From Salinisphaera orenii subsp. halophila YIM 95161 (GTDB lineage: Bacteria; Pseudomonadota; Gammaproteobacteria; Nevskiales; Salinisphaeraceae), in NCBI RefSeq assembly GCF_003732545.1, contig NZ_AYKF01000064.1, forward strand, positions 1 to 63,108: DNA of 63,108 nucleotides, given 5' to 3'. The position numbers and the translations under genes were made by a program. This document shows, in pieces, positions 1 to 63,108 of this stretch. Under the pieces are notes generated by a model. That model ran no database searches and was not told the DNA's origin. It saw only the letters and a program-made list of their open reading frames with translations. Numbering within the stretch: the first letter of the stretch is position 1; each line of letters starts with the position of its first letter.

Positions 1-85
1 TGGCGATCTCCATCGCCAGCCGCAGATGGCCGTTGTGCACGGGATCGAAGGTGCCCCCGAGGACACCGACCGGATCGTGGCTCAT
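1..85 (-). CDS. nadD: Nicotinate-nucleotide adenylyltransferase, N-terminal fragment cut by window edge
   Basis: Only the first 28 codons are present. The translation carries [11 protein letters not shown] near the N-terminus, which is the nucleotide-binding loop and HxGH motif of NadD, the enzyme that adenylylates nicotinate mononucleotide in NAD synthesis. The ATG lies 36 bases downstream of the proA stop on the same strand, so it is probably the last seen member of a speD-holA-proA-nadD transcription unit. Identification rests on a short but very characteristic motif. Confidence 0.85.
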
Positions 86-121
86 GAACTCCCCTCGAAG
101 ATGGGCGGCACCGAGGCCGTC

Positions 122-1414
122 TCAGCGGACGTGACCGTCGCCGTAGACGACGTACTTCAGCGAGGTCAGCCCCTCCAGGCCGACCGGGCCGCGGGCGTGC
201 AGCTTGTCCGTCGAGATGCCGATCTCGGCACCCAGACCGTATTCGAAACCGTCGGCGAAGCGGGTGGAGGCGTTGACCATCACCGAGGACGAATCCACGC
301 CGCGCAGGAAGGCGCGTGCGGCGGTGACGTTCTCGGTGACGATGGCATCGGTGTGGCGCGAGCCCCAGGTCTCGATGTGCGCCATCGCTGCCGCCATGTC
401 GTCGACCACCCGGATGGCCAGGATCGGCGCCAGATACTCGGCCGCCCAGTCGTCCTCGGTGGCCGGCTTGACCTCCTCGCCGACGAGCTGGCGGGTGCGC
501 TCGCAGCCGCGCAGTTCGATGCCGGCCTGGCGCAGATTCTGCGCCAGCGGCCGCAGCACGCGCTCGGCGATGGGTTCGGCGACCAGCAGGGTCTCCATCG
601 TGTTGCAGGTGCCGAAGCGGTGCGTCTTGGCGTTCATCGCGATCGCGATCGCCTTGTCCAGGTCCGCGGCCGCGTCGATGTAGACATGGCAGACGCCGTC
701 GAGATGCTTGATCACCGGCATGCGCGCGTTTTTTGAGACGAACTCGATCAGCCCCTTGCCGCCGCGCGGCACGATCACGTCCACGTACTCGGGCATCGCC
801 AGCATGGCGCCGACCGCGGCCCGGTCGGTGGTCTCGATGACCTGTACGGCATCGCCGGGCAGGCCGGCGTCGGTCAGCCCGCGGCGGATGCAGGCCGCGA
901 TCGCCTGATTGGACAGCGCGGCCTCCGAGCCGCCGCGAAGCAGTGCGGCGTTGCCCGATTTCAGGCACAGCGCGGCGGCGTCGGCGGTCACGTTCGGGCG
1001 CGACTCGTAGATGATGCCGATCACACCCAGCGGCACGCGCATGCGTCCGACCTGGATCCCCGAGGGTCGGTAGTTCAGGTCGGTGATGCTGCCGATCGGG
1101 TCGGCCAGGGCGGCGACCTGACGCAGGCCCTCGGCCATCTGCTCGATACGGGCACCGGTGAGCTCGAGGCGCTCGAGCAGCGCCGCGTCCAGATTGTCGC
1201 GGCCCTCGCGCAGATCCTTCGCGTTGGCGGCGAGGATGGTGTCGCGGCGATCGATCAGCGCCTCGGCGATGGCGAACAGCGCCGCGTTCTTGTCGCCCGG
1301 CTCGGCCGCGGCCATGGTGCGGGCCGCACTGCGCGCGCGCTCGCCCATGCGCCGGATCTGGCGCTGGATGCGGGAATCGTCGGGGGCCTGCGTGTCGCTG
1401 AGGTTGGCGCTCAT
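122..1414 (-). CDS. proA: Gamma-glutamyl phosphate reductase (glutamate-5-semialdehyde dehydrogenase)
   Basis: This 430-residue protein reduces gamma-glutamyl phosphate to glutamate-5-semialdehyde, the second step of proline synthesis in the cytosol. The aldehyde-dehydrogenase-like fold is visible from the NAD-binding region with [18 protein letters not shown] and the catalytic cysteine in [10 protein letters not shown]. Length fits the family (about 420). The chosen ATG (MSANLSD) overlaps the holA stop by four bases (ATGA), indicating translational coupling; the open frame extends much further upstream but that part is holA read out of frame. nadD follows closely, an order also known in pseudomonads. 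Confidence 0.96.
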
Positions 1415-2457
1415 CTCGGGTCGGGTCTGCGGTGGATCGATGGCGTGCGCGGCGGACGGCCGCACAGACCGAGCGTCAATGTTATCAGGTCGTCCCAGGC
1501 GCGGCCGGCGTGGGCGCCCTTGTTGACCGCGTCGAGGGCGGCGGCCTGCTGCAGAAGCCGGGCGAGACGCGCCGGGTCGGCCCGCTTCGCGGCCGCGCCG
1601 ATCTGGCGCTTGCGTGCCGGCGGCATGAACACCTTGGACAGCATCGCGTCCAGACGATTCGAGCGGGCGGCCAGGGCCGCTTGATAGAGCAGACGGGTCT
1701 CGCGCGTCAGCGCCCAGGCGATCGGCACCGCGTCGACGCCCTCGGTGCGCAGGCGCGCCAGGGTCTTGAGCGCGCCGGCCGCATCGCCGGCCAGCGCCTT
1801 GGCGGGCAGATCGAAGATCGCGTAGCGTGCATGGTCGCTGGCGGCCGCGGCGACCTCCGCCGCGCCGATGCGCTGGCCCGGATGCAGCAGGGCCAGTCGG
1901 TCGACCTCCTGGGCGGCGGCGAGCAGGTTGCCCTCCGTCTGCGTTGCCAGCAGCGTGTTGGCCTCGGCGTCGAGGGTCACCCCACGCGCCTCGGCGCGCC
2001 GGCGCAGCCATTCGGCCATGCGGTTGCCGGGCAGGGGCCAGGCGTAGAGGGCGACGCCGGCCTTGGCCATCGCCTTGTACCAGGCGCTCTTGCGCGCGCT
2101 CGCGGCCATCGGCGTGGCGACCACGATGAGCAGCGTCGTGTCGGGGGCGTTCTTCGCATAGTCCACGATCGCCGCGCTGCCCGGTTTGCCCGGCCCCTTG
2201 TCCGGCAGATGCAGTTCCAGGATGCGTTTGTCCGAGAACAGCGACAGGCTCGCGCCCGCGGCCGCCAGTCGGCCCCAGTCGAAGCCGGGCTCGGCGTGCA
2301 GCACCTCACGCTCGTCGAAACCCTCGCGTCGGGCGCGGGCGCGCACCGCGTCGGCGGCCTCCAGCACCTGCAGCGGTTCGTCGCCGGCCAGCAGGTAGCA
2401 GCGGGCCAGCGGCTGGGCTTCGAGCTGGCGTGGCAGCTGGTCGGGCCGGACTTCCAT
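1411..2457 (-). CDS. holA: DNA polymerase III subunit delta
   Basis: This 348-residue protein is the delta subunit of the clamp loader, which opens the beta clamp during replication. The N-terminus ([12 protein letters not shown], then [20 protein letters not shown]) and the middle region with [11 protein letters not shown] are typical of HolA. The length matches the family (about 340). The gene begins eight bases after speD stops and ends in a four-base overlap with proA. HolA normally neighbours lptE and leuS in related genomes; here speD takes that place. A long open frame continues upstream of the ATG but only antisense to speD codons. Confidence 0.93.
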
Positions 2458-2465
2458 GGTCGATG

Positions 2466-3233
2466 CTATTCGTCCGGAAAGTTGCGGCCGTAGAAGATCT
2501 CCATGACTTCGCCCTCGATGCGCTCGGTCAGCGTCTCGGCCTCGGCCTCGCTCAGGTCCGCGGCGCGTTCGGCGAACAGATAGTCGTCGAGCGAGAGTTC
2601 GGTCAGGCGCATCTTGGTGTGGAAGATGCGCTCGGCCAGGACGTTGACGTCGATCATCTGGTAGCGGTTGCCGATGTCGTCGGGGATATAGTCCTGGATG
2701 GAGTTGATCTCGTGGTCGATGAAGTGCTTGACGCCGTCGACGTCGCGCGTGAAACCGCGCACCCGGTAATCCATCGACACCACGTCCGACTCGAAGCTGC
2801 GGATGAGATGATCCAGCGCCCGCAGCGGCGAGATGCGGCCGCAGGTCGAGACGTCGATGTCGGCCCGGAAGGTGGAGATGCCGTCGTCCGGGTGGAACTC
2901 CGGATAGGTGTGGACCGTGATGTGGCTCTTGTCCAGATGCCCGACCACCGCATCCGGCACGGGGCCGTCGTAGGCGGCCTCCTCGGCGATGAGGATGGTC
3001 ACGCTCGCGCCCTCCGGCTCGTAGTCCTGGCGCGCGATGTTGAGGATGTGCGCGCCGATGATCTCCGAGACCTCGGTGAGGATCTGGGTCAGGCGGTCGG
3101 CGTTGAAGACTTCGTCCAGATAGGCGACATAGGCCTTTTTCTGTTCGCGCGTGCGCGCGTAACAGATGTCGTAGATATTGAACGACAACGACTTCGTGAG
3201 GTTGTTGAAGCCGTGCAGGCGAAGTTTGTCCAT
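2466..3233 (-). CDS. speD: S-adenosylmethionine decarboxylase proenzyme
   Basis: This 255-residue proenzyme makes decarboxylated SAM for spermidine synthesis. It closely resembles the long Escherichia coli type: [13 protein letters not shown] near the start, then [17 protein letters not shown], and the self-cleavage site [12 protein letters not shown], where the Lys-Ser bond is cut to create the pyruvoyl group. C-terminal [20 protein letters not shown] is also conserved. The start at MDKLRLHG was chosen because family members begin there. ATGs at 3254 and 3284 are in frame and cannot be excluded, since none has a strong ribosome site. An OsmC-like gene lies upstream, as in Pseudomonas. Confidence 0.95.
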
Positions 3234-3300
3234 GGCGAGCCAGCCGATCGGCATTTTCCGGGAGGGCGCAGTATCCGCGCCCATGGGTGTGCGTCAAGCG

Positions 3301-3717
3301 CTAGGCGGGCTCGACGACGTGCTCGTGGGTGATGTTCACGCTGGCCGCGAGCATGATCGACGCGGAGCAGTATTTCTCGGCCGAGAGTTGGACCGCCCGT
3401 GCCACGTGTTTTTCGCTGAGATCATGGCCGGAGACGATGAAACGCAGGTGGATGTCGGTGAACACCTTCGGCTCGGTCTCGGCGCGCTGGCCCTCCACCT
3501 CGATTCGGCAGTCGGTGACGTCCTGGCGCGATTTCTTGAGGATGTGCATCACGTCCATCGCGCTGCAGCCGCCGATCGACAGCAGCATCATCTCCATGGG
3601 GCGGAAACCGGCGTTCTCGCCGCCGATGTCCGGGGGGCCGTCGATGGTCACGACATGGCCGCTGTCGGCCGTGCCGCGAAACTGCAGCGCGTTCTGCCAG
3701 TCGATGGTCGCCTTCAT
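3301..3717 (-). CDS. OsmC/YhfA-family protein
   Basis: This 138-residue protein belongs to the OsmC superfamily, small dimeric proteins of which some reduce organic hydroperoxides. The segment MEMMLLSIGGCSAMDVMHIL carries the first conserved Cys, and EKYCSASIML carries the second. These match the YhfA-like subgroup, whose substrate is not well established. In Pseudomonas the homologue sits between the crp-like gene vfr and speD, next to trpC. Here OsmC and speD keep that order, but no crp/vfr gene is found in the gap up to trpC. Confidence 0.9.
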   Translation of the reverse strand: MKATIDWQNALQFRGTADSGHVVTIDGPPDIGGENAGFRPMEMMLLSIGGCSAMDVMHILKKSRQDVTDCRIEVEGQRAETEPKVFTDIHLRFIVSGHDLSEKHVARAVQLSAEKYCSASIMLAASVNITHEHVVEPA

Positions 3718-3911
3718 TGAATCCGTCCGCTCAAGCGTTTTAAAGGATTATGTCAGCATCGGGACGGTCGGTGCCGGGATCAACCCGCACGGCGGTTACG
3801 GTGATCGAGTCAAAGCGCTCGGCGCGCTCGACGGCGTTTACTTGCGGATTGGGGCGGTCATGGGACGACGCGATCGAGCGCGGGCGTCGCGCGGTCGGCT
3901 GGCGAACCGGT

Positions 3912-4703
3912 TCAGCCGATGAGGTCGGCCAGTGCCCGGCCGGGGTCGGGGGCACGCATGAAGGATTCGCCGATCAAGAATGCAGCGAAATCATGTTCTG
4001 CAAGGCGGTTCAGGTCGTTTCGGACATGAATGCCGCTTTCACTCACGAGAAGTCGATCCGCAGGGATTCTTGCGCGCAGTGCGACGCTCGTCTCCAGGGT
4101 GGTGTCGAAGGTCTTGAGGTCGCGGTTGTTGATGCCGAGGATGGTGGCCTCGGGCAGGGCGAGGGCGCGTTCCAGCTCTGCGGCGTCGTGCACTTCGGCC
4201 AGCACGTCCATACCGAGCGCAAAGGCGCGGTCGGCGAGCGCGGCCATCCGATCGCCGGACAGGGCGGCGGCGATGAGCAGGATGCAGTCGGCGCCCAGCG
4301 CCCGTGACTGGTCGACCTGGATCGGGTCGACGATGAAGTCCTTGCGCAGCACCGGCAGATCGCAGGCCTCGCGGGCGACGGCAAGGAAGTCGTCGTCGCC
4401 CTGGAAATGGTCGCGATCGGTGAGTACCGACAGGCAGGCCGCGCCGCCCGCGGCGTAGCGCGCCGCCAGCCAGGCGACGTCGAAATCCTCGCGGATCAGT
4501 CCCTTGCTGGGTGAGGCCTTCTTGATTTCGGCGATGACGGCGCGCGGCGCGCGGGCCCGGAGCGCGGCGGCGAAGCCGCGCGGGGCGGGGGCCGCGGCCA
4601 CGGCCGCGGCGAGCGCCTCGGCCGAGGTGGCCGCCCTGAAGGTCTCGATCTCCTCGCGCTTGCGGTCGAGGATGCGGTCGAGGATGGTGCCGGTGGCCTG
4701 CAT
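3912..4703 (-). CDS. trpC: Indole-3-glycerol phosphate synthase
   Basis: This 263-residue TIM-barrel enzyme closes the indole ring in tryptophan synthesis. Visible family signatures are VIAEIKKASPSKGLI, LTDRDHFQGDDDFL, DLPVLRKDFIVDPIQV, GINNRDLKTF and LLVSESGI. It is a monofunctional enzyme with no PRAI (TrpF) domain. The ATG (MQATGTILDRIL) begins two bases after the trpD stop, so it is the last gene of the trpE-G-D-C run. In pseudomonads a crp-type gene follows; here 194 bases without a recognisable gene separate it from osmC. Confidence 0.97.
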   Translation of the reverse strand: MQATGTILDRILDRKREEIETFRAATSAEALAAAVAAAPAPRGFAAALRARAPRAVIAEIKKASPSKGLIREDFDVAWLAARYAAGGAACLSVLTDRDHFQGDDDFLAVAREACDLPVLRKDFIVDPIQVDQSRALGADCILLIAAALSGDRMAALADRAFALGMDVLAEVHDAAELERALALPEATILGINNRDLKTFDTTLETSVALRARIPADRLLVSESGIHVRNDLNRLAEHDFAAFLIGESFMRAPDPGRALADLIG

Positions 4704-4705
4704 GC

Positions 4706-5754
4706 TCACGGCGCGACCACGCCGCTGCGCCCGGTCATCTGCTGGGTGAGTTCGGCCAATGCGGCCATGCGTTCGCCGGCCGCGCCACTGGCCAGAACCT
4801 CGCTCGCGCGCGTCACTCCGGCCCGCAGGTCGGGCGCATGTCCGGCGACGTACAGGGCCGCGCCGGCGTTGAAGGCGACCATGTCGGCGGCGATGCCCGG
4901 CTTGCCGGCCAGCACGTCGCGCACGATGGCGAAGCTCTCGGCGGCGGATTCCACGCGCAGCGCGTCCAGGGAGCCGCGCTCGAGGCCGACGTCCTCGGGC
5001 GCGAGCTTGTAGCTCTCGATACGGCCGTCCCGGAGCTCGGCCACGCGCGTCGGCGCGTTGATCGAGAGTTCGTCGAGCCCGTCCTCGCCGTGCACGACCA
5101 TCACATGGCGGCTGCCGAGCTTGGACAGCACCTCGGCCAGCGGTTCGCAGAGATGGCCGTTGAACACGCCCATGACCTGATTGGCGGCCCCGGCCGGATT
5201 GGTCAGCGGGCCGATGATGTTGAAGATGGTGCGCACGCCCAGCTCCCGGCGCGGGCCGATGGCGTATTTCATCGCGCCGTGGTGGGCCGGCGCGAACATG
5301 AAGCCCACGCCCAGCCGGCGGATGCACTCGGCCACCTGCTCCGGGGTGGTGTCGATGGCGATGCCGGCGACGTCCAGCAGATCCGCGCTGCCGGATTTCC
5401 CCGAGACCGAGCGGTTGCCGTGCTTGGCGACGTGGCCGCCGGCCGCGGCCACGGCGAAGGCCGCCGCGGTCGAGACGTTGAACAGCTCGGCCGCGTCGCC
5501 GCCGGTGCCGCAGGTATCGACGAGCTGTTCCGCCAGGTCGGCGTCGACCGGCACGTCGGTGGCCAGTTCGCGCATGACCGCGGTGGCGGCCGCGATCTCG
5601 GGCACGGTCTCGCCCTTCATGCGCATGGCCACGAGAAAGCCGCCGATCTGGGCCTCGGTCGCCTGGCCGGTCATGATCGCCCGCATCGCCGCGTGCATGC
5701 GCTCGGGCGACAGGTCGCGCCCGGCGACGATGTGGTTCATCAGCTCGCGGTCGA

Positions 5755-5758
<4 letters not shown>
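4706..5758 (-). CDS. trpD: Anthranilate phosphoribosyltransferase
   Basis: This 350-residue enzyme transfers phosphoribose from PRPP to anthranilate. Conserved landmarks include [19 protein letters not shown] (PRPP-binding GTGGD), [31 protein letters not shown] and [12 protein letters not shown]. It starts at [11 protein letters not shown] with a four-base ATGA overlap with trpG and ends two bases before trpC. The separate trpG and trpD genes differ from the fused TrpGD of enterobacteria and resemble the Pseudomonas arrangement. Confidence 0.97.
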
Positions 5759-6362
<604 letters not shown>

Positions 6363-6366
<4 letters not shown>

Positions 6367-7901
6367 GCCGCACCCCCCGGTGTGTCGCGGCCGTCGTGTA
6401 CGGTCGGCCGGCGGGTGGTCAGCCCGCGCTCTGCGATCGCCGCGGCCTTCATCACCGCCTTCGCCTTGTTCATGGTCTCCTCCCACTCGGTGGTCGGCTC
6501 CGAGTCCGCGACGATGCCGCCGCCGGCCTGCACGTGGATCTCGCCCTTCGCGAGCACCGCGGTCCGGATGGCGATCGCCAGGTCCATACTGCCATTGCCG
6601 GCCAGATAACCCACCGCACCGCCGTAGACGCCGCGCCGGACCGGCTCGATCTCGTCGATGATCTCCATCGCGCGGATCTTGGGCGCGCCGGAGAGCGTGC
6701 CGGCCGGAAACGCGGCGCGCAGCGCGTCCATCGGTGTCAGGCCGTCCTTGAGCCGGCCGGTGACGTTGGACACGATGTGCATGACGTGGGAATAGCGCTC
6801 GATGGCCATGCGCTCGGTCAGCTTCACGCTGCCCGGGCGGCTGACCCGGCCCACGTCGTTGCGCCCGAGATCGATGAGCATCAGGTGCTCGGCGATCTCT
6901 TTCGGGTCGGCCAGCAGGTCGTCGGCGAGGGCCTGGTCCTCGTTCTCGGTGGCGCCGCGTTTGCGCGTACCCGCGATCGGGCGGACCGTGACCTCGCCGT
7001 CCATCGCCCGCACCAGAATCTCCGGCGACGCGCCCACCACGTGATGATCGCCGAAGTTGAAGTAGTACATGTACGGCGACGGGTTCAGGCTGCGCAGGGC
7101 CCGGTACAGCGACATCGGTTCCGCATTGAACGGCGCAGACAGGCGCTGGCTGGGCACCACCTGCATCACGTCGCCGGCCTGGGTGTAGTCGCGGATACGG
7201 CGCACCGCATCCTCGTAGCCGGCCTGGGTCAGCCCGGAGACGAAGGCGTCGTCGTCCAGCGCGGGCTCGCCGGCACCCGGCGCGCGGGTGCTGCCGCGGG
7301 CCGCGCTTTCGCTGAGCGGGCGTTCGAGGGCATCGAGCAGGGTGTCCAGGCGCGCGGCCACGCGCTCGCGGTCGGCGGTGTCGCCCTCCACGTAGTGGGC
7401 CACGCAGTAGAGCTTGCCCGAGAGGTTGTCGAAGATGACCAGCTCCTCGGCGACGAGCAGCAGGATGTCGGGCAGATCGAGCGGGTCGTCCTTGTCGTCG
7501 GCGCCGCCGGCCAGTCGGGGTTCGATATAGCGGATGGTGTCGTAGCCGAAATAGCCGACCAGCCCGCCGGTCAGGCGCGGCAGCTCGGGCAGACGCGGCA
7601 GCGGGCGGGCGTCGTTGAAGGCCTGGATCCAGGCGAGCGGATCGTCGGTGTCGACGGTCTCGAGAATCTCGTCGTCGCGTTCGTGCACCAGCGTGCGCCC
7701 GCGTACGCGGATGCGCTCGGCGCAGGGCAGGCCGATGATGGAATACCGGCCCCAGCGTTCGCCGCCCTGGACCGATTCCAGCAGGAAGGAATAGGGCGCG
7801 TCGGCGAGCTTGAGATAGGTCGACAGCGGCGTGTCGAGATCGGCGAGCGCTTCGACGACGAGCGGTACGCGCGGGGCATGGGGATCAGCGGGATGGGTCA
7901 T
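6363..7901 (-). CDS. trpE: Anthranilate synthase component I
   Basis: This 512-residue chorismate-utilising enzyme catalyses the first committed step of tryptophan synthesis. The N-terminal feedback region includes [18 protein letters not shown], where the LLES residues belong to the Trp allosteric site. The catalytic C-terminal half has [31 protein letters not shown] and [17 protein letters not shown] chose the ATG at 7901 over an upstream TTG at 7928. A short leader ORF with clustered Trp codons lies 69 bases upstream, indicating control by attenuation and, presumably, feedback inhibition. Confidence 0.97.
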
Positions 7902-7931
7902 GGCGGAACTCGATCGGACAACGGTCAACGG

Positions 7932-8026
7932 GCGGCGCGTGCACGCGCCGCGGCGACGCGCGGCGGTCTTTCAGCCGCGCCAGTCGTTGGCCTGCCATCG
8001 CCAGGCCGCATCAAACGCGCGGCTGA
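7932..8026 (-). promoter_or_regulatory. Candidate trp attenuator with mutually exclusive stems
   Basis: In the trpE leader RNA, 8017-8026 is a perfect 10-base inverted repeat of 7971-7980 and would enclose a hairpin over two of the Trp codons (7989-8007, stem GGCCTG/CAGGCC). Alternatively 7974-7980 pairs with 7958-7964 (stem GCGCGGC). The two pairings use the same bases and cannot coexist. A further strong 8-bp hairpin follows at 7932-7951 (GCGGCGCG, loop TGCA). No T-run follows it, so whether it terminates directly, by Rho, or acts on trpE translation is unknown. Confidence 0.55.
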
Positions 8027-8054
8027 CGGCGTTTTTGGATCGATTCGATGCCAT
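7971..8054 (-). CDS. trpL: Putative trp operon leader peptide
   Basis: A 27-codon reading frame upstream of trpE begins MASNRSKNAV and ends AWRWQANDWRG. Three of its last ten codons are TGG (8001-8003, 7995-7997, 7980-7982), a density not expected by chance. It stops 69 bases before the trpE ATG. The RNA around it forms competing stems (see the attenuator entry). The open frame continues upstream to 8177, so the start is uncertain; I prefer the ATG at 8054 because leader peptides are short. The ribosome site is weak. Function is inferred from position and Trp clustering, not from similarity to a known TrpL. Confidence 0.65.
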   Translation of the reverse strand: MASNRSKNAVSRAFDAAWRWQANDWRG

Positions 8055-8173
8055 GGGATATCGCGTTGTACCGGCGCCTCTCGGCGCACTATTAGCGTAA
8101 TGCTGACGTATCGCGCCGGCCTTGCCAAGTAGCTGCCGGGCGCTTGCGTCTACGGCGTGCTCGCGGGCTGCAA

Positions 8174-8752
8174 TCACGGGTAGGCCATGACGAGCACCGC
8201 ATGGGCCGGCTCGGTGACGGCAGTGTAGACATGGGCGATATCGCCGGGGAAGCGCATGTAATCGCCGGTAGCGAGATCGACCGGTGCATCCGCCGGGCCC
8301 GCGTTCATCCGGCCCGCCGTCACCGTCAGATGCTCGACCGTGCCGGGAATGTGGGGAGCCGAATGGCGGCTGGCGCCGGCGCCCAGCGTGAGCCGGTAGA
8401 GGCTATGGCGCGGTCCGGGCGGGCAGCTCGCCAGTAGCGTGGCGGCGAAGTCGGTTTGTTCGGCCCGTGTGGTCGGCCCTTCGCCGGCGCGAACGATCTG
8501 CGTGACCGGCGCAGGTTCGGCGATCAGCTGTGCGAACGGCACGCCCAGCGCCACCGCGAGTGCCCATAGCGTCTCTACGCCCGGGTTGCCCTGCCCGGCT
8601 TCCAGCTGCGTGAGCGTGGACTTGGCGAGACCGGCGCGGCGTGCCAGTTCGGAGGCCGACAGCTGTGCGCGTTCGCGCTCGCGGCGCAACCGGTCGGCGA
8701 TGCCAGTGATCAGGGCGGCGGCGGTGGCGGCGTGTTCGGCGTCGTCGTTCAC
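8174..8752 (-). CDS. XRE-family regulator with C-terminal cupin domain
   Basis: This 192-residue protein has an N-terminal helix-turn-helix at about residues 18-72 (ELARRAGLAKSTLTQLEAGQ, then NPGVETLWALAVALGV) and a cupin barrel at about 110-190 (HSAPHIPGTVEHLTV, GDYMRFPGDIAHVY). Such regulators bind a small ligand in the cupin and often control an adjacent divergent gene. It is transcribed away from azlC, 62 bases apart, so azlCD is the likely target. The start is a GTG preceded by a good ribosome site (AGAGGAG six bases upstream). Confidence 0.9.
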   Translation of the reverse strand: MNDDAEHAATAAALITGIADRLRRERERAQLSASELARRAGLAKSTLTQLEAGQGNPGVETLWALAVALGVPFAQLIAEPAPVTQIVRAGEGPTTRAEQTDFAATLLASCPPGPRHSLYRLTLGAGASRHSAPHIPGTVEHLTVTAGRMNAGPADAPVDLATGDYMRFPGDIAHVYTAVTEPAHAVLVMAYP

Positions 8753-8777
8753 GATCGGCTCCTCTGCGGGGCGGCGT

Positions 8778-8808
8778 TTGACTGGTTCGGGTCGAATCGT
8801 TTTATATA
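8778..8808 (+). promoter_or_regulatory. Candidate azlC promoter giving a nearly leaderless transcript
   Basis: TTGACT at 8778-8783 is followed after 17-19 bases by an AT-rich stretch TTTATATATC (8801-8810) that can serve as the -10 element. The expected transcription start then falls at or within two bases of the azlC ATG (8815). No ribosome-binding sequence precedes that ATG, which agrees with leaderless initiation. The XRE-cupin gene is divergent, so its operator may overlap this site. Confidence 0.4.
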
Positions 8809-8814
8809 TCGATC

Positions 8815-9489
8815 ATGAGTATTACAAAAAATACGAAAAGCGTATCCCTGACGCGAACGTTGTTGCCGGTCATGTTCGCCTACGCGCTCGTTGGTCTGTC
8901 ATTCGGCACACTCGCGATCTCGGCGGGGCTGCCGCCCGCGGTACCGATTCTACTGTCGCTACTGGTGTTCGCGGGCAGCGCCCAGTTCGCGGCCCTCGGC
9001 GTGGTGCTGGGGGGTGGCGGCGCGCTGGCGGCGGTGGCGGTCGGGCTGGTCATCAACGCCCGCCTGATCGCCTACAGTTTCGCGGTGCGCGACGCGCTCG
9101 GGGCGGGGAGCGCCACACGGCTGGCCGGCGCGCACCTCATCACTGACGTCAACACCGCGTTGGTGCTGGGCGCCCGCGATCCCGAGCGTCCGCAGGCGTT
9201 GTTCTGGCGAGCCGGTATTGCCGTCTTTGCGGTGTGGAATATCGCGGTCGCGGCGGGCGTGGCGTTCGGCGGCCGAATCGCCGATACGCAGGCGCTGGGT
9301 TTGGACGCGGTGCTGCCGGCGATCCTCTTCGGCCTGATCCGGCCGGCGCTAAACGACGGTCCGACCGCCCGGGCCTGTCTGGCCGGCGCTTCGCTCGCGG
9401 TGCTGACGCTGCCGTGGCTGCCTGCGGGCGCACCGGTGCTGCTGTCGCTCGCTGGTCTGGCGGTGGGTCTGCCGCCGGCGCAGCGTTGA
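8815..9489 (+). CDS. azlC: AzlC-family amino acid exporter, large subunit
   Basis: This 224-residue inner-membrane protein matches the AzlC/YgaZ family, the large subunit of branched-chain amino acid exporters. Family-typical segments are FAYALVGLSFGTLAI, VFAGSAQFAALGV and INARLIAYSFAV, with roughly five to six hydrophobic helices. The stop overlaps the azlD start by one base (TGATG), and the two probably form one transporter. The true substrate is not shown by the sequence. No ribosome site precedes the ATG. Confidence 0.92.
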   Translation: MSITKNTKSVSLTRTLLPVMFAYALVGLSFGTLAISAGLPPAVPILLSLLVFAGSAQFAALGVVLGGGGALAAVAVGLVINARLIAYSFAVRDALGAGSATRLAGAHLITDVNTALVLGARDPERPQALFWRAGIAVFAVWNIAVAAGVAFGGRIADTQALGLDAVLPAILFGLIRPALNDGPTARACLAGASLAVLTLPWLPAGAPVLLSLAGLAVGLPPAQR

Positions 9490-9800
9490 TGTGGATTCCG
9501 ATCGTGGTCGGATTGACGGTCGGCACGCTGGCCTTCCGGCTGGCGGGGCCGCTCATCGGAGGCGTCTGGCGGCCCGGCCGGCGGCTTGAGTCGGGGCTGG
9601 CGATGGCGGCGACGGTCATGCTGGCTGCGCTCGTGGCCACGTCGACCGTGGACGCCGGGGCCGATACGGGCCCGAGCGCTGCCCGCATTGCCGGTGTGGT
9701 ACTTGCCTGTGCCGCGGCCTGGCGTGGCCTGTCACTGCCGTGGCTGGTGATCGCGGCAGCGGCGGTTACCGCGGGACTACGTGTGCTGGGCGTGCCCTGA
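9489..9800 (+). CDS. azlD: AzlD-family amino acid exporter, small subunit
   Basis: This 103-residue membrane protein starts MWIPIVVGLTVGTLAFRLAG and has about four hydrophobic segments, as expected for the small AzlD partner. The start codon shares its first base with the azlC stop codon, so translation is coupled. The long open frame that begins further upstream at 9234 is out of frame with azlC and is not used. rpe lies convergently 24 bases downstream. Confidence 0.88.
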   Translation: MWIPIVVGLTVGTLAFRLAGPLIGGVWRPGRRLESGLAMAATVMLAALVATSTVDAGADTGPSAARIAGVVLACAAAWRGLSLPWLVIAAAAVTAGLRVLGVP

Positions 9801-9824
9801 GGCGCAGACGCCCCGGCCGCCAGA

Positions 9825-10511
9825 TCAGCCGATCCGGGCGCGCATGTCGCGGATGACGCCGGCGTAGTCGGGCTGGCCGAAGATCGCCGAGCCGGCCACG
9901 AAGGTGTCGGCGCCGGCGGCGGCCACCCGGGCGATGTTGTCGGTCTTGATGCCGCCGTCGACCTCCAGGCGAATCTCGCGCCCGCTGGCGTCGATGATCT
10001 CGCGCGCCTCGGCGATCTTGCCGATCGATTCCTCGATGAACGCCTGGCCGCCGAAGCCCGGGTTGACCGACATGATCAGCACGATGTCGATCTTGTCGAG
10101 CACGTACTTGAGGTATTCCAGCGGCGTGGCCGGGTTGAATACGAGCCCGGTCTTGCAGCCGGCATCGCGCGCCAGCTGCAGGCTGCGGTCGATATGCTCG
10201 CTGGCCTCCGGGTGGAAGGTGATCGAATCCGCGTCGGCGTCGGCGAACGCCGAGATCAGCGCGTCCACCGGCTTGACCATCAGGTGGACGTCGATCGGCG
10301 TGTCCGGGTGGCTGGCCTTCAGGCGCCTGGCGAGGGCGGCGCAGACCGGCGGGCCGAAGGTGAGGTTGGGCACGTAATGATTGTCCATCACATCGAAATG
10401 GATCCAGTCCGCGCCGGCAGCGATCACGGCTTCGCATTCGTCGCCGAGCGCGGCGAGATCGGCGGCGAGAATCGAGGGCGCGATGAGTGGCGTGCGGGAC
10501 GTGGCGGGCAT
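9825..10511 (-). CDS. rpe: Ribulose-phosphate 3-epimerase
   Basis: This 228-residue TIM-barrel enzyme interconverts ribulose-5-phosphate and xylulose-5-phosphate. Conserved features are [34 protein letters not shown] (metal-binding His and Asp), [19 protein letters not shown] and EVDGGI. In pseudomonads rpe lies upstream of gph and trpE; here no gph is seen and the azlCD and XRE-cupin genes are interposed. Confidence 0.97.
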
Positions 10512-10585
10512 GCGAGAAATCCGTGGATCGGTGGCACGGCGTAGTTTACGCTCTGCGCCATCCGATTCGACACCGAGCGTTGTCC

Positions 10586-11041
10586 ATGGCCTATCTCGTC
10601 GCGCTGCACACCCTCGCTGCCGTGATCTGGGTCGGCGGGCTGTTCTTCATGGTCTGCATCCTGCGGCCCGCCGCCGCGGCGATGCCGCTGGCCGAGCGAC
10701 TGCCGCTGCTCTCGAACGCGATGGGGCGCTTCTTCCTGTGCGTGTGGATCGCCATCATCGTGCTCCTGGTCACCGGCAACACCGTGGTGTTCATGACCGG
10801 GGGTATGGCCGCCGCGCCGGTCTACGTGCACGTGATGCAGGGCCTCGGCTGGGTGATGTTCGCGCTGTTCGCACACATGTTCTTCGCGCCCTGGCGGCGG
10901 ATGCGCGTGGCCCTGGCCGCGGGGACGCTGGCCGACGCCGGCCGGGCGATGAACCAGCTGCGGGTGCTGGCCGGCGTCAATCTGGCGCTGGGGCTGATCG
11001 TGGTCGTCGTCGGCAGCGGTGGCCGCTACGGGCTGATCTGA
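10586..11041 (+). CDS. CopD-like four-helix membrane protein
   Basis: This 151-residue protein has four hydrophobic segments. The opening, [17 protein letters not shown], is the common start of the CopD/YhhN-like membrane protein group, in which His and Trp at this position are conserved. It also has [16 protein letters not shown] in the loop between helices 3 and 4. Some members act in copper or haem handling, but function here cannot be assigned. The start MAYLVAL was chosen as the first ATG next to the first helix. It faces away from rpe, and purC follows after 53 bases. Confidence 0.7.
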
Positions 11042-11094
11042 GCGCCGCCGACGGCTGCTAGACTGAGACCGCGACAACGCAGCCGCCGTCCCCG

Positions 11095-11979
11095 ATGCCC
11101 GATACGCTCTACGAATCCGACCTGCACAGCGTGCCGCTGCTCATGCGCGGCAAGGTGCGCGACATCTACGCGGTCGGCGACGACCATCTGTTGATCGTCG
11201 CCACCGACCGGCTGTCGGCCTTCGACGTGATCCTGCCCGATCCGATTCCGGGCAAGGGGGCGGTCCTCACCGCGGTGTCGAACTTCTGGTTCGACCGGTT
11301 CGCCGACGATATTCCCAACCATCGCGCGGATCTCGCGCTGGCGGATGTGCTCACCGCCGACGAGATCGCCCAGGTCGAGACCCGCGCCATGCTCGTGCGG
11401 CGGCTGGCCGCGCTGCCGGTCGAGGCCGTCGCCCGCGGCTACATCATCGGTTCCGGCTGGAAGGACTATCAGACCACCGGCGCCGTCTCCGGCATCGAGC
11501 TGCCCGCCGGTCTGCGCCAGGCCGAGCAGTTGCCGCAGCCGATCTTCACGCCCTCGACCAAGGCCGAGGCCGGCGACCACGACGAGGCCATCGACTTCGA
11601 TCGCGTGGTCGCGCTGGTGGGCGAGGACCGGGCCACGCGCATCCGCCATGCGACGCTGTCGATCTACAAGCGAGCCGCCGCCTATGCGCGCGAACGCGGC
11701 ATCATCATCGCCGACACCAAGTTCGAGTTCGGCGTCGACGGTAACGGCGATCTGGTGCTCATCGACGAGGTCCTCACGCCGGATTCCTCGCGCTTCTGGC
11801 CGGTGTCCGAGTACGCGACAGGCATGAGCCCGCCCAGCTTCGACAAGCAGTACGTGCGCGATTATCTGGAAACGCTGGACTGGGACAAGACCGCCCCGGG
11901 GCCGCGGCTGCCGGCCGACGTTATCGCCAACACCGCCGCCAAGTACCGCGAAGCCGCCGAGCGAATCACGGGACGCTGA
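11095..11979 (+). CDS. purC: Phosphoribosylaminoimidazole-succinocarboxamide synthase
   Basis: This 294-residue SAICAR synthetase joins aspartate to CAIR in purine synthesis. Signatures are [60 protein letters not shown] and [13 protein letters not shown]. It resembles the longer (about 295-residue) branch of the family. The downstream gene has very different base composition, so purC marks the left edge of a small inserted block. Confidence 0.97.
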
Positions 11980-11997
11980 TATCGAGCATTGGGCATC

Positions 11998-12675
11998 ATG
12001 AAGAGCACCTCATCGCTCATGCAAAGACTCGTAGAGCTGATTCCTGCCGAGCTAGAACATACATCTGGAAGCGTTTTTTACTCAGGGACCGAGGCTTTTT
12101 CATCTTCTAGCCCACTTTACGTTCTTGGGTTAAATCCCGGAGGAGATCCAATAGCTCAGTCTGAAGAAACAATTCGATGGCATACAAACAGGGTGCTCAA
12201 AGAATATCCTCGCAATTGGTCCGCGTATCGAGACGAATCCTGGAGGGGTAAAAAGCCCGGCTCGTACGGAATGGCCCCACGGATATTGCATCTATTTGAT
12301 AAATTGAGCTTAGATTCTGGCCAGGTTCCGTGTAGCAACCTTATTTTTAAACGCACCCGTAGAGAGCAGGATATAAAACAACATAAGCAATTGCTCGCTG
12401 ATCAGTGTTGGCCATTTCACGCTCATGTCATTGAAAATCAGGAGCCCTCGCTCATTCTGTGTTTTGGTGCCACCGTTGGGAAATATGTTTGCGGCAAATT
12501 AGACGCTACTGAATTGGCGGGTGAGTTCGTAGAACGCAATAACCGGCGCTGGAAAAGCAGAGCGTTCAAAAATACCTCCTCGCAAACGGTTGTTGTCGCT
12601 ACTCATCCCAGTATCGCGAATTGGACGGCACCGAATACTGATCCATCAGCTTTAGTTGCTGAGGCACTGGAATGA
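11998..12675 (+). CDS. Uracil-DNA-glycosylase-superfamily-like protein, low GC
   Basis: This 225-residue protein is not a standard housekeeping glycosylase but has the layout of the UDG superfamily: a LYVLGLNPGGDP motif near residue 39 (cf. the GxxPG active-site loop) and VVVATHPSIANW near the C-terminus (cf. the HPS/HPG motif). Codons are AT-rich, unlike purC upstream and the genes downstream, so it was probably acquired. It stands alone, 18 bases after purC. A role in DNA repair or in acting on foreign DNA is only a guess. The ATG at 11998 is preferred to a TTG at 11989. Confidence 0.6.
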   Translation: MKSTSSLMQRLVELIPAELEHTSGSVFYSGTEAFSSSSPLYVLGLNPGGDPIAQSEETIRWHTNRVLKEYPRNWSAYRDESWRGKKPGSYGMAPRILHLFDKLSLDSGQVPCSNLIFKRTRREQDIKQHKQLLADQCWPFHAHVIENQEPSLILCFGATVGKYVCGKLDATELAGEFVERNNRRWKSRAFKNTSSQTVVVATHPSIANWTAPNTDPSALVAEALE

Positions 12676-12800
12676 TTGTCAACAAGTCGCTGCAGTTGAC
12701 CGCCCAAAGCGCTGCCGCGCTAAGGATTCCCTCCGTGTTCCTGGGCCACTCCGGTGGCAACTGAGCTTGGGCGATGGGTATGTATCCGGCCCGATGCCGG

Positions 12801-13487
12801 CTATGAACCGTCGTTTGTCAATCCGCCGGTCGCACTCTGCTCGGTCAGCGCCGAGTCGAGGATGCCGATCACTTCGTTGCGGTCGATGCGGGTGTCGTCG
12901 AAGGCGAGGTTGTAGGCGTAGCCGAGCGGTTTGAGCCGTTCGCCGTCGGCGTTTGCGACCCCCGCGCGTTTGTTTAGATCAGCACCATGATCGAGCATGA
13001 AGCGCAGCATCTTCGGGTCGTTGCGCTTGATGGCGAAGAACAGCGGCGTCAGCGGCTCGGTATCCTCGCGCGTGTCGACGGCATCGACGTCGAGGCCGCG
13101 CTCCAGATAGTAGTCCGCGCAGCCGTAGGGGTCGTCGAGCGCGGCCTCGCGTTCGAAGATGTAGACGAGGCCGCCGGCGGCCCGCAGGGCCTCGACGTCC
13201 GCCGACCGCGCCTCGGTGGCGTCGAAGTCGCGTTCGCAGAAGCCGGCCTCGACCGGTTCGGCGTCGGCCTGGGTCTCGTCCGGCGGCTGCTCGGCGTCGG
13301 ACGACTCTTCGGCCGGGGCGTCGGCCGACGCCGTGTCGGGCTTCGAGGCCGTCTCCCCGTCCGATGTGGCGGTGCCGGTCGCCGGATCGGGCCCGCCCGT
13401 GGGGGCGGGCGGCTGCGTGACCCAGTAGACGCCGACCACGACCATGGCCAGGACGATCATCAGGGCGAGCACGGTGTTCCGGTTCAT
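12801..13487 (-). CDS. Membrane-anchored ankyrin-repeat-like protein
   Basis: This 228-residue protein has an N-terminal membrane anchor (LALMIVLAMVVVGVYWVT), a Pro/Ala/Glu-rich linker of about 55 residues, and a C-terminal region of about 130 residues resembling degenerate ankyrin repeats: LTPLFFAIKRNDPKMLRFML and DHGADLNKRAG are a clear repeat consensus, and YYLERGLDVDAVDT resembles another. The C-terminal domain is likely periplasmic and used for protein binding. A cysteine pair (FCERDF and DPYGCADYY) could form a disulfide. Partner and function are unknown. prpB lies upstream on the same strand. Confidence 0.75.
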   Translation of the reverse strand: MNRNTVLALMIVLAMVVVGVYWVTQPPAPTGGPDPATGTATSDGETASKPDTASADAPAEESSDAEQPPDETQADAEPVEAGFCERDFDATEARSADVEALRAAGGLVYIFEREAALDDPYGCADYYLERGLDVDAVDTREDTEPLTPLFFAIKRNDPKMLRFMLDHGADLNKRAGVANADGERLKPLGYAYNLAFDDTRIDRNEVIGILDSALTEQSATGGLTNDGS

Positions 13488-13520
13488 GCGCGTTGTCCTC
13501 GCCGGGGCGCCGTCGCGGCG

Positions 13521-14390
13521 CTAGCGTCCCTTGCCGTCGCCGAACAGGGCGTCGAGCTTGTCCTCGTAGGCGTGATAACCCAGATGCTCGTAGAGCTCGC
13601 TGCGGGTCTGCATGCGGTCGACGACCTGCTTCTGCGTGCCGTCGCGGCGGATGGCGGCATAGACGTCGAGCGCCGCGTTGGCCATCGCGCGCGAGGCCGA
13701 CAGCGGATACAGCACCATCGCCACGCCCTGGCCGGCCAGTTCCTCGGTGGTGTAGAGATCGGTGGTGCCGAATTCGGTGATGTTGGCCAGCACCGGCACG
13801 CCGAGGTCGGTGAAGCGCTTGTACATCGCCAGATCGGTCATCGCCTCGGCGAAGATGAAGTCCGCGCCGGCCTCGATGCAGGCCGCCGCGCGTTCGACCG
13901 CCGAGTCCAGACCCTCGACGGCGAGCGCGTCGGTGCGGGCCATGATCAGCATGTCGTCGCGGGCGTCGGCCGCCGCGGTCACGCGCTCGACCATCTCGTC
14001 CTGGCTGATGATCTCCTTGCCCGGCCGGTGGCCGCAGCGCTTGGCCGCGACCTGGTCCTCGATGTGCACGCAGGCCGCGCCGGCGCCCTCGAACAGCTTG
14101 ATCGTGCGCGCGATGTTGAAGGCGCTGCCCCAGCCGGTGTCGATGTCGACCAGCAGCGGCACGTCGGTGGCGTAGGTGATCCGGCGCACGTCCTCGAGGA
14201 CGTCGTTCATCGTGGTCATGCCCAGATCGGGCAGGCCGTAGGACCAGTTGGCCACGCCGCCGCCGGACAGATAGATCGCCCTGAAGCCGCTGTGCTCGGC
14301 GAGCATGGCGGAATAGGCGTTGATCGCACCGGCGATCTGGAGCGGCTGTTCGGCGGCGAGCGCCTCCTTGAAGCGTTGGGCTGCGGTCAT
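13521..14390 (-). CDS. prpB: Methylisocitrate lyase
   Basis: This 289-residue enzyme splits 2-methylisocitrate into pyruvate and succinate, the last step of the methylcitrate cycle for propionyl-CoA. It is close to E. coli Prp[30 protein letters not shown], the active-site loop [27 protein letters not shown] and [16 protein letters not shown]. The partner genes prpC and acnD are not in the window, and a prpD-like gene is 21 kb away. Its position beside the alkane module would suit growth on odd-chain alkanes. Confidence 0.93.
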
Positions 14391-14481
14391 CGGCGGATCC
14401 TGTCGTGTCGAACGGGTGGACGGGGCGCGGGTTCCGGCGCGACCGGCGCCCGCGGACGATTCGGGCTCATACCATACCCGA

Positions 14482-15921
14482 TCAGTTCATGTACTTGACC
14501 GCCAGCCGGATCACCCAGCGCGTGAAGCGCGTGTAGGGCGGCAGGAACAGAAAGGCCAGCGAGAAGCGCTCGCGCAGCACCGCGCGCTCGTGCGAGAACG
14601 CCCGGAAGCCGTAATGGCCGTGCGAATTGCCGAGGCCCGAGTTGTTGACGCCGCCGAACGGCAGGTGGGTGTGCAGGAAGTGCACCACCGACTGATTGAT
14701 GCAGGTGCCGCCCGCGCTGGTCGCCCCGATCACGCGTTCGATGAAGGCGTCGTCGCGCGCGAAGACGTACAGCGCCAGCGGCTTCGGCGCCGCGTTGATG
14801 CGTGCGATCGGCTGGTCGACGTCGGTGAAGGTCAGCACCGGCAGCAGCGGGCCGAAGATCTCCTCGTCGAGCACGCGCGACTCGGGGTCGATGTCGGTGA
14901 GCAGCGTCGGCGCGATGTAGTTGTCGCCCCCGGCCGCGGTATCGCCCAGCGGCGTGTGCGCGCCGCGCTCGGTGGCGTCGTCGGCCAGGCCGCGCACGCG
15001 GTCGTGGTGGCGCTCGTTGACGATGCGGCAGTAGTCGGGGTTGTCGGGAATGTCCCGGCGTTCGCCGTAGAACTTCGTCACCGCCTTGCGCATCGCTTCG
15101 ACGAAGGCATCGGCCACGTCGGCGTGGACGTGGACATGGTCCGGCGCGATGCAGGTCTGGCCGCTGTTGGCGAACTTGCCCCAGGCCACGTTCTGCGCGG
15201 TCTTGGCGATGTCCGCGGTCTTGTCGACGATCACCGGCGACTTGCCGCCGAGTTCGAGCGTGACCGAGGTCAGATGCTGGGCGGCCGCGGCCATCACGAT
15301 CCGCCCGACCGCCGGCGAGCCGGTGAAGAAGATGTGGTCGAAGGGCAGTTCGAGCAGGTGCTGCGAGGTCTCGACCGCGCCCTGCACGGTCGTGATCTCG
15401 TCCTCGTCGAAGAGTTCGCCGAGCATGTCCTGCATGAGTGCCGCGCAGTGCGGCGTCATTTCCGAGGGCTTGAGGATCACGGTGTTGCCGGCCGCGATCG
15501 CCGAGACCAGCGGCCCGAAGGACAGATTGATCGGATAGTTCCAGGGCGAGATGATCAGACAGCGCCCGCGCGGCTCGAAGCGCACCTCGGCCCGGGTGCC
15601 GAACATGAGCAGCGTCGGGCGCTTGCGTTCGGGCTTCATCCAGCGCTTCAGATGCCGGATGGCGTGGTTGGCTTCGGCCACCACCGGCAGGATCTCGCTG
15701 ATGTCGACCTCCGCGGCCGGCTTGGCGAAGTCGGCGTGGCAGGCGGCGCGGATATCGTCCCAGCGCGCGTACATCAGCCGGCGCAGCCGCTTGAGCTTGT
15801 CGATGCGCTCGGCGGCGGTGGACGTGCGCAGCGCCAGCGCGCGCGGACGCTGGGCCTCGAACAGCCGGCGGATGGTGTCCGCATCGGTCTCGTCGGCGAG
15901 GTCGGGGGCGGCACGATTCAT
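14482..15921 (-). CDS. Fatty/coniferyl-type aldehyde dehydrogenase (ALDH3-like)
   Basis: This 479-residue NAD(P)-dependent enzyme oxidises aldehydes to acids. It has the catalytic glutamate in [12 protein letters not shown], the nucleophile in [10 protein letters not shown] and [10 protein letters not shown]. The C-terminus is hydrophobic ([13 protein letters not shown] and following helix), as in membrane-associated ALDH3 fatty aldehyde dehydrogenases. It overlaps the TetR gene by four bases and is divergent from alkB, so it probably removes the aldehyde formed from alkane-derived alcohols. No alcohol dehydrogenase is seen here. Confidence 0.9.
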
Positions 15922-16598
15922 GAGCGGTCCTCGCTGGGCTCGGCGGGGGCGGCCGCCGGGGCACCGAGCCCCCGGGCCGCGCGTTCGGCCAGCCCGGGCG
16001 TGCGGGCGTGGGCCTGGAAGAAGGTACGGGCGAGCACGGCCACCACGCGGCGATGTTCGGGCGCGCCGCGGTTGCCCATCGGCAGCACGATGGCCTCCAT
16101 GATCGCGATGAAGGCGCGCGCGAAGTCCTCGGCCGAGCCCTCGATCTGCAGGGCGTCGGCGGCGCGGGCCTCCTCGAGCACGGCCTCGATCGCGGCGCTG
16201 GCGCCGGCCTCGAACTCCGCCTGCACCGCGCGTGCGGCGCTCACGTCCGCGCTGGCGGGCCGGAGCCAGTAGCCGGCCACGCCGTCGACCACGCGCTCGT
16301 CGTCGACGAGCTGCTGCAGCCCCGCGAACAGCGCGAAGATGCGCTCGACCGGGTCCGGCTCGGCCGCCGCCGCCTCGAACACGCGTTCCTCGAACAGGCC
16401 CACGAGCTGGCGCATGCAGGCCGCGTAGAGGTCGGCCTTGTTCTCGTAGTGCCAGTAGAGCGCGGCCTTGGTCACGCCCGCGCCGCGGGCCACCGCCAGC
16501 ATGGACACGCCGTCGTAGCCGAAGCGGCCGAACAGACGGAATGCGGTGGCGCGCACGCGCTCGCGGGTGCTGCTGCGCTCGGCGGCCGGCTGCGCCAT
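15918..16598 (-). CDS. TetR-family regulator of the alkane module
   Basis: This 226-residue regulator has an N-terminal helix-turn-helix (LAVARGAGVTKAALYWHYEN) and a variable ligand domain. It is co-transcribed with the aldehyde dehydrogenase and divergent from alkB, with 136 bases between. Inverted repeats in that space are candidate operators, so it probably represses both directions and responds to an alkane-derived compound such as an acyl-CoA; the ligand is an inference. An ATG at 16610 adds four residues and is an alternative start; neither has a clear ribosome site. Confidence 0.88.
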   Translation of the reverse strand: MAQPAAERSSTRERVRATAFRLFGRFGYDGVSMLAVARGAGVTKAALYWHYENKADLYAACMRQLVGLFEERVFEAAAAEPDPVERIFALFAGLQQLVDDERVVDGVAGYWLRPASADVSAARAVQAEFEAGASAAIEAVLEEARAADALQIEGSAEDFARAFIAIMEAIVLPMGNRGAPEHRRVVAVLARTFFQAHARTPGLAERAARGLGAPAAAPAEPSEDRS

Positions 16599-16643
16599 GG
16601 CAAGGGGCATGAAAAGCGTTGTCGCGAAGGCTAGCACAGCAAA

Positions 16644-16690
16644 TTGACTTACCGGTCGGTCGGGTTCTAGTCTTTGACATTGAGTAATGT
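16644..16690. promoter_or_regulatory. tetR-alkB intergenic operators and possible alkB promoter
   Basis: TTGACT at 16644-16649 with TAGTCT at 16668-16673 (18-base spacer) is a possible alkB promoter. Within the spacer lies ACCGGTCGGT (16651-16660), an inverted repeat of ACCG/CGGT typical of TetR-family operators. A second inverted repeat, ACATT-GAGT-AATGT, occupies 16677-16690 just downstream. Both fit binding by the adjacent TetR protein. Assignment is by pattern only. Confidence 0.45.
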
Positions 16691-16734
16691 AACAAAGCGC
16701 GGTGGCCGGTGGCAGGCCGCGCGGGAGACGCGTT

Positions 16735-17901
16735 ATGGACACGGCGGACTTCACCCTCGCCCAGGCCCGGGCCCACGATCGCAAGCGCTGGCTGTGGCCG
16801 ATGGGCTTCGGCATCATCCTGATCGTCGCTGCGGTCGCGCTCACCGGCTGGCTGACCGGGCTCACGCCGCTGATGTTCGCGGGGCCGATCACGGTCTACT
16901 TACTGGTGCCGCTGCTGGATCTGGCCATTGGCAAGGACAGCACGAACCCGCCGGAGCGGGTGCTCGACATCCTCGAGGACGATCCCTTCTATCGTTACTC
17001 GACCTACATCTACGTGCTCGTGCAGATGGCGCTGTTCATCGGCGTCTGTACGATTGTCGGCACCCAGGATCTCACCGGTTGGCAGTGGCTCGGTTTCGTG
17101 AGCACGATCGGCATGCTCTCGGGCATCTCCATCAATACCGCCCACGAGCTCGGCCACAAGAACACCGTCGTGGAGAGCTGGCTGGCCAAGATCGCGCTCG
17201 CGCCGGTGGCCTACGGCCATTTCTACGTCGAGCACAATTACGGCCATCACCGGCGCGTGGCCACGCCGGAGGATCCGGCGAGCGCGCGCATGGGCGAGTC
17301 CTTCTGGGCGTTTCTGCCGCGCACGGTCGTGGGCAGCGTGCGTTCGGCCTGGCACATCGAGGCCCGCCGGCTGGCGCGCCGGGGCCGGCCCGTGTGGTCG
17401 CTCCACAACGAGGTGCTGCAGGCCTGGGCGATGACGGCGCTGCTCTGGGGCACGCTCATGCTCGTGTTCGGCCTCGCACTGCTGCCGTTTCTGATCGTGC
17501 AGGCGATGCTGGGCGCCTCGCTGCTGGAGGCGGTGAACTATGCCGAGCACTACGGCCTGCTGCGCGCCCGGCGTGCGAACGGCCGCTACGGGCGCTGCCG
17601 GCCGGAGCATTCCTGGAACAACGATCACATCGTGACCAACATCTTCCTGTTCCACCTGCAGCGCCATTCCGATCACCACGCGCATCCGACCCGGCGCTAC
17701 CAGTCCCTGCGCCACTTCGACGAGGCCCCGGAACTGCCCACCGGCTACGCCGGCATGATCGTGCTCGCCTATTTCCCGCCGCTCTGGTACCGGGTCATGG
17801 ATCCGCGCGTGCTCGCCCACTACCAGGGCGATCTGCGCCGCGCCAATCTGCAGCCCGGCGCCCGTGCCCGCCTGCTGTCCGAATACCCGCCGCCGGCGTG
17901 A
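16735..17901 (+). CDS. alkB: Alkane 1-monooxygenase
   Basis: This 388-residue integral-membrane di-iron enzyme hydroxylates the terminal carbon of alkanes, using electrons from rubredoxin. All family histidine motifs are present: HELGHK at about residue 137, HNYGHH at about 167, NYAEHYGL at about 268 and LQRHSDHHAHP at about 308. Hydrophobic helices alternate with these motifs. The ATG (MDTADFTLAQ) follows a GGGAG ribosome site. A strong terminator lies immediately downstream, before the rubredoxin gene. Length fits the family of about 400. Confidence 0.96.
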   Translation: MDTADFTLAQARAHDRKRWLWPMGFGIILIVAAVALTGWLTGLTPLMFAGPITVYLLVPLLDLAIGKDSTNPPERVLDILEDDPFYRYSTYIYVLVQMALFIGVCTIVGTQDLTGWQWLGFVSTIGMLSGISINTAHELGHKNTVVESWLAKIALAPVAYGHFYVEHNYGHHRRVATPEDPASARMGESFWAFLPRTVVGSVRSAWHIEARRLARRGRPVWSLHNEVLQAWAMTALLWGTLMLVFGLALLPFLIVQAMLGASLLEAVNYAEHYGLLRARRANGRYGRCRPEHSWNNDHIVTNIFLFHLQRHSDHHAHPTRRYQSLRHFDEAPELPTGYAGMIVLAYFPPLWYRVMDPRVLAHYQGDLRRANLQPGARARLLSEYPPPA

Positions 17902-17960
17902 CGCCCGGCGCGTCATATCGCCGCCGGCCGGGGCTTTTGGTAGCCTTGGCGGCCACGACG

Positions 17961-17989
17961 GGGCGCTGCCGAGGCAGCGCCCGTTTTTT
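17961..17989 (+). terminator. Rho-independent terminator between alkB and rubredoxin
   Basis: A perfect 9-bp stem GGGCGCTGC/GCAGCGCCC (17961-17969 and 17974-17982) with a CGAG tetraloop is followed by six T residues (17984-17989). It lies 60 bases after alkB and 27 bases before the rubredoxin ATG, so it should reduce read-through into the rubredoxin gene. Confidence 0.85.
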
Positions 17990-18015
17990 GGCACGGACAA
18001 CACGAAGGGACACCG

Positions 18016-18183
18016 ATGAAGAAGTGGCAATGCATCGTCTGCGGCTTCGAGTACGACGAGGCCGAGGGCATGCCCGACGAAGGCATCGAGCCGGGCACCA
18101 AGTGGGAGGACATTCCCGACGACTGGACCTGCCCCGACTGCGGCGCGCCCAAGGACGACTTCGAGATGATGGAGGTCGACTAG
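18016..18183 (+). CDS. Rubredoxin (AlkG type)
   Basis: A 55-residue frame encodes a complete rubredoxin that carries electrons from rubredoxin reductase to AlkB. The Fe(Cys)4 site is CIVC (residues 6-9) and CPDCG (39-43), with the conserved aromatic residues YDE and WTCPDC. The N-terminus [10 protein letters not shown] is typical of AlkG-2 type rubredoxins that support alkane hydroxylation. It has a ribosome site (GAAGGG seven bases upstream). A strong terminator lies between it and alkB, so it may be made from read-through or its own promoter. Confidence 0.95.
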
Positions 18184-18758
18184 CGCCGGTCGACCACGTC
18201 GACGGCCGCCGCGTCGATGGCCGCCCAAGCCGCGGCGAGCGGCCGCAGCGTCCAGCCGTCGCGGGCGATGAAACCGGCGTTGAGCGGCGGCCTCGCGCGG
18301 AGGCGCATCGCGCCGGGTCGGGCCATTGCGGGCGTCGCTCGCGGCACCGCTCGCCGGGCCGGGGCGGAAAGGTGCGCACGCTACGGCGCCGCGGGCGCGC
18401 AATCGTGCCGGCTCGCGATCGTCGCCCGCGTGCAAGCGCGCTCGACGGCGCCGCCGGCGCTTTCCCACGGGCCTTAGACTGGCGGTGCGCGTCCGGATGT
18501 CCGGACAGGCGGCGCGGCGCCCGCACACCCGCTGATGTCGGTCGCAGCGAGGCGGGGCCGGCGTGGCGACCGGCCGGTGTCGACGGGATCAATGGTCGGC
18601 CCGCGATCGCCGGCCGCCTCGCCCCGCCGCGCGCTGTCGTATGCTGACGGCAGACCGTTCGACGGCCCGGCGGCGCGACGGGCCGGCCCGCGACAGGGGC
18701 GCCCCTGGCGGCGCCGCCGAGCCCTCATTCAATCAGGCGATTTCACCAGGACAGCTGC
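18184..18758. other. 575-base GC-rich gap with no recognised gene
   Basis: Between the rubredoxin and its reductase there is no recognisable protein, RNA or repeat. A 42-codon frame on the minus strand (about 18180-18308) starts MRLRARPPLNAG and reads like protein, but in DNA this GC-rich such frames are common and no function is suggested. The gap may hold the promoter of the reductase gene. Confidence 0.5.
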
Positions 18759-19913
18759 ATGGATCCGATCATCATTCTCGGTACGGGACTGGCCGGTTAC
18801 GGCACCGCGCGTGAACTACGCAAGCACGACAGCGAGACGCCGCTCGTGCTCATCACCCGCGACGACGGCGCCAGCTACTACAAGCCGGATCTGTCCGAGG
18901 CCCACGCCAAGGACGCCGCGCCGGAGGATCTGGTCAAGCGCGACGCCGAGGCCATGGCCGCCGACCTGGACGCCGAGATCATGACCCACCGCCAGGTGGA
19001 GGCCATCGATCCGGCCGCGCACACGGTCAGCCTCAACGGCGAGAGGCGGACCTATCGCAAGCTGGTGCTGGCCAACGGCGCCGAGCCGATCGTGCTCAAC
19101 CTCGGCGGCGACGCCGTGCAGTCCATCCACAAGGTCAACACGCTGGCCGACTATCGTGTCTTCCGCGGCAACCTCGTCGAAGGCGGCCACGTGGCGATCA
19201 TCGGCGCCGGCCTGATCGGCTGCGAGTTCGCCAACGACCTGATCGGCGCCGGCTACGACGTCTCGGTGATCGACCCGGCCGGCTGGCCCTTGTCGCAGCT
19301 GCTGCCCAAGGACTGCGGTCGTGCGGTCAAGCAGGCGCTGGGGCGCGCCGGGGTGAGCTGGTATCTGGGCCGGGCCGCGGTCGGCGTGCACGATGCCAGC
19401 GGCCAGCGCCAGGTCGTGCTCGACGACGACGACAGCGTGCACGCCGACGTGGTGCTTTCGGCCGTCGGCCTGCGCGCCGACACCGAGCTCGCCGAGGCCG
19501 CCGGCCTGGCGGTCGACCGCGGCGTCCTGGTCGACCGCACGCTGGTCACCAGCGATCCGGACATCTACGCGCTCGGCGACTGCGCCGAGGTCGACGGCCA
19601 CTGGCGGCCCTACGTCGGGCCCCTCATGCAGTGCGCCCGCACGCTGGGCAAGACCCTGGCCGCGGCCGAGGGCGACACCGCCGGCCAGGTTAAGTATCCG
19701 ACCCTGCCGATCATCGTGAAGACCCATGTCTGCCCGGTGATCGTCTACCCGCCGGTCGACCGGCACGGCGAATGGGCCGTCGAGGGCAGCGGCACCGATC
19801 TCGAGGCGCGTTTCGTCGACGAGGAGGGCGCGCTGCAGGGCTTCGCCCTGACCGGCGAGGCGACGAACAAGCGCCGCGACTATCTCAAGGAAGCGCCGCC
19901 GTTGATGGACTGA
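18759..19913 (+). CDS. Rubredoxin-NAD(+) reductase
   Basis: This 384-residue FAD protein moves electrons from NAD(P)H to rubredoxin. The N-terminal FAD loop is IIILGTGLAGYGTARELRKH, the NAD loop is VAIIGAGLIGCEFANDLIGAG, and the C-terminal FAD motif is SDPDIYALGDCAEVDG. SYYKPDLSEAHA near residue 45 is typical of the Acinetobacter/Pseudomonas RubA/RubB-type reductases. With rubredoxin and alkB upstream it completes the electron chain for alkane hydroxylation. The C-terminal third, about 70 residues, is the usual reductase dimer domain. Confidence 0.93.
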   Translation: MDPIIILGTGLAGYGTARELRKHDSETPLVLITRDDGASYYKPDLSEAHAKDAAPEDLVKRDAEAMAADLDAEIMTHRQVEAIDPAAHTVSLNGERRTYRKLVLANGAEPIVLNLGGDAVQSIHKVNTLADYRVFRGNLVEGGHVAIIGAGLIGCEFANDLIGAGYDVSVIDPAGWPLSQLLPKDCGRAVKQALGRAGVSWYLGRAAVGVHDASGQRQVVLDDDDSVHADVVLSAVGLRADTELAEAAGLAVDRGVLVDRTLVTSDPDIYALGDCAEVDGHWRPYVGPLMQCARTLGKTLAAAEGDTAGQVKYPTLPIIVKTHVCPVIVYPPVDRHGEWAVEGSGTDLEARFVDEEGALQGFALTGEATNKRRDYLKEAPPLMD

Positions 19914-20448
19914 CGCCCGACGCGGCCGGTGTTGCCCCCTCGCTGCCGATCACGATCGCCGTCGGCGTGTCTGCTTTCGGCCGGAACGGAAGGTTGCGTT
20001 GGCGCGCCAGGGAGGGGCCGGCGTCGTGCTTGCAGACGCCCGGGGTACGGACGCGAGCCAGGATCCGCCAGCCTCGTCGAGGCGCGTCGCACGTCCGTAA
20101 GCGGAGTCGCCGGCTCGGGCGGTGTCGCCGATGCGCGCCGTGGCCCGCGGGTCACGCGCTGCGGCCGGGGCCGCGCCGCCGGCCGATCGATGCAGCGTTT
20201 GTTTCCAGTCGGTTTTTCCAGCTGGGCTCGGGGCGGTGACGATCGTCGGGTGAACGGCGCGCGGCGTCTGCGCCGACGCTCCATGCGAGCGGAAGGGGCG
20301 CTGCGATGGGCCCGGGCACAGGGCCGCTGCGACGACCGGGCGCGATGCCGGCGCCTTGCCCGGACGGCCGCCGCGTCTCGCGTTTTCGATAGGCGGGCCG
20401 CCGCGCCGCGGTGACACGCAAGTATTCAGGATTCAGGCACGGGCCGTG
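19914..20448. other. 535-base GC-rich gap with no recognised gene
   Basis: This convergent intergenic region between the rubredoxin reductase and an FAD oxidoreductase contains overlapping frames in several directions, but none resembles a known protein and none has a convincing ribosome site. No hairpin followed by a T-run was found. Confidence 0.5.
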
Positions 20449-21588
20449 TCAGGCGCGCCGCGCCAGCGGCCCGTCTTCGGCGGCGGCGATCGCGGCGAGC
20501 CGTGGCCCGGCCAGCCGGGCGCCGCGAATATTGCCCGCCATCGGCCCGAGCTGAAGGCTGGCCGGCCGGCCGACGACGTGCAGCCCGGGCGCGGCCTCGA
20601 GCGTGTCGTCGAGATGCAGATGGCCGGTGGCGTCGCTCGACAGCCCCAGACGCGCGATCGTCGCCCCCGGGAGACTGTTGGCACGCGGCCGCGGCTCGAA
20701 GCCGGTGGCCAGGATCACGCGGTCGGCGTCGATGCGGCGGCCGTCGGCCAGACGCAGGCCGGCGTCGTCCTGCGCGGTGACTTCGCCGCGGCGCCAGGCG
20801 ATCTCGCCGGCGGCGAGGGCCGCGGTGATGCGGGCCATGACGTCCGGGGGCAGGGTGCCCGGCAGCCGGGCCGCGGCGAGCGCGGCGCTGCGGTCGGCGA
20901 TCGGCAGTCGTGCGAACGGGGCCAGGCACTTGGCGCCGGCATAGCAGGGGTCGCTGTCGAAATCCGCGGCCCGCGGCGCGCTGCGCGTCACCCAGCAGAC
21001 GTCGCGGCCGGTCGCGGCCAGCGACAGGGCGAGCTGGGCGCCGGTGATGCCGCCGCCGACCACGGCCACGCGCGCCCCGGCCGGGCCGGTATCGGCCCGG
21101 AAGCCGGCATCGAAGACGTGCTCGGCCGCGCCGCCCCAGGCCGGTCGGTCGGGCGCATTCGGGCCCAGGGCCAGGACCACGCGTCGGGCGCGCAGCGGCG
21201 GCTCGTCGGCGGCGGCGATGCGCCAGTGGCCGGCCGCGGGTTCGATCGCCTGCGCACGTGTGGCGATATGGTCCAGGCCGGCGGTGGCCTGTTCGGCGTG
21301 GGCTTCGAACAGCGCGCGCGACGGGCGCCGGTAGTAGCCCAGATGATGGCTGTCGTCGAAGCCGTGGTCCGCGGCGAAGCGGCGCAGCGCGTCCGCGCGC
21401 CGGCCCAGATGGTGCGCCCCGGAGGACCGCAGAAAGCGCATGCCGCAGGCATCGGCCCGCCGGCGCCAGGCCGCGAGTGCGGGCCGATCGTCGAGCACCG
21501 CGATCGCGGCCGCGGGGGCCGCGCGGCGCAGGCAGGCGCCGACATGGCGCCCCTGCGGGCCGCCGCCGACAATCAGCCAGTCGAGCAT
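20449..21588 (-). CDS. FAD/NAD(P)-binding oxidoreductase
   Basis: This 379-residue protein has two Rossmann nucleotide loops: WLIVGGGPQGRHVGACLRRA at the N-terminus (FAD) and VAVVGGGITGAQLALSLA at about residue 172 (NADPH), and ends with ILATGFEPRPRA plus a C-terminal FAD contact (GLHVVGRPASLQLGPMAGN). The layout resembles flavin-containing monooxygenase / L-ornithine N5-monooxygenase relatives. The substrate cannot be read from the sequence. It lies next to sixA on the same strand, 19 bases apart. Confidence 0.75.
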   Translation of the reverse strand: MLDWLIVGGGPQGRHVGACLRRAAPAAAIAVLDDRPALAAWRRRADACGMRFLRSSGAHHLGRRADALRRFAADHGFDDSHHLGYYRRPSRALFEAHAEQATAGLDHIATRAQAIEPAAGHWRIAAADEPPLRARRVVLALGPNAPDRPAWGGAAEHVFDAGFRADTGPAGARVAVVGGGITGAQLALSLAATGRDVCWVTRSAPRAADFDSDPCYAGAKCLAPFARLPIADRSAALAAARLPGTLPPDVMARITAALAAGEIAWRRGEVTAQDDAGLRLADGRRIDADRVILATGFEPRPRANSLPGATIARLGLSSDATGHLHLDDTLEAAPGLHVVGRPASLQLGPMAGNIRGARLAGPRLAAIAAAEDGPLARRA

Positions 21589-21607
21589 CGACGAATCCGC
21601 TGCCGCC

Positions 21608-22117
21608 TCAACCGAGCGCCCGCAGCTGGCCGGCGGTGAGCAGCCAGCGCAGCGTGCCTGTGCCGCCCTCCGGCGAGCCCGGGAACTCCAGCAGGGCGGC
21701 GCCGGCCTTCTTGAAGGCCATGAGCCGGTCGCGGCGACGGGTCAGGCTCCAGGACACCCAGGTCGCCAGATCCGGCTCGTGGCCGACGAGCACCAGGCGG
21801 CGGTCGCCGAAATGGCTGTGCAGGAAGGTGTCGAGCGCGGCCATGTCCACGGGCGGGGCGAGGGCATCGGTCTCGTCCACGGGCGGATCGCCCAGCCCGC
21901 CGGCCAGCAGTTCCGCGGTTTCGCGGGCGCGCAGCAGCGGGCTGGTGATGAGCGCGTCGATCGGCGTACTGCCGAGGACCGCGTACAGCCCCGCCGCGGC
22001 CGCCCGCGTGCGCCGCTGGCCCTTGGCGGTGAGCGGTCGCTCGGCGTCGGACAGCCCCATGGCGTGTGCTTCGTCGCCGTCCAGCGCGATGCCGTGGCGA
22101 ATGACGATGATTTCCAT
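21608..22117 (-). CDS. sixA: Phosphohistidine phosphatase SixA-like
   Basis: This 169-residue histidine phosphatase has the RHG active site at the N-terminus (IIVIRHGIALDGDE), a second catalytic arginine in ITSPLLRARETAELL and the catalytic His in LVLVGHEPDLATWV. This arrangement is that of SixA, which removes phosphate from phosphohistidine of phosphotransfer proteins. An oxidoreductase gene follows. The upstream region is shared with the nrdA regulatory region. Confidence 0.9.
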   Translation of the reverse strand: MEIIVIRHGIALDGDEAHAMGLSDAERPLTAKGQRRTRAAAAGLYAVLGSTPIDALITSPLLRARETAELLAGGLGDPPVDETDALAPPVDMAALDTFLHSHFGDRRLVLVGHEPDLATWVSWSLTRRRDRLMAFKKAGAALLEFPGSPEGGTGTLRWLLTAGQLRALG

Positions 22118-22419
22118 GCCGTGATTGTCGCCCGGATGGTCGCCGCGCCGCCAGCCTGGAATCGCGGGATGACACTATTGCGACCGCGCCGACGCTCAAA
22201 AATAACAATGACGCCCGCCGTCACGCCGGCGGTGCTGGGCAAGTATCTGAAAACGCGGGGCGAACGCGAGCCGGCCGGGGCGTGATCGCGGCCGGCGGCC
22301 GCTCGCTTCGCCCGCGTGTCCGCAGCCCACGCGAAACGAGATCGCACCGCCGGCGGCGAAACGTTCACCAACGGCGGGAGGCCTTGTCGGGCCTGCGCTG
22401 GCGCGCGTTCGCACCCAGG

Positions 22420-22428
22420 TTATCCACA
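22420..22428 (+). promoter_or_regulatory. DnaA box upstream of nrdA
   Basis: TTATCCACA, the exact consensus nine-base DnaA box, lies 197 bases before the nrdA ATG. A near match, TTGTCCACC, follows at 22443-22451. In E. coli DnaA binds such boxes in the nrdAB promoter and links nucleotide reduction to replication. A similar role here is inferred. Confidence 0.6.
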
Positions 22429-22457
22429 GCCTTGTGCCCGCCTTGTCCACCGGCCCG

Positions 22458-22473
22458 GCACAACATATAGTGA
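22458..22473 (+). promoter_or_regulatory. NrdR box 1
   Basis: GCACAACATATAGTGA matches the NrdR consensus acaCwAtATaTwGtgt at 13 of 16 positions. It is placed 42 bases (four helical turns) upstream of a second box, so two repressor units would bind the same face of the DNA. Confidence 0.7.
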
Positions 22474-22499
22474 CTGAAGGGGCCAAAACCGCGACTTGA

Positions 22500-22515
22500 C
22501 CACAGTATCTAGTGG
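22500..22515 (+). promoter_or_regulatory. NrdR box 2
   Basis: CCACAGTATCTAGTGG matches the NrdR consensus at about 12 of 16 positions and lies in phase with box 1. NrdR represses ribonucleotide reductase genes when dATP is plentiful. The nrdA ATG is 110 bases downstream. Confidence 0.65.
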
Positions 22516-22624
22516 GGTAGAGTTTCATGCAACGGTCGCCGTGCGCCAGACGCCGCGGCCCGGGCACAGCCAGTTTTCCAGCGGCGCGCGATCAGGCGCG
22601 CGCCGCCACCAGCGCGGAGTCATC

Positions 22625-25600
22625 ATGGAGCAGACAGAGGTTTCCGAGCGCCCGACGGCGCACACGCAGCAGCCGGCGGCGTCGGACGGGGCGAGCATCG
22701 AGGCGACTGCGCCGGGCGGCCACAAGGTCATCCGGCGCAACGGCAAGGTCACGCCGTTCGACGCCTCCAAGATCGAGCTCGCCGTCACCAAGGCGTTCAT
22801 CGACGTCGAGGGCCGGCAGGGCGCGGCCTCCAGCCGCATCCGCCAGACCGTCAAGGACATCACCGAGCAGGTCGTCTCGGGTGTGACCCGCAGCCTGCCC
22901 GGCGGCGGCGCGGTCCACATCGAGGACATCCAGGACTACGTCGAGCTGGCGCTGATGCGCTTCGGAGAGCACAAGGTCGCCCGCTCCTACGTGCTCTATC
23001 GCGAGGAGCGCGCCCGCGAGCGCGCGGCCAAGCAGGCCGAGACCGGCGCCGGCGAGGCCGTGTCCAACGAGATCAACGTCTCCTTCAACGACGGCACCGT
23101 CACGCCGCTGGACCGCGACCGGCTGACGCGCGTCATCGACGAGGCCTGTGCGGACGTGGCCGGCGTCTCCGACGAGAAGGTGCTGGCCGACACACTCAAG
23201 AACGCCTACGACGGCATCACCGAGGACGAGCTGTCGACCGCGCTCATCCTGTCCGCGCGCCAGCGCCTCGAGGCCGAGCCCAACTACGGCACGGTGGCCG
23301 CGCGCCTGCTCATGGACAAGCTGCGCCACGAGGCGCTGACCTTCCTCGCCGACGACGCGGTGGAGTACGCCACCCACGCCGAGATGCGCGAGCGCTATCC
23401 CGAGTACTTCAAGGACTTCATCGCCCGCGGCGTGAAGCACGAACTGCTCGACCCGCGCCTGGGCGAGTACGATCTGGACCGGCTCGGCCGCGCGCTGATC
23501 GCCGACCGCGATCTGGGCTTCACCTATCTCGGCCTGCAGACGCTCTACGACCGCTATTTCATCCACTACGAATCGCGCCGCTTCGAGCTGCCGCAGGCGT
23601 TTTTCATGCGCGTGGCCATGGGCCTGGCGATCAACGAGATCGAGCGCGAGGAAAAGGCGATCGAGTTCTACAAGCTGCTGTCGAGCTTCGACTTCATGTC
23701 CTCGACGCCGACGCTGTTCAACTCCGGCACGCTGCGCCCGCAGCTCTCGTCCTGCTATCTGACCAGCGTCGCCGACGACCTGCACGGCATCTACGAGGCG
23801 GTGCAGGACAACGCCCTGCTATCCAAGTTCGCCGGCGGCCTGGGCAACGACTGGACCAACGTCCGCGCCATGGGCGCCCACATCAAGGGCACCAACGGCA
23901 AGTCGCAGGGCGTGGTGCCGTTCCTCAAGGTCGTCAACGACACCGCCGTGGCGGTCAACCAGGGCGGCAAGCGCAAGGGCGCGGTGTGCGCGTATCTCGA
24001 GACCTGGCACAAGGACATCGAGGAGTTCCTCGACCTGCGCAAGAACACCGGTGACGACCGGCGCCGGACGCACGACATGAACACCGCGAACTGGATCCCG
24101 GATCTGTTCGTCAAGCGCGTGCTCAATGACGAGGAATGGACGCTGTTCTCGCCCAACGACGTGCCCGACCTGCACGATCTGACCGGCGCGGCCTTCGAGG
24201 CGGCCTATGCGGGCTACGAGGCCAAGGCCGCCCGCGGCGAGATCACCAACTTCAAGAAGATCTCCGCGGTCAATCTGTGGCGCAAGATGCTGAGCCTGCT
24301 GTTCGAAACGGGCCATCCGTGGTTCACCTTCAAGGACCCGTGTAACCTGCGCAGCCCCCAGCAGCACCGCGGCGTGGTGCACAGCTCCAACCTGTGCACG
24401 GAGATCACGCTCAACACCTCGCCGGGCAAGGAGATCGCGGTCTGCAACCTGGGCTCGGTTAACCTGCCGCAGCACATCGACAACGGCGTGCTGGACGTCG
24501 ACAAGCTCGAGCGCACCATCAACACCGCGATGCGCATGCTCGACAACGTCATCGAGTACAACTACTACAGCGTCAAGACCGCGCGCGACTCCAACCTGCG
24601 GCATCGCCCGGTGGGCATGGGCCTGATGGGCTTCCAGGACGCGCTGTACAAGCTCAAGCTGCCCTACGAGTCGGAACAGGCCGTCGAGTTCGCCGATCGC
24701 TCCATGGAGCAGATCAGCTACTTCGCGATCAAGGCCTCGACCAACCTGGCCGAGGAGCGCGGCGCCTACAGCTCCTTCAAGGGCAGCCTCTGGGACCAGG
24801 GCATCCTGCCGATCGACTCCATCCGCCTGCTGCGCGAGAACCGGGGTGAAGCCCCGAGCGGAGAACCATATCTGGAGCAGGACGACAGCGCGACGCTGGA
24901 CTGGGAGGCCCTGCGCAGCCGCATCGGACAGGTCGGCATGCGCAACTCCAACACCATGGCCATCGCCCCGACCGCGACGATCGCCAACATCACCGGCGTG
25001 TCGCAGTCCATCGAGCCGACGTACCAGAACCTGTACGTCAAATCGAACCTGTCGGGCGAGTTCACTGTGGCCAACCCGTACCTGGTCGAGGACCTCAAGG
25101 CCCTCGAGCTGTGGGACGAGGTCATGGCCAACGACCTGAAGTACTACGACGGTTCCGTACAGGCCATCGACCGCATCCCGGACGAGCTCAAGGTGCTCTA
25201 CAAATGCGCCTTCGAGATCGACCCGCGCTGGCTGGTCGAGTCCGGCTCGCGCCGGCAGAAGTGGATCGACCAGGCCCAGAGCCTGAACCTCTACATGGCC
25301 GAACCATCGGGCCGCAAGCTCGACGAGCTCTACAAGCTGGCCTGGAAAAAGGGCCTGAAGACCACCTACTACCTGCGCACCATGGGCGCGACCCACGTGG
25401 AGAAATCCACGGTCACCGACCATCGCCTGAACGCCGTCAACCACGGCGGCCACGGCAGCGGCGGGGCGCCCGCCGCGGGCGGCGGCTCGGCCTCGGGTGC
25501 CGGCGGCGGCGAGTGGCCCACGGCCTCGGCGACCGGTCAGGGCGGGAGCAACGGCTCGGCCAGCAACGGCGTGCAGCACGCGCCGGCCGGGGCCACCGCC

Positions 25601-25672
25601 GCCCCGGCAGCCCAGCCGACCGCGCCCATGGCCTGCGCCATCGACGACCCGGACTGCGAGGCCTGCCAGTAG
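22625..25672 (+). CDS. nrdA: Ribonucleoside-diphosphate reductase subunit alpha, two ATP-cones
   Basis: This 1015-residue catalytic subunit reduces ribonucleoside diphosphates for DNA synthesis. It begins with two ATP-cone regulatory domains (HKVIRRNGKVTPFDASKIEL at about 34; NVSFNDGTVTPLDRDRL at about 152). The catalytic core has TPTLFNSGT, SSCYL at about 376 (first redox Cys) and SSNLCTEI at about 588 (thiyl-radical Cys, with Asn and Glu). After a Gly/Ala-rich linker the tail ends DDPDCEACQ, the Cys pair that regenerates the active site. The start at MEQTEVSERP is preferred over an upstream GTG/TTG frame that would cover the NrdR box. The partner NrdB is class Ic-like. Confidence 0.96.
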   Translation: MEQTEVSERPTAHTQQPAASDGASIEATAPGGHKVIRRNGKVTPFDASKIELAVTKAFIDVEGRQGAASSRIRQTVKDITEQVVSGVTRSLPGGGAVHIEDIQDYVELALMRFGEHKVARSYVLYREERARERAAKQAETGAGEAVSNEINVSFNDGTVTPLDRDRLTRVIDEACADVAGVSDEKVLADTLKNAYDGITEDELSTALILSARQRLEAEPNYGTVAARLLMDKLRHEALTFLADDAVEYATHAEMRERYPEYFKDFIARGVKHELLDPRLGEYDLDRLGRALIADRDLGFTYLGLQTLYDRYFIHYESRRFELPQAFFMRVAMGLAINEIEREEKAIEFYKLLSSFDFMSSTPTLFNSGTLRPQLSSCYLTSVADDLHGIYEAVQDNALLSKFAGGLGNDWTNVRAMGAHIKGTNGKSQGVVPFLKVVNDTAVAVNQGGKRKGAVCAYLETWHKDIEEFLDLRKNTGDDRRRTHDMNTANWIPDLFVKRVLNDEEWTLFSPNDVPDLHDLTGAAFEAAYAGYEAKAARGEITNFKKISAVNLWRKMLSLLFETGHPWFTFKDPCNLRSPQQHRGVVHSSNLCTEITLNTSPGKEIAVCNLGSVNLPQHIDNGVLDVDKLERTINTAMRMLDNVIEYNYYSVKTARDSNLRHRPVGMGLMGFQDALYKLKLPYESEQAVEFADRSMEQISYFAIKASTNLAEERGAYSSFKGSLWDQGILPIDSIRLLRENRGEAPSGEPYLEQDDSATLDWEALRSRIGQVGMRNSNTMAIAPTATIANITGVSQSIEPTYQNLYVKSNLSGEFTVANPYLVEDLKALELWDEVMANDLKYYDGSVQAIDRIPDELKVLYKCAFEIDPRWLVESGSRRQKWIDQAQSLNLYMAEPSGRKLDELYKLAWKKGLKTTYYLRTMGATHVEKSTVTDHRLNAVNHGGHGSGGAPAAGGGSASGAGGGEWPTASATGQGGSNGSASNGVQHAPAGATAAPAAQPTAPMACAIDDPDCEACQ

Positions 25673-25869
25673 GCGGGCGCGGGCAGCGGACCGGCCGATC
25701 GCCATGACACGCGGACACCACATGACGACGGCCGGGCCGCGCCGCCCATCGACGAGGGGCATCGGCTGCGCCGACACGCGGCCGATGGCCCCGGCTCCGG
25801 ACAGATCACGGCGCGCCCGGGCGCGCCTCACGCACAGCGAACCGCCAGTTACACGCAAGGGATAACGCC

Positions 25870-27069
25870 ATGCTCGACTTCGAAGACACCCCGCGCCAGG
25901 GCACGCCGGCCCCGCGCCCCGGCACGTCCACCCACCCCAATCCGGCCGGGGAATCGCCCGACCCGTTCGCGCTCGACAAGACCGCCGAGGCGGCGCCGGA
26001 AGACGAGACCGGCGAGTCCGTCACCGGGCTGGAACAGGTCGAGCTCGGCGGCGACCGCGTCTCCGTCGACGAAAAGCAGATCATCAACTGCCGCGCCGAC
26101 GTCAACCAGCTCGTGCCCTTCAAGTACACCTGGGCCTGGGAGAAGTACCTCAACGCCTGCGCCAACCACTGGATGCCGCAGGAAGTGAACATGGCCGCGG
26201 ACATCGCCACCTGGCAGGACCCGAATGGCCTGACCGACGACGAGCGCATGATCCTCAAGCGCGGCTTCGGCTTCTTCTCGTCCTCCGAATCGCTGGTGGC
26301 CAACAACCTGGTGCTGGGCATCTACAAGCACCTCACCAACCCCGAATGCCGCCAGTACCTGCTGCGCCAGGCGTTCGAGGAAGCCGTGCACGGCCACTGC
26401 TTCCAGTACATCGTGGAGAGCCTCAACCTCGACGAGGGCGAGATCTTCAACATGTACCGCGAGCTGCCCAGCGTGCACAACAAGGCCGCCTGGGCCATGC
26501 AGTTCACCCAGAGCCTGAACGACCCGGACTTCACCACCGGCACACCCGAGAACGACCAGAAGTTCCTGCGCGACCTCATCGCCTTCTACGTCATCTTCGA
26601 AGGCATCTGGTTCTACGCCGGCTTCGTCCAGTTCCTGTCGTTCGGCCGTCGCAACAAGATGACCGGCACCGCCGAGCAGATCCAGTACATCATGCGCGAC
26701 GAGTCCATGCACCTGAACTTCGGCATCGACGTCATCAACCAGATCAAGATCGAGAACCCGCACCTCTGGACCGAGAGCTTCCAGGAGGAAATGCGGGCCA
26801 AGATCGACGAGGCCATGCACCTCGAGATCGAATCCGCCCACGACACCATGCCCCGCGGCGTGCTCGGCCTGAACGCCTCCATGTTCGACGAGTACATGAA
26901 GTTCATCGCCAACCGTCGCTGCTCGCAGATCGGCCTCGCCGAGCTGTATCCCGGTGCGGAGAACCCGTTCCCGTGGATGAGCGAAATGATGGACCTCAAT
27001 AAGGAGAAGAACTTCTTTGAGACTCGGGTTATTGAGTATCAAAGTGGTGGGGCTTTGAGCTGGGATTAA
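25870..27069 (+). CDS. nrdB: Ribonucleoside-diphosphate reductase subunit beta, class Ic type
   Basis: This 399-residue radical-generating subunit has metal ligands Glu140 (SSSESLVAN), Glu171 and His174 (EEAVHGHC), Glu244 (VIFEGIW), Glu278 and His281 (RDESMHLNF). The radical tyrosine position, four residues after His174, is Phe178, with Tyr180 two residues on. This, and the ligand spacing, equals Chlamydia trachomatis class Ic NrdB, which uses a Mn/Fe cofactor instead of a tyrosyl radical. The conserved C-terminal tail ([11 protein letters not shown]) that docks to NrdA is intact, but its codons turn AT-rich from about 27000. The ribosome site AAGGGA precedes the ATG. nrdA ends 197 bases upstream. 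Confidence 0.95.
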
Positions 27070-27083
27070 CCCATCAAATTAGG

Positions 27084-27108
27084 AGCGGGCTTCTAGCCCG
27101 CTTTTTTT
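27084..27108 (+). terminator. Rho-independent terminator after nrdB
   Basis: An 8-bp stem AGCGGGCT/AGCCCGCT with a TCT loop is followed by seven T residues (27102-27108). The next gene's ATG begins at the very next base. Confidence 0.9.
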
Positions 27109-28743
27109 ATGGCAAGAAAACAAGAGCAATTCGCAATTCGTAAAAACCTCAAAGCTGGGGAGTTAGATGCTGAAGCTGATGAACAGCTCATGCAGGCTTG
27201 CTTTTACGATAAGGGGGATATCGATCTTCTAGCCGACGTCGAAGATCCCAAGGCCGTTATAGCTGGACGAACCGGGAGCGGCAAAACCGCTCTGCTGCTC
27301 CGACTCCAGCGTCAAGCCGAACATGCATCGATGCTCGATCCACACGATGTTTCGGTAAGGTTTCTGGAGAATTCAAATATAATCCAGTTTTTGAACGAAC
27401 TCGGAATCAAGCTTGATTTATTTTACCGCGTGCTTTGGCGACATGTTCTGACTGTTGAGCTTGTCAAATTAAGGTATGAACTAAAGAGTGAAAGCGATAG
27501 TCGTGGGTTCTGGAATTCTATAAAAGCCTGGGCGGGCAAAGATCAGGCAAAGAAAAAAGCTTTGGATTATTTTTCTGAGTGGGGTGATCGCTTCTGGATA
27601 AATACAGATGAGCATCTAAAAGAGTTGACTAAAAAGTTCTCAAAGGATGTTCAAGCCAATTTAAAGGCGAATGGCGAAGCGTTAGATCTCTCCGCAAACG
27701 GCGCGCGCCGTTTATCAGAAGAAACTAGGACTGAGCTGAAACAGAGAGCTTCAGAAGCTGTAAATAAAATTCAAATTCAGAAGCTTGATCAAGTTGTGCA
27801 GTTACTTGGCGACTATGCCTTCCGCGATCGGCAAAAACGTTACTACATTCTAATCGACAAACTGGATGAAGATTGGGCCGATACGCAGACGCGTCTTCAA
27901 TTTATACGAGCGCTCATTGAAGAAATAAAATATTTCCGCAATATTGGTCAGATAAAGATCATAATTGCTTTGCGTGTTGATCTTTTGCAGATTATTTTCG
28001 ATAAGACCAGGGGATCGGGCTTTCAGCAAGAAAAGTATGAGTCTTTGATTTGCTCGTTGCGTTGGGGCGAAGGCGAAATTAAGGCATTGATAGAAAAGCG
28101 TCTGAATAAAATTTTCGAAGATCAATACACTGGTCGTTCCCTAAGTTTTTCAGATATTTTCCCTAGCCCTAAGAAAGGTGGCGGGCAGAAGCCCGAAGAT
28201 TATATTATCGAGCGCACCTTGTTCAGGCCGAGAGACGCTCTTCAATACGTCAATGAGTGTTTTGAGTTAGCCGCTGATAGAGGGGGGATTTCTTGGCGCG
28301 TTATCCGTGGCGCAGAAGCCGTATATTCCCGCAAGCGCATGAACTCTCTCAAAGAAGAGTGGGAAGAAATATATCCAAATCTTATCGATACGCTCGAAGT
28401 GTTGCGCGGTCTAAAGTCGAGTTTTACCCGTTCCGATTTGAATGAGGATCGTATTGAGTCGGTTGCAGAAGTGGTATGTGGATCAGGAAGCTCGGATCCC
28501 TGTGTTGCGTGCATGGATAGATTCTATTCGCCTGATTCTAAAATAAAACAATTTGACCTAGTCTACGAGTTAATCGCTTGTTTCTACAGAATAGGCGCGA
28601 TCGGAATTAAGGTTAGCTCTTTAGATACGTTCTCTTGGTCCCATATAGACCAGCCATACATCGGAAAGTCTGAAGTTAAAAGATCGAACCAGCTAAAAAT
28701 ACATAAAATGCTTCATAGAGAGCTGGAAATAAAAGATTCCTGA
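27109..28743 (+). CDS. P-loop ATPase, resembling the Sll1717 family
   Basis: This 544-residue protein has a Walker A motif GRTGSGKTALLL at about residue 53 and a candidate Walker B YYILIDKLDEDW at about 245. The N-terminal sequence (RKNLKAGELDAEADEQL, then CFYDKGDIDLLADVEDPKAV) recalls the Sll1717-type P-loop ATPases, a family of unknown role that occurs in accessory DNA. The rest is charged and helical with no recognised domain. Its low GC contrasts with nrdB. The ATG abuts the T-tract of the nrdB terminator with no ribosome site, so the true start may be downstream (for example Met28 at 27190) or initiation unusual. Confidence 0.65.
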   Translation: MARKQEQFAIRKNLKAGELDAEADEQLMQACFYDKGDIDLLADVEDPKAVIAGRTGSGKTALLLRLQRQAEHASMLDPHDVSVRFLENSNIIQFLNELGIKLDLFYRVLWRHVLTVELVKLRYELKSESDSRGFWNSIKAWAGKDQAKKKALDYFSEWGDRFWINTDEHLKELTKKFSKDVQANLKANGEALDLSANGARRLSEETRTELKQRASEAVNKIQIQKLDQVVQLLGDYAFRDRQKRYYILIDKLDEDWADTQTRLQFIRALIEEIKYFRNIGQIKIIIALRVDLLQIIFDKTRGSGFQQEKYESLICSLRWGEGEIKALIEKRLNKIFEDQYTGRSLSFSDIFPSPKKGGGQKPEDYIIERTLFRPRDALQYVNECFELAADRGGISWRVIRGAEAVYSRKRMNSLKEEWEEIYPNLIDTLEVLRGLKSSFTRSDLNEDRIESVAEVVCGSGSSDPCVACMDRFYSPDSKIKQFDLVYELIACFYRIGAIGIKVSSLDTFSWSHIDQPYIGKSEVKRSNQLKIHKMLHRELEIKDS

Positions 28744-28848
28744 TTCTTGTCGCATGCGTCATTGCGTAATAGGGGACAGACTGAGCTGGTCCGGTTGTCA
28801 CGGTTGGGTAAATTAAGCGTCGGATTCGGACGCTTCCTCAAGGTGGAT

Positions 28849-29088
28849 TCACGTTCCAATCGCAACGCGGCCATTCTGCGTGAGCACTTCGTGGGGCGTT
28901 CGATAGCTGAGCCGTTTTCTAGGTCGATGATTGAGTAATTCGACGGCTTTGTCGAGTTCAGATTGATGAACCGGGTCGAGCGAGCGACGTTTCGGAAAGA
29001 ATTGTCGTAAAAGACCATTTGCGTTCTCGTTACAACCGCGCTGCCAAGGCGAATGAGGCCGTGCGAAGAAGACCCGGAAACCGGAACC
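28849..29088 (-). pseudogene. IS30-family transposase, C-terminal fragment
   Basis: A frame of about 79 codons ends at a TGA and reads FFARPHSPWQRGCNENANGL, then LRQFFPKRRS, LDKAVELLNHRPRKRLSYRT and PHEVL. These are the end of the catalytic domain of IS30-family transposases, including the DDE glutamate region. The first three quarters of the gene are missing; the break lies where the GGGGTCAG repeats begin (29089). It is therefore a dead remnant. Confidence 0.8.
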
Positions 29089-29160
29089 AGCAATGGGGTC
29101 AGATCTTGCACTGCCAGAGCAATGGGGTCAGATCTTGCACTGCCACATCACCAAAATCGA
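29089..29160 (+). repeat. Tandem pair of GGGGTCAGATCTTGCA repeats
   Basis: Two copies of a 29-base unit (starting 29089 and 29118; core AATGGGGTCAGATCTTGCAC) stand head to tail at the broken end of the IS30 fragment. The second copy extends into CCACATCACCAAAATCGA, which is also seen, with changes, after the copy at 29697. Related copies occur at 29744 and 30749. Confidence 0.85.
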
Positions 29161-29195
29161 AGTAAGTTAAGTAGGGTGGTAGATCGTTCCGGTCG

Positions 29196-29324
29196 GTGAC
29201 GTGGCTCGTGAACCGAGAAGCGATAGACGGAGTCGCCGGCTTTGCGTTCGTCCTGGTTGCCCACGTAATCCGCGAGCGTCAAGATGATGAGATTATTCGC
29301 GTCATCTCAGTGCTACACGCCATG
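29196..29324 (+). pseudogene. Remnant of a BrnT-type toxin, in frame with the following antitoxin
   Basis: The first 43 codons of a longer open frame read like the C-terminal half of the RNase toxin BrnT: DGVAGFAFVLVAHVIRERQD followed by DEIIRVISVLHA, matching the closing strands and the IRxIS motif of the family. The catalytic N-terminal half is absent, and no stop separates it from the brnA-like gene, so it is a truncated toxin with no likely activity. Confidence 0.6.
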
Positions 29325-29621
29325 AGCGAAAATAATACCAACAAGCCTGATTCCGCGGACCGAGAGCTAGGTCGGTTGGCCGCCATGTCGGGCGACGATA
29401 TCGATACGTCGGATATTCCTGAGGTGAGGAATTGGAGCCGTGCCGAGCGCGGCAAATTCTATCGGCCCGGAACGTCGGACAATGTGCCGCTATATCTCGA
29501 CCTGGAGGTTACGGTGTTTCTCAGGGCGCGCGCGGCGGCGCTAGGCATTCCGTTGCGTGACTTGGCTAACGAGATGCTTAGGAAGGATATTGAGTTGGTG
29601 CGGTCTGTTGAGCCTAAGTAA
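29322..29621 (+). CDS. BrnA-like antitoxin (orphan)
   Basis: This 99-residue protein has the central motif RLAAMSGDDIDTSDIPEV, the hallmark of BrnA/CopG-type antitoxins, then KFYRPGTSDNVPLYLDLEV and a C-terminal helix region (AALGIPLRDLANEMLRKDIE) likely used for dimerisation and DNA binding. The cognate BrnT toxin upstream is reduced to a fragment, so the antitoxin is an orphan. The start at MSENNTNK fits the position where BrnA normally overlaps the end of BrnT. Its codons are intermediate in GC. Confidence 0.7.
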   Translation: MSENNTNKPDSADRELGRLAAMSGDDIDTSDIPEVRNWSRAERGKFYRPGTSDNVPLYLDLEVTVFLRARAAALGIPLRDLANEMLRKDIELVRSVEPK

Positions 29622-29696
29622 GCTGGTGCTTCGGCACCGTGCAAGGCCTGATTCCGGCTTTCAAGTTCAAGAAAACAGCGAGGCGAACCATGAGGG

Positions 29697-29774
29697 AGCA
29701 ATGGGTTCAGGTCTTGCGTTGCCACATCGGTAGAATCGACCAGAGCAATGGGGTCAGGTCTTGTGTTTTGCATT
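29697..29774 (+). repeat. Two further GGGGTCAG-type repeats
   Basis: One copy (AATGGGTTCAGGTCTTGCGT) starts at 29697 and another (AATGGGGTCAGGTCTTGTGT) at 29744, 47 bases apart, in the gap between the antitoxin gene and the NERD gene. Both share the GGTCAGGTCTTG core with the other copies. Confidence 0.8.
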
Positions 29775-29824
29775 CTCTTGCGTTGCGCGCTAGCGTTGAG
29801 AGGTGGCCGTAGCGCGAGTGACAA

Positions 29825-30733
29825 ATGACTCAATATCTTTACCTCGTCGGATTTGCGCCGTTGCTTCCGATGTTGCCGCTGGTTGTGGCGTTATGGCTCC
29901 GAGAGCGCTGGAACTATCGGGAGATTAAACGGCTTCAGCGGCGTCATCCACTTACCCAAGGTCTTTTACGCCCGCCTGGTTATACGCTTGGGCAAGAGGT
30001 GGCGCGGCTTCAGATCGATGGCGCTTACCTTCTCTTCGAAGTGGTTATCTTTGGCGTCGGCATTTTAGTTATTGGTCTTGTGGCGCTCGCCACTCTCGGT
30101 TTGTCGTTCGGCGTTTCGTTGGTCGTTAGCCTGATTGCGCTAGGCGCTTATTCCCTATACCAGACAGTTCGTTGGCTTCGCCTGCTAGGCGAGTTGCGAC
30201 GTAAGCGACTTGGCTGGGAGGGGGAGCTCGCGACCGGCGAAGAACTCAACCACCTTATGCGCCGCGGCTACGCCGTTTTCCACGATCTGGAAGGCGAGAA
30301 GTTTAATATTGACCATGTTGCTGTTGGTCCAGGTGGAGTCTATGCGATAGAAACGAAGGCGCGGATGAAGCAGCGTCGTGAGGGCGTTGAAGATATGTGG
30401 CGGGCGACGTACAACGGCGAGCAAATTGATTTTGCGGGATATTCAACGGATGCGCCTATTGAGCAGGCGCGGCGAAACGCCGCTTGGTTGTCTAAATGGC
30501 TTGCGTCTGCGGTCGGCGAGCGAGTTACCACAAAGGCAGTCGTAGCGTTACCCGGCTGGTACGTTACGCGCACCGGCAAGTCTGACGTCAATGTGGTCAG
30601 TGCTCGCGAGGTCGAGGGCATGGTTCCCAAAACTCCAAGCGCACCTCTAACCGAAAAGTTGATTCAGCAAATCGCGCATCAATTGGATGCGCGGTGTAGG
30701 GACGTTGCCAAAAATCGGACCCCGCTTCGCTAG
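29825..30733 (+). CDS. Membrane protein with NERD nuclease-related domain
   Basis: This 302-residue protein has an N-terminal hydrophobic helix, two close hydrophobic helices at about 70-120, then a cytosolic NERD domain at about 133-240. The nuclease-like core is visible: GEELNHLMRRGYAVFHDLEG, then NIDHVAVGPGGVYAIETKAR with the Asp and Glu-x-Lys expected of this endonuclease-like fold. NERD proteins occur in DNA-processing and defence settings, but function here is unproven. GC is low, and GGGGTCAG repeats flank both ends. Confidence 0.82.
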   Translation: MTQYLYLVGFAPLLPMLPLVVALWLRERWNYREIKRLQRRHPLTQGLLRPPGYTLGQEVARLQIDGAYLLFEVVIFGVGILVIGLVALATLGLSFGVSLVVSLIALGAYSLYQTVRWLRLLGELRRKRLGWEGELATGEELNHLMRRGYAVFHDLEGEKFNIDHVAVGPGGVYAIETKARMKQRREGVEDMWRATYNGEQIDFAGYSTDAPIEQARRNAAWLSKWLASAVGERVTTKAVVALPGWYVTRTGKSDVNVVSAREVEGMVPKTPSAPLTEKLIQQIAHQLDARCRDVAKNRTPLR

Positions 30734-30748
30734 GTGTGAAGACGCGCT

Positions 30749-30782
30749 CGGGGTCAGGTCTTGCATTGTGCATTTATCAAAA
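30749..30782 (+). repeat. GGGGTCAG-type repeat downstream of the NERD gene
   Basis: The sequence GGGGTCAGGTCTTGCATTGT begins at 30750, sixteen bases after the NERD stop. A weaker echo (AGTCAAGTCTTG) follows near 30791. It closes the NERD gene on the right as the pair near 29697-29774 does on the left. Confidence 0.8.
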
Positions 30783-31018
30783 TGGCGTATAGTCAAGTCT
30801 TGTCGCTAGCGCCGCAGCCAACGGTCTGCAGATCAAGAGAGCTGGTTTGTTCATACGCGTCGTCGAGCGCAAAAGAGCGAGGCCAAATGAGGCCGCACAT
30901 CCATCTCTGCCGGAAGACATTCGCGTAGCGATTTGGCAATACACACGGTTATCGCGACGTGTGAGCTTGGCTGCAACGCGTTGCGCCATATCCCTAGTGC
31001 GGAGAGGACTCGGTACCG

Positions 31019-32170
31019 ATGCCCGATATCTTTGTTTGTGGTGACGTCGTCCATACCGAATACAGGGGCGGTGCGTTGTGCGGTGCGTCGTTGGTGCGCG
31101 AGATCCAGGCGGCCGATCTATCCGTCTGCAATTTCGAGGCGCCTATCCAGGGTCATGGTCGGCCGATCATCAAGGCGGGACCGCATCTGAGCCAGCCCAG
31201 GGAAGTGATCTCGCAGCTTCGCGAGGAAGGTTTCGATCTGCTGCTGCTCGCCAATAATCACATCATGGATTACGGCGAGGCGGCGCTTGGCGCGACCCTG
31301 GAAGCGGTCGGTGAGCAGGGTTTGGGCGCTATCGGTGCGGGCGAGGACGCCGACGCCGCGTATCGTCCCGTCGTGCAGGAGATCGACGGCGTCCGGATCG
31401 GTATGGTGAACGCGTGCGAGGCGCAGTTCGGTGTGCTCGACCTGAATGCGCCCAAAGGCGCAGCCGGCTATGGGTGGATCAATCATCCCCGGCTTGATCG
31501 CACGGTGCTGGAGTTGAAGCGCGATTGCGATTTCGTGTTGGTTTTCAGCCATGCCGGGCTGGAGAAATGGCCCATTCCGCAGAAGGAATGGCGGGAACGG
31601 TATCGCCATCTCTGCGCGCTGGGTGCGGACGCGGTCCTGGGTTGTCACCCACACGTGCCCCAGGGGTGGGAATGGTGGGGCGACTCGCTGATCGTTTACA
31701 GCCTGGGCAATTTCCAGTTCAACAGGAAACGACCGGCGACGGGCCAGAGTCACCACAGCTATGCCGTGAAGCTGCGCTTGCAGCGCGATCGACCGATGAC
31801 GTTCGAGCCCGTGTTTCACCACACCGAAAACGGCGTCGTGGAGCTCTCGTCAGCTTCGGAGCGTATCGATCTCGATGCGTTGAACCGCAAGCTCGAGCCC
31901 GGGGAATACGAAGCGCGTCACGAAGCGATGAGTTTGAAAACCTATCACGGCCGTATGGCTCAGCGTCTGGCGCGCTGCTCGTCGAAGTTTCCTACCGACG
32001 GCACTGTGACAGGTACCTTGCGGGAGCTTGCCGCGACAGCACTGGGCCGCCGCAGGGGCAGAGTCGATCGTAATATTCTGATGTTGCACACACTCCGTAA
32101 TGAAGCGTTCTACTATGCGGTGCGACATGCGCTGGAGATCATTCGCCGTGACGGCAATCAGCGGCTGTAG
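31019..32170 (+). CDS. CapA/PgsA-like phosphoesterase-fold protein
   Basis: This 383-residue protein belongs to the CapA group, which has a calcineurin-like phosphoesterase fold and includes proteins for poly-gamma-glutamate capsules. Conserved segments are VCNFEAPIQ, LLLLANNHIMDYGEAAL, FVLVFSHAGLEKW, GADAVLGCHPHVPQGWEWW and YSLGNFQFNR. No signal peptide or membrane helix is visible, so it is likely cytosolic, unlike exported CapA. No capsule genes are nearby. GC returns to the high values of the core genome here. Confidence 0.85.
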   Translation: MPDIFVCGDVVHTEYRGGALCGASLVREIQAADLSVCNFEAPIQGHGRPIIKAGPHLSQPREVISQLREEGFDLLLLANNHIMDYGEAALGATLEAVGEQGLGAIGAGEDADAAYRPVVQEIDGVRIGMVNACEAQFGVLDLNAPKGAAGYGWINHPRLDRTVLELKRDCDFVLVFSHAGLEKWPIPQKEWRERYRHLCALGADAVLGCHPHVPQGWEWWGDSLIVYSLGNFQFNRKRPATGQSHHSYAVKLRLQRDRPMTFEPVFHHTENGVVELSSASERIDLDALNRKLEPGEYEARHEAMSLKTYHGRMAQRLARCSSKFPTDGTVTGTLRELAATALGRRRGRVDRNILMLHTLRNEAFYYAVRHALEIIRRDGNQRL

Positions 32171-32230
32171 CGCCGTGGCGCGCTTGCATGCATTGCCGCG
32201 TAGCGCCGACTGGGCCATTAGGCGGCGCCC
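32167..32230. repeat. GTAG-headed palindromes, possible REP sequences
   Basis: GTAGCGCCG occurs twice, at 32167 and 32200. Each opens a palindrome: GCGCC-GT-GGCGC at 32169-32180 and GCGCCG...CGGCGC at 32202-32227. REP elements mobilised by the transposase type encoded just downstream classically start with a GTAG or GTGG head followed by such a stem. The assignment needs genome-wide copies to be convincing. Confidence 0.4.
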
Positions 32231-32258
32231 GGAATCGGGCAGAGGCCTTTAACCCGAT

Positions 32259-33107
32259 ATGGCTAGACCCTTACGCCTCGAATTCGCCGGTGCGCTCTAC
32301 CACGTCACCGCCCGCGGCGATCGACGCGAGCCGATCTACGAGGACGACGAGGACCGCCAGGCGTTTCTCGATGTGCTCGCCGACGTGGCCGGCCGCTTCA
32401 ACTGGTTGGTGCACGCCTATTGCGAGATGACCAACCACTACCACCTGCTCATCGAGACGCCGGACGGCAATCTGTCGAAGGGCATGCGGCAGTTGAACGG
32501 TGTGTATACCCAGTACAGCAACCGCCGGCACGGCCGGGTCGGGCATCTGCTCCAGGGGCGCTACAAGGCGATCCTCGTGCAGAAGGAGGCGTATTTGCTG
32601 GAGGTGGCGCGCTATATCGTGCTCAACCCGGTACGCGCGGACATGACGCGTAGCGCCGGCGACTGGCCCTGGAGCAGCTACCGCGCGACGGCGGGGCGCG
32701 CGGGCGTGCCGCGTTTTCTGACGACCGAGTGGATTCTGTCGGCCTTCGGCGAGCGGCTGAAGGAATCGCAGCTCGCGTATCGACGCTTCGTGAGCGAAGG
32801 CCGCGGCCAGCCGGCGCCGTGGGCCGCGTTGGTCAATCAGGTGCTGCTGGGCGACGACGCGTTCGTGGATCGCATGCGGTCGAAGCTCGAGCAGTCCAAT
32901 CGTTCGCTTGCCGAAGTGCCGCGCGCACAACGCGCCGGTCGCGCCCGGTCGCTGGCCGAGTACGCCGCCCGGAGCAATACGCGCAACGAAGCCATCGCGG
33001 CGGCCTATGCGTCCGGCGGTTACAGCATGGCCGAGATCGGCACGCATTTCGGTGTGCACTACTCGACCGTCAGCCGAGTCGTGCGGGCCGCCGAACGCGT
33101 TTCGTAG
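32259..33107 (+). mobile_element. REP-associated tyrosine transposase (RAYT) with C-terminal HTH
   Basis: This 282-residue Y1-type transposase starts MARPLRLEFAGALYHVTARG, with the HUH motif in MTNHYHLLIETPDG and the helix with the likely catalytic Tyr followed by VARYIVLNPVRADM. A C-terminal helix-turn-helix (YSMAEIGTHFGVHYSTVSRV) is typical of the longer RAYT group. Such proteins act on REP palindromes and rarely move themselves. It has high GC. A decayed copy of the same C-terminus lies at 33977-34030, so this family has been here twice. Confidence 0.92.
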
Positions 33108-33177
33108 ACGCCCGTCGCAACGCCCAATTCCCGTGCAACGGCGTCAAAAGCGTACAAAGTCGAAAGTGTTCTGAAGA

Positions 33178-33591
33178 TTAGTGAGGGTCGGGATCGTAAT
33201 CTTGAACTCGAACGACTCGGGCTTCGAACGGCGGTGTATCGAGTAGGCGCAGATCGCCTGTGACAAGCGTGGCAGCGGGCTCTGCGTACAACATATCCCA
33301 GAGGTGATTGTCGCCCTTATCGGGCGCACTGGAGCCGCTGGCCGCCGGTTCGCGCCACATCGCATGGTGGACGATGCGGGCCAGTAGCTCGTCGATCTGA
33401 GCTTCGCCGAGACCGTGGAGTTTGCGTATCTTCGGCCGCAACAGCGCGGCGCGATATTCGTCGAGTAGCGCGGCAGACAATAAAGGTCGCACCTGACCAC
33501 TCACTACGGCATCCAGCAATCGGGCAGTCGGCGCTGCCGGGTTGTGGGTGATAAGGCCCGCCACGATGACGTTCGTGTCGACGATGATCAT
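33178..33591 (-). CDS. PIN-domain toxin
   Basis: This 137-residue protein has the N-terminal acidic pocket MIIVDTNVIVAGL, with Asp5, and further acidic residues in LLDEYRAALL, APDKGDNHLWDML and TLVTGDLRLL. These features define PIN ribonucleases of toxin-antitoxin pairs, which cut RNA when free of antitoxin. It overlaps the antitoxin gene by four bases (ATGA), the usual order with antitoxin first. Confidence 0.9.
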   Translation of the reverse strand: MIIVDTNVIVAGLITHNPAAPTARLLDAVVSGQVRPLLSAALLDEYRAALLRPKIRKLHGLGEAQIDELLARIVHHAMWREPAASGSSAPDKGDNHLWDMLYAEPAATLVTGDLRLLDTPPFEARVVRVQDYDPDPH

Positions 33592-33827
33592 TTCCTACGG
33601 CGGGCGTCGTCGGTTTCTTCTATAGCCAGTGCCAGTGCCCGGTCTTCGTCCAAACCGGCGCGTTGACGCGCCTGGGCGAGTAAGTCCTCTGCTCGCGCAC
33701 GGGTTTTAATGCCGTACGCGTCGAGGCTTTCATCGATCAACTGAGTGATGGTCTTGCCGCTGCTCGCGGCAGCTTCCTTTAGTGCGGTCCGACGCTCGTC
33801 CGAGAGTGTGATGGTGAGTCGGGGCAT
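33588..33827 (-). CDS. Ribbon-helix-helix antitoxin partner of the PIN toxin
   Basis: This 79-residue protein starts MPRLTITLSDERRTALKEAA, a strand followed by helices as in CopG/Arc ribbon-helix-helix DNA-binding antitoxins. KTITQLIDESLDAYGI forms the second part of the fold, and the tail is rich in Ala and Glu, for toxin contact. It begins at the ATG at 33827; an in-frame start at 33857 would add ten residues without family support. Confidence 0.85.
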   Translation of the reverse strand: MPRLTITLSDERRTALKEAAASSGKTITQLIDESLDAYGIKTRARAEDLLAQARQRAGLDEDRALALAIEETDDARRRK

Positions 33828-34168
33828 GATTCGCAGCGTTGGTGATTTAACACACATACATCATAGCACCACCTAGGCATCGGCAATTTGAAGTACCTGG
33901 CGGCCATCGCCGTCTTTCTCCCATCTCGAAGATCCGGGCAGAGAAGCGCCGCGCACGATATGCCGGTTGCGTAAGCCATTGGCCACCTTCGGCGTGCGTT
34001 ACTCGACCGTCAGCCGAGTTGTTCGCACATGAAAACCGGCAGCGATCGATCGTGGGGCTGGGCAGAGGCGATCACGATGACTGTCTGGAATCATGATCAA
34101 GGGCGATTAGCGCTTGGCCATGCTCTTGCGGGCTAAAGCTGGATGATCCGGGTGTTGGGCCGGTCGTC
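33828..34168. other. 341-base gap holding a RAYT C-terminal remnant
   Basis: No intact gene is present. The part at 33977-34030 is a remnant that translates ATFGVRYSTVSRVVRT then stop, clearly derived from the helix-turn-helix end of a RAYT like the one at 32259-33107. The rest shows nothing recognisable. Confidence 0.7.
33977..34030 (+). pseudogene. Remnant of a second RAYT transposase, C-terminal HTH
   Basis: The 16 readable codons ATFGVRYSTVSRVVRT end at a TGA. They match the HTH end of the RAYT at 32259-33107 (THFGVHYSTVSRVVRA) and share the 19-base run ACTCGACCGTCAGCCGAGT. Everything upstream of the HTH has been lost. Confidence 0.75.
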
Positions 34169-34699
34169 TTAGATCGCCCGCGATGCGTGATACAGGCGCG
34201 CGATCGTGACGAGATTGGTCACGAGAATGAGTAATTCGGCTAGGGTGCCACCGAGCGAGCCCACCAGTAGATTGCTCACCACCCAGCAGAAAGCGGCGAC
34301 GGCGAGCAGCCAGCGCATGGGAATGCCGGCGAGCATGAACATGCCATAGGTGCCGATCAGCCCGGCGGCGAGCGCCCAGGCATCGCGCGGCGCGCTCCAG
34401 GTCAGCGCCGCTGCGACGAGCGTGGCCGCACACATGGCGAGCATCACTGCGGCGTGGCCCTTGTAGCGGCGAACCAGGTGAATACGCAGCACGATCAGCG
34501 CGGCAATCGCCGCAGCCGTCCAGCTGCGAAACATGACAAACTGCAGCGCGAACGCCACATTGGCGAACAGCAGGAGGAAGAAGAGCCGGTCGTCGCGCTT
34601 GCTGGCGAACCCGGCCACGCACAAGGCCAGCGCGATCAGGCCGAAGAGCTGTCCGGCCAGCCCGCGCGCCGAAATGTCGTCGAGCACTACCTTGTCCAA
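34169..34699 (-). CDS. YgjV-family inner-membrane protein
   Basis: This protein of about 170 residues has five to six hydrophobic helices and matches the YgjV (Imp-YgjV) family; the C-terminal GSLGGTLAELLILVTNLVTI and the region IPMRWLLAVAAFCWVVSNLL are the most recognisable parts. Function of the family is unknown. No ATG is found at the N-terminus; the listed start is a TTG, and a GTG four codons further in (34687) is a good alternative. It is transcribed with the HNH gene upstream, 96 bases apart. Confidence 0.75.
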   Translation of the reverse strand: MDKVVLDDISARGLAGQLFGLIALALCVAGFASKRDDRLFFLLLFANVAFALQFVMFRSWTAAAIAALIVLRIHLVRRYKGHAAVMLAMCAATLVAAALTWSAPRDAWALAAGLIGTYGMFMLAGIPMRWLLAVAAFCWVVSNLLVGSLGGTLAELLILVTNLVTIARLYHASRAI

Positions 34700-34795
34700 A
34701 CGCCGGGAAACGGATGGCTACGCTGCGGCAAGGTCGTTCGTCGATCAAGCGTTTTCGAAGACGATGATAGGCGGGAATGCTGTTGCGACGCCGCG

Positions 34796-35545
34796 CTATT
34801 GGCGGAATATCTCGGCGCGATGGTGGGCGAGAAACGCCGGGTCCGGTTGGAAGCGGTCGGGCAACGAGATTTCGCGGCCTTCGTAGTCGGCAACCGTTTG
34901 ACGCCAGAAGTCGCCGGCCGTGTCGTCGACGGCGGACGATACGGCGATGGTCCAGTCCGCGCGGACCGTGATCAGGCCGATATCGAAGGCCCGATCATGC
35001 AGCGCGGAGAGACACAGGCCGTTGGCGGGGTTCAGCCGCTGGCTCGGGTCTTCGCGCCACGGCACGATGTGGCTGGCCACCAGGAGGCAGGGGGCCGCCA
35101 GGCCGGTAACGCAGCAGCGAGCGTGATACGCATTCAACACCGCGTCTCGAAACAGACGCTGGCCGATGCGCTGGGCGCGCGTCACCTGATGCTCGTGCCC
35201 GGTGTAGTCGGCGTCTTCGCTGTCGTTCGCGTCGTAACCCAGTGCCTCGGTTGCTCGTTTCGACGCCAGCGCGAATGCGGGCCAATCGGATTGCATCTCT
35301 TGCCATATGGAACGATCCGCTGCGGACGCGCCTTGCAATCCGGATCGTCCGGACTCGGTGATGACCGGATCGAGACTGGCGAGATTGCACAGCTTCATGG
35401 CGACGGCGGACGGCGTGCGGCCGATCGTCTCGGCGAACCGGATCACATCCGGGTTGCGGTGATCAAATCGGCCGAAGGGCAGGCGACAGTAGAGCCGGCC
35501 CGCGGCAAGCAGTTCGGTTCGGGTCCAGGCGCGGCGCGTGGGCAT
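34796..35545 (-). CDS. HNH endonuclease domain protein
   Basis: This 249-residue protein has a C-terminal HNH nuclease region: RCCVTGLAAPCLLVASHIVP, then WREDPSQRLNPANGLCLSAL and HDRAFDIGLI, giving His, Asn and His in the expected order. It resembles predicted restriction-type endonucleases (COG3440). The N-terminal 100 residues (SRTPSAVAMKLCNLASLDP-like region) contain a helical DNA-binding-looking segment. No methylase is nearby, so if it restricts DNA it may target modified DNA or need other partners. It closes the accessory region. Confidence 0.82.
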   Translation of the reverse strand: MPTRRAWTRTELLAAGRLYCRLPFGRFDHRNPDVIRFAETIGRTPSAVAMKLCNLASLDPVITESGRSGLQGASAADRSIWQEMQSDWPAFALASKRATEALGYDANDSEDADYTGHEHQVTRAQRIGQRLFRDAVLNAYHARCCVTGLAAPCLLVASHIVPWREDPSQRLNPANGLCLSALHDRAFDIGLITVRADWTIAVSSAVDDTAGDFWRQTVADYEGREISLPDRFQPDPAFLAHHRAEIFRQ

Positions 35546-35848
35546 CGGGCGGAAAGCGTTGGCATGGCGACGTAAGCCCAGGGTGCCACGGTCTGGTCGC
35601 GTTCAGCGGGGCAGCGGTCGCCGTCTCGCAGGCGCCGTGGTTGGGTGTGCGTTACCAACCGCGGTGCCGCTTATCTGTCGAGCGGCGGTTGGGTCGCCCC
35701 ACGTAAGCGATACGCGCCGGTTCTCACGTTGTTCGGTGTCAGAGGTGCGAGGGCTTGAATCGGCCAGTGCGCCAAATCGTTTAAAATCCCGGCCTCAACA
35801 AATAACCGCCCCTGGCGGGTCGCCCGTTCGAGAAGAGGAATGTGTTGT
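35546..35848. other. 303-base intergenic gap upstream of prpD
   Basis: A divergent promoter region between the HNH gene and prpD. No RNA gene, operator or hairpin with a T-run was recognised. The ribosome site AGAGGA at 35834-35839 fits the second ATG of prpD better than the first. Confidence 0.5.
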
Positions 35849-37402
35849 ATGTCCGCTACGATCCACACCGTTGCCGCCGAGAAAGCCAGCGGCGAGCTTG
35901 CCCGCGATCAGCAACTGGCCTGGAAGCTGGCCGAGCTGGCGACCCGCGCGAAGGAGGCGCCGCAGGATGACGACGCGGTGGCGATGGCCAAGAACCGGAT
36001 CATCGACAACGCCGCGATTGCCCTGGGTGCCGCGAACGAATCGGCGGTGAAAGTGGCGCGCTCCGATGCGATGGGCTCGAAGGGCACGGGCAAGGCGACC
36101 ATCTGGGGGCTCGAGGACACGTTCGCGCCCGTTCAGGCCGCGTTCGCCAACGCGGTGGCCGTGCGTTTTCTGGACAACGACGACTGCTATCTGGCCGCCG
36201 AGTATTCGCACCCGGACGACAACATCTCGCCGATCATCGCCGTCGGCCAGCATCTAGGCGTGAGCGGCGCGGACATCCTGCGCGGTATTGTCGTCGCGTA
36301 CGAGGTGCACGTGGCACTCGTGGGCACGGGCGACGGCACCGGCATCTGCCTGCACAAGCACAAGGTCGACCACATGACCCATATCGCCGCGGGCACGGCG
36401 GCGGGCATTTCCTCCATGCTGGGGCTGAGCACCGAGCAGACGTATCACGCGATCAACTTCGCGGTGCACAACGCGATCTCCTCGCGCCAGTCGCGCAAGG
36501 GCGATATCGGCGCGCAGAAGGAATTCGTGCCGGGCTTTTCGGCGGAGATTTCCATCAAGGCCGTCAATCACGCCCTGCACGGGCTCAAGGGGCCGAACCC
36601 GGTGTATGAAGGCGTGGACTCCATCATCCGCCGTTTCCTCAACGGCCGCGACGACGAAAACGCCGTCTACAAGGTGGAGCTGGCCGAGCCGGGCGTTGAC
36701 GCGCTGCGCAACATCATGAAGACCTATCCGAAGCAGTACGCCTTCGAGTATCAGGGCCAGGCGATCATCGACCTGGCGCTGCAGCTGCGCGCGCAGCTGC
36801 CGAAGAAGGGTGACAGCGTCGATCTCGACCAGATCGACAAGATCGTGCTGGAAACCAGCCATCACACGCACCACGTGATCGGCACCGACGCCCAGGACCC
36901 GCAGAAGATCGACCCGGATTCGCCGCGCGGCACGCTGGATCACAGCATCATGTTCGCCATCGCCCGCTGCATCCAGACCGGCGAGTTCCACAAGGATCGC
37001 GCCTACCAGATGACGCCGGCCGAGAAGGACGAACTGCGCGCGCTGATGGCCCGGATCGAAACCCAGTTCGATCAGCGCTGGGAAGACCTCTACCACGACC
37101 AGGATCCGAACGTGCAGGCCTACGGCGGCCGCATGATCGTGACCCTGGCCGACGGCGCAGAGGTGGCCGACGAGAAGACCCGCGCCAACGCCCACCCCGG
37201 CGGTGACACGCCCTGGCAGCGCCCGGACTATGAGGCCAAGCTGGCCGACTACACCAAGGAACTGGTCTCGGACGCCGAACGCGCCCGCTTCATCCAGGCG
37301 GTGGATGGCATGGACACGATCGCCGGCGACGAGCTCGCCACGATCAATCTGATCGCGGATGCCGGCAATCTGGAGGCGCCGGACACACGGGGCATCTACT
37401 AG
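35849..37402 (+). CDS. prpD: MmgE/PrpD family 2-methylcitrate dehydratase
   Basis: This 517-residue protein is in the MmgE/PrpD family, which dehydrates 2-methylcitrate in propionate oxidation. Features include QAAFANAVAVRFLDNDDCYL, AAEYSHPDDNISPIIAVGQH, HKVDHMTHIAAGTAAG and VLETSHHTHHVIGTD. It is longer than E. coli PrpD (483). ATG at 35849 was chosen over 35840 because the ribosome site AGAGGA lies 9-10 bases before it and only two before the other. It is not linked to prpB or prpC, so a different MmgE/PrpD substrate remains possible. Confidence 0.88.
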   Translation: MSATIHTVAAEKASGELARDQQLAWKLAELATRAKEAPQDDDAVAMAKNRIIDNAAIALGAANESAVKVARSDAMGSKGTGKATIWGLEDTFAPVQAAFANAVAVRFLDNDDCYLAAEYSHPDDNISPIIAVGQHLGVSGADILRGIVVAYEVHVALVGTGDGTGICLHKHKVDHMTHIAAGTAAGISSMLGLSTEQTYHAINFAVHNAISSRQSRKGDIGAQKEFVPGFSAEISIKAVNHALHGLKGPNPVYEGVDSIIRRFLNGRDDENAVYKVELAEPGVDALRNIMKTYPKQYAFEYQGQAIIDLALQLRAQLPKKGDSVDLDQIDKIVLETSHHTHHVIGTDAQDPQKIDPDSPRGTLDHSIMFAIARCIQTGEFHKDRAYQMTPAEKDELRALMARIETQFDQRWEDLYHDQDPNVQAYGGRMIVTLADGAEVADEKTRANAHPGGDTPWQRPDYEAKLADYTKELVSDAERARFIQAVDGMDTIAGDELATINLIADAGNLEAPDTRGIY

Positions 37403-37459
37403 CCGCGCGATGGGCCCGGCGCCCGGCTGCGTCGGTGCCGTTCGTATGTCCGAGTGCCG

Positions 37460-37479
37460 GGGCCGCTTTCGAGCGGCCC
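37460..37479. other. UUCG-loop hairpin between prpD and the aldehyde dehydrogenase gene
   Basis: GGGCCGCT-TTCG-AGCGGCCC is a perfect 8-bp stem with an extra-stable TTCG loop in the 147-base gap. No T-run follows on either strand, so it is unlikely to be a classic terminator; it could protect an RNA 3-prime end. Confidence 0.5.
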
Positions 37480-37549
37480 TGCACGTATCCGATCAAGCCG
37501 TGAGGGGCGCGCTCGCCCGGGGCGGCGACCCGATGTTCTGGAGTAGACG

Positions 37550-38971
37550 ATGTTCATCAATGGCGAATGGGTGACCGGCCGGCCGACGTTCGCGGTCACC
37601 AATCCGGCGACCGGCGAGACGATCGATACGGTGCCCGACTGCAACGCCGCCGATATCGATACCGCGATCGGCGCGGCGCACACGGCGTTCGCCGAGTGGC
37701 GTGCGACCACTGCCTATCACCGCGCCCGGCTGCTCTATCGCGCCTGGGAGCTGATGAGCCAGCGCAAGCGCGAGCTGGCCGAGTTGATGACCCGTGAACA
37801 GGGCAAGCCGCTCAGGGCCTCGCTCGCCGAGGTGGGCTACGGGGCGGATTTTCTGCTCTGGTTCGCAGAGGAAGCCAAGCGGGTCTATGGCCAGATGGTG
37901 CCGTCGGCGCGTGAGAATCAGCGCTTCATGGTGCGTCGTGACCCGGTCGGCGTGGTGGGCGCGATCACGCCCTGGAACTATCCGATCTCCATGATCACGC
38001 GCAAGCTGGGGCCGGCGCTGGCGGCCGGCTGCACGGTGGTGCTCAAGCCGGCAGAGAGCACGCCGCTGTGCGCCCGTGCCATGTGCGAAATTTTCGAGGC
38101 GGCCGGCTTTCCCAAGGGCGTGGTCAACCTGCTGACCGTCTCCGACCCGACCGCCACCGGCCGGGCGTTCTGTAGCGATGCGCGCGTGCGCAAGCTCACG
38201 TTCACCGGCTCCACTGCGGTCGGGCGCAAGCTCAACGCCGAGGCCGCACTTCACCTCAAGCGCGTCTCTATGGAGCTGGGCGGCCATGCGCCGGCCCTGG
38301 TGTTTCCCGACGCCGACCCGGTCTACGCGGCCAAGGGGCTGTCGCTGGTCAAGTTTCTCAACATGGGCCAGGCCTGTATCAGCCCCAACCGGATCTATGT
38401 GCACGAAGACCATATTGATACGTTTCTGGGCGAGCTCACCCGACGCGTGGCCCGTCTGCAGGTCGGCAACGGCATTGACGAGGGCATCGGGATCGGCCCG
38501 CTGATCAACGAAGCAGCCATCGACAAGATCGATGCCCAGGTCCAGGACGCCGTCGCCCAGGGCGCGCAGCTGCACCACGGCGGCGAGCGCCTGCGCGAAG
38601 GCGCGCTGGCGGCCGGGCATTTCTATGCGCCCACGATTCTGTCGGGCGTCACCCCCGAGATGAAGATCTATCGCGAGGAAACCTTCGGCCCGGTCGCGCC
38701 GGTGATCAGCTATCGCGACGAGGACGATCTGATCGCGCTGGCCAACGATACCGAGTACGGCCTGGCGGCCTATGTCTACAGCGACAATCTCTCGACCACA
38801 ATGCGTGCCTTTGAGGGCCTGGATTTCGGCATCATCGGGATCAACGATATCAACCCGACGAGCGCGGCCGCGCCCTTCGGCGGCATGAAGGACAGCGGCA
38901 TGGGCCGCGAGGGCGCCCAGGAAGGAATCGCCGAATATCTGGAGACCAAGACCGCCGGCATGATCGTCTGA
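37550..38971 (+). CDS. NAD(P)-dependent aldehyde/semialdehyde dehydrogenase
   Basis: This 473-residue aldehyde dehydrogenase has AITPWNYPISMITRK, TFTGSTAVGRKL, the general base in MELGGHAPALV, the nucleophile in MGQACISPNR and EETFGPVAPVI. It is most like succinate-semialdehyde and related dehydrogenases (GabD type). The gene follows prpD by 147 bases on the same strand with a GGAG ribosome site, but the substrate is unknown. The C-terminus ends GMGREGAQEGIAEYL as usual for the family. Confidence 0.88.
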   Translation: MFINGEWVTGRPTFAVTNPATGETIDTVPDCNAADIDTAIGAAHTAFAEWRATTAYHRARLLYRAWELMSQRKRELAELMTREQGKPLRASLAEVGYGADFLLWFAEEAKRVYGQMVPSARENQRFMVRRDPVGVVGAITPWNYPISMITRKLGPALAAGCTVVLKPAESTPLCARAMCEIFEAAGFPKGVVNLLTVSDPTATGRAFCSDARVRKLTFTGSTAVGRKLNAEAALHLKRVSMELGGHAPALVFPDADPVYAAKGLSLVKFLNMGQACISPNRIYVHEDHIDTFLGELTRRVARLQVGNGIDEGIGIGPLINEAAIDKIDAQVQDAVAQGAQLHHGGERLREGALAAGHFYAPTILSGVTPEMKIYREETFGPVAPVISYRDEDDLIALANDTEYGLAAYVYSDNLSTTMRAFEGLDFGIIGINDINPTSAAAPFGGMKDSGMGREGAQEGIAEYLETKTAGMIV

Positions 38972-39180
38972 CGCAAGCGAGGCCGGCCGGCTCGCGGTCA
39001 AGCCGCAGCATGTCAGGCGATACTGCGCGATCCCTGCGTTCGAATTCGTCGGGGCGCGCTATCACGATCACGTGACGGCGCCCGGCGGCTCGGGTCGACG
39101 AGTATAAGGGGCGTCGATGATCCCCGTTTCAGCGCCTTGCTTTCGGGAGCGGCGCATCACGGTCTGCTCGTGGATTCAAA

Positions 39181-39206
39181 GGAGCCCGCCAAGGTTGGCG
39201 GGCTCC
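39181..39206. terminator. Perfect 12-bp inverted repeat between convergent genes
   Basis: GGAGCCCGCCAA/TTGGCGGGCTCC with a two-base centre lies between the aldehyde dehydrogenase and metY. On the minus strand it is followed by TTTGAATC, so it may terminate metY transcription; on the plus strand no T-run follows. Confidence 0.55.
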
Positions 39207-39237
39207 GTGATCGGTTGGTCGCGTTCCGTTCAACGCG

Positions 39238-40509
39238 TCAGCCTGCCACCGCGAGTGCCTGCTCCAGATCGGCGATCAGATCGTCGACGTGCTCGATGCC
39301 GACGGACAGCCGCACCATATCCGCCGTGACGCCGGCGCTTTCCAGTTCGGCTTCGTTGAGCTGGCTGTGGGTGGTGGCCGCCGGCATCGCCGCACAGCTT
39401 TTTGCATCGCCGATGTTGACCAGCCGGATGAACAGCTCGAGCGCGTTGTAGAAGCGCACCCCGGCGTCCAGCCCGCCCTCGATGCCGAAGGACAGGATCC
39501 CCGAGGCCCGCCCGTTCATGTAGCGCCGTGCCAGGTGGTTGTCGCGGTGGCGGGCCAGCCCGGCGTAGTTGACCCAGGTGACGCGCGGGTGGGCTTCCAG
39601 ATACTCGGCGATGCGCTGGGTGTTGTCGCAGACGCGCTCCATGCGTAGGGCCAGCGTTTCCAGCCCCTGCAGGAACATCCAGGCGTTGAAGGGGCTCATC
39701 GCGCCGCCCATGTTGCGCAGCGGCACCACCCGCGCACGGGTGATGAAAGCGGCTTCGCCGGCGTCATTTGCATAGTTGATGCCGTGGTAGGACGGGTCCG
39801 GCTCGGTGAGCAGCGGGAAGCGCTCGGCGTTTTTCAGCCAGGGAAAGCGGCCGGAATCGACGAGAATCCCGCCGATGGTCGTGCCGTGGCCGCCGATGTA
39901 CTTGGTGGCCGAATGCACGACGATATCCGCGCCGTGCTCGATCGGGCGCAGCAGCGTGGGCGAGGGCACGGTGTTGTCCACGATCAGGGGCACGCCGTGG
40001 GCGTGGGCGATCTCGGCCAAACGGGCGACGTCTGCGATATTGCCGGAGGGGTTGCCGATCGACTCGCAGTAGAGGGCCTTGGTGCGCTGGTCGATGAGCG
40101 CGGCCATGGCGTCCAGATCGTCCTTGTCGGCAAAGCGCACACTCATGCCCTGGCGTGGCAGCGTGTGCGCGAACAGGTTGTAGGTGCCGCCGTAGAGCTC
40201 GCTGATCGAGACGATGTTGTCGCCGGCCTCGGCGATCGTCTGGATCGCCGCGGTGATCGCGGCCATGCCCGACGCCATGGCCAGCGCCCCGACGCCGCCT
40301 TCGAGCGCGTTGACGCGCTGTTCGAGCACGCCGCAGGTCGGGTTCATGATCCGGCTGTAGATGTTGCCGGGGACTTTCAGGTCGAACAGGTCGGCGGCGT
40401 GCTGGGCGTCGTCGAATGCATACGACGTGGTCTGATGCAGCGGCACGGCCACGGCGTGTTGTTCGTCCGGCGTGTAGCCGCCGTGCAAGGCGATGGTTTC
40501 GGGTTTCAT
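39238..40509 (-). CDS. metY: O-acetylhomoserine aminocarboxypropyltransferase
   Basis: This 423-residue PLP enzyme makes homocysteine from O-acetylhomoserine and sulfide. It starts METxAL-like KPETIALHGGYTPDEQ and has VPLHQTTSYAFDDAQH, MASGMAAITAAI, the PLP lysine in HSATKYIGGHGTTIGGIL and NYAGLARHRDN. These distinguish MetY from MetB/MetC. The ribosome site AGGACC lies six bases before the ATG. A much longer open frame upstream is antisense to the alpha/beta hydrolase and was rejected. Confidence 0.95.
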   Translation of the reverse strand: MKPETIALHGGYTPDEQHAVAVPLHQTTSYAFDDAQHAADLFDLKVPGNIYSRIMNPTCGVLEQRVNALEGGVGALAMASGMAAITAAIQTIAEAGDNIVSISELYGGTYNLFAHTLPRQGMSVRFADKDDLDAMAALIDQRTKALYCESIGNPSGNIADVARLAEIAHAHGVPLIVDNTVPSPTLLRPIEHGADIVVHSATKYIGGHGTTIGGILVDSGRFPWLKNAERFPLLTEPDPSYHGINYANDAGEAAFITRARVVPLRNMGGAMSPFNAWMFLQGLETLALRMERVCDNTQRIAEYLEAHPRVTWVNYAGLARHRDNHLARRYMNGRASGILSFGIEGGLDAGVRFYNALELFIRLVNIGDAKSCAAMPAATTHSQLNEAELESAGVTADMVRLSVGIEHVDDLIADLEQALAVAG

Positions 40510-40797
40510 GCGTCGGTCCTGGCCTTTGTGAATCGCGGTGCTCGGCGTGTTGTGTGTTCTTTTGAACGGTGCCGCCGATCCGATCGAGTCTAAACAACCG
40601 CGCGTGAGCGCGGGGCTGGAGCGTCCATTTTTAGGAACGCTCGATTCGGCACCGAGGATCTGTGCGCCGCCGGGCCCGCGGGCATCAGACTCTCGGCGCG
40701 AGGGCATCGCGGCCTGGCCGGCGCCGGTTTCGGTATTGGTGGGAACGGCCGAGCCCGGGTAACGTGAATCGACGACCGACCTGCGCCACGGATTGCG

Positions 40798-41694
40798 ATG
40801 CCGCTGCAACATGTCGAAGCCGGGGACCTGGTGGTCGCCTACGAAGCCTTCGGTCCGCCCGGGGCGCCCGCCGCCGTGCTGCTGCATGGCTTTCCCTACG
40901 ATGTCGCGGCGGTGCGCGCGGCGGCCGAGCGGCTGGCCGCGCGCGGTCTGCACGTGGTGGCGCCGTATCTGCGCGGTTTCGGGCCGACGCGTTTCATCGA
41001 CGCGGCCACGCGGCGTTCCGGACAGCAGGCCGCGCTGGGGCACGATCTGCGCGCGTTCATCGATGCGTTGGCTCTGGTGCGGCCGGTGGTCGCCGGTTTC
41101 GACTGGGGCGGTCGGGCGGCCTGCATCGTGGCCGCACTCTGGCCGGAGCGCGTCGCGGGGCTGGTGAGCTGCGGCGGCTATAACATCCAGGACATTCCCT
41201 CGGCGCAGACGCCGCTCTCGCCGGCGATGGAAGCCCGCCTGTGGTACCAGTTCTATTTCCACGGCGAGCGCGGGCGCGCCGGACTCACCGCGAACCGGCG
41301 CGAGCTGGCCTGGTTGCTCTGGCGGCAGTGGTCGCCGACGTGGCCGGTCTCGCGCGAGACGTTCGCGGCCTCGGCGCCTGCCTTCGACAACCCGGATTTC
41401 GTGGATGTGGTGATCCACTCCTATCGCCACCGCTACGCTCGCGTGGCCGGTGACCCGCGCTTCGAGGCGACCGAGGCGCGGCTGGTCGCGCAACCGGCGA
41501 TCGCGGTGCCGAGCATCGTGCTCGAGGGCGCCGACAGCGGCCTGTTCGCGGCCGCCGGCACGTCGGCTCTGCGGCGTCGGTTTCCGCGCCTGGTTGCGCA
41601 TCGCGTGCTCGCCGAGGTGGGGCACAATCCGCCCCAGGAAGCGCCGGAGACGTTCGCCGACGCGGTCGTCGAGGTCGCCGGCCGGCGGGGCTAG
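40798..41694 (+). CDS. Alpha/beta hydrolase with an Asp nucleophile (epoxide-hydrolase-like)
   Basis: This 298-residue enzyme has an alpha/beta hydrolase fold: VLLHGFPYD (HGxP oxyanion motif), the nucleophile elbow VVAGFDWGGRAA and the C-terminal VLAEVGHNPPQEAP with the catalytic His. The elbow nucleophile is Asp, as in epoxide hydrolases and haloalkane dehalogenases, not the Ser of esterases. HGFP favours an epoxide hydrolase. The real substrate is unknown. A GST-like gene follows downstream on the same strand, 194 bases away. Confidence 0.8.
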   Translation: MPLQHVEAGDLVVAYEAFGPPGAPAAVLLHGFPYDVAAVRAAAERLAARGLHVVAPYLRGFGPTRFIDAATRRSGQQAALGHDLRAFIDALALVRPVVAGFDWGGRAACIVAALWPERVAGLVSCGGYNIQDIPSAQTPLSPAMEARLWYQFYFHGERGRAGLTANRRELAWLLWRQWSPTWPVSRETFAASAPAFDNPDFVDVVIHSYRHRYARVAGDPRFEATEARLVAQPAIAVPSIVLEGADSGLFAAAGTSALRRRFPRLVAHRVLAEVGHNPPQEAPETFADAVVEVAGRRG

Positions 41695-41888
41695 CCTGAC
41701 TGTCCACCGGGCGATGCCAGGCGCGATCGGATCGCGCCGATCGGCGCCGTGCGCGACCGTCGGGGCGTGAGGCGCGCCCGGCCTGCTGCCCTGGCCGAGC
41801 GGGCCGGTGCGTTCGGCCGCAGCCGGGAAGACGGGAACCGGTGCCGGCGTGGCAGAGTGGCGCGCTGGCGCAATCGCAAGGAAGACCG

Positions 41889-43031
41889 ATGCCCGAGGAA
41901 TCAAGCCCGCCCGTGCTCTACGGGGTGCCCCATTCGCTCTACACCGGCAAGGCCCGCAGCTATCTGCGCAACCAGGGCATTGCGTATATCGAGCGTCCGC
42001 CGTCGCACCCGGAGTTCGCCACCCATATCGCGCCCCGTCTGGGGCGCAGCATCATCCCCGTGCTGCAGACGCCCGACGGCGCGATCGTGCAGGACACGAT
42101 CGACATCATCGATCATTTCGAGCACCGCGGCGTGCCTTATCCGGCGTATCCGGCCACGCCGCTGCAGCGCGTGCTCGCCGTCATCATCGAATACTTCGGC
42201 TGTCAGGCCATGCGCAAGCATGCGATGCATTATCGCTGGTCCTATCTGGAGCGCCAGCGGCCCTTCATGTGGCATGCGTTCGCCAGCGGCGCGGGGCCGG
42301 CGGTCGCCGAGAAGGTGATGGGCCGCATGAACGCTTATCTGCCGATGCTCGGCGTGAACGACGAGACCGTGCCGCACATCGAGCGCTCCTTCGAGACCCT
42401 GCTCGATACGCTCGACGCGCATTTCGCGGTCATGCCATATCTGCTGGGCGGCCGGCCGTCGATCGCGGATTACGGCCTCATCGCGCCGCTGTTCGCGCAT
42501 CTGGGCCGGGACCCGGTGCCGGCCGCGATCATGAAGACGCGGGCGCCGCGGGTTCATCGCTGGGTCGAACGCATGAACGCGCCGGGGCTGGACGTGGTGG
42601 AATATCCGGACAGCACGCCGGCTTTCGTGGCCGACGATGCGATCCCGGCGTCACTCGAGCCGTTTCTGGCCTACATGGCCGAGGACATGTTTCCCGAGCT
42701 TGCCGACAAGCTCGCCTTCTTCGACGAGTGGGTCGCAGCGCAGGAGCCTGCCGACGGCACGCCGGTGGCCGACAAACCCCATCGCCGCCAGCTCGGCGCC
42801 GTGCACACGGCCTACCGCGGCGTGCCGATCGAGGTGGGGGCGGAGCCGTATCTGCTCTATGTGCTGCAGCGGGCGGTGGATACACTCGATGCGCTCAGCG
42901 ACGCCGAGGCGCAGCGGGTGCGTGGCGAGCTTCGCCGGCGGGGGCTCGAGCGCGCGGTGCCCACGGGTCGTGACTATCGTGTCGGTCGCTCGGACAACAT
43001 CGAGGTCTGGCGCCGCGACAGGGCGTCGTAA
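41889..43031 (+). CDS. Glutathione S-transferase-like protein, long form
   Basis: This 380-residue protein has a thioredoxin-like N-terminal GST domain (PPVLYGVPHSLYTGKARSYL, IIPVLQTPDGAIVQDTIDII) and an all-helical C-terminal GST domain up to about residue 230 (LLGGRPSIADYGLIAPLFAHL). A further 150 residues follow, more than in ordinary GSTs. The active-site Cys/Ser is not obvious, so a catalytic role is uncertain. The start MPEESSPPVLYG is placed near the first beta strand. The terminator 130 bases downstream serves the opposite strand. Confidence 0.78.
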   Translation: MPEESSPPVLYGVPHSLYTGKARSYLRNQGIAYIERPPSHPEFATHIAPRLGRSIIPVLQTPDGAIVQDTIDIIDHFEHRGVPYPAYPATPLQRVLAVIIEYFGCQAMRKHAMHYRWSYLERQRPFMWHAFASGAGPAVAEKVMGRMNAYLPMLGVNDETVPHIERSFETLLDTLDAHFAVMPYLLGGRPSIADYGLIAPLFAHLGRDPVPAAIMKTRAPRVHRWVERMNAPGLDVVEYPDSTPAFVADDAIPASLEPFLAYMAEDMFPELADKLAFFDEWVAAQEPADGTPVADKPHRRQLGAVHTAYRGVPIEVGAEPYLLYVLQRAVDTLDALSDAEAQRVRGELRRRGLERAVPTGRDYRVGRSDNIEVWRRDRAS

Positions 43032-43153
43032 AGCGGGCCGACGGGCTCGGCGCGGGCGGGACCGGGACCGAGACAGCGGCGTACCCTGGCCTGGCCGCTA
43101 AGGGCCTGGGAAAACTCGTCGATCCGACGGTGATCTCGGCCTGTGGTGCGACC

Positions 43154-43185
43154 AAAAAAAGGCGGCCCCGAATATTGGGGCCGCC
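43154..43185 (-). terminator. Rho-independent terminator of the PEP-CTERM gene
   Basis: On the minus strand, a 9-bp stem GGCGGCCCC/GGGGCCGCC (43161-43169 and 43177-43185) is followed by seven T residues (complement of 43154-43160). It sits 52 bases past the PEP-CTERM stop. Confidence 0.85.
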
Positions 43186-43236
43186 TCTCGACGGTCGAGC
43201 CGGACCGCGAGGGCCCGGCGGGTGATGCCGTCGTGC

Positions 43237-43968
43237 TTAGACGTCCGAGCCGTTCTGACGGCGACGGAAGCCCATGGCGCCGACCACCAGCGCGAGGCCG
43301 GCCGCGAAGATGCCGAGCTCGGAGGGTTCCGGGACGCTCTGCGTGGGCCGGGCCGTGACGTCGGCGTTCTGCAGGTTATCGCTGCTGAAGCCGCCTTCGC
43401 CGTCGAAGCTGGCGCTGCCCAGCGCGATCACGGTGTTCGTGAAGTCGAAGCTGGTGTCTTCGGAGATGCCGAAGTAGCTGGCCAGATCATCGTTGAAGTC
43501 GTCGGTGCCGGACAGCTGGGCGGACAGGCTGTCCTCGCCGTCGCCGGTCACCAGCTGCGCGGCTTCGTCCGGACGGCCGTCGAACGTACCGCTGAACAGC
43601 GTGCCGTCGGCGACCGTCTCGCCCTGGCCGTCCTGCGCTTCGCCACTCAGCGTCAGGTTGCCGCCGCCGCCGAAGCTCCAGACGTTCGGGCCTTCCTCGA
43701 CGTTGCCACCGGTCTCGAAGTCGATCGAGCAGGAGACGCAGGCCAGCTGACTGTCGTTGCCCGCCGGCGCGTCGCCGCCGTTGAGGCTGATCTGGTCGAA
43801 GGAAATGCCGGAACCGGTGAGCGCGCCGCCGTTGCCGTCATAGCTCACGCTGCCTTCCGGCGCCTGCGCGTTGGCCTGATCGAAATTGACCACGGCGGCG
43901 GAGGCGGAAAAGCTCACGCCGAAGGCGATGGCGGCAGCCGAAGTCACGGCGATATGTTTGAACTGCAT
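43237..43968 (-). CDS. PEP-CTERM sorted exported protein 1
   Basis: This 243-residue protein has a signal peptide MQFKHIAVTSAAAIAFGVSF ending in SASA, a Gly/Asp/Ser-rich body with one Cys pair (ACVSC), and the tail VPEPSELGIFAAGLALVVGA followed by MGFRRRQ. This is the tripartite PEP-CTERM signal recognised by exosortase: the VPEP motif, a membrane helix and a basic end. Such proteins usually go to the cell surface or biofilm matrix. The ribosome site AGGAGT lies four bases before the ATG. A sigma-54-type promoter lies 68 bases upstream. Confidence 0.92.
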   Translation of the reverse strand: MQFKHIAVTSAAAIAFGVSFSASAAVVNFDQANAQAPEGSVSYDGNGGALTGSGISFDQISLNGGDAPAGNDSQLACVSCSIDFETGGNVEEGPNVWSFGGGGNLTLSGEAQDGQGETVADGTLFSGTFDGRPDEAAQLVTGDGEDSLSAQLSGTDDFNDDLASYFGISEDTSFDFTNTVIALGSASFDGEGGFSSDNLQNADVTARPTQSVPEPSELGIFAAGLALVVGAMGFRRRQNGSDV

Positions 43969-44035
43969 CAATACTCCTGGAATGTTGTTGACCGAGCCGG
44001 CCGCACCGTTGCGATACCGACCTGCCCGACGAGGG

Positions 44036-44051
44036 AGCAACTACCGTTCCA
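44036..44051 (-). promoter_or_regulatory. Sigma-54 type promoter for PEP-CTERM gene 1
   Basis: On the minus strand TGGAACGGTAGTTGCT has the -24 (TGGaAC) and -12 (TTGCT) elements with the required five-base spacer; consensus is TGGCAC-N5-TTGCW. The expected transcription start lies near 44024, leaving a leader of about 55 bases before the ATG. Confidence 0.7.
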
Positions 44052-44993
44052 AGCGGAGAGCGTTTCGAGTATTTTTATATAAATATTTGTTTTTAAATAT
44101 AACAATTTGAAGTAACGTTTTCGTCAAGGAATGCCCGAACCGTGACATGTAAGCTTTCTCGACGCGGCTGGCCGGCTCGACGGACGCCGTCGCCCCGGAG
44201 GCGTTAAACCACCCGACACGAGGCTGACGATGGCCCGCGTGACTTGCAGAGCCCGGGTGCCAAGGCCCGTACTGCGCCGTGTGTTTCCTGCTCCTCATCG
44301 AGGTCCGATCGCGTCGATCGCTCCGGGCCGGCGGCGTGAGGATGTCGCGCCGCGGTGGCATCGGCGGTGACCCGAGCGGCCATTGGCGTCACCCGCTCGT
44401 CTCGGCGCGATCGGGGCTGGCGTTGTCGAACTGGCGAGGCGCATGGATCATGAGGCCGGCGTCCGAGTGAGGCGTGACTTGGCCGCTGGGGGGCGGACGG
44501 CGGCAACGATTCGGGTGCTCGTCGGCCTCGTGTTGACTGCGATATCAGTCGCGGGCACGAGCGGGCACCGCGCGGGCTGTTCACGGCCCGCACGCGGCCT
44601 CCGGTGTGATCACCCGGCATGCGCCCCGGAGATCGCTTTTGGGCGCGGGTTGAACTCTGCTCATTGAGGGTACCGTTGTCATCCCAAAGGGTAACGGTGG
44701 GACACGAGTCCGGAAGCGGAAAAATTAAAAATAATAATTTTAACGAGTACTCGAAAAGTGCGGGCTCAGCGAGTAAAGCCTTTCCGAGTGGTTGTAGCGC
44801 AAGCCCGCTGCGGTTCAGTGACTTGTCTTGATTGCCGGGCGGCACGGGGTTGCCGTTCGACCTTGCTCGCAAAAAAACGTCATTGAAGGTTTACGATCGA
44901 GCGTGGAAGCGTCAAGGTATCTGCTCATTAGGCCCGACGGGCCGTAATAATCGAAAAATTTTCAAAATTTCTAGTCACTTTTACGGATACGAT
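44052..44993. other. Long intergenic region (about 940 bases) with AT-rich tracts
   Basis: No gene could be supported. AT-rich stretches at about 44060-44115 and 44715-44755 contrast with the GC-rich surroundings and may hold upstream activator sites or promoters. A frame of 94 codons at 44383 and one of 74 codons on the minus strand have no recognisable content. The region includes GGCACGGGGTTGCC near 44843, a near-miss to a sigma-54 promoter whose spacing is one base short. Confidence 0.5.
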
Positions 44994-45815
44994 ATGAATG
45001 ATAAGACGCGGGAAGCTGCCGATGCGGCGGGCAAGGGCGTGGAATGGCTGGCCCGGTTCGGCTACGCCGCAAAGGGCGTCGTCTACGCGATCGTCGGCGT
45101 GCTGGCAGCCATGGTGGCCTTCGGCATGGGCGGTCAGACCACGGGCACGAAAGGCGCGGTCAGCCAGATCGGCAGTGAGACCCACGGTCAGGCGATGCTG
45201 CTGGCGGTTGCAGTCGGCCTGTTCGGCTACGTCGTGTGGCGCTTCACGCAGGCGATCAAGGACCCGGAGCGCGAGGGCACCGATTTCAAGGGCCTGATCA
45301 AGCGTGCTTCGTTCTTCATCAGCGGTCTCATCTACGGGTCGTTGGCGATCTATACGATCAGCCTGCTCCTGGGATCCGGCGGCGGTGGCGGCGGTAATTC
45401 CAAGGACAGCATGACCGCCCGCCTGATGTCCTATGAAGGCGGCGTCTGGGCCGTGGGCGTCATCGGCGCGATCATCGTGCTGATGGGCGTGATGCAGTTC
45501 GTGCGCGCCTACAAGGAGAAATACAAGAAGAAATGGTCGCTCGCCCAGATGGGCGCCACCCAGACCCGCTGGGCCTCGCGCATCGCGAAGTGGGGGCTCT
45601 CGGCGCGCGGGCTGGTGTTCTTCATCATCGGCGGCTTTCTGATCGTGGCCGCGTTGCAGACCGATCCGAGCAAGGCCACCGGCCTGAACGGGGCGCTGGA
45701 CACCCTCGCGCAGCAGAGCTATGGGCTGGTGCTGCTGGGCGTCGTCGGCCTCGGTCTGCTGTGCTACGGCATCTATTGCTGGGTCAACGCCCTCTACCGG
45801 CGTATCAACCCTTAG
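44994..45815 (+). CDS. DUF1206 multi-pass membrane protein
   Basis: This 273-residue protein has six predicted hydrophobic helices in three repeats of two: each repeat contains a pattern like WLARFGYAAKGVVYAIVGVL, which recurs as LIKRASFFISGLIYGSLAIY and IAKWGLSARGLVFFIIGGFL. This triplicated pattern is typical of DUF1206. Function is unknown. A Gly-rich stretch (SGGGGGGNSK) joins repeats two and three. The start at MNDKTREAADAAG is preferred over an upstream ATG that adds 54 non-matching residues. Confidence 0.88.
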   Translation: MNDKTREAADAAGKGVEWLARFGYAAKGVVYAIVGVLAAMVAFGMGGQTTGTKGAVSQIGSETHGQAMLLAVAVGLFGYVVWRFTQAIKDPEREGTDFKGLIKRASFFISGLIYGSLAIYTISLLLGSGGGGGGNSKDSMTARLMSYEGGVWAVGVIGAIIVLMGVMQFVRAYKEKYKKKWSLAQMGATQTRWASRIAKWGLSARGLVFFIIGGFLIVAALQTDPSKATGLNGALDTLAQQSYGLVLLGVVGLGLLCYGIYCWVNALYRRINP

Positions 45816-46263
45816 GCCTCGGCGCCGCGCACTCGCCGTCACCCCGATGCCCGGTCGTCGTCGCAGCATCGCGCATCAACCGAGATCGGGTGTTGCGACG
45901 GCGGCGCGTGGTTTCCGGGCGCTAACGCCGGCACGAACCTCGCGGGCCGAATCCGGCTCGCAGCGCGTCGGACGACGGTGTCGAGGCACCACGCGACGGC
46001 CGGCCCGGCGCGTCCCGACGAGCGCACGGGCCGGCTCCGGCATCGAGCGCTGTGTGCGTCGACCGCCGTGCGCCGGGGAAGGCATGGCATCGTGTTGACC
46101 TGGCCAAGGCAGCCGCGATGGGCCGTGTCGTCGATTGCCGGCCCATCAGAGCGTCGCGCGGGAGCTGCGCCCGTCCGACGAATCGGTTGGGCGTCATCGA
46201 ATGTTTCGCAAGTCGGACGGCGCGGGTACCGTGGCCGCCATTCCAGCAGAGGACGGATTTTTC
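45816..46263. other. 448-base gap with no recognised gene
   Basis: GC-rich sequence between DUF1206 and DUF421 genes. Several overlapping frames exist in all directions but none resembles a known protein, and no terminator hairpin with a T-run was found. Confidence 0.5.
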
Positions 46264-46806
46264 ATGTGGGCAGATTGGTTTCTCGCGTCGCCGCAGGCGT
46301 TGCTCGCGGTCGTGGCGAGTACGGCGGCCATGTATGCGGCGGTGCTGATTTTCGCGCGGTCCGCGGGCGTACGCAGTTTCGCCGAGATGTCGGCGTTCGA
46401 CATCGCGGTCACGATCGGCATCGGCTCGACCATGGCGACGACGATCGCCGCCAAGACGCCGGCGCTGCTGCAGGGCGTGTTGGCGGTTCTGATGCTGTAT
46501 GCCCTACAGCTCGGCGTGTCGCGCTGGCGTTCTCGTTCGAGGGCGGCGGAAACGGCCGTCGACAACACGCCGATCCTGCTGATGACCCACGGCGGGCGCA
46601 TGTTGCCCGAGAACATGCGGGTCGCGCGGGTCACCGAGGACGATCTGCGCTGTCAGCTGCGGAATGCGAACGTGCTCGATCACCGCAATGTCCAGGCCGT
46701 CGTCATGGAGGGAACGGGGCGTATCAACGTCCTGCACAGCCATGCTGAACCGACGGCCGATGACATCTGGGTCCTGCAGAACGTGCGCGATTATTCGGCG
46801 GGCTGA
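46264..46806 (+). CDS. DUF421 (YetF/YcaP-like) membrane protein
   Basis: This 180-residue protein has three N-terminal hydrophobic helices (ALLAVVASTAAMYAAVLIFA, then SAFDIAVTIGIGSTMATTIA, then ALLQGVLAVLMLYALQLGVS) and a soluble C-terminal domain with ILLMTHGGRMLPENM and EDDLRCQLRNANVLDH. These are the DUF421 features of YetF/YcaP proteins, which form a soluble domain next to the membrane. It is shorter than many members (over 200). The role is unknown. No neighbour suggests one. Confidence 0.85.
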   Translation: MWADWFLASPQALLAVVASTAAMYAAVLIFARSAGVRSFAEMSAFDIAVTIGIGSTMATTIAAKTPALLQGVLAVLMLYALQLGVSRWRSRSRAAETAVDNTPILLMTHGGRMLPENMRVARVTEDDLRCQLRNANVLDHRNVQAVVMEGTGRINVLHSHAEPTADDIWVLQNVRDYSAG

Positions 46807-46851
46807 ATCGGCCGCGCGCCGGTCGCCCGGGGGCGTCGGCGACGACCACGG

Positions 46852-47607
46852 TCAGGTGAAGGCCTGCTCCAGTTCCAGATAGCCACCGCTTTCGTCGTGG
46901 ATGATCCGTCCCTGATCTCGGATTTCGGCAGAGATGTCCCGGAAATGCGGGCGGGCGGCCAGCGTGTCCAGCCAGCTTGCCACCCGCGGATAGCGGTTAA
47001 AGCGATAGCCCACGGCGACGATCTGGTACAGCTCGCAAGCGATCGTGAGATCGGCCAGGGTGGGCTGTTCGTGGCCGCAGAGCATGGCCGGCGCCTCCTG
47101 ACCCGTCGGCCGCGCGAGATGCGCCTCGAGCTGTGCCAGGCCGGCGTTCAGGCCGGCCTGAAGCGGGCGCAGCAGGGTGTCCTGGATTTCGTACTTGAGC
47201 ATCGGCAGCGTCCGATGCAGGTTCATGATGTGGTGGAACATGTCGTGGCGCCGCACGTTGTTGTGATGCCAGGCCATCCACTGATCGATGCGCGCAGCCC
47301 GCGCCGCGTCGTCTCGATCCGGGTACCAGTGCGGTGCCGCTTCCGAGGCCGCGGTTCGGCACAGATAGCGTATGATCGCGTGGCTCTCGGCGAGCATGAA
47401 CGCCCCTGATGCGCCGGCCGCGTCCGAAACCGCGAGTGCCGGCACCGTCTGCATCGGATTGATCTCACGAGCGAACCACGGCTGGCGGGTCTCGCCGCCG
47501 GCGAAATCGATCTCCTGCCAGTCATAGTCGACGCCGAGTTCGCGCAACAGGATCTCGACCGCACGGCAGGGCTGCGACAGGCGGTGGGCGTAAAGAGTCA
47601 GCGGCAT
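46852..47607 (-). CDS. Theta-like glutathione S-transferase
   Basis: This 251-residue protein begins LTLYAHRLSQPCRAVEILLR, with a Ser/Cys-containing active-site segment of the theta class, then NPMQTVPALAVSD (cis-Pro loop) and FMLAESHAIIRYLC (glutathione-binding Glu-Ser). The helical C-terminal domain (LCGHEQPTLADLTIACELYQ) completes the GST fold. Such enzymes conjugate glutathione to electrophiles or dehalogenate. No linked catabolic genes are seen. Confidence 0.9.
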   Translation of the reverse strand: MPLTLYAHRLSQPCRAVEILLRELGVDYDWQEIDFAGGETRQPWFAREINPMQTVPALAVSDAAGASGAFMLAESHAIIRYLCRTAASEAAPHWYPDRDDAARAARIDQWMAWHHNNVRRHDMFHHIMNLHRTLPMLKYEIQDTLLRPLQAGLNAGLAQLEAHLARPTGQEAPAMLCGHEQPTLADLTIACELYQIVAVGYRFNRYPRVASWLDTLAARPHFRDISAEIRDQGRIIHDESGGYLELEQAFT

Positions 47608-47980
47608 GGTGTGACTTACCGGGTTTGTGCGGCGCAGGGGCCGTGTCGAAACGACACCACTCTATCGGTGTATTCCCGGGATGCCATGGGCGATGTTCCG
47701 GATGGATAACCGCCTGTGATGCGCCGCGATGGATGTCGGCGAGTGTCGATCGCATGCGCTCGGGGCGCCTGGCGCAGATACTGTGACGATGGCAGGCGAT
47801 CGTGGCCGTGGCCCGCCTTGCCGAGGTCTCGTGGCGAGGCCGAAGCAGGGCGTTTCGCCGCCAGTGCAACGAGAGTTCCAGGTTGCGCTGGTCTGGTGTC
47901 TTGCGTCCGGGTACTGACCGTACACGCGAAGCGATGCGGCGTCCGGCCGGGTGGGTGCCGGCCGGTCCACGGGAGGATCG
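47608..47980. other. 373-base gap upstream of the GST gene, downstream of dctM
   Basis: No recognised gene or RNA. It probably contains the GST promoter and the end of the TRAP transcript, but no terminator with a T-run was seen. Confidence 0.5.
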
Positions 47981-49249
47981 TTAGGTCAGGTATCGATACC
48001 ATAGTGAAAGCTGCGGGATGTAGGTGGTCAGCAGCAAACAGATCAGGCCCGCGGCGAGAAACCACAGCACTTCCTTGAGCAACGGCATCAACGGCAGCCG
48101 GTTGGTCAGGGCGGCGACATACAGATTGGCGGCCAGTGGCGGGGTCAGCAGGCCGATCTCGATGTTGACCACCACGATGATGCCGAAGTGGACCGGGTCG
48201 ATACCGTATTCGGCGGCCGCCGGCGCCAGCAGCGGGCCGAGTAGCAAGGTCGCCGCGCTCGTTTCCATGAACATGCCGACCAGCAGCAGCGTCAGGTTCA
48301 CCAGCAATAGAAACAGCAGCGTACTGTCGGTCAGCGACAGGGCGTATGCGGCGATCTGCTGCGGGATCTGTTCCAGAGTCAACGCTTGGTTGAAGATCGC
48401 GGTGAAGCCGATGACGAACATGATCGCCGCGGCGCTGGCCGCCGCCTGAGTGAAACCGGTCAGCGCGTCGGCGAACCTGGCCACCCGGCCGAGCAGCAGA
48501 TAGACGAACGCGTATATCGCGGCGACGGACGCGGCCTCGGTGGGTGTGAAGATGCCGGAGTAGATGCCGCCGAGCACGAGCAATGGCATCAGCAGTGCCG
48601 GTAGCGAGCTGGCTGCGCCGGCCAGCGAAATGCCGGTATGTGACTGATGGTCGGCCGCTGCTTCGCGGCCGTCCGTGATGACGGTGGCTGAACGCAGCGC
48701 GTGTACGCTCATGAACACGACGATGAACACGAAGCCCGGTACCAGCGTCGCCAGAAACAGTTGCGTGATCGAAACGCCGACGGCGGAGCCGTAGAGAATG
48801 AGCGGGATCGACGGCGGTAGAAGGACCCCGAGCAGCCCCGCGGAGGCGTTGAGCGCACCGACATAGCCCGGACGATACCCGGCCTCGAGCATGTCCGGGC
48901 CCATCGCGCGACCGATGGCGGCGACAGTGGCCACGGACGAGCCGGTGATCGCCCCCATGAGCGCGCTGGAGCCAATCATGATATGGCCGAGCGGAGCGCT
49001 GCTCCAGCCGAATATGCGCCGGCTGATACGTATCAGCCGCCGGGTGAGGCCGCCGCGATTCATCAGCTCGCCGCTGAGTATGAACAGCGGGATCGCCAGC
49101 AGCGGATAGTTCAGTAGCGTGTCGAGCGTCGTCTGGGCGACGTAGTCGAGATTGATGAACCAGTCGTCGGCTTCCAGCAGTATCGCCAGTGAAAAGGCGA
49201 TGCCGATGGGCGCGCCGAGTAGGAGCAGAACGGCGAGCAGAACGATCAT
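47981..49249 (-). CDS. dctM: TRAP transporter large permease (DctM type)
   Basis: This 422-residue inner-membrane protein has about 12 hydrophobic helices. Family motifs are IPLFILSGELMNRGG, GSSALMGAITGSSVATVAAI, GLLGVLLPPSIPLILYGS and TEAASVAAIYAFVY. DctM forms the transport pathway powered by ion gradients, together with DctQ. It overlaps dctQ by four bases (ATGA) and is the last gene of the operon. The second half contains NIEIGLLTPPLAANLYVA, another hallmark. Confidence 0.95.
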   Translation of the reverse strand: MIVLLAVLLLLGAPIGIAFSLAILLEADDWFINLDYVAQTTLDTLLNYPLLAIPLFILSGELMNRGGLTRRLIRISRRIFGWSSAPLGHIMIGSSALMGAITGSSVATVAAIGRAMGPDMLEAGYRPGYVGALNASAGLLGVLLPPSIPLILYGSAVGVSITQLFLATLVPGFVFIVVFMSVHALRSATVITDGREAAADHQSHTGISLAGAASSLPALLMPLLVLGGIYSGIFTPTEAASVAAIYAFVYLLLGRVARFADALTGFTQAAASAAAIMFVIGFTAIFNQALTLEQIPQQIAAYALSLTDSTLLFLLLVNLTLLLVGMFMETSAATLLLGPLLAPAAAEYGIDPVHFGIIVVVNIEIGLLTPPLAANLYVAALTNRLPLMPLLKEVLWFLAAGLICLLLTTYIPQLSLWYRYLT

Positions 49250-49779
49250 GGGTTGCGGGTCCGGTCGGGTACCGCCGCTTCGCCTGCCAGCATGGCGAGC
49301 ACGCGCATGACGGCATGAAACATCATCAGCGCCGTGCCCAGGGGAAAGCACAGTGCCAGCATCCAGAGCGGTGTGCCGAGGTCGAGCAGCTTGTCGCCGC
49401 TGGCGAGAAAATCCTCGACGAGATGAATGCCGCTTCGCATATACAGGTAGGCGAAGATCGTGGTCGCGATCGCGACGGCCACCTCGGCGAGCGTTCGCAC
49501 GGCTCGCCATGGTGCGTGGCGGACGAGGTCAATGGTCACGTGCGAACCAAGGCAGGTGCACAGGGCGCCCCCGACCAGAGTCAGGGGCACCATCGCGGCC
49601 AGCCCGAGTTCGCCGACGTTCGGCAGCGGTAGATCGAGATTGCGCACGGCGACCGTGACGGCGATCGAGATCGCCATCACGGCCAGCGACAACCCGCACA
49701 CGATCTTTTCCACGGCACAGATACCGCTCTCGATCTGCCGGAGTCCGCGAAGCCAGGGGGTCTGACTGAGAATGGCCAT
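49246..49779 (-). CDS. dctQ: TRAP transporter small permease (DctQ type)
   Basis: This 177-residue membrane protein has four hydrophobic helices, matching DctQ. Segments LSLAVMAISIAVTVAVRNLD, GELGLAAMVPLTLVGGALCT and LGSHVTIDLVRH are typical. It pairs with DctM; the start overlaps nothing upstream but its stop overlaps the dctM start. dctP lies 19 bases upstream. Confidence 0.9.
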   Translation of the reverse strand: MAILSQTPWLRGLRQIESGICAVEKIVCGLSLAVMAISIAVTVAVRNLDLPLPNVGELGLAAMVPLTLVGGALCTCLGSHVTIDLVRHAPWRAVRTLAEVAVAIATTIFAYLYMRSGIHLVEDFLASGDKLLDLGTPLWMLALCFPLGTALMMFHAVMRVLAMLAGEAAVPDRTRNP

Positions 49780-49798
49780 GGCCTGGGACCGTCGCCGA

Positions 49799-50800
49799 TC
49801 AGTCCGCCGTCATGACGTCGCGCAGCGCGTCGACGCGGTCCTGTCCGTAAACCGAGGTCAGCTCGCTCCAGACCTCGTCGGCCACCGCCCGGAAGCCTTC
49901 CTGCGCCTCGGCCGACGGCTCGATGACCTCCAGGCCGGCATCCTTGATCGCCTTGAGGGCTTTTTCGGCGTTCTCGCGATTGCGCTCGATCTGCCAGTCG
50001 CTGACCTCTTCGGCAATGTCGGTGAGCAGCTCGCGGTCCTTCTCGTCGAGACCTTCGAACGCGCGCTGGCTGGCTGTGATCGTCGACATGACGTAGGAAT
50101 GATGAGTCAGAGTCACGTACTTCTGGGCCTCGAAGAAGCGCGCCTGCTCGATGAGAATGACGCCGTTCTCCTGCCCGTCGACCGTGCCCTGCTGCAATGC
50201 GGTGAACAGCTCCGGGAAAGGCATGATCACGACCTGACTACCGGCCTTGTCGAAGAACAGCTTGAGCGACTGCGAAGGCACGACGCGCAGCTTCAGACCG
50301 TCGAGATCGTCGACCGTGCGAACGGGACGCTGCGAATTCGAGATGTCACGGAAGCCGTTCTCGAAATACGCCAGCGTTTTCATGTCGTGCTTTTCCAGCG
50401 TGCTGTCGAGCGTCTCGTGGATGATGTTGCGCTCACCGTAGAAGATGCGATCGACCGCTTCGTAGTCCGTCGCGATGTAGGGCAGGATGTGGAAATCGAA
50501 CAGCGGATCGATCCCGACCAGCGAGTTCGGGTTCAGGAAAGCGAGCTGGATCGTGCCGCGGGACAGCCCACGGCCGATCGCTTCGTCACCGCCGAGCTGG
50601 CCGGCGGGATAGACCTTGACGTCGATCCGGCCGTCCGAACGCTCGGCCGCGAGTTCGGCGAACATGTCAGCGGCTTCGCCCACCGAGCTCTGCTCGGGAA
50701 AGACGTGGGCCAGCCGCAGCCGGACGTCCTGGGCCATGCCTTGGATCGGCACGAGCATTAGGGCGGCCGCAGCCGCGATGATGGCAAGTTTGGTCTTCAT
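49799..50800 (-). CDS. dctP: TRAP transporter solute-binding protein (DctP type)
   Basis: This 333-residue periplasmic protein has a signal peptide MKTKLAIIAAAAALMLVPIQ ending GMAQ, then VRLRLAHVFPEQSSVGEAAD, the conserved carboxylate-binding region LDGLKLRVVPSQSLKLFFDK (Arg pairs with the substrate carboxylate) and FTALQQGTVDGQENGVI. It captures an organic acid and delivers it to DctQM. The ligase and ThDP enzyme upstream in the operon suggest the acid is then activated to a CoA thioester and cleaved. The ribosome site AGGAG lies close before the ATG. Confidence 0.94.
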   Translation of the reverse strand: MKTKLAIIAAAAALMLVPIQGMAQDVRLRLAHVFPEQSSVGEAADMFAELAAERSDGRIDVKVYPAGQLGGDEAIGRGLSRGTIQLAFLNPNSLVGIDPLFDFHILPYIATDYEAVDRIFYGERNIIHETLDSTLEKHDMKTLAYFENGFRDISNSQRPVRTVDDLDGLKLRVVPSQSLKLFFDKAGSQVVIMPFPELFTALQQGTVDGQENGVILIEQARFFEAQKYVTLTHHSYVMSTITASQRAFEGLDEKDRELLTDIAEEVSDWQIERNRENAEKALKAIKDAGLEVIEPSAEAQEGFRAVADEVWSELTSVYGQDRVDALRDVMTAD

Positions 50801-50862
50801 GGTGTCTCCTCCATTTCTATTTCTTGGATCACCGGCTGAGGTTCAGCCTACTCATCGGGGCG

Positions 50863-52587
50863 TCATGACAGCCCCAACCAGTTTCTTTCCGCCGCATCCC
50901 AGGCCTCCAGCGCCTGGTGATCGGGTACCCACGCCAGCCCCGACTTGCTGTCGGAGGACGGTGGCTCGGGCGAGGTGACGGCGTCGATGAGCACCGGCTC
51001 GCCGTCGGCCAGGGCCGCAAAGGCTTCGTCGAGTGCCGGTGCGATCTCCGCCGCCGTCTCCAGGCGCCAGGCCTTCATGCCGAAGGCGCGCGCCATCGCC
51101 GCATAATCGGCGTATTGCAGCTGCGTGCCCACCGCTCGGCCGAACCGGTCCATCTGGTCGCGCACCTCGATGGCCCACGATCCGTTGTTGCTGACGACGA
51201 TCATGCAGGCTGCCTTGTGCCGGACCGCGGTATCCAGCTCCATGGCGGTAAAGCCGAACGAGCCGTCTCCGGTGACGGCAACGACTTGCCGGCCGGGCGC
51301 CGCCTTGGCCGCGCCGATGGCGAAGGCGGGGCCGATACCGATGCAGCCCAGAGGCCCTGGGTCGAGATAGGTGCGGCCGTTGAGCGCCACGCGGGCGAAG
51401 CTCAGCGAATCGCCGCCGTCGGCAATGATCACGGCCTGGGGGTCGAGGCGTTTCTTCAATTCGGCGAGCAATCGATTCGGCGCCATGCGGCCCGCCGCGT
51501 CCGAAGGCGCGGACTCGAGCGTCTCGAGCAGGCCGGCGACGCGTTCGGCGTGCTTGCCGCGCAGCCCGGCCAGCCAGGCCTCGTCGCTCGGGTGGGGCTG
51601 CGCGTCGAGGCGCCGCGCCAGCTCGGCCAGTGTGAGTCCGAGGTCGCCGAGCAGCGACACGTCGCCGAGCCGGTTATCCGACAACTCGGCGGCGGTATCG
51701 GCGATACGCAGCAAGCTGGCCTGTCCGAAAACGGCGGGCGATCCGTAGGCGAGCTGGAAATCGAGCCGGCGGCCGACGGTGATGATCAGATCCGCCTGCT
51801 GCATGGCCGCGCCGCGCACCGCACCGATGTGGGCCGCATGGCTTTCGGGGACGATTCCCTTCGTCTCTCCGGTGTCCAGATAGCCGGCCCGGGCGGCGGT
51901 CAGAAAGGCGGCCAGTTCCCGGGGCGCCGTGTTGGCCCCGCGACCGCTGATGACCACGGGACGTTGGGCCTGGGCGATCAGCTTGACCGCCGCTGCGAGG
52001 TCGTCGTCGCCCGGGCGCGTCTTCGGGCGAGCGACGCCGGCGACGTGTTCGGTCGCGCACAGCGCCGCGGGTACCGTCTCGCGCTGGATGTCGACCGGCA
52101 GATCGATGAAGGCCGGGCCGGGCTCGTCGCCATGGCCGAGGGCGGCGGCGATGGCCGCGTCAAGTTCCCGGGCCACGGCATGGGCGTGACCGATGGTGTG
52201 CGCGTAGCGGGTGATCGAGCGCACTAGATCGATATGCGACATGTCCTGCAGTGCGCCGCGATTCTCCTGGGTGCGCGGGGGCAGCCCCGAAAGGATGAGC
52301 ACCGGGATGCGCGACTTGTGCGCGTTCGCGATCCCCGTCATCGCATTGGTCACCCCGGGGCCCGCGGTGACGAGCGCGACGCCGAGCCCGCCGCTCACGG
52401 CCGCCGACGCATGGGCCATGTAGACGGCCGAGCGTTCGTCGCGCACGTCGATGATCTCGATGCCGGCGTTCACGAGGGCCATCCATATCGGCATGATGTG
52501 GCCGCCGCACAGCGCGTAGACGCGCGTCGTGCCGCGGGCCTTGAGGCTCTTCGCGATCAGTGTTGCAGCGGTCAGCGCCTCGCTCAT
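50863..52587 (-). CDS. ThDP-dependent lyase/decarboxylase (2-hydroxyacyl-CoA lyase-like)
   Basis: This 574-residue enzyme has the three-domain fold of acetolactate-synthase relatives. The cofactor-activating Glu is Glu51 in DVRDERSAVYMA, and the Mg-ThDP motif is GDGSFGFTAMELDTA followed by NNGSW. The substrate is uncertain. The partner acyl-CoA ligase, with a four-base overlap, and the TRAP genes suggest cleavage of a 2-hydroxyacyl-CoA or decarboxylation of an oxalyl-CoA-like compound rather than acetolactate synthesis, since no small regulatory subunit is present. The end of the protein (KSGLAWVPDHQALEAWDAAE) is unusual relative to acetolactate synthases. Confidence 0.8.
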   Translation of the reverse strand: MSEALTAATLIAKSLKARGTTRVYALCGGHIMPIWMALVNAGIEIIDVRDERSAVYMAHASAAVSGGLGVALVTAGPGVTNAMTGIANAHKSRIPVLILSGLPPRTQENRGALQDMSHIDLVRSITRYAHTIGHAHAVARELDAAIAAALGHGDEPGPAFIDLPVDIQRETVPAALCATEHVAGVARPKTRPGDDDLAAAVKLIAQAQRPVVISGRGANTAPRELAAFLTAARAGYLDTGETKGIVPESHAAHIGAVRGAAMQQADLIITVGRRLDFQLAYGSPAVFGQASLLRIADTAAELSDNRLGDVSLLGDLGLTLAELARRLDAQPHPSDEAWLAGLRGKHAERVAGLLETLESAPSDAAGRMAPNRLLAELKKRLDPQAVIIADGGDSLSFARVALNGRTYLDPGPLGCIGIGPAFAIGAAKAAPGRQVVAVTGDGSFGFTAMELDTAVRHKAACMIVVSNNGSWAIEVRDQMDRFGRAVGTQLQYADYAAMARAFGMKAWRLETAAEIAPALDEAFAALADGEPVLIDAVTSPEPPSSDSKSGLAWVPDHQALEAWDAAERNWLGLS

Positions 52588-54188
52588 GACGTACCTCCCG
52601 GCCCGGAGCCGTCGGTGACGGTGGTTTGTGCCTCGGCGATGCGCTCCTTGAGGACGCGGTGCAGCAGCTTGCCGGTGGCGGTTCGGGGCATTTCGTCATC
52701 CGTCAGAAAGGTCACCGCCCGGGGGCGTTTGTAGCCGGCGAGCCGGCCGCGACAGGCTTCGATGAGCGTCTGGCTGTCCAGCGTCTGCCCGCGCTGCGGC
52801 ACGACCACGGCGTGTACGCGCTCGCCCCATTTGGCGTCGGGTACGCCGACTACAGCGACGTCCTTGACCCCGGGCAGGGCGCCGACGACGGCCTCCACTT
52901 CCGAGGGATAGATGTTCTCGCCCCCCGAGATGATCATGTTCTTCTTCCGGTCCACCAGCTGGATGAATCCGTTCTCGTCGCGTACGCCCATGTCGCCCAC
53001 CGAGCAATGATCGCCGTCGAAGGCCTCGCGCGTGAGCTCCGGCTGATTCCAGTAGCCGTCGAAGGTGTAGGGCGTCAGCGAGTACAGTTCCCCCGGCGTG
53101 CCGTCCGGTACTTCGTCGCCATGCTCATCGAGTAGGCGGATCGGACCGGAACCCACACACTCTCGACCGACCGTGCCGAGATGGCTGAACTGCTCGGCGG
53201 GGTGGAGCATCGTGACCCAGCCGGCCTCGCTCGACCCATACAGCTCGAACAGCCCCGAATTGGGAAACATCTCCATGATCTCTCGCTTGGTGTCGGCCCG
53301 CGCGGGGGCCGACGAAATCATCATCTTCTCCATGCGTCCCAGATCGCCGCCGGCGGGGCGCTCGGCCTGGGGCAGAGATAGCAGCATGATGAACTGGGTG
53401 GGCACGAGTGAGGTGAAGCTGCAGGGCAGGGCCTGCATGGTCTTCAACACGTGCGCGGGGTCGAAGCTACGGCGCGAGTAGATCGTGATCGCGCCGCCGC
53501 AGTAGACGAAGGCGCAGAAGAAGTTCAGGGAATTGGCGTGCGACATCGGCATGACCAGCAGGGCCTCGTCGCTGTCGTTCACGCTTAGTTCGATATCGGT
53601 GACGAGTGCGAGCATCGCCATGCCGTGGTGGCTGCGGATGACCCCCTTGGGATTTCCGGTCGTGCCCGAGGTGAACATGAGCGTCCACGGATCATCCGGC
53701 AGTACGACCACCGACGGGCGCGTTGCCCGTGCCGAGGCGATGATGGTCTCGTAGCCCGTCCAGCCACTCGGCGGTGCGTCGCTGCCGAACAGTATGAAGC
53801 GCGCCACGGGGATGTCGAGATCGGCGCGGATGGCCTCGACGTCTTCGTGCAACCCGTTCTGGACGATCAGCATCGTCGCCCCGGCACTCTCGATGATGTA
53901 TTGCATCTCCGTCGGTGCGAGACGGAAGTTGATCGGCACTACGATCACACCGCACTTTGCCGCAGCGATATAGATCTCGGCCCACTCGATGCAGTTGTAC
54001 GCCAGTACCGCGATGCGGTCGCCCTTGACGGCATCGAGGGCGCCGAGCGCATTCGCCAGACGGTTGGCCCGTACGTCCCATTCCCGGAACGTCAGGGCGC
54101 GATCGAGGTCCCGGACGGCCCGCTTGCCCGGATTCATGCGTGCCTGGCCTTCGACGATCTGCGCGAGATTCTGGATCGCTTGCCGCAT
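52584..54188 (-). CDS. Acyl-CoA synthetase (AMP-dependent ligase)
   Basis: This 534-residue enzyme activates an organic acid through an acyl-adenylate. Signatures are TLMFTSGTTGNPKGVIRSHH (AMP-binding loop), ELYGSSEAGWV, YDGYW-like TFDGYWNQPELT, DRKKNMIISGGENIYPSEVE and the catalytic Lys in PRTATGKLLHRVL. It is first in the operon with a perfect AGGAGT ribosome site four bases before the ATG. The protein appears selective for small or aromatic acids, but the pocket residues were not analysed. It likely supplies the CoA ester to the ThDP enzyme. Confidence 0.9.
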   Translation of the reverse strand: MRQAIQNLAQIVEGQARMNPGKRAVRDLDRALTFREWDVRANRLANALGALDAVKGDRIAVLAYNCIEWAEIYIAAAKCGVIVVPINFRLAPTEMQYIIESAGATMLIVQNGLHEDVEAIRADLDIPVARFILFGSDAPPSGWTGYETIIASARATRPSVVVLPDDPWTLMFTSGTTGNPKGVIRSHHGMAMLALVTDIELSVNDSDEALLVMPMSHANSLNFFCAFVYCGGAITIYSRRSFDPAHVLKTMQALPCSFTSLVPTQFIMLLSLPQAERPAGGDLGRMEKMMISSAPARADTKREIMEMFPNSGLFELYGSSEAGWVTMLHPAEQFSHLGTVGRECVGSGPIRLLDEHGDEVPDGTPGELYSLTPYTFDGYWNQPELTREAFDGDHCSVGDMGVRDENGFIQLVDRKKNMIISGGENIYPSEVEAVVGALPGVKDVAVVGVPDAKWGERVHAVVVPQRGQTLDSQTLIEACRGRLAGYKRPRAVTFLTDDEMPRTATGKLLHRVLKERIAEAQTTVTDGSGPGGTS

Positions 54189-54216
54189 GTGGACTCCTGA
54201 CTTATGCTTTTCATGC

Positions 54217-54232
54217 ACTCTGAATTCAGAGT
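54217..54232. promoter_or_regulatory. Perfect palindrome, candidate GntR/FadR operator
   Basis: ACTCTGAATTCAGAGT is a perfect 16-bp palindrome located 29 bases before the acyl-CoA ligase ATG and 199 bases before the GntR gene. FadR-type regulators bind short palindromes in the promoters they control, so this is a good operator candidate for the divergent operon. Confidence 0.6.
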
Positions 54233-54430
54233 TCGGAAGCGTCAAGTACGACCATCGTCGTGGTGTTGCTGCATCATGTAGCCGCGAAGCCGGGCCCTGA
54301 CGACGCGTTGCCGTGTCGAATGAAGTCGAGTGGACGATCGATTTCGGGCCGGTGATCACTGCGGCGTGCGCCGTGACACGACCGTTCGTGCAGCGCCACG
54401 TCGGTTCGTGAGCGGTGAGGTCGAAGCGGG

Positions 54431-55171
54431 ATGAAGGCTTATGAAGGAAGGATTCGGAGTAGCAAACTGATGCGCAAAGTGGCCAACGTGACGCGGCGGG
54501 TCGAGCAGGCCTACGAGATCATTCGCGACAGTATCTGCGACTGTACGCTCGAGCCGGGTACCCATCTCGTGCAGGAGGACCTCGCCGCGGACATCGGCGT
54601 CTCGCGCCAGCCCATCCAGCAGGCCATGCTGCTGCTCAAGGCCGATGGCCTCGTCATCGAAACCGGTGGTCGCGGGCTCTATGTCGCCCCCATGGACCCG
54701 GACAGCATCGTCTTCCATTATCAGATCCGAACCCAGATGGATCGTCTGGCAGCCTGTCTCGTGGCCCACCGGTCGGCCCACGCGGATGCATCGGCCTTCC
54801 GGCGCGATCTGGAGATCAACGGCCAGCGCCTGATCGATCAGGGGCGTCGAGCCAACCGTGAGGCAGGGGCGGCGGCTGCGGTCGCGCTCGATATGCAGTT
54901 TCACACGCTCATCTACGAGTATTCCGGTAACCCGCTGATCTCCACGGCGGCGGAGCCGCACTGGAATTTCCTGCGCCGCGTGATGATCAGTGTGCTGCTG
55001 CACGCCGGCCGCGGCGATACGGTCTGGGACGAGCACGAGCGGATTCTCCAGCAGTTGCTGGCCGGGCAGGCGTCGGTGGCCGATACCGTCGAGGCCCATA
55101 TCCTTGGCGCGCAGCGGGCACTGCTGGATATCCTGAACGGCGATGACCGGCTGACGACCCGTTCCAGTTGA
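54431..55171 (+). CDS. GntR-family regulator, FadR/FCD subgroup
   Basis: This 246-residue regulator has a winged helix near the N-terminus (EPGTHLVQEDLAADIGVSRQ) and a C-terminal FCD-type all-helical ligand domain (MQFHTLIYEYSGNPLISTAA, with metal-binding His pairs also in HLLG-type positions). It is divergent from the ligase/ThDP/TRAP operon and presumably represses it until the substrate or its CoA ester binds. The ATG at 54431 is listed; the ATG at 54470 (MRKVANVTRR) is an alternative with a weak ribosome site. Confidence 0.88.
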   Translation: MKAYEGRIRSSKLMRKVANVTRRVEQAYEIIRDSICDCTLEPGTHLVQEDLAADIGVSRQPIQQAMLLLKADGLVIETGGRGLYVAPMDPDSIVFHYQIRTQMDRLAACLVAHRSAHADASAFRRDLEINGQRLIDQGRRANREAGAAAAVALDMQFHTLIYEYSGNPLISTAAEPHWNFLRRVMISVLLHAGRGDTVWDEHERILQQLLAGQASVADTVEAHILGAQRALLDILNGDDRLTTRSS

Positions 55172-55660
55172 GCGTTGTTGGCGAGCCGCGCGGGACGATG
55201 CGGTCGCTCGCCAACCCGTCGCTGTGAACGGCGACACCGGGACTCAGTTCAGGCCGAAGCCATGTAGCGTCGATGGCGTGGCCGACGTTGCGAAACATGG
55301 GAGCGCGAGTAGGGGCGATGCACCGGGAGGGCGCCGATACCCATGGGCCGGTCTCACCCCGGTTACCCGCCGGCGAGGCTACGACATCCGCCGTGACTCT
55401 GGTGTCCCGCCCGCGCATGGTACGAGCGGTCGGGCTGGAATCGACGATCGATTCGGCGCGGTCCGCTGAGGTGTCGATGACACGCGCGGGCCGTCGCCGT
55501 GACCGCGAGACGCGAAACTCGTGATCGCCAGCTCTATTGCGTCGATCGAAGGGCAACGTGGATCGGTCCCTGCGGTGCCGCGGGCTCTGCGTGCGGCGGC
55601 GTGCCGCATGCGTGCTGAAGGCGTACCCTTTCGCGTCCCCCATACAAGTTCGTGTCGCCG
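55172..55660. other. 489-base gap with no recognised gene
   Basis: Sequence between the GntR gene and the UDG-like gene. Frames on both strands lack recognisable content. A GTG codon at 55652 could extend the UDG-like protein by three residues. Confidence 0.5.
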
Positions 55661-56353
55661 ATGCCGCTGAATACCCGACAGCACGAAGCCTTTCGCGAGC
55701 TCGCCGCAGATACGGCGGGCATCGATGTCGAGACCTACGCCCGTTACGACAAGGATCCGCTGGAGCCGATCATCGGTCTCGGCCGCGCGAATGCCCGCGT
55801 CGGCTTTTTCGGCCGCGACCCGGGGCGCGAGGAGGTGCGATACGACGAGCCGTTCATCGGTGCCGGCGGTCAGCTGGTGCGCAAGGCGCTGTACCGGCAT
55901 CTGCACGGCGAGGAAATGCCGGATTTCGAGGCCTCGCGCGTCGTCGGGCAGCCGTTTTTCTGGATCAACACGGTGCCGTACAAGCCGGCCGGTAACAAGG
56001 CGTGGTCGATGCGGGTCAAGCGGCGTTTCCAGCCGTTGATGACCGCGCTGCTGGTGACGCAGTGGCAGGGCCGGGCGTTGATCACTCTGGGCCGCGAGGC
56101 GTTTCTATGGTTCGGCATCGGCCAGTCGAAGGCCGAGCGTGCGCGCATCGAGGCGTTCTGGCAGCGACCGGATCGGTTCGAATCGGCCATCGCGGTCACC
56201 CTGGCCGCACCCGAGGGGCCGGCCCGGACGTTCGATATTCATCCGCTGCCGCATCCGTCGCCGCTGAACGCGACCTGGTACAAGCGCTTTCCGGGCCTGC
56301 TGGCCCAGCGCCTGGAGCAGCTCGACGTGCGGGTCGATAACCTCGAGTGCTGA
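55661..56353 (+). CDS. Uracil-DNA glycosylase family protein
   Basis: This 230-residue protein carries the family-4/5-like glycosylase pattern: VGFFGRDPGREEVRYDEPFI (GxxPGxxE and xxPFxG loop), then GAGGQLVRKAL, NTVPYKP and the C-terminal DIHPLPHPSPLNATWYKRF with the HP-type catalytic motif. Such enzymes remove uracil or related bases from DNA. It lacks an obvious [4Fe-4S] cysteine set, so it is closer to the non-cluster type. Codon use is normal for the genome, unlike the other UDG-like gene at 11998. Confidence 0.85.
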   Translation: MPLNTRQHEAFRELAADTAGIDVETYARYDKDPLEPIIGLGRANARVGFFGRDPGREEVRYDEPFIGAGGQLVRKALYRHLHGEEMPDFEASRVVGQPFFWINTVPYKPAGNKAWSMRVKRRFQPLMTALLVTQWQGRALITLGREAFLWFGIGQSKAERARIEAFWQRPDRFESAIAVTLAAPEGPARTFDIHPLPHPSPLNATWYKRFPGLLAQRLEQLDVRVDNLEC

Positions 56354-56786
56354 GGGCCGGGTAGCGTATACGCCGTCACGGCGTTTCCGTTCACGCACGC
56401 CCCGGCCGCGATCCGTGGATCGGGGCGCGGCGTTGCCGGGGTCGGTGTCCTCCGCGTGAATCGCGTTGGTTTGTTCGCAAGTTTCTGATTTTTGGCATCT
56501 TTGATGGTGGGATAAAAATCCCGTCAGCAATTCTTACATCGTAAAGGCCTGTTTTTCGGAAATACGCGTCAATCCGGACGGCCCTCGTCGAGAAACATGA
56601 CAGCCCGGGTCGATGCGAGCCCGAATCGGTCCGATGACGAAGCGCCGATGCGGCCGGCGACACGATTTCCATGACTTGTCGACGATACAGAAACGTCGAT
56701 AACTGACGGATTGAACTCGCTTAATTTCTAGTATTCTGCTGAGCGGCCCGTAGTTCTGCATGAATGGCATCGCTTTGGCCGTTTTC
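56354..56786. other. Gap upstream of PEP-CTERM gene 2
   Basis: About 430 bases with no recognised gene. It leads into a sigma-54 promoter at 56787. The stretch around 56700-56760 is AT-rich and could hold upstream activator sites. Confidence 0.5.
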
Positions 56787-56802
56787 TGGCACATCGATTG
56801 CT
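56787..56802 (+). promoter_or_regulatory. Sigma-54 promoter for PEP-CTERM gene 2
   Basis: TGGCACATCGATTGCT matches the sigma-54 consensus TGGCAC-N5-TTGCW at every informative position. The transcription start would fall near 56813, about 69 bases before the ATG at 56882. PEP-CTERM genes are known to be under RpoN with the PrsK/PrsR two-component pair in some bacteria. Confidence 0.8.
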
Positions 56803-56881
56803 CTAGCCACCCCGGACAGCGAGGGGCCGTCATCCATATTCGGCGCGCTGTTTCTTCAACCAATGAAACAGGGGTTCTGTA

Positions 56882-57529
56882 ATGAAAATGCTAGGTGCGA
56901 TCGGTGGCTTTGCCGCCCTCATGTTCGTTTAGGCCGGTGCGCATGCCGTGACGATCCAGTCGACGTACAGCGTCGACGCCAACGCGGTGGATCCCGGGTT
57001 GCAGATCCAGACGGCCGAAAACGCCGCTAATCCGTTCACTTACAACCTGTTGGCCGGTCAGTCCGTCACCTTTGATCTGTTCGATATCTGGACCAATGAG
57101 AACAGTCTCGATTTCGGCCTGTTCTCGGGCTGTGGTGCCGACTGCGATCCCAAGCCGATCAGTGTGAGCTTCGGCTTTCTGATGCCGGAAAACGGTCAGA
57201 GCACCGTCACGGGCACGACCCAGGGCGACTTCGACGCCCTGATCTCTCAGGAGGGTGAGCTGCGCTGGGACGGCCCGCAGACCTTTTCGTACGGGGCCAA
57301 CGGTGACGGCCTGATCGAAGTCGCGCTCTCGGACGAGGACTTCAACACCGGGCTTTTCGGCCTGGATGAAGGTCGAGGTGCGGGTGCGACCGTGCAGGCG
57401 AGTTTGAGTCTGCTCAACGACGCCTCGCCGATGGACGTGCCCGAGCCGAAGCTGATCGGCCTGCTGGGGCTGATGCTGATCGCGACCGGTCTGGTCGCTC
57501 GTCAGCGCCGCGACGGCCGTATCGGCTGA
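56882..57529 (+). pseudogene. PEP-CTERM exported protein 2, signal peptide interrupted by TAG
   Basis: The frame begins MKMLGAIGGFAALMFV, meets TAG at codon 17 (56930-56932), and continues in frame AGAHA followed by the mature protein from VTIQSTYS, ending with the sorting tail VPEPKLIGLLGLMLIATGLV and RQRRDGRIG. Without the stop this is a perfect signal peptide with an AHA cleavage site and a PEP-CTERM tail; body Cys pair CGADC. A GTG at 56948 could restart translation but would lose the export signal. A single-base change (for example TCG or TTG to TAG) explains it; a sequencing error or suppression is also possible. Confidence 0.85.
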
Positions 57530-57555
57530 TCGCCGTTACGCTCGGCGCATGAAAG

Positions 57556-57586
57556 AGCCGGCGGCCGAGAGGCTGCCGGCTTTTTT
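57556..57586 (+). terminator. Rho-independent terminator after PEP-CTERM gene 2
   Basis: AGCCGGCGGCC (57556-57566), a GAGA loop and GGCTGCCGGCT (57571-57581) form an 11-bp stem with one mismatch, followed by a run of six T residues (57581-57586). Confidence 0.85.
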
Positions 57587-57663
57587 CGTTCTCGTGCCCT
57601 GTTCGGCCACCGGGCCGGGCCGCGAGACGCTCGGCCCGCCCGAACCCCGAGCGTGGCCGCGCC

Positions 57664-57933
57664 TCAGACCGGGGGTTGGCGGCCGATCGCCTTGCGCCAG
57701 GCGCCGCTGACCGCGCCCTGGCCGACGACCCGCGCGAAGGCCACGCAGAAACCGCTGACCGCGGCCCAGGCCAGAAGGCCCTGCCAGCTGTTGCGGCGAT
57801 CGGCCACGTCCTGCGGCGGCTCCTCGTCACGCGTGCGGCGCCAAACGGCGGTGGCGCCCTGCCGTGCCGCCATGCCGGCGCCGATCGTGGCCCCGGCGGC
57901 CAGCGCCGCCCAGAGTATGCGTTCTCGATCCAT
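57664..57933 (-). CDS. DUF4235 membrane protein
   Basis: This 89-residue protein has an N-terminal hydrophobic helix (ILWAALAAGATIGAGMAARQ), a charged linker, and a second helix (LLAWAAVSGFCVAFARVVGQ) ending with a basic tail. The WAAVSG-type and W-x-K-A-x-G-x-P motifs are those of DUF4235, of unknown function. The ATG at 57933 has no clear ribosome site. It is convergent with the PEP-CTERM gene 2 terminator region. Confidence 0.8.
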   Translation of the reverse strand: MDRERILWAALAAGATIGAGMAARQGATAVWRRTRDEEPPQDVADRRNSWQGLLAWAAVSGFCVAFARVVGQGAVSGAWRKAIGRQPPV

Positions 57934-58169
57934 GACTGTTGTCGCCCGGACCGCCGGGCGCTCCCATATTGAATAATGGCGTCATCGTACCCGAGGATGC
58001 AGGCGACGATCGCCCGCCGGCCACGGCGTCGCTCGCGGGCGTATGGCCGGACGCGGCGATGCCGCGAGGCGGCCGGTGCGCCAGCGCATCGCATACCCGA
58101 TAGAATGACGCGCGGATATCGGATCGCGGTCGGATGCACGCGCCGTGATCCCGACGATAGGGAGACTTA

Positions 58170-59582
58170 ATGGCCGGTACGACCGCCCATCCGGAACCGG
58201 CCGCGGCGCCCGCCGCCGTGACGGCCGTCCTCGAGACGCTCCGCCCGCTGCTGGGCGAGCGGCTGACGACCCATACGGCGGTGCGGGAACAGCACGGCCA
58301 CGACGAATCCTGGCATCGCCCGGCACTGCCGGATGCCGTGTGTTTCGCGCAGACCGCCGACGAGGTCGCCGCCATACTGCGTTGCTGCAATGCGCACGGC
58401 GTGCCGGTGCTCGCCTACGGCGTGGGCACCTCGATCGAGGGCCAGGTGATCGCCGAGCGCGGTGGTCTGTGCGTCGACCTGTCGCGAATGGACGCGATCC
58501 GTGCGGTGCGCCCGGACGACATGGACGTCACCGTCGAGGCGGGCGTCACGCGCACCGCCCTCAACGCGCATCTGCGCGACACGGGGCTGTTCTTTTCGGT
58601 CGACCCCGGGGCGGACGCCAGCCTCGGCGGCATGGCCTCGACCCGCGCCAGCGGCACCAATACGGTCCGCTACGGCACCATCCGCGACAACGTTCTGTCC
58701 CTGACCGCGGTCATGCCCGACGGCACGGTCGTGCGTACCGGCGGGCGGGCACGCAAGTCCGCTGCAGGCTACGATCTGACGCATCTGCTGATCGGTGCCG
58801 AGGGCACGCTCGGCATCATCACGGAGCTGACCGTGCGCCTGCACGGCCTGCCGGAGGCGGTCTGCGCGGCCACCGTGGTCTTCGCCGATGTCGCTGGTGC
58901 CGTGGACGCGGTGATCGCCTCCATCCAGCACGGTCTTCCGATGGCTCGCATCGAGCTGCTCGACGAGCTCTCGATGCAGGCGGTCAATCGCCACAACGGC
59001 CTGGCCCACGCCGAGAAACCGACGTTGTTTCTCGAATTCCACGGCAGCGCCGCCGCGGTCGAGGCACAGGTCGCGACCATGGGCGAGCTCTGTCGCGAGT
59101 TCGGCGGCAGCGACTTCGCCTGGGCGACGCGGGAGGAGGAGCGCAGTGCGCTCTGGGCCGCGCGGCACGCCGCGGCCTATGCGTCGAAGCAGCTACGCCC
59201 CGGCCGGGACTTCCATGCCACCGATATCTGCGTGCCGATCTCGCGGCTGGCCGAGGCCATCGAAGCCGCGCAGGCGGACGTGGCCGAACTCGGCCTCACC
59301 GCGCCGCTGTTCGGTCACGTCGGCGACGGCAATTTCCATCTGGTGGTGGTGCTCGATCGCCACGACCCGGCCGAGGTCGCGGCACTGGACACGCTCAACG
59401 CGCGCCTGATCTCGCGGGCGCTCGCCGTCGGGGGCACCTGCACCGGCGAACACGGCATCGGCGTCGGCAAGCGCGACTATCTGCGCGATGAGCACGGGGC
59501 CGGCGTGGACGTGATGCGCGCGATCAAGCAGGCGCTCGACCCGAACGGGATCATGAATCCCGGCAAGCTCTTGCCTGACTAA
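58170..59582 (+). CDS. FAD-linked D-lactate/glycolate dehydrogenase-like oxidase
   Basis: This 470-residue protein is a member of the FAD-linked oxidase C family: the FAD-binding PP-loop is LAYGVGTSIEGQVIA and GGMASTRASGTNTVRYG, followed by GTLGIITELTVRLHG and the C-terminal catalytic region LFGHVGDGNFHLVVV and TCTGEHGIGVGKRDY. It resembles D-lactate dehydrogenase (cytochrome) and GlcD. The GGAG ribosome site lies six bases before the ATG. It stands alone; the glcE/glcF partners of a glycolate oxidase are not present, so D-lactate or a related D-2-hydroxy acid is more likely. Confidence 0.88.
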   Translation: MAGTTAHPEPAAAPAAVTAVLETLRPLLGERLTTHTAVREQHGHDESWHRPALPDAVCFAQTADEVAAILRCCNAHGVPVLAYGVGTSIEGQVIAERGGLCVDLSRMDAIRAVRPDDMDVTVEAGVTRTALNAHLRDTGLFFSVDPGADASLGGMASTRASGTNTVRYGTIRDNVLSLTAVMPDGTVVRTGGRARKSAAGYDLTHLLIGAEGTLGIITELTVRLHGLPEAVCAATVVFADVAGAVDAVIASIQHGLPMARIELLDELSMQAVNRHNGLAHAEKPTLFLEFHGSAAAVEAQVATMGELCREFGGSDFAWATREEERSALWAARHAAAYASKQLRPGRDFHATDICVPISRLAEAIEAAQADVAELGLTAPLFGHVGDGNFHLVVVLDRHDPAEVAALDTLNARLISRALAVGGTCTGEHGIGVGKRDYLRDEHGAGVDVMRAIKQALDPNGIMNPGKLLPD

Positions 59583-59662
59583 CCGCCGGCCGGGGGTTGT
59601 CCCGGTCCCGTGCCGCAATCCGCCGGGCAGATGCCGCCCGACAGCCGTCATTCGACGGGCGG

Positions 59663-61609
59663 CTACGTCGAAGACGGCTCGTTGCAGCAGCCCGCGTGGC
59701 GGCTGTGACTCGACGCCGACGGCGGCACGTTCATGGTCGGGTTGCGGTCGAAAAAGCCCGACGCGCGCAGGGCGAAGCCGGCGTGGGCGACGGGCATGAC
59801 CGGCCAGTCCTCCGGCCGCGGGATGTGATGGTGGCCGACGGTGTGCCAGAGCACGATGTCGGTGTCGTCGAGATCGCGCTGCCGGCGCGCATAGGCGGTC
59901 AGGCCGGTGTCGGCCGGGTTCTGGTTGATGTAGTCGCCGGCGGCGAACAGTTCGTCGCGGTCGTAGGCGGTGATCCAGACCGGATGATGGATGAACGCTG
60001 CGCGCCGGCTCACCGGGGCGTCGGGATAGGCGAACGGGCGGACCGTCTCGCCGGGTACGAGCGCGTAGCCGACGGCCTGGCCGAGCGCGTTGGTCACCGA
60101 CGGGTTGACGATCTTCCACTGGCGGCCGGCGAGCGGATCGGCCTGGCGAGCGCCGTCGCGCTCGTTGGCGATCAGCGTCGACACCGGATGATAGGCGTTC
60201 AGATGCGGGTTGACGGCGGTGTCGTGCGGTGCGGCGACGGTATCGATCTCGCGGACCGAGTTGTCGACGCCGTCCACGGTCATGTCCAGGCGGAAATTGA
60301 AGAAATGCTGGTGGATGGGCGCATAGAGCTGCGGCGCGACCAGCGTGCCGTACTGCGGCGTCTCGCCGGGTGGAAAGGCGCCCACCGACAGACAGCCGGT
60401 GAGCTTTATATCCATCTCGACGGTGCCGTCCTGATACAGGCTCCAGTAGAAGCCGTAGTCGTAGTTGCCCACGGTGGCGAAGAACGAGATCACCAGCCGG
60501 CGCGAGCGGCGTACTTCGCTGTGTTCGGTGCGCCAGTCGGTATGTTTCCAGAGCGTGCCGTAATCCTCTTCGTGCAGGCAGATCACGCGGTTCATGTGCA
60601 CGACCTCGCCGGTCGCGGTGACCTGGTCGACGTCGAAATAATGGATCGTGCCGAGACAGTCGCAGCCCAGGGTGAGCGTGTTCGCCAGCCGGCCGACGCC
60701 GTATTCGCCCACGTCGAAGGCGTTCTTGCGGTTGTGCACCGGCGTCGGGTCGCCGTAGGGCACGACCATTTCCGACAGGGCGGCGCGATACATCACCGGG
60801 CGCTCGCGGCCCTGATCGTTGTAAGCGAGCTGGTGCAGCACCAGCCCCTCGCGCGGGGTGAAGCCAACGCGAAACGACCAGCCGAGCCATTCGACGTGCT
60901 GGCCGTCGACATGAAAGCTCGGCCCGTCCGGCTGCACGATTTCGAGCGCCTTGATGTCGTCGCGCAGCGGGCCGACCGAGTCGGCGGTATAGTGGCCGCT
61001 CAGAGGCGGCAGCGCGACCTCGCCGTGGTCCTCGACTTCGAGCACCGCCATGCGCTCGAGGTCGACCACGGCATGCACGCCGTCGACCGGGCGGCCGTAG
61101 CCGACGTCGTCGTCGCTGCCGCGCAGCCAGGTGTAGGCGCGCGCCAGCCGCCTGTCCGGCCAGCGCTCGTCACCGTAGAAGCCGGCCGACCAGGGGTCGA
61201 CGATGGCGCGATCGAAATCGGTAATACCGCGTTTTTTCAGTGCAGCCTGCCAGGCGGGATCGGCCTTGACCGCCTTCTCGCAGTCGACGAATTCCTCGAG
61301 CAGAATACCCGGCTGCACGCCGGCCTTGTGCTCGCGCCGGGTCACGCTGGCGGTGTCCAGGCTCACCACGGCCTCCCAGGTCTGGCCGTCGACCATGAGG
61401 ATGCAGAAGGCCTCGCGGGCCAGCGCCGCGCCCGGGGACCAGCCCAGCACGTCGCGTTTGTGCGGCTCGTAGAGGGTGACGGTATGAAAGATCGGCGCAT
61501 CGCCGAAGCCGCCGTCCTCGCGGATCACGGCCACCACCGCGGCCAGCTCCTCGGCGCTCAGCGGCGTCAGCGGGTGGTCGGTGCCCTCGGTCCGTGCAAT
61601 GTCGTCCAT
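59663..61609 (-). CDS. Copper-containing primary-amine oxidase
   Basis: This 648-residue enzyme oxidises primary amines to aldehydes with H2O2 and ammonia. The self-made TPQ cofactor comes from Tyr383 in VGNYDYGFYW, the site matching TPQ382 of the Arthrobacter enzyme. The catalytic-base region is FDVGEYGVG, and copper ligands are His in APIHQHFFNF and GHHHIPRPEDWPVM. There is no signal peptide, so it is cytosolic. The AGGAG ribosome site precedes the ATG (MDDIARTEG). The larger open frame upstream is antisense to the M24 gene. Confidence 0.95.
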   Translation of the reverse strand: MDDIARTEGTDHPLTPLSAEELAAVVAVIREDGGFGDAPIFHTVTLYEPHKRDVLGWSPGAALAREAFCILMVDGQTWEAVVSLDTASVTRREHKAGVQPGILLEEFVDCEKAVKADPAWQAALKKRGITDFDRAIVDPWSAGFYGDERWPDRRLARAYTWLRGSDDDVGYGRPVDGVHAVVDLERMAVLEVEDHGEVALPPLSGHYTADSVGPLRDDIKALEIVQPDGPSFHVDGQHVEWLGWSFRVGFTPREGLVLHQLAYNDQGRERPVMYRAALSEMVVPYGDPTPVHNRKNAFDVGEYGVGRLANTLTLGCDCLGTIHYFDVDQVTATGEVVHMNRVICLHEEDYGTLWKHTDWRTEHSEVRRSRRLVISFFATVGNYDYGFYWSLYQDGTVEMDIKLTGCLSVGAFPPGETPQYGTLVAPQLYAPIHQHFFNFRLDMTVDGVDNSVREIDTVAAPHDTAVNPHLNAYHPVSTLIANERDGARQADPLAGRQWKIVNPSVTNALGQAVGYALVPGETVRPFAYPDAPVSRRAAFIHHPVWITAYDRDELFAAGDYINQNPADTGLTAYARRQRDLDDTDIVLWHTVGHHHIPRPEDWPVMPVAHAGFALRASGFFDRNPTMNVPPSASSHSRHAGCCNEPSST

Positions 61610-61780
61610 GCCTGTCTCCTGTAGTCGCGGATGGGCCGGACCGTTATGGTCCGTCGACGATTCGTTGCAATAGACGGGCCAGACGCGGCACCCGCGGTGA
61701 CGGCTGTTGCAAGCCTCGGCGTTCTGGCGTTCGATGGGTGCGGGCCCGGCGCTGCGGGCCGATCGGCAGGAGGCGAGACC

Positions 61781-62980
61781 ATGGACTACGACACCTATCG
61801 CGAGCAGCTGCTGGCCCGGCTGCCCGAGCCGGAGCTGGCCTTTCCGGTGGCCGAGTACGAGAGTCGCCTGGCGGCCGTGCGGCGGGCGATGGCCGAGCGC
61901 GGTCTCGATCTGCTGATGGTCACCGACCCGGCCGAGCTGTGCTATCTGACCGGCTACACCACCTTCGAGGTCTCGGTGCAGTGTGCGCTGCTGGTCTCGG
62001 CGCAGGAGTGCGTGCTGTTCGTGCCGGCGATCGAGATCGGGCCGGCGGTGTATCTGTCGCGGGTGGACGCGGTGATCGGCTATGCCTGGGAGTCGCCGCG
62101 GTCGGTCGCGGCGCAGTTGGCCGCCGAGATCGTGCGGCTGACCGCCGGTCCGGCGCCGCGCATCGCTGTCGCCCGCTGGAGCGGCTCGCTGCGGCCGGGG
62201 CTGCTGGAAGCGCTCGAAACGCAGCTGGACGGCGCCCGTTTCATGGATACGGGCGAACTGCTGGATCGCATCCGGGTGGTCAAGTCGCCGGCGGAGATGG
62301 CCTTTCTGGCCGAGAGCGCGGCCATCACCGGCGCCGGGCTGGACGCGGCCGGGCGAGCGGTCGGCGAGGGCGTGATCGACCACGAGATCGCCCGCGCCGG
62401 GGCCGACGCCATGCTCGGTGGCGGCAGCGAATTCATGAGCATGCAGCCGATCGTTGCGGCCGGCTTTCGCAGCGGCATCATCCACACCAGTCACGCGGGG
62501 TATCGGATCGCCCGCGGCGACGTCGTGTTCACCGAGTTCGGCGCCGTGCGCCGACGCTACACCGCGCCGATGATGCGCACCGCGGTGGTGGCGCCGGTGG
62601 CCGACGAGGTCCGCGTGTTCCACGAGGTCTGTCTGGCGGTGCTCGAGGCGGTCATGGAGGCTGCGCGCAGCGGTGCCCCGGTAGCGGGCGCGGCTCGCGC
62701 CGGGGCCGAGGCACTCGCGCCGATCGCTGACCGCGCATTCTTCTCGGGGGTCTACGGCTACCCGGTGGGCCTGCAGTTTCCGCCCTCCTGGGTGGCCGGC
62801 TCGACGTTCATCGCCGAGGACAGCGACGCGGTATTCGCCGACGACATGGTCTTCCATCTGCCCATCTGTCTGCGCCGGCCCGGGGCGTTCGGCGTCGGCG
62901 TCAGCGAGACGGTGCGGATCACCGCCGACGGCGCCCGGGCCATCACCGCCAACGATCGCCGCCTGCAGATCCACGATTGA
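61781..62980 (+). CDS. Peptidase-M24-fold hydrolase, probably metal-independent
   Basis: This 399-residue protein has the creatinase N-terminal domain and the pita-bread M24 domain. The usual metal ligands are not kept: the first Asp is in FTEFGA (Glu in its place), the second site reads TAPMMRT instead of SDxTRT, and the usual His region reads GVYGYPVGLQFPPSW, similar to ectoine hydrolase DoeA or creatinase. The last Glu (GVGVSETVRIT) remains. A non-metal hydrolase is therefore likely. It is divergent from the amine oxidase, and the ribosome site AGGAGG lies eight bases before the ATG. Confidence 0.8.
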   Translation: MDYDTYREQLLARLPEPELAFPVAEYESRLAAVRRAMAERGLDLLMVTDPAELCYLTGYTTFEVSVQCALLVSAQECVLFVPAIEIGPAVYLSRVDAVIGYAWESPRSVAAQLAAEIVRLTAGPAPRIAVARWSGSLRPGLLEALETQLDGARFMDTGELLDRIRVVKSPAEMAFLAESAAITGAGLDAAGRAVGEGVIDHEIARAGADAMLGGGSEFMSMQPIVAAGFRSGIIHTSHAGYRIARGDVVFTEFGAVRRRYTAPMMRTAVVAPVADEVRVFHEVCLAVLEAVMEAARSGAPVAGAARAGAEALAPIADRAFFSGVYGYPVGLQFPPSWVAGSTFIAEDSDAVFADDMVFHLPICLRRPGAFGVGVSETVRITADGARAITANDRRLQIHD

Positions 62981-63108
62981 GCCGTCCGCAGCCGCCGCGT
63001 GCCCGGCCCGCAACGGCGCTGCTGCAACGCGGATCACGTGGTCGCGGCGACCCCGTCGGTGCGATGGGCGAAGGCGGCCGAAGGTTTCTATAATGGCGGG
63101 GGGGGGGG
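62981..63108. other. Right-end sequence with poly-G end
   Basis: No gene is recognised. A TATAAT hexamer lies at 63089-63094 and the window ends in eleven G residues (63098-63108), which could be a natural G-tract or an end-of-read artefact. Confidence 0.5.

Follow-up and report, generated by a model that had tools for sequence, protein, structure and literature searches.

A predicted operon for import, CoA activation and cleavage of a short 2-hydroxy acid in Salinisphaera orenii subsp. halophila

Gene content and layout of the locus

The window, that is, the whole 63,108-nucleotide stretch analysed here, carries a minus-strand operon at 47981–54188 consisting of an AMP-forming acyl-CoA ligase, a ThDP-dependent enzyme, and the TRAP transporter genes dctP, dctQ, and dctM, with a GntR/FCD regulator gene placed divergently. 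The ligase (52584–54188, minus strand, 534 aa) is matched by Pfam AMP-binding (258 bits) and AMP-binding_C (72 bits). For its start, the ATG at 54188, at which relatives begin, is a better choice than the GTG at 54359. The ThDP enzyme follows at 50863–52587 (minus strand, 574 aa). The DctP-type TRAP transporter is complete, with Pfam DctP, DctQ, and DctM all above cut-off: the solute receptor dctP (49799–50800, minus strand; Pfam DctP 256 bits; TIGR00787 205 bits, cut-off 175), the small permease dctQ (49246–49779, minus strand; Pfam DctQ 56 bits, cut-off 28), and the large permease dctM (47981–49249, minus strand, 422 aa). For dctM the start is taken at 49249, while Pfam DctM (322 bits) and TIGR00786 (343 bits, cut-off 268) were both scored on the longer frame 47981–49510.

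The genes are tightly packed. Ligase and ThDP enzyme overlap by 4 bases (52584–52587), as do dctQ and dctM (49246–49249, given the DctM start at 49249), and gaps of 62 bp and 19 bp separate the ThDP gene from dctP and dctP from dctQ. The compact gene set described in the first-pass annotation is thus found in full, and it recurs in other genomes (see below). The regulator gene (54431–55171, plus strand; Pfam GntR 50 bits, FCD 52 bits) has homologues adjoining the lyase in relatives. Between it and the ligase lies a perfect 16-bp palindrome, ACTCTGAATTCAGAGT, at 54217–54232, whose near end lies 29 bp from the ATG of the ligase.

A GST-like gene (46852–47607) was rejected as an operon member: it lies 373 bp from dctM and has no homologue at 1e-8 in the lyase loci compared. 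The base composition of 46–56 kb resembles that of the surroundings. A promoter and terminator scan returned one promoter-like and no terminator-like site, which is not above shuffles.

Identity of the ThDP enzyme and its ligase partner

The ThDP enzyme scores 691 bits against the curated 2-hydroxyacyl-CoA lyase model NF058623 (cut-off 600). Its best structure matches are those of AcHACL, the lyase of Actinomycetospora chiangmaiensis DSM 45062 (PDB 7PT1), at 4e-155 to 4e-154, followed by the next kind of enzyme at 6e-71. All 11 AcHACL positions counted are kept, including the catalytic glutamate E493 (Glu474 in the window enzyme, codon 51166–51168 on the minus strand, placed by alignment). Together with E493, the cofactor glutamate E65, the substrate glutamine Q128, H44, and T88 are present (5/5). 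The size limit is also as in AcHACL, with L127 and I492 among the positions kept, and the C-terminal lid segment aligns. Among the CoA contacts, R273, R362, R417, and D561 are kept, Q255 and S274 are changed to glycine, and K564 is changed to serine with a lysine adjacent. The 11 positions are complete in 83/83 lyase-clade rows versus 0/8 other ThDP enzymes; the lyase alignment excludes L069, whose frame is short, and L002, whose frame is over-long. From the lyase tree we use only the inner lyase groups because its 42 rows contain no oxalyl-CoA decarboxylase and its outgroup branches are very long.

Model score, residues, and nearest structures together support the assignment as a 2-hydroxyacyl-CoA lyase, as first proposed from the sequence. 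Neither models nor residues group the enzyme with acetolactate synthase (best model 355 bits, cut-off 587) or with sulfoacetaldehyde acetyltransferase, Xsc (212 and 207 bits, cut-offs 620 and 676), so that the lyase reading holds against both.

The ligase is a different matter. The published 2-hydroxyisobutyrate pair consists of the lyase and the ligase HCL (PMC7176365), and BLASTP at 1e-5 does not link the window ligase to the HCL (2-HIBA-CoA ligase) of Methylibium petroleiphilum PM1. Thus, the first-pass view of ligase and lyase as this known pair finds no support in that form. The HCL of Natrinema is 45% identical to that of PM1. With respect to the lyase–HCL pathway, the window shares a GntR-family neighbor (54431–55171) and has no HCL-type ligase; among the models shown, its ligase exceeds no curated cut-off.

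That the acid is plain 2-hydroxyisobutyrate is possible, though rather doubtful. The lyase family and the size-limiting residues are those of AcHACL, and same-clade lyases adjoin 2-hydroxyisobutyryl-CoA mutase-type genes and HCL in PM1 and two further loci (L042, L061), as does a more distant lyase in Natrinema. Against this stands the missing match to PM1 HCL. Moreover, among the 83 lyase-bearing loci counted, the window ligase type occurs in 50 and HCL in 5, and no locus holds both. Searches of the own genome for the mutase large subunit and for acetone carboxylase, each run without a positive control, likewise came back empty.

Recurrence of the operon and its putative operator

The 83 loci comprise the window, L007–L009, and 79 of the best 80 of 472 lyase relatives, L024 being dropped since it lies on the same contig as L007; 49/83 loci are longer than 18 kb. 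The 80 were chosen for their similarity to the lyase, so counts on them describe lyase-bearing loci only. Of 83 named loci, 76 carry one of three ligase types and 7 carry none. Relatives bring in further genes. A PQQ alcohol dehydrogenase is found in 19 of the 83 loci; other importers occur as well, among them a second TRAP receptor type in 7 and an MFS carrier of one type in 9; and B12 mutase genes of the 2-hydroxyisobutyryl-CoA type adjoin the lyase in L042, L061, L090 (PM1), and L093.

The five-gene order of the window is found again in two other genera, represented by Paracoccus subflavus and by a strain of the Alcaligenaceae (loci L011 and L013). In L021 the same TRAP transporter lies about 3 kb from the ligase; the receptors of these three loci are 64–68% identical to the window DctP. 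These comparisons support a recurring operon of ligase, lyase, and dctP-Q-M. The transporter might nevertheless import another carboxylate and be a mere neighbor of a lyase and ligase acting on a 2-hydroxy acid, which we consider improbable. Kin of DctP that are about 50% identical to it are encoded beside an aldehyde dehydrogenase, a Zn-dehydrogenase, a CoA transferase, and a CoA-ester lyase, with no 2-hydroxyacyl-CoA lyase there, and the close lyase relatives L010, L012, L014, and L015 do not have this transporter. However, the five-gene order is identical in two other genera, the same transporter lies near the lyase in Marinobacter, whose lyase sits elsewhere in the tree, and the second TRAP type is joined to the lyase in its seven loci. 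The predicted DctP structure (mean pLDDT 46.8, four-row alignment) was left unused.

The palindrome noted in the first pass is likewise confirmed. As the window contains 20 perfect palindromes of at least 14 bp, 9 of them of at least 16 bp, its length alone is no evidence; its distribution is informative. In 62/83 loci, a site with at most two mismatches to AYTCTGAATTCAGART lies close to where the lyase, ligase, or GntR gene starts. The remaining 21 have none in these zones, among them L013, where the best site precedes PQQ-dehydrogenase genes. Across the 83 loci, 70 such sites fall into 117 kb of gene-start zones versus 26 in 1284 kb elsewhere, and shuffling all loci yields a mean of 0.4 sites per shuffle (5 shuffles). 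In the own genome the site occurs once. In 11 related genomes, 16/16 sites with at most one mismatch lie inside lyase loci; these genomes were picked because their lyase locus already showed a site, and the informative part is therefore the absence of sites elsewhere. Three genomes of the order or class that carry the lyase had no site anywhere in a genome scan, and the scan of kin genomes covered 10 of the 13 same-genus genomes. Taken together, the palindrome behaves as a conserved, cluster-specific putative operator tied to lyase clusters.

Proposed function and related systems

We favor, with reasonable confidence, a role of the operon in the catabolism of a short 2-hydroxycarboxylic acid, which is probably a tertiary acid of four to five carbons. 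The TRAP transporter would import the acid as the ligand of DctP, the ligase would use ATP to convert it to its CoA ester, and the lyase would cut the C1–C2 bond to yield a ketone (or aldehyde) and formyl-CoA. Formyl-CoA may pass via formate to a formate dehydrogenase, two of which score above cut-off in the own genome. The GntR/FCD protein presumably represses the operon by binding the palindrome, which lies 29 bp ahead of the ligase start, until the acid or its CoA ester appears as inducer.

Very unlikely in our view is the opposite direction of flux, with the lyase running as a carboligase on formyl-CoA and an aldehyde or ketone: the AcHACL reaction is reversible, according to the part of PMC8760513 available, and the mutase neighbors in four loci could take the product, but a carboxylate-type importer and an ATP-using ligase share the operon, which argues for the acid as starting material. 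The oxalate route (oxalyl-CoA synthetase and decarboxylase), advanced earlier as the main alternative, has next to no likelihood: superfamily and kind of gene pair are the same, but the matches to the oxalyl-CoA decarboxylase models are weak (245 and 222 bits, cut-offs 557 and 739), and the window enzyme has glutamine at the decarboxylase's active-site glutamate position and glutamate at the E493 position (PMC13327070, Table 1).

The kind of reaction proposed for the window, in which a short branched hydroxy acid is cleaved with release of formyl-CoA, is demonstrated for an actinobacterial enzyme. The A. chiangmaiensis lyase–HCL cluster (PMC7176365) has lyase family, catalytic residues, and lid in common with the window, as well as a CoA ligase gene and a GntR regulator gene beside the lyase. 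In contrast, the ligase of the window belongs to another family, its operon lacks MpdBC dehydrogenases, and a TRAP importer is added; the text of that paper never uses the word “transport”. The 2-hydroxyisobutyryl-CoA mutase operon of PM1 (L090) likewise combines a same-clade lyase, 55% identical to that of the window, with a CoA ligase and a GntR gene. Here, however, the ligase is HCL, genes for the mutase, MeaB, and an adenosyltransferase adjoin, and no TRAP transporter is annotated within the stretch seen. According to the portion of PMC13188929 available, isobutylene (ibc) cluster 2 of Mycolicibacterium sp. ELW1 also brings together a thiamine-dependent lyase, a FadR/GntR regulator, and a carrier, but with mutase pathway genes, an MFS carrier, and an actinobacterial plasmid as setting.

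An uncharacterised plasmid cluster of Azoarcus sp. KH32C (L091) resembles the window in its lyase (57% identical), ligase (53%), GntR gene, TRAP transporter, and operator-like sites, whereas its TRAP receptor is only 29% identical. It additionally carries a PQQ alcohol dehydrogenase, AldA, a Rieske protein, an AEC carrier, an acyl-CoA dehydrogenase/SDR/kinase set, and an adjoining formate dehydrogenase operon. A levulinate-type link via the acyl-CoA dehydrogenase/SDR/kinase/DUF6285 genes of Azoarcus-type clusters (available part of PMC11342911) was set aside because the own genome gave no DUF6285 match, in a search without a positive control.

The cutting enzyme is of a known kind, but its combination in one gene set with a dedicated DNA switch and importer is apparently undescribed. 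More tentatively, we suggest that the proteobacterial lyase clusters may form one undescribed modular catabolic system for an unnamed natural tertiary 2-hydroxy acid. It would combine one common lyase clade and a GntR operator reserved for these genes with importers, ligases, and alcohol-oxidising modules that can be exchanged, and the window would carry a compact form with its own TRAP importer. With a site that marks lyase clusters, the genes of the pathway can be listed easily in a given genome, and screening for inducers of the GntR protein could reveal which acid is the natural one. For one-carbon carboligation, the lyase clade would be a source of further enzymes. If the proposed function is correct, Proteobacteria of several groups also cleave such acids, with dedicated importers.

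A five-gene operon with a predicted 2-hydroxyacyl-CoA lyase

The five-gene row from ligase to dctM spans 47981-54188 on the minus strand and is transcribed in the order AMP-forming ligase (54188-52584), ThDP enzyme (52587-50863), dctP (50800-49799), dctQ (49779-49246), and dctM (49249-47981), with 4-base frame overlaps between ligase and ThDP enzyme and likewise between dctQ and dctM. A GntR/FCD gene runs divergently from 54431 on the plus strand, and the perfect palindrome ACTCTGAATTCAGAGT (54217-54232) lies 29 bp from the ligase ATG. The gene coordinates and names of the first-pass annotation are correct except for the ligase start, which is better placed at 54188, the start seen in relatives. 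A perfect 20-bp palindrome is also found within dctM (49020-49039). Further, a glutathione S-transferase-like gene (46852-47607, minus) follows dctM after 373 bp in the same orientation and has no homologue in the related loci compared.

The ThDP enzyme passes the curated 2-hydroxyacyl-CoA lyase model NF058623 (691 bits; cut-off 600). It lies away from the core of this family, since the lyases of locus L009 and of the Cupriavidus plasmid score 1041 and 959 bits. The closest solved structures are entries of AcHACL, the lyase of Actinomycetospora chiangmaiensis (E 4e-155 to 4e-154), and the next kind follows at 6e-71. In an alignment of 96 rows, we counted 11 AcHACL positions (H44, E65, T88, L127, Q128, R273, R362, R417, I492, E493, and D561). 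Every one of the 83 window-clade rows among the matches listed keeps all 11, as do the Natrinema plasmid lyase and two of three AcHACL-like rows (L092 deviates at H44 and I492); none of the eight rows of other ThDP enzymes does. According to PMC8760513 and PMC13327070, E493 is the acid/base of AcHACL, while L127, I492, and a C-terminal lid limit its acyl size to C5 or less. The AcHACL CoA contacts Q255, S274, and K564 are substituted in the window lyase, and Q41 and Q46 of AcHACL and its nearest kin are Cys (Ser in one row) and Met in the window clade. In the tree, the window lyase and those of L010-L015 form a seven-row group with 100/100 support.

Acetolactate synthase (best model 355 bits, cut-off 587), oxalyl-CoA decarboxylase (245 and 222 bits, cut-offs 557 and 739), and Xsc (212 and 207 bits, cut-offs 620 and 676) were rejected as identities.

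The ligase falls into a large FadD-like group and passes no curated cut-off among the models shown. Its identity is 66% to the L010 and L011 ligases, 57% to the one on the Cupriavidus plasmid, and 53% to the Azoarcus KH32C enzyme. BLASTP at 1e-5 gave no match to the HCL of Methylibium PM1; the operon's ligase is therefore not the one that defines the published 2-hydroxyisobutyrate clusters (PMC7176365). The Natrinema ligase is 45% identical to PM1 HCL.

Gene neighborhoods of related lyases and transporters

The order ligase-lyase-dctP-dctQ-dctM recurs in L011 (an Alcaligenaceae strain) and L013 (Paracoccus subflavus), with identities to the window of 64-66% (ligase), 68-71% (lyase), 67-68% (dctP), 50% (dctQ), and 66-69% (dctM). 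Marinobacter aromaticivorans (L021) has the same TRAP transporter (dctP 64%) ~3 kb from its ligase, and its lyase is placed in a different part of the tree. The close relatives L010, L012, L014, and L015 are without the window TRAP.

Gene content was counted, under script-defined identity limits, in 83 loci: 79 from the best 80 of 472 relatives plus four from plasmids. Among the matches listed, the ligase is of window type in 50, of a second type in 21, HCL in 5, and absent in 7, and the carriers include a second TRAP receptor type (7 loci; 27-29% identical to the window receptor), MFS (9), and AEC (7). Oxidation of a diol to a 2-hydroxy acid is expected to involve alcohol and aldehyde dehydrogenases; among the matches listed, PQQ alcohol dehydrogenase occurs in 19 loci and AldA in 8. 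MpdBC are the diol-oxidizing dehydrogenases of Actinomycetospora (PMC7176365). An acyl-CoA dehydrogenase is present in 15 of the loci listed.

A homolog of the PM1 mutase large subunit is present in 4 of these 83 loci among the matches listed, namely L042, L061, PM1 itself (L090), and the Natrinema plasmid (52% identical to PM1's). On the PM1 plasmid (L090:11722-22254), a window-clade lyase (55% identical) sits within the 2-hydroxyisobutyryl-CoA mutase operon, with an adenosyltransferase gene as its neighbor. The arrangement is similar in L042 and L061; on the Natrinema plasmid (L093), a more distant lyase is paired with mutase genes. L017, L042, and L063 come from metagenome bins labelled Bordetella parapertussis or Klebsiella pneumoniae. 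Their lyases cluster with lyases of environmental bacteria, and the species labels look doubtful.

On the Azoarcus KH32C plasmid, a formate dehydrogenase operon adjoins the cluster. Acyl-CoA dehydrogenase, SDR, kinase-like, DUF6285, and histidine phosphatase genes adjoin the lyase in Azoarcus (L091:16502-20559) and Marinobacter (L021:12495-16558). As this gene set resembles the levulinate (Lva) enzymes, some lyase clusters may yield a 4-oxo or 4-hydroxy acid. L080:3712-14759 combines AcHACL-like and window-like lyases in one cluster; a ligase separates the two, and a TRAP transporter precedes them.

R172 in the LKLRV motif of window DctP is presumably the conserved arginine of TRAP receptors. 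Receptors that carry this conserved residue bind carboxylates (PMC4646407). The closest plasmid TRAP kin, ~50% identical, occur in Ancylobacter and Skermanella, flanked by aldehyde dehydrogenase and Zn-dehydrogenase, CoA transferase, and CoA-ester lyase genes; here again, a carboxylate-type importer accompanies genes for CoA activation and for C-C cleavage, but a window-type lyase is absent. In L096:6435-15055 and L097:6414-15041, DctP kin share an operon-like arrangement with genes for aldehyde dehydrogenase, Zn-dehydrogenase, CoA transferase, and CoA-ester lyase, a similar plan to the window's with a different C-C lyase.

Among open-licence papers, none was found that combines 2-hydroxyacyl-CoA lyase with a TRAP transporter, nor one that combines it with Proteobacteria, operon, and transporter; for lyase, gene cluster, and GntR together, PMC7176365 was the one such paper found. 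For Mycolicibacterium ELW1, PMC13188929 mentions thiamine-dependent lyase, GntR regulator, MFS carrier, and mutase genes together.

A candidate operator

We searched for the form AYTCTGAATTCAGART with up to two mismatches in zones near lyase, ligase, or GntR starts. A putative operator was found there in 62 of 83 loci (the window, L007-L009, and 79 from the best 80 of 472 relatives). Among the loci listed, 117 kb of zones held 70 sites versus 26 in the remaining 1284 kb, and shuffles of all loci gave 0.4 sites per shuffle. Of the 26 outside sites, 24 still belong to the same clusters, where they precede or fall among genes for PQQ-dehydrogenase/Rieske, MFS, TRAP, or acyl-CoA dehydrogenase proteins. 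Another, in L030, precedes a GntR gene overlooked by the clustering, and one in L031, with two mismatches, has no such neighbor. As a result against the operator, the remaining 21 of the 83 loci (best 80 of 472 relatives) have no site near these genes, among them L013, where a site precedes the PQQ-dehydrogenase genes. The HCL-bearing L034, L042, and L061 have none near their genes.

Across the genome that holds the window (3.79 Mb; completeness 98.66%), a search allowing two mismatches finds no site but the window's own. Eleven relatives' genomes, chosen for having a site in the lyase locus, contain 16 sites when one mismatch is allowed (reversed control 0), and by contig coordinates all 16 are those already found in the lyase loci. 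Two further results count against the operator. G009, G032, and G288 belong to the same order or class and bear the lyase, yet have no site. Of 10 lyase-free genomes from the same genus, 5 gave 8 sites (1-2 mismatches), with 15 in the reversed control.

Distribution and proposed pathway

At E 1e-120, the lyase model is matched in 3 of the order's 85 genomes and in 2 of 369 sampled from the class, the window's own genome included in each count, and in none of 13 other genomes of the genus; DctP at 1e-90 is matched in one of the 369, that same genome. The operon looks like a rare trait that was probably acquired; base composition gives no sign of acquisition.

The genome itself encodes two formate dehydrogenases over the cut-off and four PQQ alcohol dehydrogenases over the cut-off, 36-39% identical to the one of the Azoarcus cluster. 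Searches of this genome for the mutase, an acetone carboxylase subunit, and DUF6285, run without a positive control, were empty. The lyase residues, together with the mutase genes beside related lyases, suggest a tertiary C4-C5 acid as the likely substrate; plain 2-hydroxyisobutyrate is made less likely by the ligase.

In the proposed pathway, the TRAP transporter would import the acid, the ligase would join it to CoA at the expense of ATP, and the ThDP lyase would cleave the CoA ester into a carbonyl compound and formyl-CoA. Formate would be oxidized by one of the two formate dehydrogenases, and GntR would control the operon.
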